Source: Tilletiaria anomala UBC 951
Lineage: Eukaryota > Basidiomycota > Exobasidiomycetes > Georgefischeriales > Tilletiariaceae
Direction of reading: 5' to 3'
Assembly: GCF_000711695.1 (NCBI RefSeq)
Contig: NW_013546915.1
Span: 1-63,685, forward strand
Length of the DNA stretch: 63,685 nucleotides
Shown: positions 1-63,685 of the stretch, piece after piece
Layout of the letters: the number at the start of each line of letters is the position of its first letter
How positions within the stretch are numbered: the stretch's first letter is position 1
Notes under the pieces: generated by a model
Told to the model about the DNA's origin: nothing
Databases searched by the model: none
Seen by the model: only the letters and a program-made list of their open reading frames with translations
Made by a program: the position numbers and the translations under genes

Positions 1-168
1 CCCGTATAGCGCATCTCTGCTGTTCTCAGTCTCCTCCTGCAGCTGACCTGCATCGCAACCCCATCATCACCTCTTGATCATCGCGGAAGAGTCGCATCAG
101 GGATTCTTCTACAGCTCGCATTCGGCTCCAGCAAAGGGAACGGGAAAAGGAAACAGGAAAAAGAAACC

Positions 169-2170
169 ATGCCTCCGACGTTGTCCACGCGCGGCGCAGT
201 CCATGCTGCTACCGTAACTCCGTTCTGTGCGTGTCCATGTCTATAGTCGAGACGGCCGGTAGACAGAGAGAGTTGCTGACGGGTAGCACACCACCCTCTT
301 CTCTCCCTATGACGCACCTGCTACTGCTCGCAGGGTCGATCTTCGAAGACCTGCTGCAGAACCCGTACAACCCGGTGACGCGCAAAGGCCGTTTCGTCAA
401 CATGGGCATCGCCAACAACTCACTCATGTCCGACGACCTTCTACGGTACTTCAACTCCCACCTCCAGCTCGTTCCCGAGGATCTGACCTAGTGAGCGCAG
501 AAATTTTCTTCATTCACCTTGGGCTTTGTTTGTTTTGGTCCGCGTGCGCTTACGCAAAAAAACAAACACCGTCGCGCAGCGGGAGCTCGCTGTTCGGCTC
601 AACACGGCTTTTCGCGGCGATCTGCAAGCTGTACAATTCGGACTATTGGAGCCCGCATGAGCCGGTGCGCCCGGAACACATTATCACCGCACCCGGCTGC
701 GGCAGCCTGCTTGACCAGCTCGCCGAGCACCTCGCCGATGCTGGCGACGCCTTCCTCGCCGCTGCACCGTACTACAACGGCTTCGACGCGGACCTCGCCA
801 CGCGTGCCAACGTCCGCTGCCTGCCCGTCTACTCGGACATGGGCGATGGCGCCGAGCGCGGCTCCTTCGAGGGCCCCACCGCGCTGAGAGGCTTCCAGTC
901 CGCGCTCGATGCCGCCGCGCGCAATGGCACGCGCGTACGCGCCGTCCTGCTCAACCAACCGTGCAACCCGGTCGGACGCTGCTACGACCGTGAGGCCATG
1001 CTCGAGTATGTGCGTCTTGCGTCCTTCCCACCCGCACCCGCAGGTCTCTCTCCCTTCTATTCTTTGCGTTGGCTGCTCTAACGTCGAACGACATGTTCCC
1101 CTCCCCATTCTGGCGCAATGCAGGGACGCTTCTGCGAAAAGAACAACCTGTTCCTCGTCGTCGATGAGATCTACGCGCTGTCCGTCTTCCCGACGAGCGA
1201 CAACTCTGCGCCTGCGCCCTTTATCTCTGCGTTGTCCATCGATTGGAAGAACGACGCCGGCGTCGACCCGGCGCGCATCGTCATCGTTAGCAGCGCGTCG
1301 AAGGACTTTACGAGCAACGGCCTACGTGTAGGCACGCTCGTGTGCCAGCATAACGAGTGAGCGACGCAGCCTCCGTCTGCAATTTGCACCTTGCTCACCC
1401 GCTTTCCTCCCTCCCTCCCGATGCACGGCGCGCCTGAACAGCTCCCTGATCCGCGCCATGAAGGCGACCGCCAAGCTTGCCATGGTCAGCTCCGCGGCGG
1501 ACGCACTGTGGAGCGCACTGCTGCACGACGACGCCTTCCTGCCGTGGTTCATCGAGACGAACCGGCAGCGTCTGTCCGACGCGTACGAGACATGCAAGGC
1601 GTGGTGCATGCGCATGGGCATCGCGTACACGCCCAGCAACGCCGGGCACTTTATGCTTGTCGACCTTGCACCCTTCCTTCCTACGACGCTCGACGGGACA
1701 AAGCTCAACTGTGAGGAGAGCGAGACGGCGCTCTGGGCCAAGGTGAGCGAGCGTGCGAGCGCGCGCTATCTTCTTTTTCCCCTTGCTGACCCCTTCTCGC
1801 GCTGCGACATGCTCCCCAGTTCCTCGACCACGGCGTCGCATTGACCCCTGGATTCAACTATCACCACCCCAAGACGGGCACCTTCCGCATCACCTTCTCG
1901 CTCGAGCGCCCCGCGCTCGAGGAGGGTCTAGCGCGCCTCGAAAGGGCGCTGCGCGCTGTCGGAGAAGCAGGCGGCGATGCCGCCGCCGCTACTTCTGCCT
2001 GCGCGGAAGGTGCCCACAGCGGCGCCCGCCTAGGCACCGGCGCTATCCTCTGCGGCATCATCTCCGCTTGCACCGGCTCACGCGCCCCGGCAGCCGACCA
2101 CGATTCGGCCATCCACGAAGGGTTGGCACGTCTCCAGATCGCAGCGGCGTGCTCCGCTTGCTGCTGCTGA
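169..2170 (+). CDS. PLP-dependent aminotransferase, ACC-synthase-like
   Basis: Predicted exons 169-226, 334-490, 580-1009, 1124-1356, 1442-1742 and 1820-2170 join in phase to 509 residues. The product resembles fold-type I aminotransferases of the 1-aminocyclopropane-1-carboxylate synthase-like group. Visible family hallmarks are NPYNP and an N-MG-AN segment near the start, PYYNGFDADL, LNQPCNPVG, VVDEIYAL and SSASKDFTSNGLRVG, whose lysine would bind pyridoxal phosphate. The start at 169 is chosen because the short first exon gives the usual N-terminus and splices cleanly (donor GTGCGT, acceptor CGCAG) into WSIFEDL. All five introns are 77-114 nt. The alanine- and cysteine-rich tail after about residue 430 is unlike the family and may be lineage-specific. 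True ethylene-precursor synthesis is doubtful; many fungal members are generic aminotransferases. Confidence 0.85.
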
Positions 2171-3727
2171 CCGCGACTGGTTGTCGTCGCTCTTCGACAC
2201 CGCCCTCTGGCAGCAGGCTGCCGTGCGCGTGGGTCCTGTCAGATACCTGCCACATAGGAACGAACGAGTCGAGATGGAAGAGGAGTAAAGCGGAAGACGG
2301 CACGTATACCATCTACCATGTATGATACAGTAAGCCGACAGGCCCAGTGCTCTCGACCAGCTTGCGGTACGCGTCCATCTCCCCGGCCATCTTGACCGTG
2401 AAGGGACAGCGGTGCGATCGCTTCGAGCCCATACCGCGCCGTCCTCAGGTTACTCATGACCACACAGTGGCGCCGGATCACGCCGTCAGTGTGGAATTGT
2501 GGCGCGGAAAAGCTGGTGCTTGTAGCGCTTGCCGCCGCTCCAAAACCCGTGGCAGCGGCAGCGGCTTGGTCACCCAGTTCGGTCTACATGGCAGTCGCGG
2601 CAACGGTGTAGCCCCACGCTGCTGCTGCTTGCGAACGGGCGAGTGGCTGGCGGGCAGCGCATCGTGCGTCGCAAATGTCTGCCGCAGCTTGTCGTTTCGG
2701 AGCATATCCTTGATTGAGTCGGCCGACTGGCTAGCCCTCAGGACGGTGTGTCGACCGACATTTCCAGCTCGATTTGCAAATAGGGGGGAAGGGACAGCTG
2801 CAGCACTAGCAATGGGTGTGACGAGATCGGGCAAAAATTCCGACATGTTGAAGTTCTGAAATCATCCGGAGTGAGCAGCTGGTTGATTGATGATTGATGC
2901 TCAAGTGTCAGCGCGAATCAGCATGTGCTGCGCATCGACTGCTTGCGCTTCCTGGTCGTGTTCCCCCCAAAAGCTCGATCGTCGGCTGAACGAGATCTCT
3001 TTCTAGGCCTTGCACGTTTTGCCTTCGGTACCCAAGTTCATGTGTGACTACCAGTCTTGCACCTGCTACAAAGTGCCTCTCTGACCAAATCCGCCCCCTA
3101 CATCAGGCGTAGGCAACCTTCCAGAGCATCCCCTCCTTGCGGTGGGTGTCGGCTAAACAGGACCGTAGGTGGAGGCGTATCAGCGCATTTATGCTTGCCT
3201 TCGCGACAGGAACGGCATTCCATTTAGCTTCGGCTCGTTTCTCACTTTGGCGTGGATGCCATATTTGATCAGTTACAGCGCTGAGAGGCCATAAACATGG
3301 GGCGTTAAGCTTTGCTTGGACCAACACCTTTAGGCTATGAGAGGGTGGGGAGTAGCAACAGTGAGCTTGATACGCGTAAAGCATCCCCTAGGCCATATTT
3401 ACGCCATACATATCAACCGCGTGTGCCTACCTAGTTCTCCTCGACGGAGCAAATGGTCCATCGAGGCGGCTTGCTGGCCTGTTGCATCGAGAATGGAGAC
3501 TTGCAAGCCAGTGGACATAGATTAAATAGCATGCAGCTCAAACCCTCACTGGCATTTTGGTGACTTCGTCGTTTCTATCCTAGAACTGCCGGCTTATTTT
3601 ATCCGGAGGCCCCCGGCGGAGCAGCGCATGCACCATTGCAGAGACTTTGGTCACCGTTGCCTCCTTAACCTTGACCTCGTCAACATATTGATCTGGACGA
3701 CGATACAACACCCCTTTTGACAAGCCT
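2171..3727. other. Gene-poor interval with weak ORFs
   Basis: No convincing gene. On the minus strand 2478-2846 is open (122 codons, starting MSEFLPDLVTP) and is followed after a frame change by a short open stretch ending near 2324 (KMAGEMDAYRKLVE). Together they look like remnants or unrecognised exons of a small protein, but I cannot name a family. From 2860 to 3727 I see only short unrelated ORFs; the minus ORF at 3103-3384 has no recognisable motif. Confidence 0.4.
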
Positions 3728-5790
3728 ATGCTGCATTTGACTCCTGATTTATCGACAAAGTTCTTGCCACGAACGACCATCAATTCGAGACTCAAATTCC
3801 AAAATCCAAGCCAGTCGAGAACGGTTCTTTTACCATGGAACTTTGCAGATCTACTCGCGGGGCGTAAGGCCATGTTGGGCGGCACATCGTCCATCAATAG
3901 CTCAGACGAAGTTGAGGCTTCTGACATTCCACAGCCCTCTTCGCATATCGCGCAAGAAGATGCTCTACTGGACGTGCTCGCCTTCAAAGAGACTGTACGA
4001 CTCTCGCTCTTCAACTCTGGCATTAGCGCAGGCTTTCCAGCTCACGAATGAGACCGTTGCGAATCCAGGTATTTTAGGCGTCGCCGGCAATCGCATCGGC
4101 ATGCCTAACTCTCGTGGAATTTCGAGTGGTCAGAAGCGCTGTCCCACCGTCGCAAATGGCTTTGTCGCGTGTCCTCAGCGGCTTTTCCTCGATGAGCCCA
4201 TCTCGGGGTTGAATTCAGCTTCAGGATTCGAGGCCATGCCGGCGATCAAGCGCGTCGCTCAGCAGAAAGGCATTATCGTTATTGTGACCATGTACTCACC
4301 CGCGTGGCATACATTTTCGCTCTTTGACTCGACACTCCTACTCGCAAGCGGGAAGATCATGTTCTACGGCAAGCCAAGCGAAGTGGCGCCGTATTTTAGT
4401 GACTTGGACCATCTCTGCCCATCTCACACCTATCCGGCGAATCACATGATGAGGATCATCAAGGCCGATATCGGCCAGTCCGGAGCGGACTGCGAGCACA
4501 TTGCTGCGGCCGACCGAGTCATCAAAAGGGGCACCCAGAATTCTTTTGCTCTGGCATGGCAGAGGCATGCAGAGTCACTTTAAGCTGACCGTTCCCGCTC
4601 ATAGTGAACACTCTCTTGATGGTTCTTTGACGAGGGTTATGCACTCTCCTAGCAAAGTCCTTGCGCAAGTCACGTTCCTGACCCAACGCAACTTGATCAA
4701 TTACAATCGGAATATCCTGACATACGGTGTACCGTTTGGGATGTGCTGTGATAGGGGTGCGATGCTCGCGTTGGTTGGATCAACTTGCCCCAGACAGGCA
4801 ACCGTATGGTGAGGGAGACAGAGTGCACGCTGAAATCCTGCCGCATCTCTTTCTCATCGCCTCACGGGTTCATGCAACAACGACCGCTTATATGTCTATT
4901 TTTGCGGTGGCTTTCCTGAGCTCCATGGTAGGTGCCCGGCTTCGGCGTGATGACCATGTCCGAGCTGGCTTTGGACGGATTTCTTCTCAGAGCGTTGCGG
5001 GCATTCTTGCCTTTCTAGAGGAGTGGTCTGTCTACGTGCGCAAGCGCAAGAATAATCTCTACAGTCCAGGTGCAGTCACCGTCGCGCAGATGATCCTCAC
5101 GCTTCACTTTCTCCTCATATGCACCTGCGTCTTTGCCGTCATTGCATACTGGAGCATCGGCCTCCACTCCGCCGCAGGTACTTTTTAAGTGGCTCGCCCA
5201 TGTCTACCTCGGCGTCGCCACCGCAGAGAGATGCAGTCTCTGCTGATCGTGGCGACAGTGCCGGTCTTTTGTGGCCAGACTGACCATCGCTGCGTTCCTC
5301 AACGGAGTCTGGATGGCGATGCAGGGCTACTCTATGCGAAAACTGCCCGCACTTCCAGAAAGTGGGCACAAAGGGTCAACTATGAGACTTCTGCTTTCCA
5401 GCTGCTGGTCAAGTCAGTGAGCCACCTTACGCCTCGTCTGTTGTCCACACGCCTGAGGTTGAGCTTGCATGTTTCCAATGCAGGGCTTTGCGAGGCGTGT
5501 CCTTCCGTGCTCCGGCAGGAGGAGAGGCGGTAACCTGTCAGAGTAGGCTTCTAAGCTTGCTCCTCCAAGCTTGGCAGCGTGCCGTGCCCGAAAGCGATTG
5601 CATCGAGTACCTCAGATACAGCGGTACTTCGACGATCATGTTCAGGTTCATCTTGTGGGTCGCCGTGGACGCAAAAATATCCCTTTGAGCCAATCGCGTG
5701 GCACCTCTCTTACTCTTGGCTTTGCTGCTTCTTGGTTGCGCATGGCCCTGATTTTGGTCTTTTATCAGATGTATTTCTATAATGTGCTGC
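3728..5790 (+). pseudogene. Decayed ABCG-type ABC transporter
   Basis: Fragments in several frames follow the order of a WHITE/ABCG half-transporter: a remnant around LLAGRKA, then ISSGQKRC (normally SGGxKRR), LFLDEPISGLNSASGFEAM (Walker B, D-loop), VIVTMYSPAWHTFSLFDS and MFYGKPSEVAPYFSDL. Membrane-domain pieces with hydrophobic helices continue to about 5790. The Walker A glycine-lysine loop is not recognisable, the D-loop aspartate is N, and the switch histidine (normally TIHQPS) is lost. The membrane half is broken by stops and frame changes that short introns do not readily explain. I read this as a host transporter gene that lost function; limits are approximate. An intact but very divergent, intron-rich gene is less likely because the ATP-binding residues themselves are gone. 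Confidence 0.75.
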
Positions 5791-6177
5791 GAATAACGGT
5801 ATGAATCGAAGGGTCCCATATCTCGCTTTGAGGATTCGCAAGCCGGCTGCCAAACGAGGCGCGCGGTAGCTGGATGTTTGCGCGGTCAACGTGGCCCACA
5901 GCGTGTTACCTGTCGTCGGCCAGTTCGTATTTGAAAGCATCGATTCCAAGAAGAAGGAAAAGAAAAAAGCAAGCAGTCCAGCTCCGCGTTGTGAATTGCA
6001 AAAGGTTTCCGCGTGTGAATGTTTCGTCCATCGTCTGTTCAACATGTGGTGTGATGCGGCTTCTATGCCGCGCTTGCTTCCAGCGAGAGCAGCCATGGCT
6101 ACAAACTACTTGCTCCGCCAAGTGTCGCTGGCTGCTCCCCCTAACCCCCTTCTCCGAGCCCAAGCCGTGCAGCGACC
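5791..6177. other. Intergenic, 3' flank
   Basis: Lies between the end of the transporter remnant and the stop codon of the minus-strand PER1 homologue. Open frames here overlap on both strands and show no domain. I see no RNA gene or repeat. Confidence 0.5.
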
Positions 6178-8310
6178 CTATACAGTCTGCACTCTTACCT
6201 TTTCCTGCCCGACGCTGGTCAGTGGTATCGCCCGCAGAGACGCATGGCTGCCTGTGCTGGTCTGACTGAGCGTGTTTCGATGGCTGTAGCTGCCGATGCT
6301 GCCGGGGCACGAGCCTGCGCAAGCTGCTGGTAACCCCGCTGCGCCGGCACCGGCGCAAGCGCCTCCTTCCGCTGATGCATCTGCCTCCCCTCTTATGCCG
6401 GCGCGACTCGCGCTGGCGAAACCGGCGCGCTCGGCGAGTTCGCTGAACTTACTGGACACCACGCCAATGTCGATGCGCTCAAAGTACTGCGCGTCGGCAC
6501 GGCCGCGGAGGATCGTGGCAAGGAGCACGCGCAGCTTGTCCAGCAGCGGCTCGACGCGCGTGACAACTTTCTCGACGCCTGCGCTCGCGGCGGGTGGGAG
6601 GAGCGCGCGCGCGACGCTGCTGGCCCTGCTCGCGGCGGCGCGGCTGATGTCGAAGGCGAGCGCACCGTCGCCGATCCACCAGCCGCTGCCGACACACGCG
6701 CGCGCATCGTTGATGAGCCAGTCGTACCAGGCGTACGTCAGGGGCACGGTGGCAAGGTGCCAGAGAGCGTGCGCGTCGACAAAGCGCCACAGCGGCGGAA
6801 AGTCAAGCAGCTCAAGCAGCGTCGCAGCGACCGTGCCGAGCAGAAGCATCTGCAGCATGCGCCGCGACTCGGGCGTCGCGAGGCGGTGCGCCGCCAGAGA
6901 GGAGGACACAGGCGCGGGCGGTGAATGCGAGTGCGAGTGCGCATCCGAGCCCGGATGCGAGCTGCTGCTGGAGGTGGTGGTAGCAGTAACGTGGTGGTGG
7001 TGCATTGACATGGCACTGCTGGACGCGTTGGCAGCGGCGGTGGAGACGATAGCGCTGCGCGGCTTGCTGGCGCGCATGGCGGAACGCGCCGAGCTGAAGC
7101 GGTCGCCGCGCGGGTCGATGCCACTAAAGACGGCGGGGCGGACGCTGAAGACGGCCCAGAGGGTGACGTGGGCGAGGCCGACGAGCACATTGGCGGTCAT
7201 GTTGTAGCCGTAGTCGAAGTGGGCAAAGGAGAGGTAGAGCACGTGAAGTGTGAACGCGGCAGCCATAGCGCGGAGCAGTGTGACAAACGGACGGGTGCAC
7301 GGCGCGAGGCGGAAGAGGCGGCAGGCGGTGAAGAAAAGGGCGGAGAGGAGGACGCTGGCGGCGGAAAAGTAGTCCATCTTCTCGGTCAAGGGCTTGTCGC
7401 GCGTGTGGAAAACAGCGCTCCAGGTCCATGCATTAATGCTGATGAGCGCGTGAGAGATGTAGACGAGCTTGAGCGGAAAGACATCAGGGATCTGGCGACG
7501 GATCTTGAGGAGTGCCGCGGCGTGTACCCAAAGGTTGAGCAGACTGGCCAGGGCGGAGAGCGGCTCCTGGGCACCACAGAGGCGGACAAAGACCCACTTG
7601 CCGTAGAATTGGACCATCTGCTTCTGTACGGGCGGCAGCTTCGCCAGCTCGGCATCGAAGAGTTCCTTTTCACGCTTTCGCAGCACGGCTGACGGAACAG
7701 TCTGGGCGCCCGAGGCGAGGCGAACGCTATCGTGGACCTGCTGGCGGAGCAGCTGGACGTGGCGCGCGGCGTCGTTGGTGACCTTGTGCGTGCAGTGGTA
7801 CTTGGTGTCGTCGAGACAGTCCCAGCGCGTAACGCGCAGGATCCATGGCAGCCATGTCGAGTCCGGGTGTATCTCAGGCTCGGGGCGGCCGGTGAAGCCG
7901 TCGTCGACGCCGTCCGGGCCACAGACGTCGTTGAAGCGTGACTTGACGCACGAGATGTACTCGAGGGAGCGGTCCCCCTCGGACGCCAGCGCGCCGGGCA
8001 CGGCGGCGCAGCACACGAGCGCCGCCAGGCAGAAACATCCCGCGGAGAGCCAGGCGGCAGCCTTTCCCTTGCTGCTGCGATGCCCGCCGTTGCGGCGCGG
8101 CGGTGCCTTTGCGGATGGGTGCTGCAAATGGAAGGTCGAGCTTGAGCTGGGCGAGGATGGGCAAAGATGCACGGCCTGCTGGCCATCGCCATCGCCGTCT
8201 TCATCGTCGCTGCCTTGAAGTCGCCGCCGCCCGCGCCCCCACTGCTTCTGGTCGTAGGTGGGGAGCTGGGCGGGGACGTGCATCTGGTGCATGAGCTGCG
8301 GGAGCGTCAT
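6178..8310 (-). CDS. PER1: PER1/PGAP3-like GPI-anchor lipid remodelling protein
   Basis: Intronless frame of 710 residues from the ATG at 8310; an in-frame ATG at 8388 is an alternative. Per1-family marks are clear: a hydrophobic signal-like stretch ending ALASEGDRS, a luminal part with WDCLDDTKYHC, QFYGKWVFVR, then NAWTWSAVFHTRDKPLTEKMDY and several membrane helices with conserved histidines. Per1/PGAP3 belongs to the CREST hydrolase-like superfamily and removes the unsaturated sn-2 acyl chain from GPI anchors in the ER. The protein is about twice the usual length (around 350). The extra mass is an N-terminal acidic and serine-rich extension before the signal-like segment and a histidine/serine-rich insertion between late helices. 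If the extension is real, the first hydrophobic segment acts as a signal anchor. Shares a divergent promoter with the flavin monooxygenase. Confidence 0.88.
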   Translation of the reverse strand: MTLPQLMHQMHVPAQLPTYDQKQWGRGRRRLQGSDDEDGDGDGQQAVHLCPSSPSSSSTFHLQHPSAKAPPRRNGGHRSSKGKAAAWLSAGCFCLAALVCCAAVPGALASEGDRSLEYISCVKSRFNDVCGPDGVDDGFTGRPEPEIHPDSTWLPWILRVTRWDCLDDTKYHCTHKVTNDAARHVQLLRQQVHDSVRLASGAQTVPSAVLRKREKELFDAELAKLPPVQKQMVQFYGKWVFVRLCGAQEPLSALASLLNLWVHAAALLKIRRQIPDVFPLKLVYISHALISINAWTWSAVFHTRDKPLTEKMDYFSAASVLLSALFFTACRLFRLAPCTRPFVTLLRAMAAAFTLHVLYLSFAHFDYGYNMTANVLVGLAHVTLWAVFSVRPAVFSGIDPRGDRFSSARSAMRASKPRSAIVSTAAANASSSAMSMHHHHVTATTTSSSSSHPGSDAHSHSHSPPAPVSSSLAAHRLATPESRRMLQMLLLGTVAATLLELLDFPPLWRFVDAHALWHLATVPLTYAWYDWLINDARACVGSGWWIGDGALAFDISRAAASRASSVARALLPPAASAGVEKVVTRVEPLLDKLRVLLATILRGRADAQYFERIDIGVVSSKFSELAERAGFASASRAGIRGEADASAEGGACAGAGAAGLPAACAGSCPGSIGSYSHRNTLSQTSTGSHASLRAIPLTSVGQEKVRVQTV

Positions 8311-8881
8311 TGCGCTTTCGGCGGCGACTGGCCCTGGGTACAAGCTGTGAGCTTCTGTACGGCTGTCTGGCTGTATGTATGCCCGCATATGTGCTGGTGT
8401 GTGCGCGCTCCCTACGACGAAGCTCTCTGTTAGACGCTGAGGGTGCCGATGAAGCAGCTGCCGCAACTGAACTGTGGTGCGAACCGCTGCCACCTGGGCT
8501 GGGCTGAAGAAAAGAACTTGGGGTGCTCATCGCCACGTTACTATGGATTGCATAACACAGTTTACAGTCCAGAACAGCACTGCACGGCACCAGTGTCATG
8601 TCAAGCCAAACCCCTAACCCTAAAGCAATCTGCAGTTCACACACACTGACATATAATATGCATACAAATTAAATATACACTGACACGGGTCGAAAGAGGG
8701 GCATGGAAACCCAGCCTTGTGTGCTGACGTAAGCAACTTTAGAAGGTCTAACTCATCCACATGCTTCACCAACATCTTTGCCATGGAAGAGGCCAGGCAT
8801 GTTCGCGCAGCGAAGGCAACAAGGACGGGGCAGAAACAGCTCGTTCCTTGTCCCGCCCTCGCACCGTTGCCAGCCAGCAGC
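8311..8881. promoter_or_regulatory. Divergent promoter with telomere-like box
   Basis: Separates the PER1 homologue (minus) from the flavin monooxygenase (plus). It carries CCCTAACCCTAAA at 8612-8624, two units of the TTAGGG-type repeat read on the other strand. Similar boxes in fungi and plants can bind Myb/Tbf1/Rap1-type factors in promoters; a role here is inference. Confidence 0.45.
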
Positions 8882-11122
8882 ATGCCCGCTGCAGACAAAA
8901 AGACAGAGGCGAAGCGTGTCGCCATTATCGGCGCAGGCAGCGCTGGCCTCGCCGCCGCGAACGAGTTCTGCGCCGTCTCATCTGCACACGCTGAGGCGGG
9001 CCCGCGCATTCAGTACGCCGTAACGCTCTATGAGCGCCGCCCACGCGTCGGAGGAATCTGGCTGTACGACCCCCATCCAGGCGCCTGCCGCCTCGTCTTT
9101 GACCCGCACGGGACGCCCGCCGTCACCTGGGCGCCAGCTCATGCATATGGAAACGACGATGAAGAAGTAGGGGGATACGAGCTCAAGCACCGATCGCCGG
9201 GGCCCATGTACGAAGGCTTGCGAACCAACATTCCGTCGGTATGTCTAGTGCCGGCGCTCGTCTCCGTCAGTCATGGGCTCACGGGCGCCCTTCCCATCCC
9301 TTCCCATCCCTTCCGCTTCGCTACTTGTGCATCACCCATCTTTTGGGGGGGCGGGAAGGGACTCTATGCCGCAGGACCTGATGGCGTACCGCGACGCGCC
9401 GTTTCCAGAGGGAACGCCACTCTTCCCGCCGCGTGCCGTCGTGCAGTCCTACCTCGAGGAGTTTGCGCAGCGCGTCCTCGGCACTAGCCGCGTCGACGTC
9501 CGGCTGAACACGCGCGTCGCGCAGGTCTACCGGCTGCCTGCGGAGGACGACGCGCCCTCGTCCCCATCGCGCTGGGTGGTTGAGAGTGAGGCGCCGGCTG
9601 AGTGTCATCCAAGCGGCGAGCACCCAGCGCCCGAGCGCAGGCGCGAAGAGTTTGATCACATCGTGGTGCGTCGCCAGCGCGCCTTTCAGCAAGCGCGGCA
9701 GAAGTGCCAGGCCATTGACCGAGTAACTCCCCACGCTGCACCAGCTCGCATCAGGCCGCTGCAATACGCCTTCAATACCGTACATCCCGGGCCTGTGGAA
9801 CTGGACTGGTCAGGTCCTGCACAGCGCCTGGTACCGCACGCCGTACGACTACAAGGGCAAGGTCAGAGCGACCCTTTGTTATTTTTTGCTTTTTGTTTTC
9901 TCCCGCCGCTCCGCTCACTCCTGCCCTCATTTACCCGCCATAGAACGTCCTCGTGCTTGGTAACATGTCGTCCGGCATGGACATCTGCCGCGAGCTTGTC
10001 GGCAACGCGGCGCGCGTCCTCCCCGCGCCGACAGCCGCTGAGCCTCCATACGCCGGCGCCGACGGCGCCGCGCACATGCGTGCAGCGACGGAAGCATGGC
10101 GCAACGGCGCGGGGACGCTCGCGCACGGTGGGAGTGTGACACAGAGCGTGATCGACATTGACGCACCACCGCCGCTCGACTATGACCCGCGCGATGCGGC
10201 GAGCCCCGCGTGGAGCCGGCTCATCCGCGTCGTCCCGCGCATTGCGCGCATCGACGCGGCACGCATCTACCTTGTCGATGGAAGCGTCCTTGACCAGATC
10301 GATGTGATCATCTTTGCAACCGGCTTTGCCTAGTAAGCCTCGGCAGTGCGTCGTTGGGAGCTGCGATGGCAGTGCGCTGACGCCCTTCCTCCCTGCACAG
10401 CGACTTTCCATTCCTCGACCAGAGCAAGCCGCCGTTCTGCTCGCATCCGCTCGTCCCGATGCCACCGCCTCGCGAGCTACTCACAGCGGCAGACGCAGCC
10501 GCGCTGCGCGCGCGGGTGCATGCACCCTTCCGGCGGCAATGGCCGACGGCGCCGGCCCTGGCGAACTTGGACGACTGGCAGCTTTGCTATCGCTTCGACG
10601 GCTCGCTCGCCGTCCTCGGCGCGCCTGTACGCATCGTCCCCTTCCCGTTTGCACAAGTCCAAGCGCGCTACCTCGCGCAGCATTGGGCCGGCCGTGCACC
10701 ACCGCTCACCAAGCTCGACCCGCGCTTCCCACCGAATGACCCGGCGCGCTGGGTATCTCCGCTGCCGCCCGGGGGGGCCGAGGCACCACCAGACACGCTC
10801 ATGCTGCACGACATGGGCACGCCGAGCGACACGGCGTATACAAGTGAGCGCACAGACGTGCTTGCGTGCAGAAGACACCAAGCCTAACGCTTCTTCCTAT
10901 CTCTGCCTCTCTTTTCCTGCCACCACAGACGGTCTCCTGCGCCACTTTGTCCCGCCGGAGGATGTCACGCTGCCAGAGTGGGACGCTACATTCACGCAGG
11001 CGAGCGACGGCAAGGGCGGCGGAGCGCCCAGGGGCCCCGAGGGATGGCGCTTGCTGCCCACGTGGCGCCAGCAGCGGCGGGCCAACGGTACGCTGCTCAG
11101 GAGGGAGGAGCTGGGATTTTGA
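8882..11122 (+). CDS. Flavin-containing monooxygenase
   Basis: Exons 8882-9238, 9375-9665, 9745-9861, 9944-10332, 10401-10843 and 10929-11122 give 596 residues. Residues about 8-16 (VAIIGAGSAGL) form the FAD dinucleotide fold, followed by VTLYERRPRVGGIWLYD. TNIPS joins DLMAYRD across intron 1, a typical FMO segment. The acceptor at 9744 was chosen because it gives LASGRCNTPSIPYIPGLW in phase. The second fold VLVLGNMSSGMDI binds NADPH, and IIFATGF is the usual late motif. The enzyme should oxygenate a soft nucleophile (N or S) or act as a Baeyer-Villiger-type enzyme; substrate unknown. Start at 8882 places the FAD motif near the N-terminus; an upstream in-frame ATG (MEEARHV) would add about 33 residues. 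GC is high and introns are 68-136 nt. Confidence 0.88.
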
Positions 11123-11474
11123 TACGCGCCGCTGCCGTGCTGCCAACGTAAGCATCAGTGAACTTGACAGGCAGCAATCGTAAGAGTATAGAAAAAGTAG
11201 TCACACCCATCCAACAATCATGACTCGGCCAGTGACTTTTTCACATATCGATGCTACAATCGAGTGTCCTCTGTACCGCGCCTTTCTTGGAGCGCATCTA
11301 CGACGGCCGGTGTCTGCATACTCGCGCTCCGAGTGCCGTCCTGCATGCGAGGTCCTATCTCATCCTTCTCGTGGTTCGCCGCTGCGATTATGCGGCGCGC
11401 CGGTGAGGCCTTGGCTTGTGGAGCGCAAGATGGAGCGGGGTGCCTGCTGCGTGCAGAAGGGCTGCTCAGCCGAC
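11123..11474. other. Convergent intergenic interval
   Basis: Lies between the 3' ends of the monooxygenase and the small minus-strand membrane protein. Nothing recognisable beyond shadow frames. Confidence 0.4.
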
Positions 11475-11833
11475 TCATGCATCGTCTTGAGGTGCCTCGC
11501 CGGCCATGCGCTGCCGGTTCTTGAGGATCTGCTCCTTCTTTTGCTGAATCAGCTCGGCTTGCCGCCCTTCAACGCCGTGCAAGTAGTATCCAGCGGCGCC
11601 AAAGACGGTCATAAGCATCGCATGTCCGCCGAGGTCTGCCAAGAAGGCCGCCAGTGTCAGCGATGGTAATCAGCGAGCTGGATCCAACCGTTGCGCGCAC
11701 TGGCTCCGGGTCAGCAATTCGGCGCGGGAGGTCACTCACTCTCCAGGACATTTCGCTTCTGGATGCCGAGCGCATAGCAGCGCGTGAGGAAGCCGAGCCC
11801 GGCATACCCCAGGACAGTTGTTGCGACAGCCAT
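11475..11833 (-). CDS. Small membrane protein, possible complex I NDUFC2-like subunit
   Basis: Exons 11740-11833 and 11475-11635 splice in phase to 84 residues. Two short hydrophobic segments (VLGYAGLGFLTRCYALGI and MLMTVFGAAGYYLHGV) are separated by QKRNVLENLGGH, followed by a charged amphipathic tail rich in K, E and Q. This layout and the glycine-rich first helix recall accessory complex I subunit NDUFC2 (B14.5b) and related small inner-membrane proteins. The match is by eye and weak. Donor GTGAGT and acceptor TGGCAG are good. The gene is divergent from the Emi1-like gene, also probably mitochondrial. Could equally be a fungal-specific mitochondrial microprotein. Confidence 0.55.
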
Positions 11834-12218
11834 AGTGCTGACGGAGCTTGCCTAGCTTGTGACTGGGTTGTGCAAACTAGGTGGACATTGCCAGATGAAG
11901 TCTATCATGAGAATAAGTGTGGCAGGCAGTCCGAGGTTGAAGGGGAGCACCCTATGGAGTCGGCTTTGCTGGGGAAGTGAGACGCGATTTACAAGAACAT
12001 AACAACCCTAACCATATACTTCGCGGCTCGGCAATTTGCACCTTGTAAGTTTTGACTTAAATTTGCTCTTTGCTTTTCGTGCCTCTTTTCTTTCTCTTCC
12101 TCCTTCACTACTCCTTCTTCTTCTTCCTTCCACCGCAAGCGCTATCTGCCGCGGTGCTTATCAGGAATGTGAGCAGTTATCGGTGAGCGCTGGCAGACTC
12201 CGCAGAGGCTGGACAGCC
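11834..12218. promoter_or_regulatory. Divergent promoter with telomere-like box
   Basis: Between the small membrane protein (minus) and the twin-CX9C gene (plus). Contains AACCCTAACC at about 12003-12012 and a pyrimidine-rich CT tract at 12070-12135 typical of fungal core promoters. Confidence 0.4.
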
Positions 12219-12649
12219 ATGGAATACAACAGCAAATATAATGAGGCGGTGCAGGACGAGCGCATCTTGCAGGCAGCCGCGCTTCCCCTCGCCAACATGC
12301 CGTCTTGCATGAACCTCTTCGACAAGTGGGCGACCTGCTTTGGTGAGCTAAGGCGCCGTTTAATCTACAACGTTCCCAGACTGACAGTTTTCTGCTCTGC
12401 ACAACAGCCCTCGGCCCTCAAGCTCGAGCGCTCTACCGCTATGGCACTTTTCAAGACTGCAAGGACAAGCTGGACGACTTCAAGTTCTGCCTTACCCTTA
12501 AAGGCATGTCGAACGAAGAGCGGCGGCAGGTGTGGATCGAGCGCCGCGCAGAGCAAAGCGCGGCCAAGCGCCTGCAGTCAAGCAGCGAGGACGTGTGGGA
12601 CCTGAGACGCTCACCCCTCGTCGACCCCGCATATGCGGAGGCTGCATAA
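12219..12649 (+). CDS. Twin-CX9C protein, Emi1/DUF3128 family
   Basis: Exons 12219-12342 and 12408-12649 give 121 residues. Two C-x9-C pairs are visible: the first in PSCMNLFDKWATCF just before the intron, the second in DCKDKLDDFKFC after it. This is the disulphide-linked helical hairpin of small intermembrane-space proteins imported by Mia40, and the spacing and the following KGMSNEER helix fit the DUF3128 (yeast Emi1) group. Yeast EMI1 is needed for early meiotic gene induction and normal respiration; the biochemical role is not established. The start at 12219 gives a normal short N-terminus without a presequence. The G|CC phase across the 65-nt intron is clean. Confidence 0.8.
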
Positions 12650-14548
12650 AGCGAAAGGTGAGCTCCGATCCGAGTCCCTCTGGATGATTCTACACAATTA
12701 TTATACAGTTCTGCTTCCGATCGGGGATTTCCCTGCTGAGGACAACAACTACCAAGCTTACCTTTATATGACGCTCTACCTCGAAGAAATCTCAATCCGA
12801 ACTCTTGCTGACGCGCACGGCTTACGTTACAGGACTTGTGTGTTCAAGCCTATGGCCGGTACGTGTTAATCCATACAATCCACACGAGGTGATTACAAAA
12901 GTTATCATCCATTCCCTGATGTCTGTGCTTCGCCTGCGAGGGGCAGCGCACGCTGTTCCCCGCACCGCGGTGCGTCCAAGGGTGCTGCGCGCTGCGCTCT
13001 TGCAAGCACCTCTGCCGCGCCGGCTAACATGTGGCCGACTATTCTACGATACCTCTTGTGAGGCGGCGGGAGGAAAGGCACATGTGGGCCGTTTGCAGGC
13101 TGGTTTGCTTCCTGAGGCTCGACCTCCAAGAGCTGCACCACGCAGTACCCAACGGCTGCCACGGCGCGCGTTGTTCCAGACCCGTGACGTTGTCAATCTT
13201 CTCTATGATCTCTTTCACACATGTCCCTTCCTGTGTTCGCCTGCTGACCAAAGTGTCCGTCGACAGATGCAGGCAGCTTTTCGAGAACGTAAGTGCTGCG
13301 ACTGCGTCTCACATTGATGATGATTTCGATTCCCGACATTTTCGAGCATGGTGAGCCTTGCGCAGTCGCGCAGGGCGATGATCCTAGCTCTCATGCACGT
13401 GAGTCTTACGCAAACCGATCCCCGACGCTGTCAGCTGACAAATGTGTCCGCCTTCAACAGCACCAACTGAGATTTTCACCAACACACTTTGTTCCCGAGG
13501 GTCGTACTGACCCACGGTTTGTTCGCTTTTTTCTTAGACGGGGCCTACATTTGGCCGAGCGGATCCTACCGAGACTGCTCCCATGGTGGCACGCGACGCC
13601 GCAAATGGTTTGGGCTTTGGCGAAGACATGCCGTAAGCGCTACCGCGCATCGTCGTTCGATCTGGCGCACCTGTAATGCACCGCTTTTGCTATATACATA
13701 GAAAGTGACTGCAGCTTGCAATCCGAAGCTTCAAGTTGAACAATCCTTCCGAAGCTGCTCAAGTATTCCGGCGCCTGCTCTTGCACGCTATCATCTGATG
13801 GCCGTCGACTGATCTTCACCGTCATCCTCTGTAGGTGGCGCAGGTGTATTTATTTCTTTTTCACTCGGGCTGCCAAGCACGAGATTGGACGCTCAAGACG
13901 AATCATTTGTGTTCAAAGGCAACTCGCCAGCCTCATGTCTGCTCTTGGCGCACACAGGATATCATGGACGATGAACACGCGAGGGTGGAAGTAGGCAAGC
14001 GCTATGTGTATAAATGATGGCGCTGCGCCTGCGCTGCGGGCGTTGCTGACCGCGCCGAGCTTTCCAGCTTGGAGCGGCAGACTTGGTGGGGTCAAGTCAA
14101 AGGTACCAGGATGCAGGAGAACTTAGGGTTCCCTTGGTCTTGATACAGTTGAATCCATCAGTGCAGCAGCAACGCCGCTGGTGCTTTGGCCTTTGCATGT
14201 AGCCCGGCAGCCAAAGCAGACAGATACCTCTATCATCGAGCTCTGGCACGGGGATGACCCTAGCGTGCAAGCAGAGTGCAGACGGACCGCCGCATGGCTC
14301 AAGGCTTGGCCCAGTTGACCCGCGTGGTATATGCAGGGGGACTCCTGCAACAGCGACACTCTTTTGCCGTCGGACGAGCTGGAGCGGCCCTGGTGCGCAT
14401 GCAGATGCGCGGGTGATGAGGCCAAGGCGGGAGCGTCGCCTCACACACGCATTATGTTGCCCCTTGGAGCAGACACCCAGAGCACTGGCGAGGCCGAGGA
14501 AAAAGAGGTGTGTCCGATTCAATGCAGGCGGAAGTGATCACTGAGGGT

Positions 14549-14907
14549 GCAAGGCAGCGTTCTCACCGCGGCCTTGTTCCAGCAACAGGCAGACATAGCT
14601 GTCGAAGATCTGGTCAGCGTATTTGCCGCCAGTGTTCGCAGCTGTCAGCGACGGGAGACAATGCTGATTGCCTGCTCCTACAGTGGTGGCGAGCATGGCA
14701 GCCCTTGCCGGCGGCCCGGTCCGCGTCCCTAGCGGTGTGTGGCCCACCGCAGCAAACGGCATGGACGATCTTAGCGTGCCTTATGCACCCACATGATGGT
14801 TTCTAGTAGCATGGTGAAGGTACCTGGTGTTGTCGTAGTCATGGTAGTAGTAGTGGTGGTGGTCATGCTGCTGCGCAAGGCAGCGTGCTTACCGTGGACT
14901 TGCTTCC
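14549..14907. repeat. Diverged direct repeat, two copies
   Basis: Segments 14549-14580 and 14875-14907 match at about 24 of the first 28 positions, including 12 identical bases at the start (GCAAGGCAGCGT). The second copy abuts the hairpin arm at 14902. Both read on the minus strand into short peptides ending near AAL. Function unknown. Confidence 0.45.
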
Positions 14908-15016
14908 TCTGCGCAAGACATGCGTTTGCATGCATATGGCCTCTTCCCAGTCGCGGCGCTCGTGAGGTCATGTGGGGTGCATGCACATGCAAATGCATGC
15001 TGTACGCGAAGGAAGC
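14902..15016. repeat. Imperfect inverted repeat, hairpin
   Basis: Arms of about 36 nt at 14902-14937 and 14979-15016 are imperfect reverse complements (shared core TTTGCATGCA against TGCATGCACATGCAAATGCA, with GCTTCC outer ends). They are separated by about 41 nt. The hairpin could be a tiny degraded element or simply a cruciform-prone sequence. No target-site duplication was recognised. Confidence 0.45.
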
Positions 15017-16427
15017 GGACCTGCCTGGTCTTGCTGGGGCACCAAGCCACTATGAGCAGGTGGTCTTGCCGTGATCCCACTCCGGGCGTATGCGGCATGC
15101 GCTCATTCTCCAAGCTGCGGAGCTACCGAGCAGTCGTTGCGGCCACGTGTTCGGTCCGTCAGTGCGATGACAACAGGCTGACTTTTCCAACCCTCTGCAT
15201 CTGCTGTCTTGGAGCCTTACTAAGCCGTCACTCGACGCGACACGGCGGCGAGATCGCTGACGTCCGACATTGACGTCAGCAGGACCCGTACAATTTTGGT
15301 TCCGGTCTGTACGAATTGCAGTCACTCACCCATGGACTCGGCGTCAGTGATGTCGTTCGTTCTTCCTTTGCTCCTGCATTCTGGTGAGCCTGCAATACAT
15401 ATTGCGTCTTGGAAACGAAGAGGCTAGAACGTGCATTCTGGATAAGGACAGAACTGAGCAAGGCGAGTTGATGCTTTTCGACTTGTTCGTTCGAACCGTC
15501 TGATGTGTGCCAGGCGCCCAGAATGCGGGCATTAAAAGAGGTAATTTCCCTTGCACACAGCACAAAGGATAGGTCAGTCGTCGGTCTGCAAACGGCGCGC
15601 TGAAGCAGGCAGAATGTATCTTACCGCTAGCGAATGTTCGGCATCAACAGAGTGAAGCTTGACAATCACTTTTGTAGCGAAGGTACTGGGTTACAGGTGC
15701 ACACGATCAGACGCCGGCGCTGCACACACAGAGTGTCCTTTCCGAATAAGAACACGGCTGGAACTGCTAGCGGGGAACATGACCGTTGACAAGGCACCGT
15801 GCGTGGCACTATAGGCATGGTCCCGGTAGGATCCGCTCGGCGGGACATACCCTTGTATCAACTTCACAATCAGACGCTCGAAGTGATAGCGAAAGATGCG
15901 ATGCATCCATTTCACGTAACAACTGCCGTGCAGCGTAGGCCAAAAGAGTTGAGAACGATTAAGCGCACTAGCTGTAGACTACATAAGACGGTGACACGAG
16001 AAAGCGATAGCAATAGAAATTGAATTTGGGCGGAGGCTCGGATGAAAGGACAGTCAGTACTTGGAGCCAAGGCCCACAATGCATCCACTATCTTGGGTGG
16101 CGTAAGCCGTGCCGGGCCGCACACTAAACACTCTTCTTTCACATCACACATGTTCACTGCCAGTTCGGTGGCATATGAATGATGATGCTTCAGGAGTGCA
16201 GCACTGAAACACTGGGCAAGTTACTAAAGGGTACCGCTACATAATTCCCCGGAATACCATGTAGGCCGGATTTTTCAGCGCTCCGGTATTTGACTGTACT
16301 GGTGGTTCCTTTGAAAGATTTAGATCTCTCAGTGATCACCACAAATGGAAGAACTTTGTAAAACGTAAATTACAGTCATCATAAACGGCGGTGATATGGG
16401 TCTTCCGTTTGGTTCTATTATATCTAC

Positions 16428-16528
16428 AGCGTCTTAACTCAGTCGGTAGAGTGTTGGGCTCATATATGCTGCAAGATATCCTTGGAGTAGCTACCCAAAT
16501 GTCCTCGGATCAAGACCGAGAGACGCTA
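16428..16528 (+). tRNA. Initiator tRNA-Met (CAT) with intron, copy 1
   Basis: Folds as a full cloverleaf: acceptor AGCGTCT with AGACGCT (7 bp), T8 A9, D-stem ACTC/GAGT, anticodon stem TTGGG/CCCAA, T-stem CTCGG/CCGAG, discriminator A at 16528. The loop is CTCATA-A with anticodon CAT, interrupted after position 37 by a 28-nt intron at 16465-16492. Initiator features are the A1:U72 pair, three G:C pairs flanking the anticodon loop, and A54/A60 in the T-loop (ATCAAGA) in place of TTC. A run of T (about 16532-16537) follows as the Pol III terminator. The A-box carries A10 rather than G10, paired with U25. Confidence 0.9.
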
Positions 16529-16598
16529 ATATTTTTTCTTGGCGTGTGCTGGACCAAGCTAGTCATACATATTAATTAGACTGGCAAGCTCCTTCGTA

Positions 16599-16698
16599 AG
16601 CGTCTTAACTCAGTCGGTAGAGTGTTGGGCTCATACAATTCAAGTATTAACTTGAAAGTGGCACCCAAATGTCCTCGGATCAAGACCGAGAGACGCTA
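16599..16698 (+). tRNA. Initiator tRNA-Met (CAT) with intron, copy 2
   Basis: Second tandem copy. Its mature sequence is the same as copy 1 as read, with A1:U72, GGG/CCC anticodon-stem pairs, A54 T-loop and A73 at 16698. The 27-nt intron at 16636-16662 sits in the same place but differs almost completely in sequence from that of copy 1. A T5 terminator lies at about 16701-16705. The spacer to copy 1 is 70 nt. Identical exons with diverged introns point to duplication followed by selection or gene conversion on the mature tRNA only. Confidence 0.9.
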
Positions 16699-17278
16699 CT
16701 TTTTACCTCACGCAAGTCGGTATTTTTTTTGGCTTCACCGCTTTGCATGCTGCAGCTTTACCGATGCAGTCGCAACTGTACAGGGCCGCAAGAAATTTCT
16801 CTTTGTCCAGCCTTCTTGAAGGGGTGGCCATGAGGGAATCAACTGCGAGGGGTGCAACGCACTTGACGGGAATGGGCCTGGAGACTGGCTAATAGCTGAC
16901 TTGAGATGTTCCGGAGAAAGGACAAAAATGTCAGTGGATACAAGTGCCACTCAGTTTGCAACTCTTCCTGTGGTCACATCCCGCAAAGTTCAAATTGGCG
17001 TTTCGACCGAGGTGCAAAGGGAACTATCACCCTGCATGCACGGGAAGCCGGCACGTGCGGAAGCAGGATACAACTTGAGCATGTTGGCGCGGCATCAATC
17101 ATAGATATGAATTCACGTCATACATTGTACCAGTATCACATGGTGCACTCGCCGAGCCTTCCGAAATAGTAGCTGTATTTGGCCTTGTGCTTGCTGATGT
17201 TGACACATTTGCAAAACGCCAGCGGCGCTTTCCTGAGCTAAGGTGGCATCGCTTTCTCGAGATCAAGCGGAAACATAA
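16699..17278. other. Intergenic between tRNA pair and ALKBH6-like gene
   Basis: No gene recognised. Contains the Pol III terminator of tRNA copy 2 at its left end and the 3' flank of the minus-strand dioxygenase gene at its right end. Confidence 0.4.
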
Positions 17279-18322
17279 TCATCGCTTCGTTTTGCTGAGC
17301 AGGGCGCCCAAGCCTTTGCTGACCCTTTCGACATCGCGAAACGTCAAGCTGAGCCGGGTCTGGCGGGCGAGCGATTCGTGTGCGTTACCCTCGGCTGCGC
17401 GGTGGATGACGCGCTCGATTCGCTTGTCTGCAAGGCGCCCGACGTTGACGACCTTTGCGAGGTGCTCGGGCGCATCTGTATGCCGTTCTGCGATGCCGTG
17501 CAGGTAGTCATGATACGCGGCACCGGTCGTGACAAGCAGGCTTCTGCGTTCTTGCAAGATGGAAAACACAGGCTCCGCTTCGCGTGCTCTCGCACCGCGA
17601 TCGCCCTCTGGCGGCACATCGTTCTGCGCCCATCGATACATGTCGAGCAGGGTATGCGAGCCGAGGCTGATGGTCGCGACGCAAGGAAAGTAAGCGCGAC
17701 CGTCTTCGTGCGGCATGATGCCCTGCCCGGGAAGGTACTCGTTCACCAGACAGTGATTTGGCTCGCCGTGCTTGCTGGAAGCAAAAGCTGGAGTCGTCTC
17801 TTTGATTCGTTGTATCAGTGGCGGGTACGTCGTCAGGAACGACGGTAGTGGCTCGGGGATCAACGTTTCTCGCTGCACCTGCCCGCCTGCACTAGCAACA
17901 TCGCTTAGTCACAACCATCGGTGGTGGTAGCTGGAGAGACGCACCCCAGTATTGCAGCCTGCCGAGTTCGCGTCCGCTCCGGTTGGACGAGGAGTGTCAG
18001 TGTCAGGCGTGCAGCAGCCAACCTTTGCTTGTGATTACCTTCGATTCTGCAGCGTCTTCCACTTAGGGAGCGGCGCCGTCGCAACCTGTAAGCCCGCATG
18101 CGCACCGGCAGCCCTCTTTCAGCGAGACTCTCCATACGAGCAGAGCAACCGACGTACCTTGTCCATCAAATAGCGTTCCTCCTCATCGGAAATGAAATTG
18201 GGAATGTAAAAGAAGCCGTCCAAAGAATTGGATGGAGGCTGCGCAGATGGACCAGGTTGGGAGCTTTCAGGAAGCTCTAGTCGGAACGACTCGAACAGCT
18301 CGAAGACCGCCTGGCTCGCCAT
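17279..18322 (-). CDS. ALKBH6-like AlkB family dioxygenase
   Basis: Exons 18158-18322, 18039-18085, 17945-17958 (14 nt) and 17279-17886 splice to 277 residues. The fragment LDGFFYIPNFISDEEERYL leads into KWKTLQNRRLQYWGGQ across two introns, a pattern typical of ALKBH6. The Fe(II)/2-oxoglutarate site is visible: H-x-D in PHEDGRAYFP, the distal His in HDYLHGI, and the R-x5-R in TRLSLTFR. The ATG at 18322 is used; one at 18385 would add 21 residues. The micro-exon makes automatic prediction error-prone here. ALKBH6 proteins bind nucleic acid and use 2-oxoglutarate, but the natural substrate is unsettled. A 364-bp divergent promoter is shared with PEX14. Confidence 0.85.
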
Positions 18323-18686
18323 GACTGCGGCGCTCACCGAACTTGCACGGGTGGTATTCGGAATGCGCACAGCGTCTAGCGGCATGCCCAAAGGCTCTGA
18401 GACTAGCAGTAGCCAATACCAATCGAATATAAGCTCGTAGACTCGGGTGATGTTTCGCCCCGGTCACATTTCTTTTTGTTCTCACACCCCGCGGCACCGG
18501 CTGCGCCGTGCGCATTGAACCGGTTCTCCAATCTCTTTACCGCGTAGTGCACACCAAGTGCTACTTTCCATCCCTCCCAACATCTCTTCATCTCAGAGCG
18601 TCGGCCGCTCGGCTCTGCTTGCGAAACAGACACGCTTGGAACCACTCGCGACCTTGGCTCCAACACAGGCCACTGCTGCTGCTAGC

Positions 18687-19805
18687 ATGTCGGACGCATC
18701 CAGCTTTCCGGCGGCGATGCCAGGCGCAGGCCCCGCACCGCACGCCGGATCACTGCGACCCGAGGCTATCTCCTCCGCAGTCGCTTTTCTCACTGACCCA
18801 AAAGTCAGCAACGCACCACTTTCGCAAAGAGTCTCCTTTCTTGAGTCAAAAGGCCTCTCTCCCAGCGAGATCGATGCCGCCATGGCGCAGGCTGGGGGCG
18901 GCGTCGTGGCGAGGACCACACCAGGTCCGTACCCCGCCTACAGGTTCCCATACCCGCCGGAAGCACAACAGCTCGGCCGAGATTGGAGGGACTGGTTCAT
19001 CATGGCTGTTGTCTCTGGGACCATTGGCTATGGTATCATCAACCTTGCTCGGGTGAGTCGTGTGGAAGCGAAACTGTGGGTCGAAGGCTGACGGCTTCAT
19101 GCCATTAGAAATACCTGTACCCTCATCTGCAACCACCCAATGCGACGATCCTCGATTCAGACTTGGAAGCATTGACAGCCAAGTACGACGAGGTAGCTGC
19201 ACAACTCTCCGCACTCGAGCAAGAGTCGGCCGGCATCAAGAGCGGGTTCGACTCGCAGAAAGAGCTCGTCGAGACCAGCCTCAAGGAGGTCGAGGATGCA
19301 GTCAAGCTCGTCCGCAACGGCGAAAAGAAGCGCGACGACGACATGTCGGACATGAAACGAGAGGTGGACCGCATCAGGGATGGCATGCCGAAGGTGAGTG
19401 CTGGCATGCCACGCCGGAAGCCACGCGCATTCTGATGTTCCTTATCTGCAGATGTTCGAAAAGCACCGCGAGGCACAGACATCATCGCTGGCCGAGGTGC
19501 AAGCCGAGCTCAAGTCGCTCAAGACGCTGCTCGTGTCGCGCGGCGCTGCAGCTGCAGGGCCAAGCGGCATCCCCGCCATCGGGCGCACATCCACGCCAAC
19601 ATATGGCGCATCCAAGGATAGCGATGCGCTCGCCGCATCATCCAGCGGCAGCGCGTCTCCCGCCAAGGGGTACGCACTCCCGCCGCCCGTCAAGCCGAGC
19701 ATCCCAGCTTGGCAGCTGGCGCAACCAAATGGAGCCGCAGGCAGCTCCAGCAAGGACTCGAACGGCACTCTCAACGGCATCGATCCGGCTAGCGAGAGCT
19801 CATAG
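18687..19805 (+). CDS. PEX14: Peroxin 14, peroxisomal docking protein
   Basis: Exons 18687-19052, 19109-19393 and 19452-19805 give 334 residues. Residues about 25-72 (RPEAISSAVAFLTDPKVSNA ... ESKGLSPSEID) are the conserved Pex14 N-terminal domain that binds WxxxF motifs of the receptor Pex5. A proline-rich stretch is followed by a hydrophobic segment (FIMAVVSGTIGYGIINLAR) for membrane insertion. A predicted coiled coil follows (LTAKYDEVAAQLSALEQES onward), then a low-complexity Ser/Ala/Pro tail. Pex14 with Pex13 forms the docking site for matrix-protein import. All splice phases are zero. Start chosen because it directly precedes the domain; the frame is open further upstream. Confidence 0.93.
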
Positions 19806-19913
19806 CCGTCCTTTCTCTCATCGAGCTCCTGCATCGCGCATCTCGCGCACACCGCTTTGCTCGCATCCTTGTACTGTACGCATGATGAAAGGCTTCTACA
19901 ACAGATTCGGCGC

Positions 19914-20770
19914 TCATATCGGCAGCAGGCTCGTGCCGCCGCGGATGAGTATGCTCCCTCCATAGCGTAGCGTCGTTGTCCCACCAGGGAAGTACGCAGC
20001 GAGGTAGAAAACCAGTGAAACAATCTGCACCGCTGCGGCCGCCATCGTCGGCAGGACCCATTTGGGGCCAAGCGCGAAATAGAGAGTCAGCCCGAGGGAC
20101 GCAAAGTATCTGCAAGTGCGCGCGTTTGATAAGCGGTGAGGGAGGTCATCACGCCCGCATTGCCCTACTCACGCCGCGGTAAAGGGAAGCCTCTGTGGCT
20201 GCGTGAGGTGCTTGAAATGCGCCACTGGCCCGGATAGAATGGAGAATCTGCAGATCGTGCTGGTCAGCACTTGCGGGTGCAACAAGCGGCGTGCACACGC
20301 ACCCGAACATAAATAGTATGCTTCCTGCGGAAAAGGCAAACGCAAACTTGTGCGGCTTGATCGCCAAGTAAAATGGGTTGAGAAAGATGAAACTAAAGAA
20401 AAAACATATCGCTGATCCGATGAGACACGCAAAGAATCCTAAGAGCCTGCAACAACGCAAAATGAGGAGAATGTCTTGTAAACACCGATGAACGCCAAGT
20501 AGAAGCGTGCTGGTATGTCGGTGAGACTCACCGCTCCCATCTGCTCAAGCTGAGATACGCCTCCTCCTCGTCTGTTCGGCTGTTGCTCCGTAGCGGCACA
20601 TAACCGGAGATGCTATTCGAAAAGGTCGACAAATAGCTGCCTGCGCCTCCCGTGTTCGTCGTAGTGGTTGCGGCGGCTGCTCGCCCCGCGGGGCTGTCGT
20701 CCGTCCGTCCTTGCGCCCATCGAAAGCCCGAAAGATGCGAGCGAAAAGTCGATTCTGTCGAGTCAGCCAT
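19914..20770 (-). CDS. SFT2: SFT2 family Golgi traffic protein
   Basis: Exons 20532-20770, 20303-20446, 20173-20247 and 19914-20109 give 217 residues, near the yeast Sft2 length. A soluble serine/threonine-rich N-terminus ends in LSRWERLLGFFACLIGSAICFF, and four membrane helices follow with the family signatures NPFYLAIKPHKFAFAFSAGS, GPVAHFKHL, LPFTAAYFASLGLTLYFALG and the final helix. Sft2 acts with the t-SNARE Sed5 in retrograde fusion at the Golgi. The four exons splice with GTGAGT/GTGCGT donors. Convergent with PEX14 (108 bp between stops). Confidence 0.92.
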
Positions 20771-21035
20771 GTTGTTTTTGATGTCACTGACCCTTCGATG
20801 CTTGCCTCCGCCTCGCGAACATCGTGGTAACGTTCTCGAATTGAACAAGGTCAACAGGCACCAAGCAGCGAGAGAAAGAGCCCGAGGTTGAAAACGCAAG
20901 TGGTGCTCGGCTCAGTATGCCGGCAGTTCCGCCGCGGCCACGTCCGACCACCATTGACAATCTTGTTCGCTGCCCAGCTTTTATTTCGGTGCTTGCCTCT
21001 TTACAGTTTATTCTATGGGCGAGGAGTAGGCCAAG
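20771..21035. promoter_or_regulatory. Divergent promoter SFT2 / DPH6
   Basis: 265 bp between two start codons in opposite directions. No specific element recognised. Confidence 0.4.
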
Positions 21036-23610
21036 ATGAAGGTCGTGGGTCTGCTTTCTGGCGGCAAAGACTCCTGCTACAACCTATGTCACTGCGTCAA
21101 GAATGGGCACGAGATTGTCGCGCTGGCCACCCTCGCCCCGCCGCAAGGAACAGGTGAGCCGACAAGACTAACACCCTTACATGTCTTGCTCTGAAACGCT
21201 CGCATACGCACTTGTTACTTGCTCAAGATGAGCTCGACTCGTACATGTACCAGACGGTCGGACACGATGCAGTGCATCTGGTGGCTGAGGCCATGGGCCT
21301 GCCCCTGTACCGGCATGTCATTACGGGCACGGCTGTGAATCAAGGCGCCCAATACGGCAGTCGTATGCCGTCCTTCTCCCAGGCCAAGCTTCCGTCCATT
21401 GCATCCAATGCAAACGGCAAAGAAAAGGAAAAAGACGAGACCGAAGACCTATACGAACTGCTGCTGAAAGTTAAGGCGCAACATCCCGACGTCGAAGCTG
21501 TTAGCGTTGGCGCCATCCTGAGCAACTATCAGCGCGTGCGCGTCGAGCACGTCGCCCTGCTGCCAGACATCAACCTTGTCCCTCTCACCTTTCTGTGGCA
21601 ACGAAATCAGGCAGATCTGCTTGATGAAATGGTGCGAGCTGGCATCGATGCTGTCCTCATCAAGGTCGCGGGAATCGGCCTCGATGAGCGCGATCTCGGC
21701 AAGAGCCTGGCCCAGATGAGGCCCAAGCTGCACAAACTCGTGAGCTTTATCGCAGCGCATGTGCACCGCACTTCCCTCGCTGACTTTTTACTTGCTCTCT
21801 CCAGAATAGCCTTTACGGCGCACACATCTGTGGCGAAGGCGGAGAGTACGAGACGCTTACGCTCGACTCCCCACTCTTCAAGAAACGAATACGCCTCCAA
21901 GAGGTGGAGACCATCGTCCACGCCGATGCCGCGTTTGCGTCCGTCTCGTACCTGCGTGTAAAGCATGCGCAGCTGGTGGAAAAGGTACCTAGGTCCCTCG
22001 CTGCGCTGGAGGCGCCAGACAATCTCGACGGACTGAGCGCGATGCTTGGCGACAGCCTCTCAAAGGCGGCCGCAGCGGATGCGGTCGGCCAAGTGGATAC
22101 ACGGTCAGTGCACGCGCTCGGTAACCCTCTACCACAGATTTCACTCTCAGAGAATGGTTGGTTTGCCGCCGCCAACGTGTGCAGTAATGGTCCATGCGAT
22201 TCGCTTGAAGATGAGGTCAAAGGTGCTTTTGCGAACCTCGATTGTGAGTGTCGCATGCAAGTAGCCTCACCGCGTCACCGACTGATCCTGCTCGCTCTCG
22301 CAGCGCTTCTGAAAGAGCGCGGCTGCCGCATGGAAGACCTCGTACACGTAAACCTTTATCTGCAGAGCCAGCAAGACTTTCAACGCGTCAACGCCGTCTA
22401 CAAGCAGCAATTCGGTGCTTCCCCTCCGACAAGAGCCTGTATTGCATTTGGCTCGGCAGCGTCTGCCAGAGTGACCTTAGAAGTGCTTGGCTGGCGCGGC
22501 GATGCTCAAGAGGGCGAGGCAGCCGCTCGCCCGCAAGACTTGCGCAGAGCGCTCCACGTCCAGGGAAGGAGCTACTGGGCGCCAGCCAACATTGGCCCTT
22601 ATTCTCAAGCTGTCGTGGTGCGTATGACCAGCTTCACTTCAGCAGCAGCTTTGAGATGTTTTGACTGACCACGAGCAACACGCAGGCGGCTCAACGAATC
22701 ACAATTGCGGGTCAGATTGGCCTCCGCCCGGCTGACCTGTCCCTGCCGCCAGACGCAGACATGCAGCTGCTGCTCTCGCTACAGCATGCGAGGCTTATCC
22801 TCCACGCAGTATTAGAGCAGCGCGCAATTTTGGCTCCGGGCGCTCACTGGGTCGAAGGCGGCATCTGCTGGCTTGACGAGGGTGCGGACGGCCTGCACTT
22901 AGATCAAAAGGCAAACGCTCTCTGGCAATCGCAGGTTGCAATCGATGAGGTTACCGACAGAGTGCAAGAGATGCCCGTGCATCAGCGCTGGCACCTTGAG
23001 TGGCTTGGCAGCAAGGCACATACACAGGGAGTGGCGCCGCCCATCGCGTACGTCACGCTCCCGCCTGGCTCACTGCCCAGGGGCGCCTCGGTCGAATGGC
23101 AGCTCACAGCGCACACAGGCGAAGCGACAGCAGCCGCAGACGATGATGCAGAGGAGAATGCTGAGCCCGAATACAGGCGTCTCGTCCGCGTGGATTGCAT
23201 TAAGCGCGACGCGGAAATGTTTCCATCCACTAGCTCGGACAATGCCACGCCCGATTGGGAAAGCGTGTGCGATCCCCAAAGCGCGGCGGCGAGTGGCATT
23301 GTCTTCTTTCAACAAAATGCCTGTGTGGACGCTGATGGCGCGCCATACGCCAGTGCCTTGTCCATCAAAGTCCTAGCGTCGCCGTCAGCGACTCCCCAGC
23401 TCCTTGGTGAGTGCTTCGCCGCAGCGCTGTCGGATGTGAGAGTTATCTGCTTACCCGAACATCTGAGCAGAACGAACACTCGCTTCGTGCCGCATGCAAG
23501 CAGGCTCCGCTGTGCTCAGCGTGCTGCCCGTTCAGCGCATCATGCACCCTTCCGCCGAGGACCCATCCCAACTCCACCAAGCTGCGGTTGCACTGCTCTG
23601 GTGGTCCTAG
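21036..23610 (+). CDS. DPH6: Diphthine-ammonia ligase with RidA-like domains
   Basis: Exons 21036-21153, 21228-21739, 21805-22243, 22304-22617, 22686-23406 and 23471-23610 join to 747 residues. The N-terminus VVGLLSGGKDSCYN is the PP-loop ATP-pyrophosphatase motif. DELDSYMYQTVGHDAV, EAVSVGAILSNYQRVRVEHV and NSLYGAHICGEGGEYETLTLDSP are typical of fungal Dph6. The C-terminal half has two YjgF/RidA-like modules (around LKERGCRMEDLVHVNLYLQ and ANIGPYSQAV-AAQRITIAGQIGL), as in known fungal and plant Dph6. The enzyme amidates diphthine on elongation factor 2, the last step of diphthamide synthesis. The exon 2 start (DELDSY) and the final short exon were fixed by phase. Its stop lies 29 bp from that of the convergent cyclic phosphodiesterase gene. 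Confidence 0.93.
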
Positions 23611-23639
23611 CACTTTCCCAATCCATTTCGGGCTTGTGC

Positions 23640-24296
23640 TTAAAGCACATCCATTTCTCGGAGCTTCTTCCACTGCGCTACAGGCCCGTTCGTGTCCCAC
23701 AGCGAGAGCTTCGAGAATGTCGCGACGCCTACACGTGCGTTTGCAGGTCCCACCTCGATGCTTTGCCCCTTTTTGGTCCATAATCTGTGCTCCCCGGCCC
23801 AAGCAATCTCCGCTTCTGCGCCTTCCCCTCCGATCCCCGCATACAGGAGCGAGATATGAGGGAAATACGGTGGCTGCTCTTGCTTGTTGAACGCCTTACG
23901 CATTGCTTCGTTGAGCGCCATGAGGGCTGGCTGCTGCTCAAGCTCGATGAGGACGCATTGAAAGAATACGTCTCTCCTTGTCATCGAGCGAAAGCTGCAC
24001 TCGAGATGGGCACAATGCGGGCTCGCCTTCCACGCCCGCACTGCAGCTTGTACATATTCCCACACCTTTTCCGGCGTCCAGCCTTCGTCGGTGGAAAGAC
24101 CAGCAAGCAGCGTCGCGTGCGGCTCAAATGCTGGAGCGTCCTCTGGCACATGTGACCGCAGCTCGGCCATCACATGCTGCACCGCTTCCTGCGTCGCCGA
24201 GTTGCTAATCTGCAGCCACAGAGAGAGGCCTGCAAATGACCCCGATGCAGCGGCCGCAGAAGTGTACGGATCGTCAGCTGAGGATGTGCGCGGCAT
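23640..24296 (-). CDS. CPD1: 2',3'-cyclic-nucleotide phosphodiesterase, Cpd1-like
   Basis: Intronless, 218 residues, close to the yeast Cpd1 length. It shows GLSLWLQ near the start and the two catalytic H-x-[T/S] motifs of the 2H phosphoesterase superfamily: PHATLLAG at about residue 62 and PHISLLYAG at about 163. Cpd1 opens ADP-ribose 1'',2''-cyclic phosphate, a by-product of tRNA splicing, to the 1''-phosphate. Because introns of tRNA genes are present in this very window, a tRNA-splicing role fits the organism's needs. The first 20 residues (PRTSSADDPYTSAAAASGS) are low complexity. Confidence 0.88.
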   Translation of the reverse strand: MPRTSSADDPYTSAAAASGSFAGLSLWLQISNSATQEAVQHVMAELRSHVPEDAPAFEPHATLLAGLSTDEGWTPEKVWEYVQAAVRAWKASPHCAHLECSFRSMTRRDVFFQCVLIELEQQPALMALNEAMRKAFNKQEQPPYFPHISLLYAGIGGEGAEAEIAWAGEHRLWTKKGQSIEVGPANARVGVATFSKLSLWDTNGPVAQWKKLREMDVL

Positions 24297-24725
24297 GAGC
24301 GTGTGCGCCGCAAACCAAAACGCAAGTGTGCCAACATCTCACAGACTTGTGCACTCACCCATCGTAATGAACAGAATCGTCTGACTCTTTGTCGTGGTTT
24401 CCACCCGTCGAATATGGATTGCCCAGAAAGGCAAGAACAGGTATCATTTGCCGGAACTGTTAAAGACAGTATGCCGCGCGGGCATCGAAGCGATCGAACA
24501 TTCGTCAGGGTCTAGAGAACGTCGACGAAACCGAACACTGCGCCGTGCGCTTCGGCCGCAAAATGTAAACCTGTGTTCTTCATGCAACGATAAATTAATA
24601 TGAATTGATTCGTTTACTGTGCAATGATCGGAATGCTCAACTAGGAGCTATCATGTCCGCAACCACCATTTAGGATGTGAAGCACTGGGAAGAACCAGGC
24701 TTTGGAAAGTCAAGGTTCGACGGCC
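24297..24725. promoter_or_regulatory. Divergent promoter interval
   Basis: 429 bp between CPD1 (minus) and the small gene at 24726 (plus). It includes an AT-rich patch at about 24585-24620. No specific site recognised. Confidence 0.35.
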
Positions 24726-25208
24726 ATGCCGGCAAGCGAGAAAGAACCACCGACAACGCAGGGGCCTTTGCAAGGCACCGCATCCTCTGGCTCTCTATGG
24801 CCACCTGCGCATCTCAAGGCTAGCGAGTCCGAACTGAGCATAGAGCCACGTACAGACAGCGACGGACGATACCGCATAGGCTTCATCGAGCCACCGCCAG
24901 AGGCACCGCAGAAAGACGATGCTCAGCAGCTGGACGTCGGTGGCGGCAGTTTAAAGTTCGACAATCTGGGACCCATGGTGGTCAACTCGGATGGTGTGAG
25001 TTGCCGAATAGCTGGGTTATAGTTCAGTGCGATCGCCAGAAGGTGAGTCTAACTTGACGCTACTCTCCCTCGACTTGAATGACAGACCCTCTCGCGCATT
25101 GGCAACTGGTCCAGCATGACCGACGCAGAAAAGGAGCGCACGTTGCGCGTGCTCGGCAAGCGTAATCGGCTGCGGGTGGCAGACTTAAAGCAGCACGAAT
25201 CTACCTGA
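24726..25208 (+). CDS. Small conserved-looking fungal protein, function unknown
   Basis: Exons 24726-24995 and 25086-25208 give 130 residues. The N-terminal half is disordered and Pro/Ser/Glu-rich. The C-terminal half has the compact motif TLSRIGNWSSMTDAEKERTL followed by RVLGKRNRLRV, a helical signature that looks conserved and that I associate with uncharacterised small fungal proteins, without a named function. The phase-zero splice after NSDG with donor GTGTGAGT and acceptor GACAG places this motif directly after VVNSDG. No membrane segment or presequence. Confidence 0.7.
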
Positions 25209-25587
25209 GCCAGAGATCAGGCGTATCGCAGGTTCTGTAAACGTTCCATGTTCTCACTCGCATGGTCCTACAATACATGGTTGGTGGGTGATTGGAAAAC
25301 AGCGGCGGCATACAGCAGGGAGCAGTCAGCAGTCGAGCTTGCAGAGAAAAGGCAAAGGGCGCAAAATAGCAAAAAGAGCATTGAAAAAGAAGCGATCCAG
25401 CACGCATGCCAAGGTGGCGCTGCGCTTCCGAAACTGAAATTTAATACGAGCACCTTGTGGAAAATGTCAGAAACTGGAGAGCTGGCTCACGAACGCGGCA
25501 GGCCTTCCGGCAGAGACATGCCGACCTTGATACCTGCCAGGAATAAAGTTGAAGCATAGTCAGCTCCCGAAGATGTGCGCGTACCAG
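25209..25587. other. Convergent intergenic interval
   Basis: 379 bp between two gene ends. A plus-strand frame at 25248-25559 with many charged residues has no support and probably is 3' UTR. Confidence 0.35.
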
Positions 25588-27354
25588 TCACTCTTTGAGA
25601 CGGCGCTCACCCTTTGGACCAAAGTACTTGGCATAGCAAGTGCGGCACCACGTGTTGCATCCCTTTGCCACCTGATCCGTCGGTCCCTCTTCCAGCTTGC
25701 CTGGGTCCAAGCTGGTGTTGCAACCGTCGCACCGCAGGCAGCCACGATGCCACTTTCTGCCCGATGCCTGCAGCTGCTCGGCAAAGTAGACCGGTTTGTC
25801 GCAGCGTGCGCACAGCGGCGTGCCGGATCGTGCGGCAGAGGCGGTCGCGATGGACGATGACAGGCCGAGGCGGTTGATCCCAGCTGAAAAGCTTGGCGAC
25901 GACGTTGTGGCTCCGCTCGTGGCAGATGGGCTCGAGACGCCATGGACTTGTTGCGGCTGCTGCTGCTTGGGCGTCGTTGACGCGGGCGCAGGAGCATCAC
26001 AGTGATGCATAGGTGCAGTCTTGATGGCCGCATCACGGAAGCGCTTCATGTCCGGCCTCGTTGGCGAGGGCAGCCGGGGTCCCGAGGCAGCCCCGCCGGT
26101 AGCAGTCCGAGAGGGAGTGCTCGAGGCTCGGGGCTCGGGCGAATACGTTGCGCTGTGGCTTTTTTGCTGCGGCGGAGTCACAGGCCTAATAAGCCGAGAA
26201 GGGCCACTTGCTGTCGCGGATGCAGCTGCCGGTGAGCTGTACGATGGCGGAGCAGGCACGCTCCCGATGATCGCTCGCGTGACACTCTCCGCCTCTTGGG
26301 CCTTGCAAGGGGAAGCTGAACGAAGAGGCGACTGCGAACCGTCGAAACTGGACACGCCCGCCTTGTGAGGCGAACCTGGAACCCTGCCTGCGCGCACCGC
26401 CGCAATGACCTCTGCTGCAGACGGCTCGTAGAACGGGTCGTTCAATCTCGGCGAGTCGACATCCGCACCGGCGCGATAGACTGGAAAGCTGGTCGGCTCT
26501 TGTAGCTGCGCTCGCACTGGCGCTGGTGAAGCCAGCTCGGGAAGAGGAGTGCGCACAGGCGCGACTGTGGGGGGCATGGTATACTTGCTGGGGATGGGTA
26601 GTGCCGGCTTCGGGGACAGGGGCGCCATTCCTGCCGACCTCGATGCGCCCGTCGTTTCCGAGCTTCGCGAGAAAATCTTGGGCGTGGCACCAGAGGCGAT
26701 GGCGTCGTCGATGGAATGCACAGCTTGGCTATCTCTGTAGCCGCCATCGCTCAAATACGAAGATGCCTCGTATCGGCCCGTGCTTTCGCGCTTCGGCTCC
26801 CGGGAGGAAATTCTGATTTCAGAAATCTCATCGGCGAGGTTGAGCATGGAATCGGAGGCGTCCTGCGCGGAACTCAAAGGAAGTTCGTCCATAATGACGC
26901 GCCCAGGTAGCTTTGGTGGCGAGGATACCCTGGATGACGCGATTGCGCGCGTCGGCGAGCGGTTCCCAGCGCTCGCAACCCAGTCACCTTCAGCCACTCC
27001 CGCCCAGCGTGGAACAGCGGCGCCTGCGGCGCTCGCAAAGCTCGGACTGCCATACGCGGCGCCACCGGACGCTGCTGAAGCCGGCGGGCTGCGCGGGATG
27101 GATGCCTTGAGCGGCACTGCGGTCGCGAATCCACCCTTGCCCTGGCCCAGGTGCGCCTTGTGGCAGTTTTTGCAGTACGCCTCACCCTCGTGCTCTAGCA
27201 GTAGCGTGCTGTCGAGTCGCTTACCGCATGCCATGCATGTCAAGCATGATTTGTGGTACGGCTTAGCGGCTGGGCCGATGACTTGCTCGGCTTGGTAGAC
27301 CGACTTATCGCACCGCGCGCACTTAGGCGCGGCGATACCGAAGCGCGGTGGCAT
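25588..27354 (-). CDS. Protein with N- and C-terminal LIM domains
   Basis: Intronless, 588 residues from the ATG at 27354 (MPPRFG). The first LIM domain begins at about residue 12 (CARCDKSVYQAEQV) with the ligands C-x2-C, H-x2-C, C-x2-C, C-x2-C, C-x2-H recognisable through YCKNCHKAHLG. The second LIM is at the C-terminus (about 518-583), CARCDKPVYFAEQL to CRTCYAKYFG. Between them are about 450 residues rich in Ser, Pro and Ala with many S/T-P sites. LIM domains bind proteins, often at actin structures; this layout resembles fungal CRP-like adaptors of polarity or cell-wall signalling. No catalytic domain. The frame is open upstream to a codon at 27429, but MPPRFG gives the usual N-terminus. 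Confidence 0.85.
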   Translation of the reverse strand: MPPRFGIAAPKCARCDKSVYQAEQVIGPAAKPYHKSCLTCMACGKRLDSTLLLEHEGEAYCKNCHKAHLGQGKGGFATAVPLKASIPRSPPASAASGGAAYGSPSFASAAGAAVPRWAGVAEGDWVASAGNRSPTRAIASSRVSSPPKLPGRVIMDELPLSSAQDASDSMLNLADEISEIRISSREPKRESTGRYEASSYLSDGGYRDSQAVHSIDDAIASGATPKIFSRSSETTGASRSAGMAPLSPKPALPIPSKYTMPPTVAPVRTPLPELASPAPVRAQLQEPTSFPVYRAGADVDSPRLNDPFYEPSAAEVIAAVRAGRVPGSPHKAGVSSFDGSQSPLRSASPCKAQEAESVTRAIIGSVPAPPSYSSPAAASATASGPSRLIRPVTPPQQKSHSATYSPEPRASSTPSRTATGGAASGPRLPSPTRPDMKRFRDAAIKTAPMHHCDAPAPASTTPKQQQPQQVHGVSSPSATSGATTSSPSFSAGINRLGLSSSIATASAARSGTPLCARCDKPVYFAEQLQASGRKWHRGCLRCDGCNTSLDPGKLEEGPTDQVAKGCNTWCRTCYAKYFGPKGERRLKE

Positions 27355-27734
27355 CCTGCCGTCGCCGTTGTCGCTTTGCGAGCGGTCAAAGCCGCAAGGA
27401 TGTGCGTCTTTGTTCGTTGCACTGCACACAATACTGCCGATGGGGTCTAGTGAGGATGAGGATGAGGAGGAAGGGATGGTCCACGTATATCGTCATCGCC
27501 CTGTGAGATGCGTTGCTTTCACTCCGTATTCAATGTTGAACTTCTACGTTCGTCCAAAGCAAACACCGCTCCTCATTCCCAGTGATGCACAATGACGCGC
27601 GCACACTCCTTCGCCCTGGTCATCATTCGGTAGTACATGGAACGCCTGCTGCCATCCAAGATCAAGTCTCGGAGTCGACCAAGCTGGGTCGGGCATCGAT
27701 CTGGGAGAGAGGGCTGTGGCAAGGATAAGGAAGA
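27355..27734. promoter_or_regulatory. Divergent promoter LIM gene / RFT1
   Basis: 380 bp. A GAGGAT/GAGGA purine tract lies at about 27450-27475. Nothing else recognised. Confidence 0.35.
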
Positions 27735-29510
27735 ATGGCAGGTCCGACAGCCGCGGGGCGTAAGGATGGCAGCGACCAGCTCTTCGCTTCGGCCCGGCTC
27801 TTCCTCCTGCTTCAGCTCGCTTCACGGCTTGGTACCTTTGCACTCAACCAGTTCCTCATCCGCATCACCTCGCCCGATGTGTTTGGCGCCACGACGATAC
27901 AGTTCGAGCTGCTCATGGGCCTCATTTTGACCGCGGCAAGGGAAGGAGTACGCTGTGTCATCCTCAGAGAAGGCAACAGGATACAGAGCGCGCGCACCAC
28001 CGAGAATGGACAATGTGTACCGAGTACGGTGCTACTGCCGCCCAACGAGCAGGTTGCGCACAATCTGTCCTTTGTAGCGGTGGCCATCGGCGCATTATTT
28101 GACGTCTCGCTTTCCTTTTTCTATATACGCCATGCATCCAGCACGCTGCGCTCCTCGCCGCACTTTGCCCCTACCGTCACGCTGTTCGCCGTCGGAGGCA
28201 TCTTGGAGCTGCTTTCCGAGCCGCTTTTCAACCGCGCGCAAGTGCTGGGAAACGTGCAGCTGCGCGTACGTGCAGAGGGGCTTGCCATTTTGGCTAACTG
28301 CGCCACCATCCTCGCGTGCATGGTCAAGCCGGAATGGTTTGGCGTTGGCCGCCACCTCGGCTCGACGTACGGCCTGATGGCCTATGGCTGGGGCAGGCTC
28401 AGCTTCGGGCTTGTCATTCTGCTCTGCTATGTGTACGCCTTCCATCGCAGCATCGGCGCTCGAAGGACGAGGGCTCTACTCTGGCCGCGCAAAGCCATCG
28501 TGCACGGTCAATCGCGCTACCTCAGTCCGAAAGGCATTTCCATTTCGTGGGCAATGGGCAAACAGGCGATGCTCAAACACGTCATGGGCGAGTCGGACAA
28601 AATCGCTGTTGCGCGTCTCGGTACACTCGAAGACCAAGGCGGGTACGCACTCGCCTCCAACTATGGAAGCCTCATCCTGCGCATCCTCTTCAATCCTGTT
28701 GAAGAAGCTTCCCGCATCACCTTCTCCAAGACTCTGGGGCACATTCTGAGCGCGCAGGATGGCTCTGTGATGAGCCTCTCTGTGGACGATGAGAACGCAC
28801 TGCAATCCGCATCCTCGATGCTGGCAGGAATTCTGCGTCTTCATATCCTCCTGGGGCTTTTTTTCGCGACCTTTGGTCCACCACTCTCCCGTTCGGCCAT
28901 CTACCTACTCGCAGGAGATCGATGGGCTTGCGGTACCACCGCGCCGATCATCCTCGGCGCATACGCCTGCTACATTCCCGTCCTGGGTATCAACGGCATT
29001 GCTGAGGGGTTTCTCACCGCGACAGCGGGGCCCAGGCAGCTCGGCACGTATAATTGGATCATCATGCTCAGCAGCGCAACCTTCATAATGTCTTTGTGGC
29101 TGCTACAATGGGTGCCGGCCCTCCACCAGACTGCGCTAGTCTGGAGCAGTGCACTGTCAATCGGCGTGCGCGCCGCCTACTCTTGGTGGTACATGCTATG
29201 GTTCTTCTCACTCCAACCCAGTGCGAAACATGCAGCCAACATGGCACCTACTGCCATCCTGCCGTCGACACCTTCGCTCATTACCTTTGCAGTCTCGGCG
29301 TACCTTCTGCGCGCAGCGCTTGCCTCAGCACGTGTAGGGGGCTCATGCCCTGTCAATGTGCGGCAGGTCGTGCCTTCCATAGGCATTGGCGCCTTTTTCA
29401 CGCTCGCTTGCCTGTTTGCATGGTGCGTGCGTCCCAAGTCATCCCTCCCCAAACTCATTGCTCACCACCTCTCTCTAGTTTCACATTCGAGCGACGAAAA
29501 CTGTCCGTAG
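27735..29510 (+). CDS. RFT1: RFT1, ER glycolipid protein
   Basis: Intronless, 591 residues with about 12 to 14 hydrophobic segments, the size and layout of Rft1 (MATE-like/MOP fold). Diagnostic stretches include SRLGTFALNQFLIRITSPDV, EGVRCVILR, ILELLSEPLFNRAQV, GESDKIAVARLGTLEDQGGYAL and NYGSLILRILFNPVEE. Rft1 is required for N-glycosylation at the Man5GlcNAc2-PP-dolichol stage; whether it flips the lipid itself is debated. The ATG at 27735 starts immediately before the first helix. Its stop lies 98 bp from that of convergent PAN3. Confidence 0.94.
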   Translation: MAGPTAAGRKDGSDQLFASARLFLLLQLASRLGTFALNQFLIRITSPDVFGATTIQFELLMGLILTAAREGVRCVILREGNRIQSARTTENGQCVPSTVLLPPNEQVAHNLSFVAVAIGALFDVSLSFFYIRHASSTLRSSPHFAPTVTLFAVGGILELLSEPLFNRAQVLGNVQLRVRAEGLAILANCATILACMVKPEWFGVGRHLGSTYGLMAYGWGRLSFGLVILLCYVYAFHRSIGARRTRALLWPRKAIVHGQSRYLSPKGISISWAMGKQAMLKHVMGESDKIAVARLGTLEDQGGYALASNYGSLILRILFNPVEEASRITFSKTLGHILSAQDGSVMSLSVDDENALQSASSMLAGILRLHILLGLFFATFGPPLSRSAIYLLAGDRWACGTTAPIILGAYACYIPVLGINGIAEGFLTATAGPRQLGTYNWIIMLSSATFIMSLWLLQWVPALHQTALVWSSALSIGVRAAYSWWYMLWFFSLQPSAKHAANMAPTAILPSTPSLITFAVSAYLLRAALASARVGGSCPVNVRQVVPSIGIGAFFTLACLFAWCVRPKSSLPKLIAHHLSLVSHSSDENCP

Positions 29511-29608
29511 CACTGTCCGCCGTGCGCTCGAGGGGAAAAAGCAAGGCGTCTTGAAATGTCATAATAGCGTAGGGGATACATGCTGCGTGGGGAAACAACA
29601 AGCTACAA

Positions 29609-32272
29609 TTACCTGCGCGATAGATCTTGAAACGCCGACTCGATACAGTTCTTGATCTGTAGGGCAAAAAAGCAAGACTTGAGCGGCAGTTTCTGGAGCG
29701 CTCGCACTGCACACGCTCACCTCTCTGTAACTTGCGATGATGCAGCTCTGTTCATCCCTGCTGGTCAGTATCAGCTTCTCCTCCGAGCCCGCATCGAGCT
29801 TGTTGAGGTTCGTCAAAATGTGACTAAGATCCACCAGGGGCCGGCCCGCTTCGTTGACCGAGTGGAAGACATGGTCACGGAAGAGCTTGACGACGTAGCG
29901 ATCGCCCGTCTCGGACCATCGCGGGTCATGATCGAATCTGTAGACGCATTCGTCGTCAGCAGCAAACACCCTTTCTTCGCCACATGCAGGACTCACTCTG
30001 GACGCTCGTTGATGAAACCGAGCTTGCATAGCAAACGAACGAGCCGGGCATTCTCCAGCTCGCGCATGAGAGAGCTCTCGAGGGAATCATTGTAGTTGAG
30101 CGCGGAATCAAACTCATCTGCCATGCGTCCGGCGAGCAAGCGCACGAGCTCATCCGCGTCCTTCTTCTGGTGCGGCTTTTGCAGCAACCACATGACCATC
30201 GACTTGAGTTCAGGCGAGTAGACACGCGAGATTTGCTCCAGTGAGCGTGGTACGTTGGATGCGGCAGCAGCGCTGTTGCACGCGGTACACAGGATCAACT
30301 TGCCGAGATTGAGCAGATCGTCAGCTTGCTGCGTCTGTACGGCATTGGCAGGCGCACGCGCATCGTACGCGATGACATCAAAGATGGAGCAACAGTTGAT
30401 GCGCACGCGGTTCTGGCCTGTATGCAAGACCTTGCTCGGCTCGATACTGCGTGCAGCGAGGCCGGCCTTGTGAACACATCGCAAAGCGTTCGCCAGCTGG
30501 CATGTGTAGCTCCACAGCGTCTTCTCCGGGACTTGCATCTGCACCATCTGCAGCCGGCCCGTCCTGCGATCAGGCTGAGGCGGCTTGGGCACCATGTGTT
30601 CTGCATGCAGCGTCGACGCGAGCGGGTGGTAATCGTACACAAACACGATGGACTGGTCGCCAAAGGCTCGAGTAGTAAACGCCTCGCGGACGCTGACGAT
30701 GCTCGGGTGGCGAATGCGCCTCCATCGCTCCACAAGTCCGATAGCGACTTCGTGCTGCAACTTGAAGCCTTCGAGCCGCCGCAGCACGTAGCTCTTGCCG
30801 TCCAGAGAGCAAACAGCTTTGTAACAGTGCGAGCGATACCCGAACAGCTTGGAAGGATCGCCGGACGTGCCGATGATGCCTGGCCCGCCTGTCGCTGTCG
30901 CCCCAATCGCGGCAGGGTCCAGCGTCGGATCCAGCAGCGAGGGGTTCAGCGGGAAGCCGGGCTGCCCCGGACCCCCAGGCTGTATCGGCTCAAGGGGTAC
31001 CAGGCTGTGGTAGACATGCAGCTCCTCGGGCAGACTGGGCCCTCCAAGCTCGGGCGGAGGGATGTTGACAAAGATAGCTTCTTGCTTCCGCTGCAACTCT
31101 TCCCTTTGGTTGGGATGCAAGAAGAATGCGTGAGACGTTAGATGGTGTGGGTGTAGATTTGATACGTGAGGGAGCGGTGGCGCGTATTGATGGTACTGCA
31201 GTGGCTGCCGGATCTTGGCGGCACGTACTGCAACCGCGGCCTGTTGTTGCGAATAGAGGTCCATGGCAGCAGAGCTGCCAGGCTCGCCATACTCGTTTGT
31301 CCCTTCATACGGATTGTATGCGGTCTCCTGTATGAGCTGTGCTGGCTCCTCCGAAGGCAGGGGACCCGTGTACGTTGGGTCAAAGACATCCTGTGAGCCC
31401 TTCAAATGTCAGCTTTACGCGTCTCGGCAAAAAGGGAGACCTTTTCAGCCGCCGCTCACGATCGCATCCTCGCCAAACGAGTTGGGCGTGGCCCGGCCAC
31501 TTGCGTCTGCCCCTGTCTCGCCTTGAAGAGCCTGGGTGGTGCTCGGATTGAACACAGCTGCACGGACCGCGTGCGACAGACTCATCGAGCTGGTTGCGTT
31601 CGTCACACGAGCAACGTCTTGGCTCACGCCGCTGCCATTGCCCGCGCTTTGGTCCTTGCCGGCGGCACCTTTCGGCACAAATACTGCAGCGCTGGCTGCT
31701 CTCGCAGTGAGGCCAGACGCTCCAGACGGAGGCCGGGTACCTGCCAAGGATGCAGCAGAGGGTGAGGGAGAGGTGGATGTGCTGCTGGTTCCGTTCACAC
31801 TCAGGTCCCGAAGGCTGCCAGTGCTATCACTTATGGTTCCTTCCCCTTGCGGATAGCCGTTGCCCTGCCCCTGCCCGTGGTTGTTGTAGCGATGGTAATT
31901 CCGATGTCCGTCTCTGCCCCCTCTGCGCATGCCCTTTCTTGACGGGCTGTTGCTACTGTGGTTGCTATGGTTGCTGCCTGCCGCACCTTCACCCACCCCT
32001 TCACGCGCCGACGATGGCGGCTGGGCATCCGATGAAGATGCTGCTGCTGCCGTCACCACTCCATCGACTGCGTTTGGATTCCGGATCATTACGGCCGCAC
32101 TTCTCCTCCCCGGATTACCTCCCCTTGGAGAGTGATGATGATTGCGAGACTGGTGGTGGTTCCCGCCGCTGCTGGCGTTTCCCGAGGAAGCCGGCTGGAA
32201 CGCCGGTGGGAACGAGGGCGGCGGAGCTGCAGCCGGCCCTGGGGGCAGGCCGCCCTGCTGCGGTTGATACAT
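29609..32272 (-). CDS. PAN3: PAN3, poly(A)-nuclease deadenylase subunit
   Basis: Exons 31460-32272, 29997-31390, 29721-29937 and 29609-29656 give 823 residues. The C-terminal half is the Pan3 pseudokinase and knob: RSHCYKAVCSLDGKSYVLRR, LVERWRRIRHPSIV, FVYDYHPLASTLHAEHM, then NERPEFDHDPRWSETGDRYV across an intron, and SRDEQSCIIASYRE into IKNCIESAFQDLSRR. Pan3 recruits Pan2 to mRNA and poly(A)-binding protein. Two stretches in the disordered N-terminal part (ASAAVFVPKG and HAVRAAVFNPSTT) look like PAM2-type PABP-binding motifs. I see no N-terminal CCCH zinc finger. The exon 2 acceptor TCACAG was preferred over TTTGAAG eight bases upstream. Start at 32272 assumed. Confidence 0.92.
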
Positions 32273-32654
32273 GGCACGTCCTGCGCAAGTATGATGATTC
32301 GTCCGATCACCCCTTGCCCTGCCGTGTCCGACGAGGGTGTCGCGTAAGATGAGGAGGCAGGCAAGATGGGAACGAATGGATCTATTGGTTGGTAGGAGAT
32401 GACCGCGCCAACAGCGCGCCAGAGTCCGCCACTCTCTTCGGAAACTGATGCAGTGCTGCCGCGTCGCGTCCTTTGCGTAACACCTTCGAAGTGCTCCCCA
32501 TAACGAACAACAACCAACACCCGTGTCACACATAGTCTTTGTCCGTCAAGCAGACAGATGCTGCCATGCGTTGACGTCAGCGCCGTAGACTCATGCGCAG
32601 TGGCAGGCTGGCTTGTAATAGTGCCCAGCACGGCTTGCGCGGCATAGATAAACC
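32273..32654. promoter_or_regulatory. Divergent promoter PAN3 / AlkB gene
   Basis: 382 bp between divergent starts. The minus-strand frame stays open upstream of the PAN3 ATG, so a longer PAN3 N-terminus cannot be excluded. Confidence 0.35.
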
Positions 32655-34014
32655 ATGGAGGAAGAAGATGAGTTGCAACGCGCAATTGAAGCGTCCAAGG
32701 AGCAGGCGCGTCTCGACGCGATGATTGAAGAGGAGCTGCTAGCCGAAGCGATTGCGCAGAGCCAAACGAGCTCGGCTGCGCTTGCAGAAGTTCGAGCTTC
32801 GAATAAAAGGGATTCATATTTATTGTCATCTCCAACTACGGGTAACTTCGCGAGAAAACGGCGCGGCTCGGTCTCAGCGGACCGTGATGCTGTCGGGCAA
32901 GACAAGCGGAGGCCAAACCCAGAGGACCCTGCACCGTCGCAGACGTCGCTACAAGAAGCAACGGAGCTGCAGCCCATACGCAACGCTTTCTCTGTACTGC
33001 AATCCTCCACTAGTAAGAAAACGGCACGATCTTCCGGCCTCGGAGATACAGTCCTCCAGCCTGTCCCGATGCCGGCCATCACGGCCGTCTCATTTTCAAG
33101 CGAGCCAGGCCGTTGTATTTCCAAGTACTCTTCCAGCCTCGACCTAGTCTTCTGGAAATCATGGCTGCGCGAACCAGCTCGCAATTCACTTCGAGATTGG
33201 ATGCTATGCGAGCTCAGCTGGCATCGCGTGATCTACACGCGGCCGAACGGTGGCATCACGATTCACACCCCGCGCTTTACGACGACGTTTGGTCGGGATG
33301 ACTTACCTGGTAATTCGGATGGGTCTTACTCCAAAACGCCCAAAGCGATCCCAGAGTGCTTGATGGCGATCAAGGAAGAGATCGAGCGGATCACGCAAGC
33401 GTCCTACAATGCGCTCATTGTGAATTATTACCAAGATGGCAACGACAGCATAAGCTATCATTCTGACGATGAGACTTTCCTGGGTCCCAATCCAAGCATC
33501 GCTTCATGTGAACCGTCCGCACACGAAGCACCGATCCTTATGAAGCCTTCACTGATAGCCTGACACCTGGTATTTCACGCAGTGACGCTCGGCAGTACGC
33601 GCGACTTTTTGATGCGTCGCAAAGCGCCCTCGAGCGTGTCCATGGCGAACAAGAATCAGTTCTACACCAAGAGCATCGGCCCTGCCGCCACGCGGCCGAC
33701 GGAGAAGTTCATGCTCGAGGACGGCGATTTGCTTCTCATGCGCGGCCGAACGCAAGCCGAGTGGGAGCATGCCGTGCCAAAGCGAAAAAACGCACCCGGT
33801 GGGAGGATCAACATTACTTTTCGCCGAGTCGTAAATCGGAAAGGTACCGAGAGTGTGTTACCTGTTTGCTTCAAACACTTTCGAAGGGTTACTGCTGACA
33901 ACGTCCCTCCTCACCCTCCTGGCAGATTTCCTGCGCTACAATCGGGGTGACGGGCCGACGTGGCGATTTCAGAATGGACGCATGGAAGAAGCGCCCGAAA
34001 ACCCGGGCATATAG
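32655..34014 (+). CDS. AlkB family (ALKBH2/3-type) dioxygenase with UIM motifs
   Basis: Exons 32655-33507, 33583-33852 and 33926-34014 give 403 residues. The start carries a classical ubiquitin-interacting motif (DELQRAIEASKEQARL, about residues 5-20) and a second UIM-like helix (EELLAEAIAQSQ). A disordered linker follows, then the dioxygenase: RPNGGITIHTPRFTTTFG, the turn NALIVNYYQDGNDSISYHSD with the metal-binding H-x-D, a distal His in EWEHAVPK, and R-x5-R in RINITFRR. The C-terminal exon reads FLRYNRGDGPTW. ALKBH2/3 enzymes remove methyl groups (1-methyladenine, 3-methylcytosine) from DNA or RNA using 2-oxoglutarate and Fe(II). Donor GTGAAC at 33508 was set by phase to give PSIASLTLGSTRDF. 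Confidence 0.88.
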
Positions 34015-34163
34015 AACTCGCTCCAAGCTGTTGTCTTGTTGTCCCACTATCTCTGCAAACATACACGCATGTTCTGACCACACTTTAAAAGGGCAAAGAA
34101 GGTCGATGTTTGGCTTTGGCTGCCAATTTCGACTTGGAAAGGATTTGCGGTCAGGCGAGTCCG

Positions 34164-34952
34164 TCAGCCTGATGAGATGCAAAACAAATGGCCATTGCGC
34201 GTCCAGAGACCGCTCACCTGCCTCCACTCGGCAACCGTCTTCGACATCGCTTGCAATTTGTCATCGATCTTCGCCGCCTTGGCTTTGGCTCCTCGTTCAG
34301 ACTTGGTGCCCTTGAACATCTTTCCTTTTCGACCAGCGTAAGGCCCTCGGTTTCTCATTGAGTGCACGATCGCCTTTGCCATCGCCGAGTCCTGCTCAGA
34401 CGACAGATGCCAGCCGCGAAGAGCTGCATTGAGCGCTTCTGCATCTGCCGAAGAAGCGCCTGCGGCTGCGTCGGTTGCCGCGTCTGCCCCAAGGTTATAC
34501 TCCATCGCCATGGCGCCCTGGGCAGTCCCCGCGCTCGTGCTCGCTGGCGCTTGAAGAGCTCTGGCATTCGCTCGTGCGCGTGCGATGAATTTGGCCACTT
34601 TAGGACTTCGCGGCAGCTCGTCAATCGTTCCCATCTGCAAGGCAGCAGATGCAATTTGCGCTTGTGCACGTAGACTGTACTGCGGCGGGCGCCATTTGCC
34701 GGTCGCAGGATTCCGCCAGCGTTGAAAGAGATTTTGTGATGCTGCGGAAGGCGCGGGTGTTGATGGAGAAGAGCCCTTTGAAGTTTGGTTGAGCTTCGGT
34801 GATTGGGAGGTTGCAAGTCCGGGCTCGGCGGCTGTAATTGTCTGGAGAGTCCGGCAAATCGGAGCGGAGACGCTGCTTCGGATCGCGGCTGACGGCCCGG
34901 TCCGTAGGGTACCACAGGTGCACGCACCTCGCATGAGCATGTTTGAGGTCAT
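34164..34952 (-). CDS. MRPL25: Mitochondrial large-subunit ribosomal protein mL59
   Basis: Open frame of 262 codons. The core FQRWRNPATGKWRPPQYSLR followed by AQAQIASAA is the mL59 (yeast MRPL25) signature, normally NP-TG-WH-P-YSLRRQ. An arginine/serine-rich N-terminus (MTSNMLMRGACTCGTLRTG) suits a mitochondrial presequence. The C-terminal half has basic helices ending at KLQAMSKTVAEWRQ. A GTGAGC donor lies right after that glutamine (exon end at 34218). A candidate acceptor at 34052 would add only Arg and stop (to 34047), whereas the unspliced frame stops at 34164. The true 3' end is therefore uncertain. Convergent with the AlkB gene. Confidence 0.78.
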   Translation of the reverse strand: MTSNMLMRGACTCGTLRTGPSAAIRSSVSAPICRTLQTITAAEPGLATSQSPKLNQTSKGSSPSTPAPSAASQNLFQRWRNPATGKWRPPQYSLRAQAQIASAALQMGTIDELPRSPKVAKFIARARANARALQAPASTSAGTAQGAMAMEYNLGADAATDAAAGASSADAEALNAALRGWHLSSEQDSAMAKAIVHSMRNRGPYAGRKGKMFKGTKSERGAKAKAAKIDDKLQAMSKTVAEWRQVSGLWTRNGHLFCISSG

Positions 34953-35987
34953 ACTGACGTTGCGTCGTCGAACTCCAAATACGAACGTTTAGTATGCCGA
35001 TTGGCGACCACTGAGGGAGGGGGAAGAATGTAGTTCAGCTGGTGAAGCAATCGAGAAAGTTGCAAGCGTGTATGTAGCCCAAAGACTAGCAGCAAAGGGA
35101 GAGCAAAGGAGAGGCAGGTGCAGTGCCTTTGCAGGTGTTCATCCCATTCGGTGCAAACCGCTCTACGTCTTCTCTCCTAATTAACCATTCGGGCCACTGC
35201 TCTTGAATTCAGTTGATATTGTCCTTCAAGTGGAAAAGTGTAATCTCACGCTCTCGAGCTATTTACATGGTAGTCGGACCCGTCGCACTGAGGGTCTACG
35301 TCATTGGGCCACCGTGCTTCAAGGACAGAAGACTGCGAGAGCAGATTGGCGCAAGCCTCTCTTCGCTCCGAGCCTCGACTCTTGCGTTTGGCTCGTCAAC
35401 GTCTGTCGCTAGTGCGATCGCTTTGACTGTCTCCGTAGAAAGTTTATTAGACAGGGCTTGTACGGGCATATTCACATCTCCAAAGTCCAATGCCGGTGAA
35501 CGGTCATACGCTAGCCTGAACGACTGTTCACCAAGCGGACACACTACTGAAAGGATACATTTGACGGGGCATCCATGCAACAACTTCGGAAGTCAAGACA
35601 CTCTCGCTCGCTTGGAGGACCGAAGTCATCCACAATGCATAGTGCAGCGACCTCATCTCTCTGCATTCGTTGCTTGTTAAGTTTTGGTGCCCGGCTGATT
35701 GACGTGTGTTGCAGCGAGCACATGCTGTAAACGAGTGGGAGGACCCGCCATCGAGGATGGTCGATGTGCGCATCGACCGAGCATAAACTGTGCAGAGCTT
35801 TGCCCCATCCAACTTCGATATGATACAGCAACTTGAAAGGAGGGTCGGATATGTATCAGTGTACGAAGAAAGAGAAATGATATCTAATCATCCTTATGCC
35901 CTTGTCAACTTGCGCCTTTCCCATTGAAATGTCCTTGCCCGTATCCGCATCAACACCATATCAATCTCGTGTCCCAAAAGGCATGCC
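34953..35987. other. Intergenic, about 1 kb, nothing recognised
   Basis: Lies between the 5' end of mL59 and the 3' end of the BAR-domain gene, both on the minus strand. Overlapping short frames (for example 35213-35680 +) have no motif. I see no RNA gene. Confidence 0.4.
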
Positions 35988-38845
35988 TCAGCCAGGAAGC
36001 CTGATCCCTTTGTCTTTACGCATTGGTAGACCAGGAATCGGTGGCGCCAACTTCTTGCCCAGTACCGAGGAAGAGCTGCCCGGAGGTGGTGGTGCTGGCG
36101 CAGGCGCAGCTGCAAGTGCAGGCGTAGCATATGGGGTCGAGTTCGAAGATGCAGCTGATGCCTGATGAGCATCGGCAATACATCCGCCACTGTCAGCTAC
36201 ACCTACTGCTTTTCCGTTTGCGGGAATGCTCGCGGTACCCTTCTTGCTCCCAGCTCCAGGAACAGTGCCCTTGTTCCTCGCACTCTCATCTAACGCACGT
36301 TCTCGCGCAAGCAGCTGTACCTTTTCGCCAGTCACCTGTGGCGAGACGGTCGCAGGTCTGAGCAGGCTTCCATCGACAGCGGCAGGGACACCAACGGCAG
36401 CGAAGCCGGGGCTGACGGTGACAGCGCGCAGCCCAGCTGGCGAGAAGCGGTGATCCGCGAAAGGATCCGTACCGAGCGAACCATTCGACAGTGCTGACAT
36501 CGGTCGCATATGCGCGTGCTGCAAATCCTGCGACGAAGCACCTCCCGCCGCTGACGGCGTGCGCAGCAGACCATCGGACGGCTCAGGCGAGTGGAGCGAA
36601 AAGTGCTGAAAGTGCGCGGAGTTGTGATTGTCCAGGATAAACATGCCCATGCCGCTGTCAGCGCCCATGAATGGAGGCGGCGAAACGCCATCGCGCTCGC
36701 TGCCGACAAAGGAGGGGCTGTCGGGGAAGCCATCGGCGTCGTAAGATGCCGATTCTGGTTCGTCGGCAAAGGAGAGCCAGTCGGCCGGACGCGTCGGACG
36801 CGGTGCAATGGGACCCGGGACGCTGCCTGTGCGCGCGAAAAGTGCGTTTCGCCCATCTTGTTCGCTGCGAGCATCATCGGAGCTGATGCTCAACTCCCTT
36901 GCCTGATTGCCCCTCGAGGGAAAAGACACAGTATCACCGCTGGTAGTCGCGAAAGCAGTAGCACTGCAACCTGCGCGACTGCCACCAAGCGAGACGACAT
37001 CCTTGAGCATCTGTTCGTTCCGCTGTCGCTCCTCTTCGCTGATTTGCACGTCAGAGTTCTTTCCCGCAGCCTCCACGTATGCAAAACCATCTTTTCTGGC
37101 GCCAGTCGACTTGTCTTTGTTATTGGCACGCCCGAGCAGACCTTTGGCCCAAGTGCTACCTTTACTGATCGTTCCTTGGTTCTCGGCACTAACCACGGAG
37201 CCATCTTTGCCCATGTCGCTGTAGCCAGCAGACTGCTGTTTCCCCATCTTTGGGTTTTTCGCCGCCGCATTGTCGTCTTCGGTCGCTGCGTTCGGATTTT
37301 CGCTCGCGGTAGAAGTATCGCCTTTCGCATCTTCAGCTGTCGAAAGCTGCGGAACGGCATCGCTCGTCTTGGCACGGCCAAGTCGCACCATGTTGCCGAC
37401 ACCGCCAAGCGTGGCTGTCGAAATGCTAGATACTGAGTTGCTCAGGACAGAGAGACGCGGCCTTCTCTTGCTATTCGCAACAGTGGTTCCAGACACTGCT
37501 GCTTCCGACGGAGAAAAGCTGCCCTCCCCATTGCCGCCTGGCTCGCCGAGTGAGCGTATGGAAGGCGAGCGCGTCGACATGGGTGTGCTGATGCTGCGTC
37601 TGTGGCTGCTGCTTTCAAACTGCCTTCGAGTACTTGAAACAGCATCCTTAGCAGAATTGCTGTGAGGAAACCTCGGCCTCGTTCGTGTAATATAGGTTCC
37701 GCTCTGCGAGATGGCAGAGAGTGGCCACACGCTCCTCGCAGTCAGCAGCGCCTCGTGGACCTGAGCACTATACTCGATGCTGACTTCCAGCAAATCAGAA
37801 AGAGATTCGTGGTCTTGCACCTCATCACGTTTGAGCAGCTCGGCACGCGCCTCGAGGTCCTGCAAGGCATCTTCGTATGCAGCTTCCGAAAGTCGCATCT
37901 CCTCCTCCAACTCGCTATCCGCGCGTTCATCTTTCTCTCCCCGATCCCCCGTAACTGTACTCGCGCCTTTTGCCCCCGCTTTTCGGCGCTTTATTCGCGC
38001 GTTAGAAAGGCGCGCCTGCGTCGAGGAGACCTTCTTGCGCGCGGCTTGGTAAGCTTCGATGCTGACTTTAGAGCGTACGAGGCGCGAGAGGTAGGTGTCT
38101 GCCAAGGTCTTGGCAAATGTGTCTTGCAAAGTAGAGAGATGAAGATGAGCTTCGCCTAGTAAGGCGAGAGAATTACCTGTATACCACACAGGTGACAAGC
38201 ACGTACCAGTCAGCATTACAGAGTGAGACTGCAAGATCATAGGTCAAACTCACCCTGAACATTGTGATCGCCAAGTGCTTGAGCGGCATCGAGCATGGCA
38301 AGACCGAAGGCTTCACAAGGCATTACCTTGTCGTCTTTGCCTATACTTCCCACCATGGCAGCCACAGCAGCTCCAGCGCCACCAAAAAGGCTCATCCCTC
38401 TAAAACCTGCTTTGCTGGCAGATTTGGCTGAGGCGCTGTTGTCGTCCTCCGCATCTGCCAAAGCGGTGTCGTTGGTCTCGGCATCCTTGCTCAATACTCT
38501 TGTCAGAGAAGCGACGTCTGTGTCAAATGGTAATGGTTTGCGTTTGGACAGGTAGGCCCAGTACGCCTTGCTGGCAGCATACAGTTTGTCATTTGCGTCC
38601 TTGCGCAACTTGACTTGTTCGTCGAGCTCGGCTCGCGCAGCAGCGGCAGCATCCTCGTCGTCATCAGCTTTATCTTCGGCGTTGACATTGTCATTATTGG
38701 TCCCTTCCTCTTTCTCCGACCATTTGCTCGATTCCAGGATCTTGCCATCCACGGTCACACCGTCAACGGTGTCCTTGTTATCGACGCAGGCTCGGGTACT
38801 GGACCCCGAGCTGCGCCACGACTGGAGTTTGCTCAGCGCCTTCAT
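35988..38845 (-). CDS. BAR-domain protein with long disordered tail
   Basis: Exons 38254-38845 and 35988-38176 give 926 residues. Residues about 70-350 are strongly helical and charged: DEQVKLRKDANDKLYAASKA, GNSLALLGEAHLHLSTLQ, TYLSRLVRSKVSIEAYQAAR, YEDALQDLEARAELLKRD and LSDLLEVSIEYSAQVHEAL. This is the pattern of a three-helix BAR domain, which dimerises into a membrane-bending crescent. The GDHNVQ|GNSLALL join over the 77-nt intron fits this family. The remaining 570 residues are Ser/Pro-rich with many phosphorylation-type sites and the closing motif GKKLAPPIPGLPMRK, a proline motif that could bind SH3 domains. Probably endocytic or eisosome/vesicle related. The ATG at 38845 begins MKALSKLQSW. 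Confidence 0.75.
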
Positions 38846-39385
38846 TTCTCTTCTTGGAGCAAACCTTGGACATCTCCAGCTCACTGCCGAGCGTCCGCTT
38901 GCATCGTCGGAATGAACGAGATGACGTTGGCAAGAAGACAACAAGTTCAACTAAGGTCTCCAAGAAGGCACAAAGCAGCAAAATATACCCCATCTCCGCT
39001 TCTTGGCTGCACGGTTCGCATCAGTGCGGGTGGTTCGGTGTGGCGCTTGCGGAAAAGGGTTCCGATGCTCCCATTCGATGTCTAATTTGAGTAGGGTTGG
39101 CGGGCTGTGTGCTTGGCTTTACAAGCAATTCATCTGCCGTTGCAAGTATCAACATTTTGTAAGTCCACACTCAAGGAGCCAACCAGAAAGTCCCTCCATC
39201 GACTTCCAAACCTCTCTCGGTTTGAAGCTGGCCGACAATGACAACTGTCGGTCTGTGCTGCTCTCGTTATCTTTCTCTCTTTTTTGTTCCATCCTTGATC
39301 CCCTGCCATCTCACCGCGCCCTTCACGTTCAGCAGGCTAACGAAAACGCTCTGCAATACTTTGTTCGAGCTGATACCGACGAAAG
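38846..39385. promoter_or_regulatory. Divergent promoter BAR gene / COX6
   Basis: 540 bp between divergent starts. Pyrimidine-rich patches precede COX6 (39260-39300). No defined site recognised. Confidence 0.35.
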
Positions 39386-40344
39386 ATGCAGTTCCTGACA
39401 GGTGCCATCCGGTCCGCGGCCGCCGCGAGGTCCGCAACTGCTTCCGCCAAGTCAATCGTCCCGAGCATGGCTGCCGCTGCTAGACACGCGAATGGTGAGT
39501 TGCACAGTCAACGAGGCTATTGCGTAAAGGCGAGCTCCGGCATGTCGGATTATGTGTCTGCAGGGTGACTGGCGCATGGTGGAGGAGCCAGCAGGTGCAA
39601 TTAAGGTAGACCAAGATAAGCAAATTGGGAGAGAAGGATCGATCTATCTTAAGGAGCGGATGCCCGGGGCATGACGCAGTGCACTTCCTTGGGCGGAAGG
39701 CCTGAGATGAAGAGGCCAAGGTGACGGCAGTCTGTGGCACTGCGCTGCCCTCGTTGGTCCCTTCTGCATAAAAGGCGGTAGACCCCTCCCACTTCGCCTG
39801 ATCTATCGACCGGGGGCGCAGCGGGGTCCCATACGTGGTGTGCACGCCTATCTCGAATTCTATTTGTCATTCGACGGTCTGGTTGGGTTGCTTACCATCA
39901 TCTCCATCACTCAACTTGCATTCTTGCCGGCTACAGTCCGCAGCTACGCCTCGCACCACGAGGAAGAATCGTACGAGTCCTTTACCGAGCGATATGTCAC
40001 CTTCTTCTCGTCGGTCCAAGATCTGTTCGAGCTCCAACGCGGCCTGAACAACTGCTTCGCGTACGATCTCGTCCCCGCTCCAGAGGTTGTGGAGGCAGCT
40101 CTGCGCGCTGCGCGTCGCGTCAACGACTACAGCACCGCCGTCAGAGTCTTCGAAGGCGTCAAACAGAAGGTCGAGAACAACCAGCAGTACCAGCAGTACC
40201 TTGACGCACTCAAGCCTGTCAAGGAGGAGCTCGGTCAGTACATTTAATGCAATTAGCCACCATCGTTGCTGACCGTTCGTTGGCCCCCTTTTCGTCTAAA
40301 CATGTACAGGCATCAGCCTCAAGGAGGAGCTCTACAGCCCATGA
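39386..40344 (+). CDS. COX6: Cytochrome c oxidase subunit VI (mammalian Va)
   Basis: Exons 39386-39494, 39937-40233 and 40310-40344 give 146 residues. The N-terminus (FLTGAIRSAAAARSATASAK) is an Arg/Ala/Ser mitochondrial presequence. The mature part SHHEEESYESFTERYVTFFS, NNCFAYDLVPAPEVVEAALR and ARRVNDYSTAVRVFEGVKQK is classic Cox6/Va, ending ISLKEELYSP. It is a nuclear-encoded peripheral subunit of respiratory complex IV on the matrix side. Intron 1 is 442 nt, by far the longest intron among the genes here; an in-frame region before the second exon could mimic an alternative start. The short last exon codes only 11 residues. Confidence 0.94.
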
Positions 40345-41151
40345 TTCTGTTCCATTTTTGCCTCGGGCGGAAGAACAGATGCGACGTGCCAGGGGAAGAC
40401 AGAGAGAGTGCGCGAGTAAGGCAGGATAGCAGGCAGACATGCAGGCAGGCAGGCATGCTCGCGCTCTTATAGACAGAGGCCGCTCGCTACAGGGTCTCAG
40501 TTGCAGAGAATGTACCATGCCTTATGGCATTACTTGGACCGGCGGACGAGTGCGTAGATGTATCGACTCGCTTTCCGATCCATGTTTCAAAAACGCCCAA
40601 TTGAAATTGGCATAGCATCGACTATCGTTCTTCTGTCTGCTTGGACGCTGTGCTTGCGTGGCTATGCTGCAGTTATTACGAGGGAGTGCAAACAAAGAAT
40701 GGAGAGTGACGGTGACGCGGACGCGGAGGCGGGCGTATGCACTGCCACGGCGGCGACGTATGTTAGAGCCAGGGGGCATGAAACCCCGAACGATGGGGTA
40801 TAAGATGCACGCAAGGGGTCGTGGGGGCTGTTAAAGAAAGACAGGTGATGTCAGTTTCTACCAAGTCCAAGGCAAGAGGGAAAGGCGTCACGCTTGTAGC
40901 ATGCCTCGTTCAGCTACCCGTTCTTGGCTCCCGTGCAACGCTTGAACACGATACACGAGAGCAGTCTCACCAGCCGCCCATTCCTGACTCAACAATCTTT
41001 GAGAGCAGAAAGGGGCTGCTTAGAGTTGGATTGTAGCGTGATAGTCTTTCATCTTCTTTGATTTGCCGTGTTCTCGAAGAGCGAGCATGCAGCAACATTG
41101 GATCCGAGAAAGATTCACTCACAAATGTCAGGGAAGGGGGCAAAGGCAGAG
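40345..41151. other. Convergent intergenic interval, about 0.8 kb
   Basis: Contains short GCAGGCAG repeats (about 40432-40455). A plus-strand frame at 40558-40803 has one hydrophobic stretch but no other support. No gene is called. Confidence 0.4.
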
Positions 41152-43017
41152 CTACGCGATTGGAGAATGATCCCTCTTGTGCAGTTTGAACCTCGTGCAA
41201 AGCAAAGCGCAAAGCTTGGGCTCGGCAATATCAGAAAGAGGCACCAGGCCGAGCTCAATGGGGCTCCAGATATCAAGAGCCAGACGATTTGAAGGCTGTG
41301 GGGGCGTTTGCCGTGGTTGCGACCCATGCGCGTGCGCAAGTGCCTTCATCACCTCGACAAGCGCATTCTTACTCTCCATGTTCTGCGGGCCGGTAGCTGA
41401 GGTTGCAAAGAGGGCAGCCCGCTTGGATCTACCGGATGACGCAAAGTGCGAAATGGACGTAGAGAACAGAACAGGAAAGATTCCTTTTGGCTCTGCCTGC
41501 GCACGATCCGAATCCGCGTCGCAGCAGAGCGCAAGGATCTGCTCAGAGTGTAGCAATTGGGCGGGCGTACTTGACTCACTCCGAGCAGAAATGCCTCGCA
41601 TCTGCAGCGTGTGATGCAGTGGCTCTAGAACCGAGACGACTTCAAGGACACGGTCTGGTCGCTGCACTCGCCGTGCGGCCGTTTTGGTAGCCTGTATGCG
41701 CTCTTGGGCGGGGAGCGCCTGCGGGTCGTCGTCCTCAGCGAAGATAGATGCGCGCTTCTTCGTTCCAGTCAGTACAGCAGGCATGGCATTCAGCCGGCTG
41801 GTCCTCGTTGACGCTTCCCACATGAGCCATTCGGATCGCTCTTTTTTAAGTACGGTGGATGCTCGCTCGGCGAGACCTCTGCCGATGACCTTGTCGCGTG
41901 AGTTGGCGATGCCGATGCGGTCTGGGCTCAGCTTTTTCGCGAGTTTGAGGAGGTTGACACTGCCAGGGGATGAAGGGAGGACCTTCTGACGCTTCGTCGG
42001 GGTATGAGGTAGTGGCGCTGCTGCTGCTGCCGCCCGCGTCGAGTTGTTCAGCTCGAGTACACGGTTGGCCTTGTTGCATCTGCTATCATCTTCGTCATCT
42101 TCCCGATGCGCTCGCCGCTTGCCTTTCCATCTTGCAATTTCAGCGTACGTCGGGCCCACCAGCGGGCCGAGGCCATTGCCAGAGGCGGTTCGTAAGAGTG
42201 CCAGGTCTGTCTCGAGGGCGGGAGTTCTAACGAGGTTCACAGATGGCGACTCTGCTATCGCCGTTCCATCGATCCGCGTGGGTGTATGAAGCAGAAGAAG
42301 GCCACGTACGTGCTGTAACGGCGTGGTGTCATGGTCCATAGAATCTCCGTTGAGGGTTACAAATCGATTCCCCTTTGTGGTGGACACAGGGGGTGGTAGC
42401 ACGTGGGTTGCTTTCGATCCTTCGCTACTGTCGGAGGCGGTCGAGAGCGAGACGCGAATCGGACCTGCATTCGGACGAGCGGGTGTGACGGGCACTTTTA
42501 ACGTGAGAGTCGAGTTGTTGCTTTCGGAGGACGCTGTTGTGAATTTATGCAGTGATCTACGCTTGCCCGCTGATTGCAGCAACTCAAAGCTCCTCTCCAC
42601 ACTGGGAAGCCGATGCGCGGAAGCTGGCTCTCTTGCTGGCCTTGAGCACAAGGCACCACTGGTGATTCTCTGCGATTCGATTGATTGTGGCGCCAATGTA
42701 TTGTGCTTGAACGCGGGTGGCAATGAGGGCTTCTTTGGCAGCCTGCGCTGGACCGAAATGCTGTGCATCACACTGTCCTTGCCACCCAAGTCAAATGTTG
42801 TCGGAAACGAGTGACGCTGAAGATTATATGGCCGCGGGTCCTTCTCATTAGAAGGGACATCTCGAGCTTCGTCGTCGCCATGGTAGGCGCCGAGTTTGTA
42901 CTGGACCTCATCGTCGAGGTTGCCAGGGTCATAGAGGGGCGTGCTTGATTGCAGTGGAACCTTGAATTTGTGCGAACCAGCTTGCGCAATGTCGTCCGGC
43001 CATGCTGGAAAAGGCAT
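41152..43017 (-). CDS. Unknown protein, 621 aa, probably nuclear/regulatory
   Basis: Intronless frame starting MPFPAWPDDIAQ. No domain recognised. The N-terminal two thirds are disordered and rich in S/T-P sites (LTLKVPVTPARPN, PLPHTPTKRQKVLPSSPGSV), with basic KRQK/KGKRRAHR patches suggesting nuclear localisation. More ordered segments are VGPTYAEIARWKGKRR, NLLKLAKKLSPDRIGIANSR, RVLEVVSVLEPLHHTLQ and the C-terminal IWSPIELGLVPLSDIAEPKL. The proline-directed sites could make it a kinase substrate; that is inference. Divergent from the Kar4/METTL14-like gene with a 392-bp promoter between them. Confidence 0.65.
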   Translation of the reverse strand: MPFPAWPDDIAQAGSHKFKVPLQSSTPLYDPGNLDDEVQYKLGAYHGDDEARDVPSNEKDPRPYNLQRHSFPTTFDLGGKDSVMHSISVQRRLPKKPSLPPAFKHNTLAPQSIESQRITSGALCSRPAREPASAHRLPSVERSFELLQSAGKRRSLHKFTTASSESNNSTLTLKVPVTPARPNAGPIRVSLSTASDSSEGSKATHVLPPPVSTTKGNRFVTLNGDSMDHDTTPLQHVRGLLLLHTPTRIDGTAIAESPSVNLVRTPALETDLALLRTASGNGLGPLVGPTYAEIARWKGKRRAHREDDEDDSRCNKANRVLELNNSTRAAAAAAPLPHTPTKRQKVLPSSPGSVNLLKLAKKLSPDRIGIANSRDKVIGRGLAERASTVLKKERSEWLMWEASTRTSRLNAMPAVLTGTKKRASIFAEDDDPQALPAQERIQATKTAARRVQRPDRVLEVVSVLEPLHHTLQMRGISARSESSTPAQLLHSEQILALCCDADSDRAQAEPKGIFPVLFSTSISHFASSGRSKRAALFATSATGPQNMESKNALVEVMKALAHAHGSQPRQTPPQPSNRLALDIWSPIELGLVPLSDIAEPKLCALLCTRFKLHKRDHSPIA

Positions 43018-43409
43018 GGTGTCGCTTCACCGTGGACGCCGACATGTCTGCCTTTACAGACACGTCGTGAGACTAGAGAATAAGCGCAGATGGACAAATG
43101 AACCGCCGAATGGTGATGGCGGCAACCAAATCCGTCCAAATTGTGTATACAAGGGCAGATGTATCAAAACTACACGAGGACGCACGCGTCAAGACCGTGA
43201 GAGTGTTACAATTGTTGTTCTTCGTTTGTTACTAAGCACCACTCTTCACCTCACCCATGGTACACTGTCAGGTCTCAGCTTGCTTTGGTCATGTATAGCA
43301 AAGAAGGCCCAAGTAGCTATCTTCGCACGAAGAACCCCTAGCATGCCATCTGTGGCGGGCATCTCACCGTTCCTGAAAGCCTGGAAAGCAGAAAGCTGAT
43401 ACCACGAAA
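43018..43409. promoter_or_regulatory. Divergent promoter interval
   Basis: 392 bp between the unknown minus-strand gene and the Kar4/METTL14-like gene. No site recognised. Confidence 0.35.
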
Positions 43410-45261
43410 ATGGCACACGTCGGCTCCACCGGTGCCGTCATGGTGGAGAACTACAGAGCCTTTCGTCAAGAGATCCGCGACCGACAGCAGCAGATGCTGC
43501 AAGCCGGACAACCTGCCCAGCATGAATCTGAATCAGACCAAGGGCCGTCTTTGATTCCTATTCGCAGCTCACCATTGTGGAAGAGATATTGTGATCGTGA
43601 ATCCAATGACCCGCAGGCAACCACTGGACCACTTCCAAGTGACACCTGTGCAAGTAGAAAACTTGGCCCCAATTATGTTCGTTCCGTTGCTTTTCTCAAC
43701 CACGCCTGAATGCTTCTGAGATTCTGACATTCTGACATGATTTGGCTAGATCCCCGAGGAAGAAACCATCAGAAACGACTACTCTCAGCATTTTGTCGAC
43801 TCGGGATGCGGTGTCCTCCCGGCTAGCGCCGTACGCAATCCAAGCATCGAAAGCCGCTTCATCGAGTAAGTCCAGGTGTGCTAATTGGCGGTATGGTATG
43901 TTCTGACCAGCACGCCTTTTTGTAGGTATCCAAAACTACGCAAGCTCGTCGAGATTCATGGCCAGCTGGTCGAGCTCATCGCACACCCTCCGACGTACCT
44001 CAAAGCTGATCTACTCCAGTCGCTAGCCCCAGCTACGCGTTTCGACCCTGCAGTCGATCCTTCCCATCACTTTCATCTGAATCATCTGCTTCCCATCAAA
44101 TACGATGTTGTCCTTATTGATCCGCCGCTTGAAAGTTATCAGTGGGAGGCTGCTCCGACCGCCCCATCTCTGAATGCGTCGGGTTGTGGGCCGAAACACC
44201 TCAAGAGCGCTGGGGCATTTTGGAGTTGGGATCAGATAGCAAACCTACCCGTCCCACAGCTTGTCGCCAAGGAAAGGTGAGCCAGATTTTTCAGCGTCTT
44301 GGATGGCCTGCGGCTGAGCACACTTTCAAATAGCTTCATATTTCTCTGGGTTGGCAGCGGAGCCCGCAATGGGCTCGAACGCGGGAGAGAACTCTTATCC
44401 CGCTGGGGGTTCCGAAGGTGTGAAGATATCTGCTGGCTTGCGATCGATCCTGAGACGGAGGCCGATACCCTCAAAGGAAATAACTTCCAAAGCTCAACTT
44501 CATCCGGTCTGACGCGCACAGTTCAGCACTGCCTCATGGGAATTCGTGGTACCGTGCGCAGGTCAAACGACACCAACTTTGTCCACTGCAACATCGATAC
44601 TGACGTGATTCTCTGGCCACCCGAGAAAGGCGCGGACCGCCTTATATCCAAACCACCAGAACTGTACAATCTGATCGAGAATTTCTGCCTCGGCACACGA
44701 CGTATCGAACTTTTCGGACGCAATCGTAATCTTCGTCGAGGTTGGCTCACTGTCGGCGCAGAGGTGGGGCCCGGCTTTGCAGGTTGGAGCAAGTCGCAAG
44801 GTCATTTAAGGGCGCAAGCAGTCCCCTATCAGAAATCGACATACGACTCGCACTTCCGTATCGACCCGCCAGGCTGCGATCTCAAGGATCGCCAGAACGT
44901 TGTGCCGTTCTCTACCGAAACGGATGCTCTTCGTCCAAAAAGCCCGATGCCTCGGGGTGCTGGCATGAACAGCATTTCCCTCGTCCGTGGCAACGCGCTT
45001 ACGCCAGGAAGCAGAGGCATTTCGCCAATGCATTCACCTGGCCTGAATAGCGATGTGAACTTGACACCCGAAGCTGATCTCAATTCGCCCAAGTCGCGAT
45101 TGGGCGGTGCGGGCCTTTCGGGACTTGGCGCCGGAGGACCCAAGACTGTCAGCGTGCAGAGTGGCAGCGAGACGCTCAGTGGCCCGCAGGCTTCTGTTTT
45201 GGGGCTGAAAGGTGCGCCAATTCGATCTGGGCCTTCTGGGCTGGGGAGGACTGTGCATTAG
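43410..45261 (+). CDS. KAR4: Kar4/METTL14-like MT-A70 family protein
   Basis: Exons 43410-43676, 43750-43865, 43926-44276 and 44334-45261 give 553 residues. The MT-A70 fold is plain: NDYSQHFVDSG, VVLIDPPLESYQWE, FWSWDQIANLPVPQL, SFIFLWVGSG-NGLERGRELL, CLMGIRGTVRRS, NIDTDVILWPPEKG, ELYNLIENFCLGTRRIELFG and RRGWLTVG. The motif is DPPL, not the catalytic DPPW, as in Kar4 and METTL14 (EPPL), the structural partners of the Ime4/METTL3 m6A writer. In yeast Kar4 also serves mating and meiosis transcription. A glycine/serine-rich C-terminal tail (about 100 residues) is added. The intron 1 donor (GTTCGT after NY) is weak but fits the phase. 66 bp separate its stop from the next convergent gene. Confidence 0.9.
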
Positions 45262-45327
45262 AAGTGTTCTGCAACGAATCTGAGACTAGTTAGTACAACA
45301 TCGCGTGATCCCCATGCTGCGGACGAA

Positions 45328-48300
45328 TCATTCAACTGCAACTGGCATTCTGCGCGTTCCTTTCCGTGGAGAGCGTCCGGCGATCTCCTTCTCTCCGTCG
45401 ATTTTTGGCACTTTGCCCTTAAACAGTGCGCCGAGAGACTCGGCTCTACTGTTATCGTTCTCAAAGGACTTACGCCCGCGAGCTTTGAGCTGCGCTGGAC
45501 CCTTAGAAAGCCCTTCTTCTAGAGCAAAGCTCGCTTCTGAAGCGTGCTGCAACTTTGGGCCAGGGCGGAAGCTGGGCGACATGGGCTCAAGGCCTAAGCG
45601 GCGGATAGTGTTTGGAATGGCACTGTCGAGGGGGGTACGCGGCATAGCATATCGAATGCCGCCATTCCGACGTAGCATGTTCAACTCGTTCTGCTTCGCA
45701 GATCTGACGTGTAGTGAAGAGCGGTGTCAGCGATACCGTGTCAACATGCTGCGAGGGGAAAGACTCACAAAGCGATACCGTAATTTCTGTTATCCTGCTC
45801 TAACTGTTCCTGCTTCTTTCGAAGTTTGGCCAACTCGATCCCGCGATTCGCAAACTCGATCTCCAGCGTCTTGATGCGGGTGTTCGCTTTGACCATATCC
45901 TGGGTTGCAACTTGAGTCTCCATCAATGCCGCTCGCCCTTGGCAGGTCTCGCACGGCTGCCTTGAAGCCACACCTCCACCGAGGCCTTCGTCATTCGCCT
46001 GATCCTCGCGTATGCGTAGGCTGTCGACCAATCGCTGAAGATGAGCGACCTTTTCAGATGCGTCATCCCGGATCCTCTGCTCTCGCAATTGGCCATGCTG
46101 CACATCAGCCTGTAGTTCTTGTGCTGCGCGTTGCGCTTCGCTTTGCTGGTCTCGAGCCTCTTGCAGTGCATCTTCCAGCTCGTCGCACTTGTTATGCAGT
46201 GAACGCAGCTCGTATTGCAGCTCTGAGAGGGCTTCTTGCCTTTGATGCTCCTGTGCTGCCGCCGCGCTAGCTGCCGATCGCTCTGCTTCCACGCTTGCTT
46301 TCAGAAGGTCGACCTCATGTTGTGCCTCGCGGAGACGCTCGTTGAGGGCTGAGTTAATTCCCTCACGCAAAGCTTCCACGTCCTTGCGTAGTAGATCTTC
46401 GTTGTCCCGAATGGCTACCAGCTGTTCCTCGGTGATGGCAAGCTTGTCCTCCAGCTGGGCTTTCGCGGCCTGGATGTTCTCCATTTCGCGTGAGAGCCGG
46501 ATAGCAAAGTCGCGCTCACAACTTTCTTTCGAGAGACGACTTGCCTGCTCGATCTCAGTTTGCAGGCTTTGCTCCGCGCTCTCTCGCTCTTCAGCCCGAG
46601 CGACAAGCAGTCGAACTTCAAAGTCCCGCTGTTCCTGTACCCGCCGTTGCACCTCCGCACTGAGCTCTTCTTGCAGTTTCTGGACCTTAACTTGTAACAG
46701 AGCCTGTTGTTTGTTTTGTGCCTGCATTTTTGCCTCGAGCTCCAATTGCTGCTGGTCGATCTCGAGTTTGAGCCGCTCAATAAGTGCGCTGACTTCTGCA
46801 TGTTGCTGATCTTGTAGTCTTGCAGCTGCGAACGCCTCCTCCTTCTCGCGCAATAGTGCCAGCTCTGCAGCGTCTACGCGCTGCTTCATTCGCTCATACT
46901 CTTTGAGCGTATCGACCTCGGACGAAGAGACGCGCTGCAGGGTCTGTCTTAATTCGAGGATCTCGCTGTCCCCTTGCTGCAAACGCTCGATCAGATGCGC
47001 TGTCCGCTCGGTATGGACCTCATCTAATTCTCGAGCCGTTTCGAAAACCGCGCTCAGGTTGGCCGAGTCGTCCGCATCAAAGTACGCCGAATTGTGGCTG
47101 ATGGATGCCGATCCGACGGAGGAAGCATTCAGACTGCTATGTGACCGTCGGCTGATATCGAATAGTGAGCATGAACCCATACGAGAAAGCGATAGCGACC
47201 GTTCCGCGGTTGCGGGAGTCGATAGAACCTTCATCGCGAGCTGGCGGCGCAAGTCGGGTTTGGCAGCATCCCTGCGACCAAGACGCCGCGTAGAAGGCGA
47301 AGAGAATAATGCAGGAGATGAAGGAGAATCAAGCGGAGTTGACTGTCTTTGAAACACAGGTCTGGTGAGCTTTCTCCCGCACGGGAACATATGCTGTTCT
47401 CCTTGTAATTGAAGGGCTTGCGAGCTCAACTGACTCGAGTTCAGGTTCGTCGAATCGCCCGTCGAGTCTATCGCACTTTGAGTAGGTAGCGCTAGAGGCT
47501 GTTCTGAGTAGCCGCGAATGGTAGGGGAGGTCTCAAGGGGTGGAAGAAGGGAGCTGCTGCTTTCATCCGACTCGCTTGTGGTTGGCGAAGGCGGCAGCGG
47601 AAGGGACAGGGGAAGCTGTGAAAGCTCCTGCAGAGAACCTCTGCGCACCGAAGTATTAGTCTCTGCAGGTACCTCATTGCTGTCACTGTCACTGCCACTG
47701 CCAGCTGCCTCTACCTCCACCCCAACATGTACTTTGCCATCGGGTACAATTCCATCGGCGTCCATCAGCGCTCGCTCTTCTGAGTCAAAAGGCGTCTGAC
47801 CCGCAGTCGATAGACTCATACTGATCCTTCTCCTCTTCTCTTTCTCCTCTTCTATCCGCCAGCCCACCTGAAATCCTTTGACCTCACGCTGCAGTGTGCT
47901 AATGCTGAGGCTTAGTGACTGGTCATTCACATCGGCCTGCCCAACAGCCGCTAGACTGTTATTCGAAATGACGGGGAGGTCATTAGGGTTGCTCTCATCT
48001 ACGTCGAGGTTATCGTTGGTGCTGGGAAGGATGCGCTCAGATGGCCGTTGGGATAGTCCTGATGCAGAAGGCGACTCTGAGCTGGATGATGGTGGGCGTG
48101 GCTCTGCGCTGCCGATGTTCGAGCGTCGAGGCCGACTGTAGTTGCTGAGTGCCACGACATCTGCAGACAGGTCCATGATGTTGGACATGCTCTCGATAGA
48201 CGGCAGGTCGGCGAGCTGCCCGGACATGTCCCAGGCAGAGTCATTGGCGGAGGCGTGTTCAAGAGGCCCTTTTACACTCGTCCCAGCTGGCTTCTCTGGA

Positions 48301-49209
48301 CTCGAGTCGCCATGCTTCTGATCGGAGTTACTGAGGCTGTTCCCGCTGCTGCTGCTTCCGGCTCCATCGCTACTGAGAGTGCTGTTAGCTCCTGATGCAG
48401 CCGACCGTGGCGCGTCGCTGCCGTCTAGGCTGTGCTTGCCTCGCCGCAGAGCTCGTGACTTGGCATCCTGCAAGGAAGGCCGCGAGACTCGCATTTTGAC
48501 TATGCGCCCCGGATGCGGTGTTTCTTCAGTATCCACTCCCGCCTCAGATATGCTGCTGGACGAGCTATGGAGTGAAACGTCTCCGACTTGCAATCTTGTC
48601 CCCAGATGCGAGTTGGTGTGTCTCTGGTCTGCTTCCATGGAAGCCGCATTCGAGGAGGCAACGGTGAACAGTCTAGTGATTTGTTCCGCGCTCTCCAGCG
48701 AGGGAACACGTCGGACATCCGGTCTGACCATTGACGTGGAGGCTTCGGAGACCTCGGCTGACAGCAAGCTCATGCTGCTCTCTTGTCCATCGTCATAAAG
48801 ACGCTTGCTAAAGCGTACCGAAGTGGCAGAGCCCGCGCCGCCTGACGCCTCGATCGCATGCGCCTTGCGACGCAAGATCGAGCCTGGCGTTCGCGGCAGA
48901 TGTGCGAACGCTTTGTGATTGTGTGGTGCCGGCGTCAGCGGTGGGAGGAGAGATACGAGGCTGGCATCCGGCGTCATATCTACAAGAGCACACATCACAG
49001 AGTCAGATACTACGCGCCTGTATGAGCCGGCGCGAGGGAGACATACCAGCTGATTTCTTGGAGCGCTTTTTCTTCGGCTTCACAAGGAACTGCTTCGATG
49101 TGCTCGGAGAGATTGAGTAAGATGAACTGTGGTCGTCTGACGCACCGTTCGGCTGTGGCCGCATGACGACGAAGCCATCGTTTGCGGCCTCCACTCCCAA
49201 AGTGGCCAT
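45328..49209 (-). CDS. Large coiled-coil protein, unknown function
   Basis: Exons 49047-49209, 45769-48979 and 45328-45703 join in phase to 1249 residues. An N-terminal basic patch (KPKKKRSKKSAD) and LPRTPGSILRRK precede about 600 mostly disordered, Ser-rich residues with many S-P/T-P and SS clusters. Residues about 690-1120 form a long, nearly unbroken coiled coil (for example HLIERLQQGDSEILELRQTL and EIEFANRGIELAKLRKKQEQ). The C-terminus has RRNGGIRYAMPRTPLDSAI and a K/R-rich end. The architecture resembles spindle-pole, microtubule-organising or polarity scaffold proteins; no family signature was identified. Introns were placed by phase: 67 nt (KKSA|DMTP) and 65 nt (NYGIAL|SAKQNE). Confidence 0.75.
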
Positions 49210-49716
49210 CGTGGGACGGAAGGTGCAAGACACCGAGAGGCCGTGTCGACACACGGAGTTTACATCAATCCAGAGCTCTGCTTGTAAGGATGAAGGACAA
49301 GGAGAGCAGTGACTATGCTGAAGCGAAAGAAGTCGAGAGCGAATATTGCCTCATCTAGGTGCACGGCAAGGCGTTTTGGTCGTGTCGAGTGATGAGTTGA
49401 TGGGAACGCGTTTCTGTTAATGGCGCGTGCGAAATGAGGTCACGTGACCTACTTTGCCAGGCATGCACTTCAGCGGTCTGCACGATGCCCACATACGTTG
49501 CTGCACACACAAGCCGAATGCAAAAAATTTGTGGTGACAGTGGCGGCGGCGGCGTTGCCACTCGACAGGTGGCCTGTGCAACTTCTTCTATGCACTTCTC
49601 CCTCCTTCATCTCCCCTTCCTAACTCAGAACCTTCTCAGACTACGCCTACCTTTGCTACTTCCTAAGCGTGGTCCACAGACGCAGGCTTAATAACCGCAT
49701 AATAAGCTTCGTCAAT
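49210..49716. promoter_or_regulatory. Divergent promoter, coiled-coil gene / EF1Bgamma
   Basis: 507 bp. A pyrimidine-rich tract (49585-49660) just upstream of the elongation factor start is typical of strongly expressed fungal genes. Confidence 0.4.
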
Positions 49717-51628
49717 ATGGCTGTCATTGGAAAGATCTACGGCGGTGCCCCCGAGAGCCCCAAGGTTTGGAGGGTGAGTGACATCTGTGCGCAAATTTGG
49801 CGCTTACTGCGCATCGCGTCTCATGTCTGGTATCTGTATCTACCAGAGTTCTGAATCTGACCTTCCCTGAATACCTGGTACCGTACAGTCGCTCGCTGCC
49901 GCCAAGTACGCTGGTGTGGAGCTCGAATTCGTCAGGGCTTCTCTTCGCGATGGCGACTGCAGAAAGCCAGAGTACCTTGCCAAGTTCCCTATGGGCAAGA
50001 TCCCTGCCTTCGAGGGCGCTGACGGCTTCCTTCTGACTGAGAGTCAGGCCATTGCCCGCTATGGTAAGTTATGCAATCTCAACGTATAATTACGGATGTA
50101 ACGCTGTTAAAGGGAAAGGAAAGAAGAGGCAGCGATGATGGTATGTTTACATACGTTATCCCTGACTTAATCACTGTGTCGAAACAAATTGACGCAAAAT
50201 GCGGCTGAGCTGTCTCTTCATGATCTGGTATTGGTGCGATGGAGAAAGGGGGTCCAAAACTTGTGACTGCAGGCCTTAGTCTCGCAATGCGCCACATGCT
50301 AACATGTTCATTTTGGTACCATCGTACAGTTGCTTCGTACGCGAAGAACGCTAACCTACTCGGCGCCGACGAGAAGAGCAGCGCGCAAGTTCAGCAGTGG
50401 AGCTCCTGGGGCGACGAGGAGCTTTTCAACAAGGGCCTTACTATTCTCCTGCCCAGCTTTGGATTCGGGGCGTACAACAAGGAGGCGGAGGCTTCCGCAT
50501 GGGAGGCCATTCACCGTTCTCTCACATACCTCAACAACTACCTCAACAAGAACACCTTCCTTGTTGGCCACCGCGTTTCTCTCGCCGACCTCGTTGTTGC
50601 CGGAAACCTCAGAATGCTCTTCACCTCCCTTGCGGGTGAGGGCGTTCGCAACAAATACCCCAACGTAACACGCTACTTCAACACTGTGTTCGGCCAACCG
50701 ACCATCGTGGACATTGTATCCAAGGCCGAGCTCCTCAAGGAGAACTTCAAGTTCACTGCACCAAAGAAGGAGGCTGCCCCTGCTGCCGCTGCCGCTGCCG
50801 CCCCCGCTGCGGGCGCATCTGCCAAGAAGTCAAAGTCGAAGAAGAAGGACGATGACGATGACGATGAAGAACCCCTTGTTCCCGCCGAGCCAAAGGTCAA
50901 GAACCCGCTCGACGACCTCCCCAAATCACCTTTCATCCTTGACGAGTGGAAGCGCGTCTACTCAAACCAGGACACCCGCAAGGAGGCCCTCCCGTGGTTC
51001 TTCCAGAACTTCGACTACGACGGATACTCAGTCTGGCGGTTTGACTTCAAGTACAACGAGGTGAGTAAAGTTTTTGCTGTGAGAGAGTGTAACGTGATGA
51101 ATTTATATAAATCAAAGCATGTATTAGAGCCTTCGTTAGCCTCGCGCTGGCGTCATGGCATCAACGATTCGATTCTGATCTTTCCATCTTCAGGTCTTAT
51201 GAATATCTTTGGCTGACATTGGATTATTTCTGTCACAATAGGAGCTCACCCAGATCTTCATGTCTGCAAACCAAATTGGCGGCTTCTTCAACCGTCTTGT
51301 GAGTTCTGGTCCCCACTATTATAAGTCGTGCAGCAGAGATTGACCCCGTTGGTCCCTCGCTGGCATTCAACAGGAGGCGTCCCGCAAGTACGTCATGGGT
51401 ACTGCCGGTGTCTTCGGCAAGGCCAACGACGGTGCCATCGCCGGTGTCGTCATCTGCCGTGGCAAGGAGTACCAGCCCGTCCTTGGCGTCGCCCCGGACC
51501 TGGAGAGCTACTCCGTCTCGCCTCTTGACCTCAAGAAGGACGAGGACAAGAAGTTCTTTGAGGACATGCTCGCTTGGGAGGCCTCCGTTAACGGCAAGGA
51601 GTGGGCAGACGGCAAGATCCTCAAGTAA
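49717..51628 (+). CDS. Elongation factor 1B gamma subunit
   Basis: Exons 49717-49773, 49889-50063, 50330-51060, 51242-51298 and 51374-51628 give 424 residues. The N-terminus (IGKIYGGAPESPKVWR, EYLAKFPMGKIPAFEG, LTESQAIARYVASYA) is a glutathione-transferase-like fold, with its helical half up to about residue 200. A Lys/Ala and acidic linker (KKSKSKKKDDDDDDEE) leads into the conserved EF1G domain (SPFILDEWKRVYSNQDTRKE, FFQNFDYDGYSVWRFDFKYN, SRKYVMGTAGVFGKANDGAI). It anchors the eEF1B nucleotide-exchange complex that recharges eEF1A with GTP. Intron 2 (266 nt) and intron 3 (181 nt) are long for this locus, a common feature of highly expressed fungal genes. The third and fourth introns split FKYNEELTQ and FNRLEAS. 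Confidence 0.95.
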
Positions 51629-51729
51629 AGTAACGTGCGGCCTTCGCGTTTCCATCTAGCGGATTTTGCGCTTTACACCTTGGATTTTTTAGCTTCGTAA
51701 TGACAATTGAACCGCATCTGTTCATTGAT

Positions 51730-54700
51730 TTACTTGATCCCCAGCATGTCTTCGTACCACTTAAGCTCTTCTACCAATGCTCTCTTCTGGTTCTCTGCCT
51801 GGCGGAAGCCGTGCCCTTCCCCCTCAAAGAGGATGTATTTGACCTTGCACTTGTTCTTTTCCATCGTCTTGACGATCTCCTCGCTCTGATTAGGCGGAAC
51901 CACCTTGTCTAGATCGCCTTGCAGTACAAGCACCGGTGCGCGGATCCGGTCGGCCATGTACAGCGGTGATCGATCGTGGTAGATCTGCGGGACCTCCTCT
52001 GGCGAGCCTCCCAGCAGGCCCAGCAAATACCGGCTCTCGAACTTATGGCTGTCGTGCGCGAGTGCGGTCAATTCAGAGATGCCGTAGCGCGATGTTCCGG
52101 CCGAAAATACCTCTGGATGAAGACATAGAGCAGCGAGAACTGTGTAGCCCCCCGAACTGCTGCCGCTAATGACAATTTTCTTTGTATCAGCTCGCGGTAT
52201 GAATGATGTGCCGCTCTTCATCCCTGGCCCTTGCGAGGCAGAAGGGAACAGCGCCGGATAGACGGCTTGGTAGATGCGTTTGACCAGCGGCAGACGTGGT
52301 TGCAAATTCTTTGAAGACATTCAAACAAGCATGAGCCCCAAAATGCAAGTAGAGACGAGTTCAATAGTGCACTCACTGGGAAGAGAGGCACGAGTTTGCC
52401 TGTCTTGAGGATAGCCGCGACATAGGTATGTACGGACCAGCCCTTTAGCGCCTCGTTGACGACCAGATCCACCATGCGATCACGAGGTGTGAACGACAAG
52501 CTGACCGCGGTGACACGAAATGCAGCATCCGCACGATCTGCCCATGGCCATCGGAGCCCACGCCATGTTTCGCGCTGCAGGCCGAGGCCCGGAATGGCTT
52601 TGACGACCTCCTTTTGCACCTTACGTGCCTTGATCACCGCAATCACCGTTGCGAGTGAGAATGCTCCTTGAGCCATCCGCCGACCGACGGATGAGCAGGT
52701 GTCGCGGAAGAGTAGCATTGCAGCTGATGCGCCGAGCGCAATTGCGCTCAGTCCACTGATGATGCTGAAGATGCCCCAGTCACGCTTGTGATTCCGTAGG
52801 CTGACTTCGACGCTGCCGTCGGGCAATGCTTTCGTCTCGAAACACTCGAGCTGAGCCTTGGCCGTAGGTGCTTCGTAGATCGCTTCGCGATTTGGAACCT
52901 TCTGTGACGAAGTGGCTGCTCCTGTCGCTGCATCGAGTCCGCTTGACGCTGAGCCGAGGTACTTGGCGGCTGCAACGCAGTCCTCGACATCCACCACACC
53001 CCATTGGCCCGTGAGCCTGTTCATGTAATCCCGACCGTAACCAGTGCTGCCACCATAGTTAACATAGCAGACTGTGTGTGCGATAGATTAAAACCCTGAT
53101 TGTCAGTATGCGTGTCAAGCAAGCTCGAGCTGCACGGAGTACCGACCCATCCAGCCTCGAGATGTCCAGAAAGCGATGTCCAGATTGAGGCCCGCTTGAG
53201 CCGCGCCTGTCGGTCCTCCATGGACAGCGATGCGGCATGGCGGCGACGTTCCTGGCGGTGCTTCGAAATCAGGACTGTGAGGCGGGAAGATGACCGCATG
53301 AGCAGTTGCCACTTTGCCATTCTGAATTCAGAGGGAACCGTCAGTGAATGCATAGTTGATCGGCAGTGGCAAGTTCCTCACGGGCAAGGTAGTAGGAAAC
53401 TCAATTTCCTCGGATGTTGTGAACCATTCCTTGCCAACGACACCGTCTTGAACGATGTTGCTCGTGCGTCTGATGACATGGATGTCATGCTCCGCCAGTT
53501 TAAAGCATTCACTGCCCTTCTTGAGCGCACTGATCGCAGCTTTCAAGTCTACGGCCACAAGCGCACCGGGTTTATCATGCCAACAGGCGTTGACAACGAT
53601 GGAAGACGCAGATGTGGCACAAATACTGCTCAGTGTCGCGAACGCCGAATCAACCACTAGGGAGCTCTTGCTAGGTAGGTCGATGAGCCCCAGCACGCTG
53701 TGGCCTCCACGGGTAATGATGACAGCGATTGTCTCGGTCGAGAGAATTGTATACGTCGATGTCCCCAGAGACCATGCAGGCTGTTGCATGTCGCCTTTCT
53801 TCAAAGTCGAGCCATGCGCCACAAGCTCTGGTTCCGTAATGCTTAGTCGCGTTGATTTGCTAGCATATTGGATTCTGACCGAGTATATTTTCCCAAAGCC
53901 TGTACGGTCGGAGGTGAAGTAGAGGGTTTCTGGAGAGGCAGCAGGAACCGTTTCACCGAACAACGGCATCCATTTTGGTTGCTGCATGACTTCGCCGTCA
54001 TCACTTCCTTTCTGTGCGAGGCCTTTCGCGATCCCAGCGACCTCCCCGACAATATGTCTGGCCTGCACGTCGAAGCTTGCGACTCTGATCTCCGTGCTCC
54101 AAAATGGCATGCTGGGGTGATTCCATTGGACCCAAGCAATTTTGTCACCAGCTGGATTGAAGCTTGGGAACGCGTAAAAGTCGGCGCCAGAGACGAGCTG
54201 TTGCACTTTGGACGTGGACGTATCGAGAAGTACGAGGCTGTTGACGATTGTGGATGGCGTATCAACCGTGCGGTCTTCAAGGATACATAGGACGAGGTGT
54301 GGGTGCGTAGGGTGGGGTTGGAAACTTGCGAATCGGTGCGCTGGGTTGTCTATTGAACAAGTGTGTATGTGTCGGCAAATTGGTAACTGGAGCATGCCAT
54401 CACTTTGAAAGCACTGTTAAGCCAAACACTTACCCGGTGACACTTTTACTGGCTGTTGTTCGACATTTGTTATACAGTATACATCGCACTTGCTGGGACT
54501 GTAGTCCGTAAATACGATGCTGCCATCGCTACCCACGCCCATGGCACCTCCACCATACTCGTGCACCCCGCTTCGAGCATTGTACTTTCCACCGGTCACA
54601 TCATTCGCCGACGAGGATGGGGATGCGCCTGTTGATGTGGACGCGCGAATGAGGGCAGCACGTCCCTTTTCGCTGGGCCGATCTTCGGTGAATAGAATGT

Positions 54701-55022
54701 CAGCCGGAGCGTCAGTGGTTTGTGTGCAGCTGGCAAGCAGAGGATAAAAGGAGCAAGTCTCCGAAAACCGTATATTCTTCTGCACAAGTAGGTCTGGCGA
54801 AATTGGCGACTGCCAGCGACCGTACGGCACAACCTTCTTGGCTTGATGCCCCTTGGGCAAGGAAGTTGACATTGTCCGGCTTGTAAAGTATACTGTGCCG
54901 GGTCTGGAAAACGGTGTAACTGCAAGCGCAGTTCGCTGTGGCGTGGAAACAGGCTGTAGGTTGAGCACGGAGCGGACAACCCTCCCGCCAATTGGTTCGA
55001 AGTAGGAGAGCACTGCCCTCAT
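51730..55022 (-). CDS. S9 family serine peptidase with inserted PIG-H domain
   Basis: Exons 54434-55022, 53382-54349, 53147-53321, 52377-53071 and 51730-52308 join in phase to 1001 residues. The N-terminal part ([38 protein letters not shown]) is the beta-propeller-like region of prolyl-oligopeptidase relatives. [34 protein letters not shown] and [18 protein letters not shown] begin the hydrolase domain. [13 protein letters not shown] (nucleophile about Ser860), GDLDKVVPP and EGHGF complete the triad. Between KYL (about 616) and the nucleophile lie about 195 extra residues (about 640-834) matching PIG-H: a hydrophobic hairpin ([18 protein letters not shown]), [46 protein letters not shown] and [15 protein letters not shown] start at 54872 (MSTSLPKG) is an alternative. 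See findings. Confidence 0.85.
52234..52886 (-). other. PIG-H (Gpi15) domain inside the S9 peptidase frame
   Basis: This subregion codes the PIG-H-like segment, interrupted by the 68-nt intron 52309-52376 that falls inside the conserved FP|NLQPR motif. PIG-H is a subunit of the GPI-N-acetylglucosaminyltransferase that starts GPI-anchor synthesis on the cytosolic face of the ER, held by a hydrophobic hairpin. Both the hairpin and the C-terminal domain are present, so the unit looks complete (about 195 residues). There is no in-frame stop at either edge, and the only upstream ATG that could start a separate PIG-H in this exon (53024, MNRLTG) lies in peptidase sequence. Confidence 0.75.
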
Positions 55023-55511
55023 CAAACCCGAATCTATGCCACGGATCTGGAAGCTGAGGGCGAGTCACACACACCCGTCCTGTTGGCCGCAGAGACGTTT
55101 TGGATCTGGCACGGCAATGTCGAATGGTCGGGCGCGCAGGCACCGCTGCATGCTCCCGTAAGAGTCGTCACTTTCCTATCTGTGTGCGCCCAGTCATCAG
55201 TCCATGCAGTCCTGCTGCTGTTACAATAAAGTTGCCGAGGGGTTCGGTTTGAGGGTTAGGGTTACTGATTGCACGGGCACCGTGCAACTCTCATCGTCAT
55301 CATTCGATCTTGTCGGTGTCTTGTCGTTGACGATAAGGAAAGTCGCCGAGGCCATCCTAACTTTTGGTCGATGCTCTGGTCATCCTATCGATTTTACCAG
55401 ACATCTGCAGTGAATGGTGTCAGCATCGCCAGTGCCATGCTTGCGAGAGAAGTTTCTTGCAAGCCGTCTGATCGCTACTAAGACAGTGCGCCACTGCAAG
55501 GGTTGAGCATC
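55023..55511. promoter_or_regulatory. Divergent promoter with telomere-like box
   Basis: 489 bp between the S9/PIG-H gene and TAH18. Carries AGGGTTAGGGTTA at 55252-55264, two TTAGGG-type units. Confidence 0.45.
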
Positions 55512-57840
55512 ATGGCGGCTGCGCCACCCCTAAACGACGCAGATGCGAGAGCGATCATGGAGAGACGGGTTAAGGTAATCTACGCCTCGCAGACGGGTAA
55601 TGCAGAGGATGTCGCGGATCGTATTGCACAATTGGCACGGCGAAAGCGCTTTGGTGCACAGGTACTAGATATCGCTGACTATGATGTGGTGCGTTGTAGA
55701 AGCCATTATGAGGCAGAACTCTCGCTTCCTGTCATGATTGTTGACGCCACACTATCTCACGTACAGACCGAGCTTGTCGAGGAGCCTCAACCGGTCATAT
55801 TCATCATCTCAACGACCGGACTAGGAGATTTCCCCAGCTCTGCGCGCCCATTCTGGCGCTTTCTCCTGCGCAAAGACCTCCCAGTAGATATTCTGTCCGA
55901 CCTCAACTTCACCGTTTTTGGCCTTGGTGACAGCAGCTATGCCAAATTCTGCTGGCCGGCTCGCTTGCTCAGGCGGCGGCTCGAAAGCTTGGGCGCCGTA
56001 GAATACGTCAAGGGCGAGGATGCTGATGACCAGCATCCAATGGGGTAAGTCGTAGATGCCCAGATTTGTCAAAGGATGATACTCGAACTAAGGCTGATCC
56101 TTTTGGGAAACCGACGCACAGAATTGAAGGTGCTCTCGTGCCTTTCCTCCAGACGCTGTTCACTCAACTCCAATCTGATTTCGTGTTGCCCACGTCGCTC
56201 AAGGAGATTCCAGAATATGAGCTTCTACCCCCGCAAATAACTGTGCGCCTATTGTCCCATAGCCTGGCGACTGGGCAGACAAGCAATGCTTCCGCCATTA
56301 ACGGATCAGCAACCAGCAATGGGAAGGAGAAGGTACGGCAGGGCCTCGCACGACTCACGCGCAACGAGCGCATGACTGCGCGAGACCATTGGCAAGATGT
56401 TCGGCTACTTGAGTTCGAGCACGTCGGATGGCGCAGTCTTTCGGATGATCTCAACTCAAACGATGATCCCGAGCGTGAGTGCAGATGGTTGCAAATGAAT
56501 TCACACGACAAAAGCGGAGGAGAGTGCTACTCAGATATGAAGTACGAAGCAGGCGACATATTTTGCGTGAAGGCGCATAATTCAGATGCACATGTGGACC
56601 GTTTCTTCGCTCGCATGGGGTGGTCGAATATGAAGGAGGAACTTGTACAGTTGGAATGTCTTTCGCAAAGTAAGTCTGAATGGTCAATTGTACGGGTGTG
56701 AACTCCTCTGATTGTCTCGCTTCCGAATAAACAGCCCGCAAGCTCCCGCCCGATATACCACGCCGACTGAAGCTCAGCGATCTTGTCAAGTCACATCTGG
56801 ACATATGCTCAGTCCCACGGCCCTCTTTCTTCCACACCATACGCCAATTCAGTCCCGCTGGCTCAATGGAACGAGAGAAGCTGGACGAGTACTGCACGCC
56901 TGGTGAGGGTGCGGACGACATGTTCGACTATGCTATGCGCGTCAGAAGAACCATCTTGGAAGTTCTGGAAGAGTTTCAATCAGTCAACTTTGGCCTGGAG
57001 CGGCTCTGTGAAGTCGTGCCATTCACGAGGGAACGGCAATTCAGCATCGCTTCCAGCGCCGAGTATCTCGACTTTCAGAAATCTGGAAAAGGGCAACAAG
57101 GGAAGGGTGCCTCGCTTGCGAATAAACGTAGCTCAGATAAAGTGCAACTCGCAGTGGCGATCGTCAAGTACAAGACGCGTCTCCGCGAACCGAGGAGAGG
57201 CGTTTGCACGGCTTGGCTGTCCGCCCTCGAAGTGGGGACTGCTGCAGCTGATCAGATCCCATATCGGATAGAGAAGGGTACTATGCGACTCCCTCAAGAC
57301 GATACCACACCCGTCCTGTACATCGGTCCTGGTACCGGCGTGGCGCCGATGAGGGCCTTCTTACAGCAGAGGCTTTTGAGCCGTGAGCGCGAGTGTTCAT
57401 GTACAGTGGTCGAAGCTAAAGAGCATGATGAGACGAACGGGAAGGCCATTGCAGGGCATGGCGCAAAGGAAGCTGCAAACCGCATCTTCCTCGGCTTCCG
57501 ACATTCGCAGAAGGATTTCTTGTTCGCAGAGGAATGGCAGCGCTGGTCGCGTTTGGGCTTTCTGGAGTGGCGCTTGGCCGCTTCACGCGAGAGCGCATCC
57601 GGCGAAAAATTCTACGTGCAAGACCTGATCAAGCAGGACAGCGCACTCCTGTGGAGGCATATTGGCGAACAAGGCGGATACGTGCTCATCTCGGGCTCGT
57701 CCGGCAAGATGCCAGAGGCGGTGCGCGAGGCGCTCCGGGAGGTTTGCAAACAAGAAGCCGACATGGACGACGAACAGGCCGCGAGGTTCCTGCAGGCCAT
57801 GGTAGCACAAAGACGCCTGCAAGAAGAATGCTGGAGCTGA
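55512..57840 (+). CDS. TAH18: TAH18/NDOR1 diflavin reductase
   Basis: Exons 55512-55688, 55767-56044, 56122-56669 and 56735-57840 give 702 residues. The FMN-binding flavodoxin module shows IYASQTGNAEDVADRI, IFIISTTGLGDFPSSARPFW and FGLGDSSYAKFCWP. The FAD module includes RPSFFHTIRQFSPAGSMERE and ERQFSIASSAEYLDF. The NADPH module has LYIGPGTGVAPMRAFLQQ, IFLGFRHSQKDFLFAEEW and YVLISGSSGKMPEAV. Tah18 passes electrons from NADPH to Dre2/anamorsin for cytosolic iron-sulfur cluster assembly. The first intron (78 nt, 55689-55766) is in frame and free of stops, so unspliced RNA would add 26 residues; family comparison (DYDV|TELVEEP) favours removal. Slightly longer than usual because of an insertion before LTRNERMTARDHW and others. 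Confidence 0.93.
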
Positions 57841-58128
57841 GCACAACTTGCATTCCACCGTTTCCCCTATTCTGTAAGGGAGCTCCCCTTACTTGCATTA
57901 ATGAAAAATATGCGGTATATAGTCCCGCTCTAGAAAATGACAATTGGTGACATGTGAGGAGCCGATATATAGCATGTCCCGCTGCAGAGCAGATGAAAGA
58001 TAGCGTTACAATTTGTGGGGAAAGCTCGTTCCGGGTCGTCAAATGCGTCGAACGTAAGGTCCATTCATGATGTTAGAGGCCGTGTTGGTGGTTTGTGAAG
58101 GGGTGGCTTTAAGTTCCTCGAGTGCCCG
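57841..58128. other. Convergent intergenic interval
   Basis: 288 bp between the TAH18 stop and the stop of the minus-strand membrane protein. Nothing recognised. Confidence 0.35.
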
Positions 58129-60945
58129 TCACGCCCAGCCGCCTGGGAACGGGGCGTGATTGCTGGCTGCGCTGCCTTCGCGATCAACGTGCTGTGCATG
58201 CGGGACGAGCGAGGCTGTCACATGGCGCTCCGGCGAGCCATTTTCGTCTGGAAGCTCGCTAGTGCTTTCCAAACGAGTGCCGTGGCTGGCGTTCCACGAC
58301 GCACGCTTTGTGTGAGTGCCTATGACGTTGCCGCCACCTACACCTCTGCTCGAGGAGATCGATGGCGAAAGCACGCTGGAACGGTTGGACAAGTGGCCCT
58401 GGCTGTTATCGGTGCGTTCAGATCGATCGGCACGCTCAGCTGATCCGACGCTCTCGATGGCGGAAAGCTTGCGCACGAGCTTGCCGAGCGTGCGGACATA
58501 CTGTGGGACGTGCTCATTCCGCGCATCGACGGACAGGCGGTCGCCGCTGGTGTTGTTGGCCGAGTCGGTCGAGTCGTCAGAACCCCAAGTGCTGTTGGCT
58601 GCGTAGTGCCTTGTCTGATGCAAGATCTCGTGCGCGGTGATGGACTGCACTTCGGGCATGTGCGGCAGGTCATCGCCGGCGGCTGTGTGGCCGGCGTTGG
58701 CCATCGCTTTGGCCGCTGCTGCGCGCCGCTCTTGACTTGGTGTCCGCTTGTGGCCAGCCGTATTGGAGCTGCTCTGAGCCTGTTGGTGCCGCTCATCGAC
58801 GTCATAGGCGTTCGGACTCCTGCGTACAGAAGTGGCGCGCGACGCTGCCTCACTCCCCACATCCATCGTGGGCTCTCGGCCGTGGAACCAGCCGCTAACG
58901 CCGAGCTTGGAACCGTTACGCTGTAGGTCGGTATGCGGATGCGCGCTGGTGCCCCACAGCGAGTCCCAAACTTTGGCAAGCAAGCTGCTAGGCTCACGCT
59001 CGCCATGGCCCAGGTGGTGCTCAGTGGAATGAAGGTAGAGTGGATAGTCATCGACGGCGTGTGCTTCGTTGACAGGGACACTGCGATAGTCACCACCACA
59101 GGCGGCAGAAGCTGCGGTAGCTGTGGATGCCTCACCGCGCTGCCAATGGAACCGGTCGAGACGCGGAGGCGAGTTTCCCATGGCCAGCATCTGTGTGCGC
59201 TCCGAATCGAGGCGTCTGTGAGACTGCGTGGATGAGTGCGCGTGGGACACCTTTTCCGTCGTCGCGTCGTCGCGTCGCACCTCGTACTCTGCTTCAGGCA
59301 TGTAGCGCTCCTCGACGAACGCTGCGTACTGCTGCACGTCCGCTTTGGTGAGCGTCTTCTCATCAAAGTTGCCGGGCCCGTTGACGCCATGCTTCATCTC
59401 CTCCTCAAGCAAGCGGTGCATCTCTGCGCTCTCCTCGACGCCTCCGATCTCCTGGACACCCTTCTCGAGTGTGTGGTTGTAGCGTGCGAGTGCGATGAGC
59501 CAGAGCGTAAAGAAAATAACGATCAGTCCGAGTCGGACGCCGCCTGCGACGACGAACATCTTGACAGCCGCTTTACCACCCTGGCCGCCCGGTTTGCAGT
59601 CCTGGGCATCGGTGCTGAGCGGCGACGCGTCGGAGGCGTTCCAGAGCAGATCAAAGTCCCACGTTCCTGCACATCGCCGACCGACGTCGCGCGTTGCACC
59701 TTGGGGCGACGAGGCGTCCGGACCACCCACAGTATACTGCCTATGCCAGAGAATGATCAGCGCCAGGTTGGCAGCGGCAGAAGCGAGCTGCAACGTCGTG
59801 GATAGGACGGCGCAGAACCAAGCAAAGGCCAAGCCGCATGTCCGGCGGCGGGTCTGCAAGTGTGTGATACATTGAATATGGATGCTCGCCGTACGCCACA
59901 GTGAGCTTGGACTTACAGCTCGAAGGTAGACCACCACTGCGAGTATGCCGGCAATGCTCCCAGCAGCAGCGGAGAAATCGACAAGACAGAGTAGCCTGGC
60001 CAGCTCATCAATTGGGGTTCGGCTTCCAGCTGGTGCATTGCTGAGCGGTATTGTGCCCGGGCTCAGGTTGAGCCAGGAGATAATGTAGCGCGCCATAAAG
60101 TACGTCGTCATGGCTAGGACGATGAGCGAGAAAGCGCCTGTCCACATGCGCCAGCGCATGCGGAGCTCCTTGACGCCTGCGTCGCGCAGTCGTTTCATCT
60201 CCCGGTCGACGAGTACGGCATTGCCCCCTTTGAGCGCCATGGGGGTCAAAGGGTCGGCCAATGTGTCGTAGTATCCCTCGTCGTAGCCGGCCTTTCCTAA
60301 GGAGCTCCGAGTGGATCGAGTAGGCAAGGCCGTGTACCGATCCCCTGGCAATCCACTTTTGTCAACTCCGTCAAGGATCGTATCAGGCATGTGTGGCAGT
60401 GCGTCACCATGAATCGGGTCCTTTTTCTGCTCTCTCCGAGCAGCTTTGATCCGTCTCTTCTCCGCCTTGCTGGCTGTCGCTTCGGCGCGCCTCTCATTCT
60501 TGGCATCCTTTTTGCTCTTTTTTGCCGCTTTCGCCCGCGCTTGCTGCTCCGCCTTGTCAATCACAAGAGCGGCTTGGCGCACCTTGCCTCTGCTTGTAGA
60601 CGAGTTCGCGGCGGCAGAGAACTGCGCGTGTGAGGAGGGCGAGAAGGAGCCCGTGCCACCATAGCCTGCGGATGCGAATGCAGGGGATGAAGATGACTGG
60701 ATGTCGTTGCTGTTTGCATATGTGCACTGTTGTTTTTGTTGCTGCTGCTGATGTTGCTGATGAGTATGCGGTTTGAAGGAAGAATGTTCGAGGGATTTGC
60801 GATGGTTCATGTCGTAGTGGACGAGGGTCATGAATGCGTCCTGCGTAGAAGCCGGTTGGCTTCCTTGCTTGTGTCCCGCTGCGGTAAGAGCCACGGCGAG
60901 CTGTCCACCAGCAGAATCGGCAGAGAGCCGCCTTTGGCCGCTCAT
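58129..60945 (-). CDS. Four-helix membrane protein, unknown function
   Basis: Exons 59917-60945 and 58129-59853 give 917 residues; the 63-nt intron 59854-59916 has strong GTAAGT and CTTGCAG sites but is also in frame without a stop. The N-terminal 270 residues are Gln/His/Ser-rich and carry basic helices (KAAKKSKKDAKNERRAEATA). Four hydrophobic segments follow: FSLIVLAMTTYFMARYII, AGSIAGILAVVVYLRA, AFAWFCAVLSTTLQLASAAA and VKMFVVAGGVRLGLIVIFF. A long disordered Ser/His/Asp-rich tail contains many charged stretches. Topology with both termini cytosolic is likely. No family recognised; it may be lineage-restricted. The ATG at 60945 (MSGQRRLSAD) is the first true ATG in the frame. Confidence 0.65.
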   Translation of the reverse strand: MSGQRRLSADSAGGQLAVALTAAGHKQGSQPASTQDAFMTLVHYDMNHRKSLEHSSFKPHTHQQHQQQQQKQQCTYANSNDIQSSSSPAFASAGYGGTGSFSPSSHAQFSAAANSSTSRGKVRQAALVIDKAEQQARAKAAKKSKKDAKNERRAEATASKAEKRRIKAARREQKKDPIHGDALPHMPDTILDGVDKSGLPGDRYTALPTRSTRSSLGKAGYDEGYYDTLADPLTPMALKGGNAVLVDREMKRLRDAGVKELRMRWRMWTGAFSLIVLAMTTYFMARYIISWLNLSPGTIPLSNAPAGSRTPIDELARLLCLVDFSAAAGSIAGILAVVVYLRAVSPSSLWRTASIHIQCITHLQTRRRTCGLAFAWFCAVLSTTLQLASAAANLALIILWHRQYTVGGPDASSPQGATRDVGRRCAGTWDFDLLWNASDASPLSTDAQDCKPGGQGGKAAVKMFVVAGGVRLGLIVIFFTLWLIALARYNHTLEKGVQEIGGVEESAEMHRLLEEEMKHGVNGPGNFDEKTLTKADVQQYAAFVEERYMPEAEYEVRRDDATTEKVSHAHSSTQSHRRLDSERTQMLAMGNSPPRLDRFHWQRGEASTATAASAACGGDYRSVPVNEAHAVDDYPLYLHSTEHHLGHGEREPSSLLAKVWDSLWGTSAHPHTDLQRNGSKLGVSGWFHGREPTMDVGSEAASRATSVRRSPNAYDVDERHQQAQSSSNTAGHKRTPSQERRAAAAKAMANAGHTAAGDDLPHMPEVQSITAHEILHQTRHYAANSTWGSDDSTDSANNTSGDRLSVDARNEHVPQYVRTLGKLVRKLSAIESVGSAERADRSERTDNSQGHLSNRSSVLSPSISSSRGVGGGNVIGTHTKRASWNASHGTRLESTSELPDENGSPERHVTASLVPHAQHVDREGSAASNHAPFPGGWA

Positions 60946-62049
60946 CTTGCCGGTATGGGTGGTGTTTAGACGATGCGCCACGTCTTTGTTGTACTGCGCA
61001 GCGTAGATGCAGGTCTCCTACAGAGGGAGGTGTACAATTGGATCGTGAGTCGTTCGTGAAAAGCGTCCTGGGTCCGTCCAGACGCAAAAGATGGTGCCGG
61101 CACAGAGCTTCCAAGGCAAGGGCAGTCGTTTGAGTTCGTTAATATGCGTAAAGCTTAAGCGTCAGTCGTAAAGGCCGAGATCGAGGGTATAAGCCGCGCC
61201 AAGGTTTACAGACGGACGGATGGAGGCGCTAGCACACTGAGCTCTTGCGTCAACCACGGCTCAAGGTAAAGCCTAAAGGGCTAGCAGTCAGCTACAAGGA
61301 GCCTCCTTCCGATCCTGCTCCTCTGAGCACCACGCGCGGATGTGAGCTGAAATAGAGAGAAACACGTATCCATACCCCAAAGGCAGGCATGCTATAATGG
61401 GTCTCTCTTATGGACAACGCGCCCCCCATATTTCTCTTGTCTCCACACGACTCTTTCTCAGGGGTCTGTGTGCTGATCATCGGCATTCGATACGACAATC
61501 TGAGGAGGGCGGAACTCCGAGTGCTGCAGTTTTTTCTTTTCAGCATCTTCGTGCCGGGAAAAAAGAAAGAATATCAACCCACCTGCTCTTCTGTTCCCTG
61601 CCCAGTCTCTAAGTGCAGGGGGAGCGTGGTTCGTGAACGCGAGAGTGAACCCCAAACGTGCAAAGCCCGTGAGCATGTCGCAACAGGTTGTAGGGAAGCA
61701 GGTTGAGAGAGAAACACGAGAGATTCGACGCTTTTGGTGTTTCAGCGCGCTTGTTAAGGAAGGCATCTCTTCGCTTGCTGCAGTCATAGGATGCCCTTCA
61801 AAACATTACCCCGCTGTTTTCTCTCGTCGGCGGAGTAGGATTTTCCACTCTCAAGGTCATCAGCGACCAGATGGAGTTCCCGTATGATACAGTTGGAGAC
61901 AGTGGAAAGAATACAACTAACTTCATAGATGTGAGGTCAAACTGGCGAACGCATGACCATCGACAACACCAGCAATTCCTCGGACACGAGGACGCGCGAG
62001 ACGATGCCGGGAGGGCCAGCAAGAGAGTAGCCAGAGGAAGCGCTTGAAT
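60946..62049. other. Intergenic, about 1.1 kb
   Basis: Holds the 5' flank of the four-helix gene and the 3' flank of uS19m. Short frames on both strands show no motif, and I see no RNA gene or repeat. Confidence 0.4.
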
Positions 62050-62773
62050 TTATTTGTTCTTCGTTTGCCTGCAAATAGAGCGCAGAGTGAAGCAGAGCAA
62101 TACGATCAGTGATTGGTTCAGCAGAGAGAGCAAAGAGTTTGTACTGCCGCTCGCAATTGCGGAGGCGGTGGGTTTGAGAGGGGGAAGAGACCTGGCGAGA
62201 GGAAGCGCACCTGTAGCTGAATCGCTTCCGCGTCGGCGCAAATTCACCAAGCTTGTGCCCAACCATCTCTTCTGTGATCGAGACGGGGATGTGGTGCTTG
62301 CCGTTGTGTACGAGGAACTTGAGGCTGTGATAAAGCGAAGCGATCGCCGTTTGCGTGCAGCAGTGTTGTTAGACGAGAGATAGCATCACATACAGCCGGA
62401 CAGGAACGTGGACGAGGAGATACGAAGCGTCAGCCGCGGCATCATGATACATCCTGCGTATCTAGAACAGTACCGGAGTCTCACCCAACGAAATTCGGCA
62501 GGATGGTGCAAGCTCTGGCGTTTGTCCTGATCGGTGTGTTGTTCTTAAATGCTTCTTGCAGGTTCGGAAAGGCGACGAAAAACGGACCTATACAGACAAT
62601 ATCAAATAGAACCGGAAATAGGCGTATCAAGCGAGCACCGAGTGGGAGGCAATGGTTTTGGCGGACGAAGGGAAGAGGTCAGCTTCGAGGTCAGACTATG
62701 CATCTCTCCAGCGATGAGCCACTAGCGCACCTTTCCAGGCCGATCGCGCCCGCACCGCTAGTGACGGCAGCAT
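62050..62773 (-). CDS. RSM19: Mitochondrial small-subunit ribosomal protein uS19m
   Basis: Reconstructed from four short exons, 62731-62773, 62485-62587, 62211-62324 and 62050-62068, giving 92 residues. No single exon is long enough to stand out. The product begins [15 protein letters not shown] and continues with [72 protein letters not shown] and ends QTKNK. This matches the whole bacterial-type S19 fold ([16 protein letters not shown]) and the yeast Rsm19 length of about 91. It binds the head of the small mitoribosomal subunit. All junctions keep phase: K-G|P, FVG|LKF, SYR|QTK. Introns are 143, 160 and 142 nt, longer than average here. Confidence 0.93.
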
Positions 62774-63420
62774 CCTGAACAACGAGTCAATCAGACCTCC
62801 AATGAAAGTTCGGGACTCCGGAGCACAAAATGCGCTTGAGCGAAGAAGCGCCAGTATGAAGAGCGATGCGAACTTGGAAGTGCGAAGGCTTTCTACAGTT
62901 TCTCCTGTCGTCTTTCCTTAGTAGAAATCGCCGGGAAGAAAGAAGCGCAAGCAAAAGTCGCCGATGTCACGATCGACAAGTTGCCGATGCGGGGGTGATG
63001 GCGTAAAGCTTGAGACAGCCTTCATTTCACCGTACCTGCGCCGTGCGCATTGGGGTCTTCTGTAAACTGTATTTAATCAATTGTACATTCATCCCTCCAG
63101 CGCATGGCATCGACCTCCGGGGCGGTCAAAATGTGCTGAAGGTCGGCGGAAAAGCGTTCCCGTTTGTCAGGCACACTTTGATGGCCGCGTGTGTCAAAGT
63201 TGTCGCCGAGCCGTTCACGGCCAGTCACACCCTTGAATCCGAGCAGGCCAAACACATTTACCCCTTCGCTTCCGTGGAGAGCGTGGGGGGCGGTTGCGTG
63301 TGGGTGCGGGCGCTTCAGAACACGGTCAACAAGCCGCCCTGGACCTGCCCTTGTCAAGACCCCACCTGACGAGAGAGTACACATCCAAGGCCCTGCGCTG
63401 CCGATGCCGATCCTTCTACG
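62774..63420. other. Intergenic, upstream of uS19m
   Basis: Upstream flank of uS19m. Frames at 63010-63369 (+) and 63073-63384 (-) overlap; one of them may be an exon of the edge gene, but neither has a motif. Confidence 0.35.
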
Positions 63421-63678
63421 TCAACTCGACTGGGTGGAAAGCGCGACGCCACCGCACACCCGCTCCCTCCCGCTCTCGCCGAGTGCGTGCCAGCAGCTCG
63501 AAGGATGCTCGGAGATTGTGCGGGGAATGACATGGTAGAAGAGGCTAAGGGCAACGGCAATGTCGCTTTCTTTGGGATCAGTTAGCCGTCGAGAGTGCGC
63601 CTGGTAGTGGACCGTCGCCCGGCCAACAAGCTCCTCAAACTGATACACTCTCCACGTGCGTTCGCAATGTCTGGTCAT
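63421..63678 (-). CDS. Possible gene fragment at the window edge, unknown
   Basis: Minus-strand frame open to the right edge, reading FEELVGRATVHYQAHSRRLT then DPKESDIAVALSLFYHVIP. The segment looks coding (balanced composition, helical pattern), and a downstream stretch in another frame (ERFSADLQHILTAPEVDAM, about 63073-63200) could be a further exon. I cannot name a family, and the start may lie outside the window. Confidence 0.3.
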   Translation of the reverse strand: MTRHCERTWRVYQFEELVGRATVHYQAHSRRLTDPKESDIAVALSLFYHVIPRTISEHPSSCWHALGESGRERVCGGVALSTQSS

Positions 63679-63685
63679 TTCTCGC

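Follow-up and report, generated by a model that had tools for sequence, protein, structure and literature searches.

In the 63,685-nt window (the whole stretch of DNA that was analyzed), a minus-strand gene for an S9 peptidase carries a PIG-H domain inside the peptidase catalytic domain. A Pfam search with the spliced protein matched Peptidase_S9 (PF00326) in two stretches above the curated cut-off (E = 7.5e-41), and PIG-H (PF10181) inside it with 39.9 bits (E = 3.5e-10, cut-off 25). The insert by itself still scored 37.2 bits against PF10181, above the same cut-off. Reading the DNA letters, the initial annotation had placed PIG-H within the S9 catalytic domain, and this profile search bore it out, with both families above cut-off. 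We think it probable that a complete PIG-H coding region was inserted in frame into the αB/β5 loop of the S9 fold. The product would be one chain, with its peptidase tethered to the ER and facing the cytosol and its PIG-H usable by the GPI-GnT complex.

Gene model and embedded PIG-H domain

The gene spans 55022-51730 on the minus strand. It has five exons with consistent phases, as the initial annotation had described, separated by four GT-AG introns, and the spliced reading frame (55022-51730) contains 1001 codons plus a stop. Splicing and translation placed the N-terminal part of the S9 peptidase in exon 1 (54434-55022). Exon 2 (53382-54349) encodes the part ahead of the catalytic domain, which is the propeller region according to the alignment with PDB 3azo, and exon 3 (53147-53321) encodes the beginning of the catalytic domain. 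Exon 4 (52377-53071) continues the catalytic domain up to AAKYL and then runs through the insert until FP. Exon 5 (51730-52308) contains the end of PIG-H, a second linker, the remaining catalytic domain, and the stop codon.

In gene order, the introns are 84, 60, 75, and 68 nt long. Inspection of splice sites gave GTAAGT..TAG for intron 1 (54350-54433), GTGAGG..CAG for intron 2 (53322-53381), GTCGGT..CAG for intron 3 (53072-53146), and GTGAGT..AAG for intron 4 (52309-52376), which lies within the insert. All four have G at donor position +5 and 12 or 13 pyrimidines in the last 20 nt before the acceptor. The CTRAY branch motif is present in two of the four. The 60-nt intron 2 is required because an in-frame TGA at 53330-53328 must be removed. 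Introns of 27 nt or 17 nt around this TGA were also considered and were dropped for the 60-nt intron, which has GTGAGG, CTGAC, and CAG.

There are two candidate start codons. Met1 (55022, T at -3) gives 1001 residues, and the second in-frame Met, Met51 (54872, A at -3), gives 951 residues. Residues 1-50 (55022-54872, minus strand) contain six Arg and one acidic residue. This stretch may serve as an organelle presequence, and the start context of the second Met is the better one. In NCBIfam, exon 4 had no match, and exon 5 matched 11 families, none of which reached its own cut-off.

The PF10181 match covers residues 737-809 (52377-52595, minus strand) and profile positions 5-67 of 67. Two hydrophobic segments precede it, the first at residues 681-699 (52707-52763; Kyte-Doolittle 2.06) and a weaker one at residues 706-724 (52632-52688; Kyte-Doolittle 1.18). 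PIG-H has two membrane segments ahead of its conserved domain. Thus, of the PIG-H with a membrane hairpin that had been proposed, residues 737-809 were confirmed by PF10181; the hairpin and the N-terminal part lie outside the profile and are suggested by hydropathy and by general knowledge of PIG-H. The embedded domain shares the above-threshold PF10181 score with PIG-H/Gpi15 of GPI-GnT and may share its membrane segments, as one of the two hydrophobic segments is clear and the other weak. PIG-H/Gpi15 is a separate, small, free-standing protein, whereas the PIG-H in the window sits inside another enzyme.

Searching PDB sequences with the insert gave no match up to E = 10. The PF10181 profile had zero matches in two prokaryotic and 14 control genomes, which is uninformative, as nothing scored anywhere. 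In viral contigs, 18 stretches fit the PIG-H pattern, and none of them was a relative.

The first linker (52902-52955, minus strand) starts directly after AAKYL. Fifteen of its 18 residues are Gly, Ser, Ala, or Thr, and a composition scan found it to be the 18-mer richest in these residues in the whole protein. Of 81923 open 18-codon windows taken with overlap from all six frames of the window, 70 attained this richness, and 1 of 20000 shuffles did so. The frame of the insert is stop-free; in the exon-4 portion, the two alternative frames contain 4 and 3 stops. After mononucleotide shuffling of the insert sequence (codons 617-846, 230 in all), the frame remained open in 1 of 2000 cases. The two linkers alone were open in about 18% of shuffles, so openness argues mostly for PIG-H itself. 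Linker composition is the stronger argument for coding, and it supports reading the first linker as a coding segment typical of a domain junction. GC3 was 0.61 for the whole insert and 0.57 to 0.67 for its flanks; over 25 codons of the first linker it was 0.44, below both. A search for direct repeats (10 nt or more) found two families; all four copies lie within the insert, and none flanks it.

Insertion site in the S9 catalytic domain

The S9 part without the insert, taken from Met51, aligned nearly end to end with PDB 3azo (query 14-723 of 724, chain 4-650 of 662), which places it close to the puromycin hydrolases of the S9 family (PDB 3azo and 3azp). Among the 94 PDB sequences matched by the insert-free S9 part, 7c72 had the top E-value. 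Pfam gave no propeller family for the spliced protein up to E = 1. Prokaryotic genomes were searched with the insert-free query; at least 589 S9 relatives were found, and the best 80 were retained. Together with the window protein, these formed an alignment of 81 rows. In this alignment, the nucleophile Ser860 (52156-52158, minus strand) is Ser in 81 of 81 rows, Asp943 (51907-51909) is Asp in 81 of 81 rows, and His975 (51811-51813) is His in 80 of 81 rows, with one gap. The Ser-Asp-His catalytic triad is therefore intact in the window protein.

The distance from VVDVED to GxSxGG was 22 residues in 79 of the best 80 of at least 589 relatives, and 27 residues in the remaining one. It is 249 residues in the window protein, giving a net insertion of 227. 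The uninterrupted hydrolase core was not found in the window protein; 79 of these 80 relatives have no extra residues at this site and one has five, and fungal relatives sharing the insert would escape such a comparison because all relatives were prokaryotic and were picked by an insert-free query. The net insert, 227 codons plus intron 4, occupies 52207-52955 on the minus strand, with its right edge placed from the 22-residue spacing of the relatives. KYL on the left and 10 residues on the right would give back exactly 22 residues.

These measurements refined the initial annotation at several points. It had ended the first S9 stretch at AAKYL, which held, and had resumed S9 at KKIVISG, which moved slightly upstream. 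Its length of about 195 residues was revised to a net 227, comprising PIG-H plus two linkers. Its open frames on either side were confirmed, as the reading frame is continuous through both junctions.

We used a structure model of a bacterial relative (30 of the best 80 loci, pLDDT 88) to locate the site in the fold. The model has a helix at 90-105, a loop, and a strand at 114-119. The insert begins after the residue equivalent to Leu103, where the helix that precedes the nucleophile strand ends. This residue is the Leu of KYL, which is conserved almost throughout (90% or more) in an alignment of 30 relatives. The catalytic domain modelled for the bacterial relative superposed on 7c72 with a TM score of 0.96, and 3azp and 3azo were the other closest solved structures; 7c72 differs from the window protein in having 22 residues at the loop and no PIG-H. 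A structure model of exon 4 alone had a pLDDT of 36.9 and was set aside as useless.

The fold suggests that the insertion site is the αB/β5 connection, on the side away from the active site. An analogy is offered by the α/β-hydrolase C2orf69 (PF10561), for which a passage of an α/β-hydrolase survey (PMC11878206) describes an extra segment in the same connection, opposite the catalytic pocket. The insertion had been thought to sit next to the active-site serine; judging from the bacterial model and the C2orf69 analogy, it would be near the serine in sequence only, in the loop at the end of helix αB. C2orf69 differs in that its segment is described as unstructured rather than as a known domain (PMC11878206). 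The same survey reports that another α/β hydrolase, DUF6792 (PF20591), has a whole domain of 229 residues within the hydrolase core, as in the window protein, but its insertion precedes the catalytic His and is a helical bundle without predicted transmembrane character (PMC11878206).

One chain or separate products

Besides a domain insertion, the initial annotation had offered a nested gene exposed by alternative splicing. In such an arrangement, PIG-H would occupy a same-strand intron or an alternative exon of the S9 host gene; skipping would yield one protein, and internal initiation with early termination the other. PIG-H at this locus does not read as free-standing, with its own in-frame start and stop both absent. 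The last in-frame Met before the hydrophobic segments is Met594, which still belongs to S9; the next one, Met696, falls inside the first of those segments. The frame also stays free of stops from PIG-H until S9 resumes. As many as 117 combinations of an ATG with an extra intron might supply a PIG-H start; they carry little weight because so many arise. An end could come from retention of intron 4, in which case a 289-aa frame would continue past the end of the PF10181 match to a stop at 52218. We also scanned for GT-AG pairs with the donor within 53050-52901 and the acceptor within 52270-52171. Five in-frame pairs skip PIG-H, and one of them, the 749-nt pair 52962-52214, would leave the spacing at exactly 22 residues. 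However, the five pairs use four donors (GTACCT, GTTGCA, GTCAAG, and GTCACA), none of which has G at +5. The acceptor of the 22-residue pair (donor GTACCT) is GATGAAGAG, preceded by 5 pyrimidines in 20 nt versus 12 or 13 in the four accepted introns. The same skip would also lose KYL of the helix, with its nearly invariant Leu. Its missing CTRAY motif says little, because half of the accepted introns lack one as well. Because PIG-H lacks an in-frame start and stop, its first linker looks coding and junction-like, and the skip sites are poor, a domain insertion accounts for it better, and we regard the nested arrangement as unlikely.

The embedded PIG-H could instead be a secondary copy, from a recent or passenger insertion, that has no role in GPI synthesis, with the working gene elsewhere in the genome. 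Its PIG-H score of 39.9 bits is moderate, and the tblastn search that found no second PIG-H copy covered the 63,685 nt of the window. On the other hand, the 227 codons are stop-free, intron 4 resembles the other three introns in donor and pyrimidine content, the PF10181 profile is covered except for four positions, and the flanks lack direct repeats, at 10 nt and above, of the kind a recent insertion might leave. These features make a secondary copy quite improbable. That an assembly or sequence artefact put PIG-H DNA into the S9 gene is barely credible: the frame is continuous over both junctions, the composition is similar, and a linker lies exactly at the left junction, all of which would have to coincide by accident.

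Possible function and surroundings

In the favored reading, PIG-H entered the αB/β5 loop of a puromycin-hydrolase-like S9 peptidase in frame, and the gene would be translated as one chain of about 1000 residues (951 from the second Met). The hydrolase would fold around the insert by means of flexible linkers, which should be feasible because the loop is predicted to face away from both the active site and the propeller. Both ends of the PIG-H membrane hairpin would lie in the cytosol, which would hold the peptidase domain at the ER membrane on its cytosolic face. A hairpin with cytosolic ends would suit insertion into a cytosolic enzyme. The likely outcome is a peptidase that carries PIG-H and stays at the ER surface, and this PIG-H may still be able to join the GPI-GnT complex. 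The functions of both halves are predictions from sequence.

PMC7125958 lists PIG-H among the seven subunits of GPI-GnT and describes the complex as acting at the cytosolic ER face, with PIGC, PIGH, PIGP, and PIGY essential for it. In a published AlphaFold3 model, PIGH lies partly in the membrane and partly in the cytoplasm and contacts PIGQ and PIGA (PMC12182360). Two functions that simply share one chain seem more likely to us than a peptidase that regulates GPI synthesis. More tentatively, the embedded domain may be the only PIG-H of the organism. The GPI-GnT complex would then necessarily contain an active S9 peptidase facing the cytosol at the ER, and peptide turnover would be linked physically, and perhaps in function, to the initial step of GPI synthesis; we hold this to be possible and somewhat doubtful. 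Human PIGY shares its transcript with another protein.

Hydrolase cores are known to carry inserted domains, but it would be unusual for a peptidase to be fused around a membrane-bound subunit that belongs to an essential glycolipid pathway. We met no description of an S9/PIG-H fusion among the papers listed by the literature searches, which were judged on titles and abstract openings, with most subscription journals outside their scope. If this PIG-H is the sole copy, the gene offers a natural experiment on the requirements of PIG-H, as both of its ends must bear being tied to a loop of a foreign fold. The back loop of S9 peptidases would be marked as accepting whole domains, which would be of use in protein engineering. 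The fusion also raises the question of whether peptidase activity influences GPI synthesis.

Other genes were observed in the window. A Per1-family gene (PF04080, E = 1.5e-84) lies at 6178-8526 on the minus strand, with some 44 kb separating it from the embedded PIG-H. The Per1 family acts in GPI lipid remodelling; its presence in the same window is possibly a coincidence. An ABC-transporter-like frame at 3741-4580 (plus strand) matched PF19055 weakly, below the cut-off, and is perhaps a fragment. A scan of the window for bacterial promoters and terminators stayed near the shuffle level; it was not designed for such a genome. Rfam gave a tRNA match of 100 bases at 16599-16698 (plus strand, 51.6 bits), and ARAGORN with bacterial settings found 0 tRNAs and missed it. 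An intron in this tRNA is suggested because the match spans 100 bases. The Pan3 family was also among the families found in the window. Together, the suggested tRNA intron, the short introns of the S9/PIG-H gene, and families such as Per1, Pan3, and eEF1-gamma indicate a eukaryotic nuclear genome, most likely fungal. The neighbors of the S9/PIG-H gene, both on the plus strand, are a gene for eEF1-gamma (PF00647, GST_C) at 50224-51213 and a flavin reductase gene (PF00667 and PF00175) at 56731-57837, which we take to be Tah18-like.
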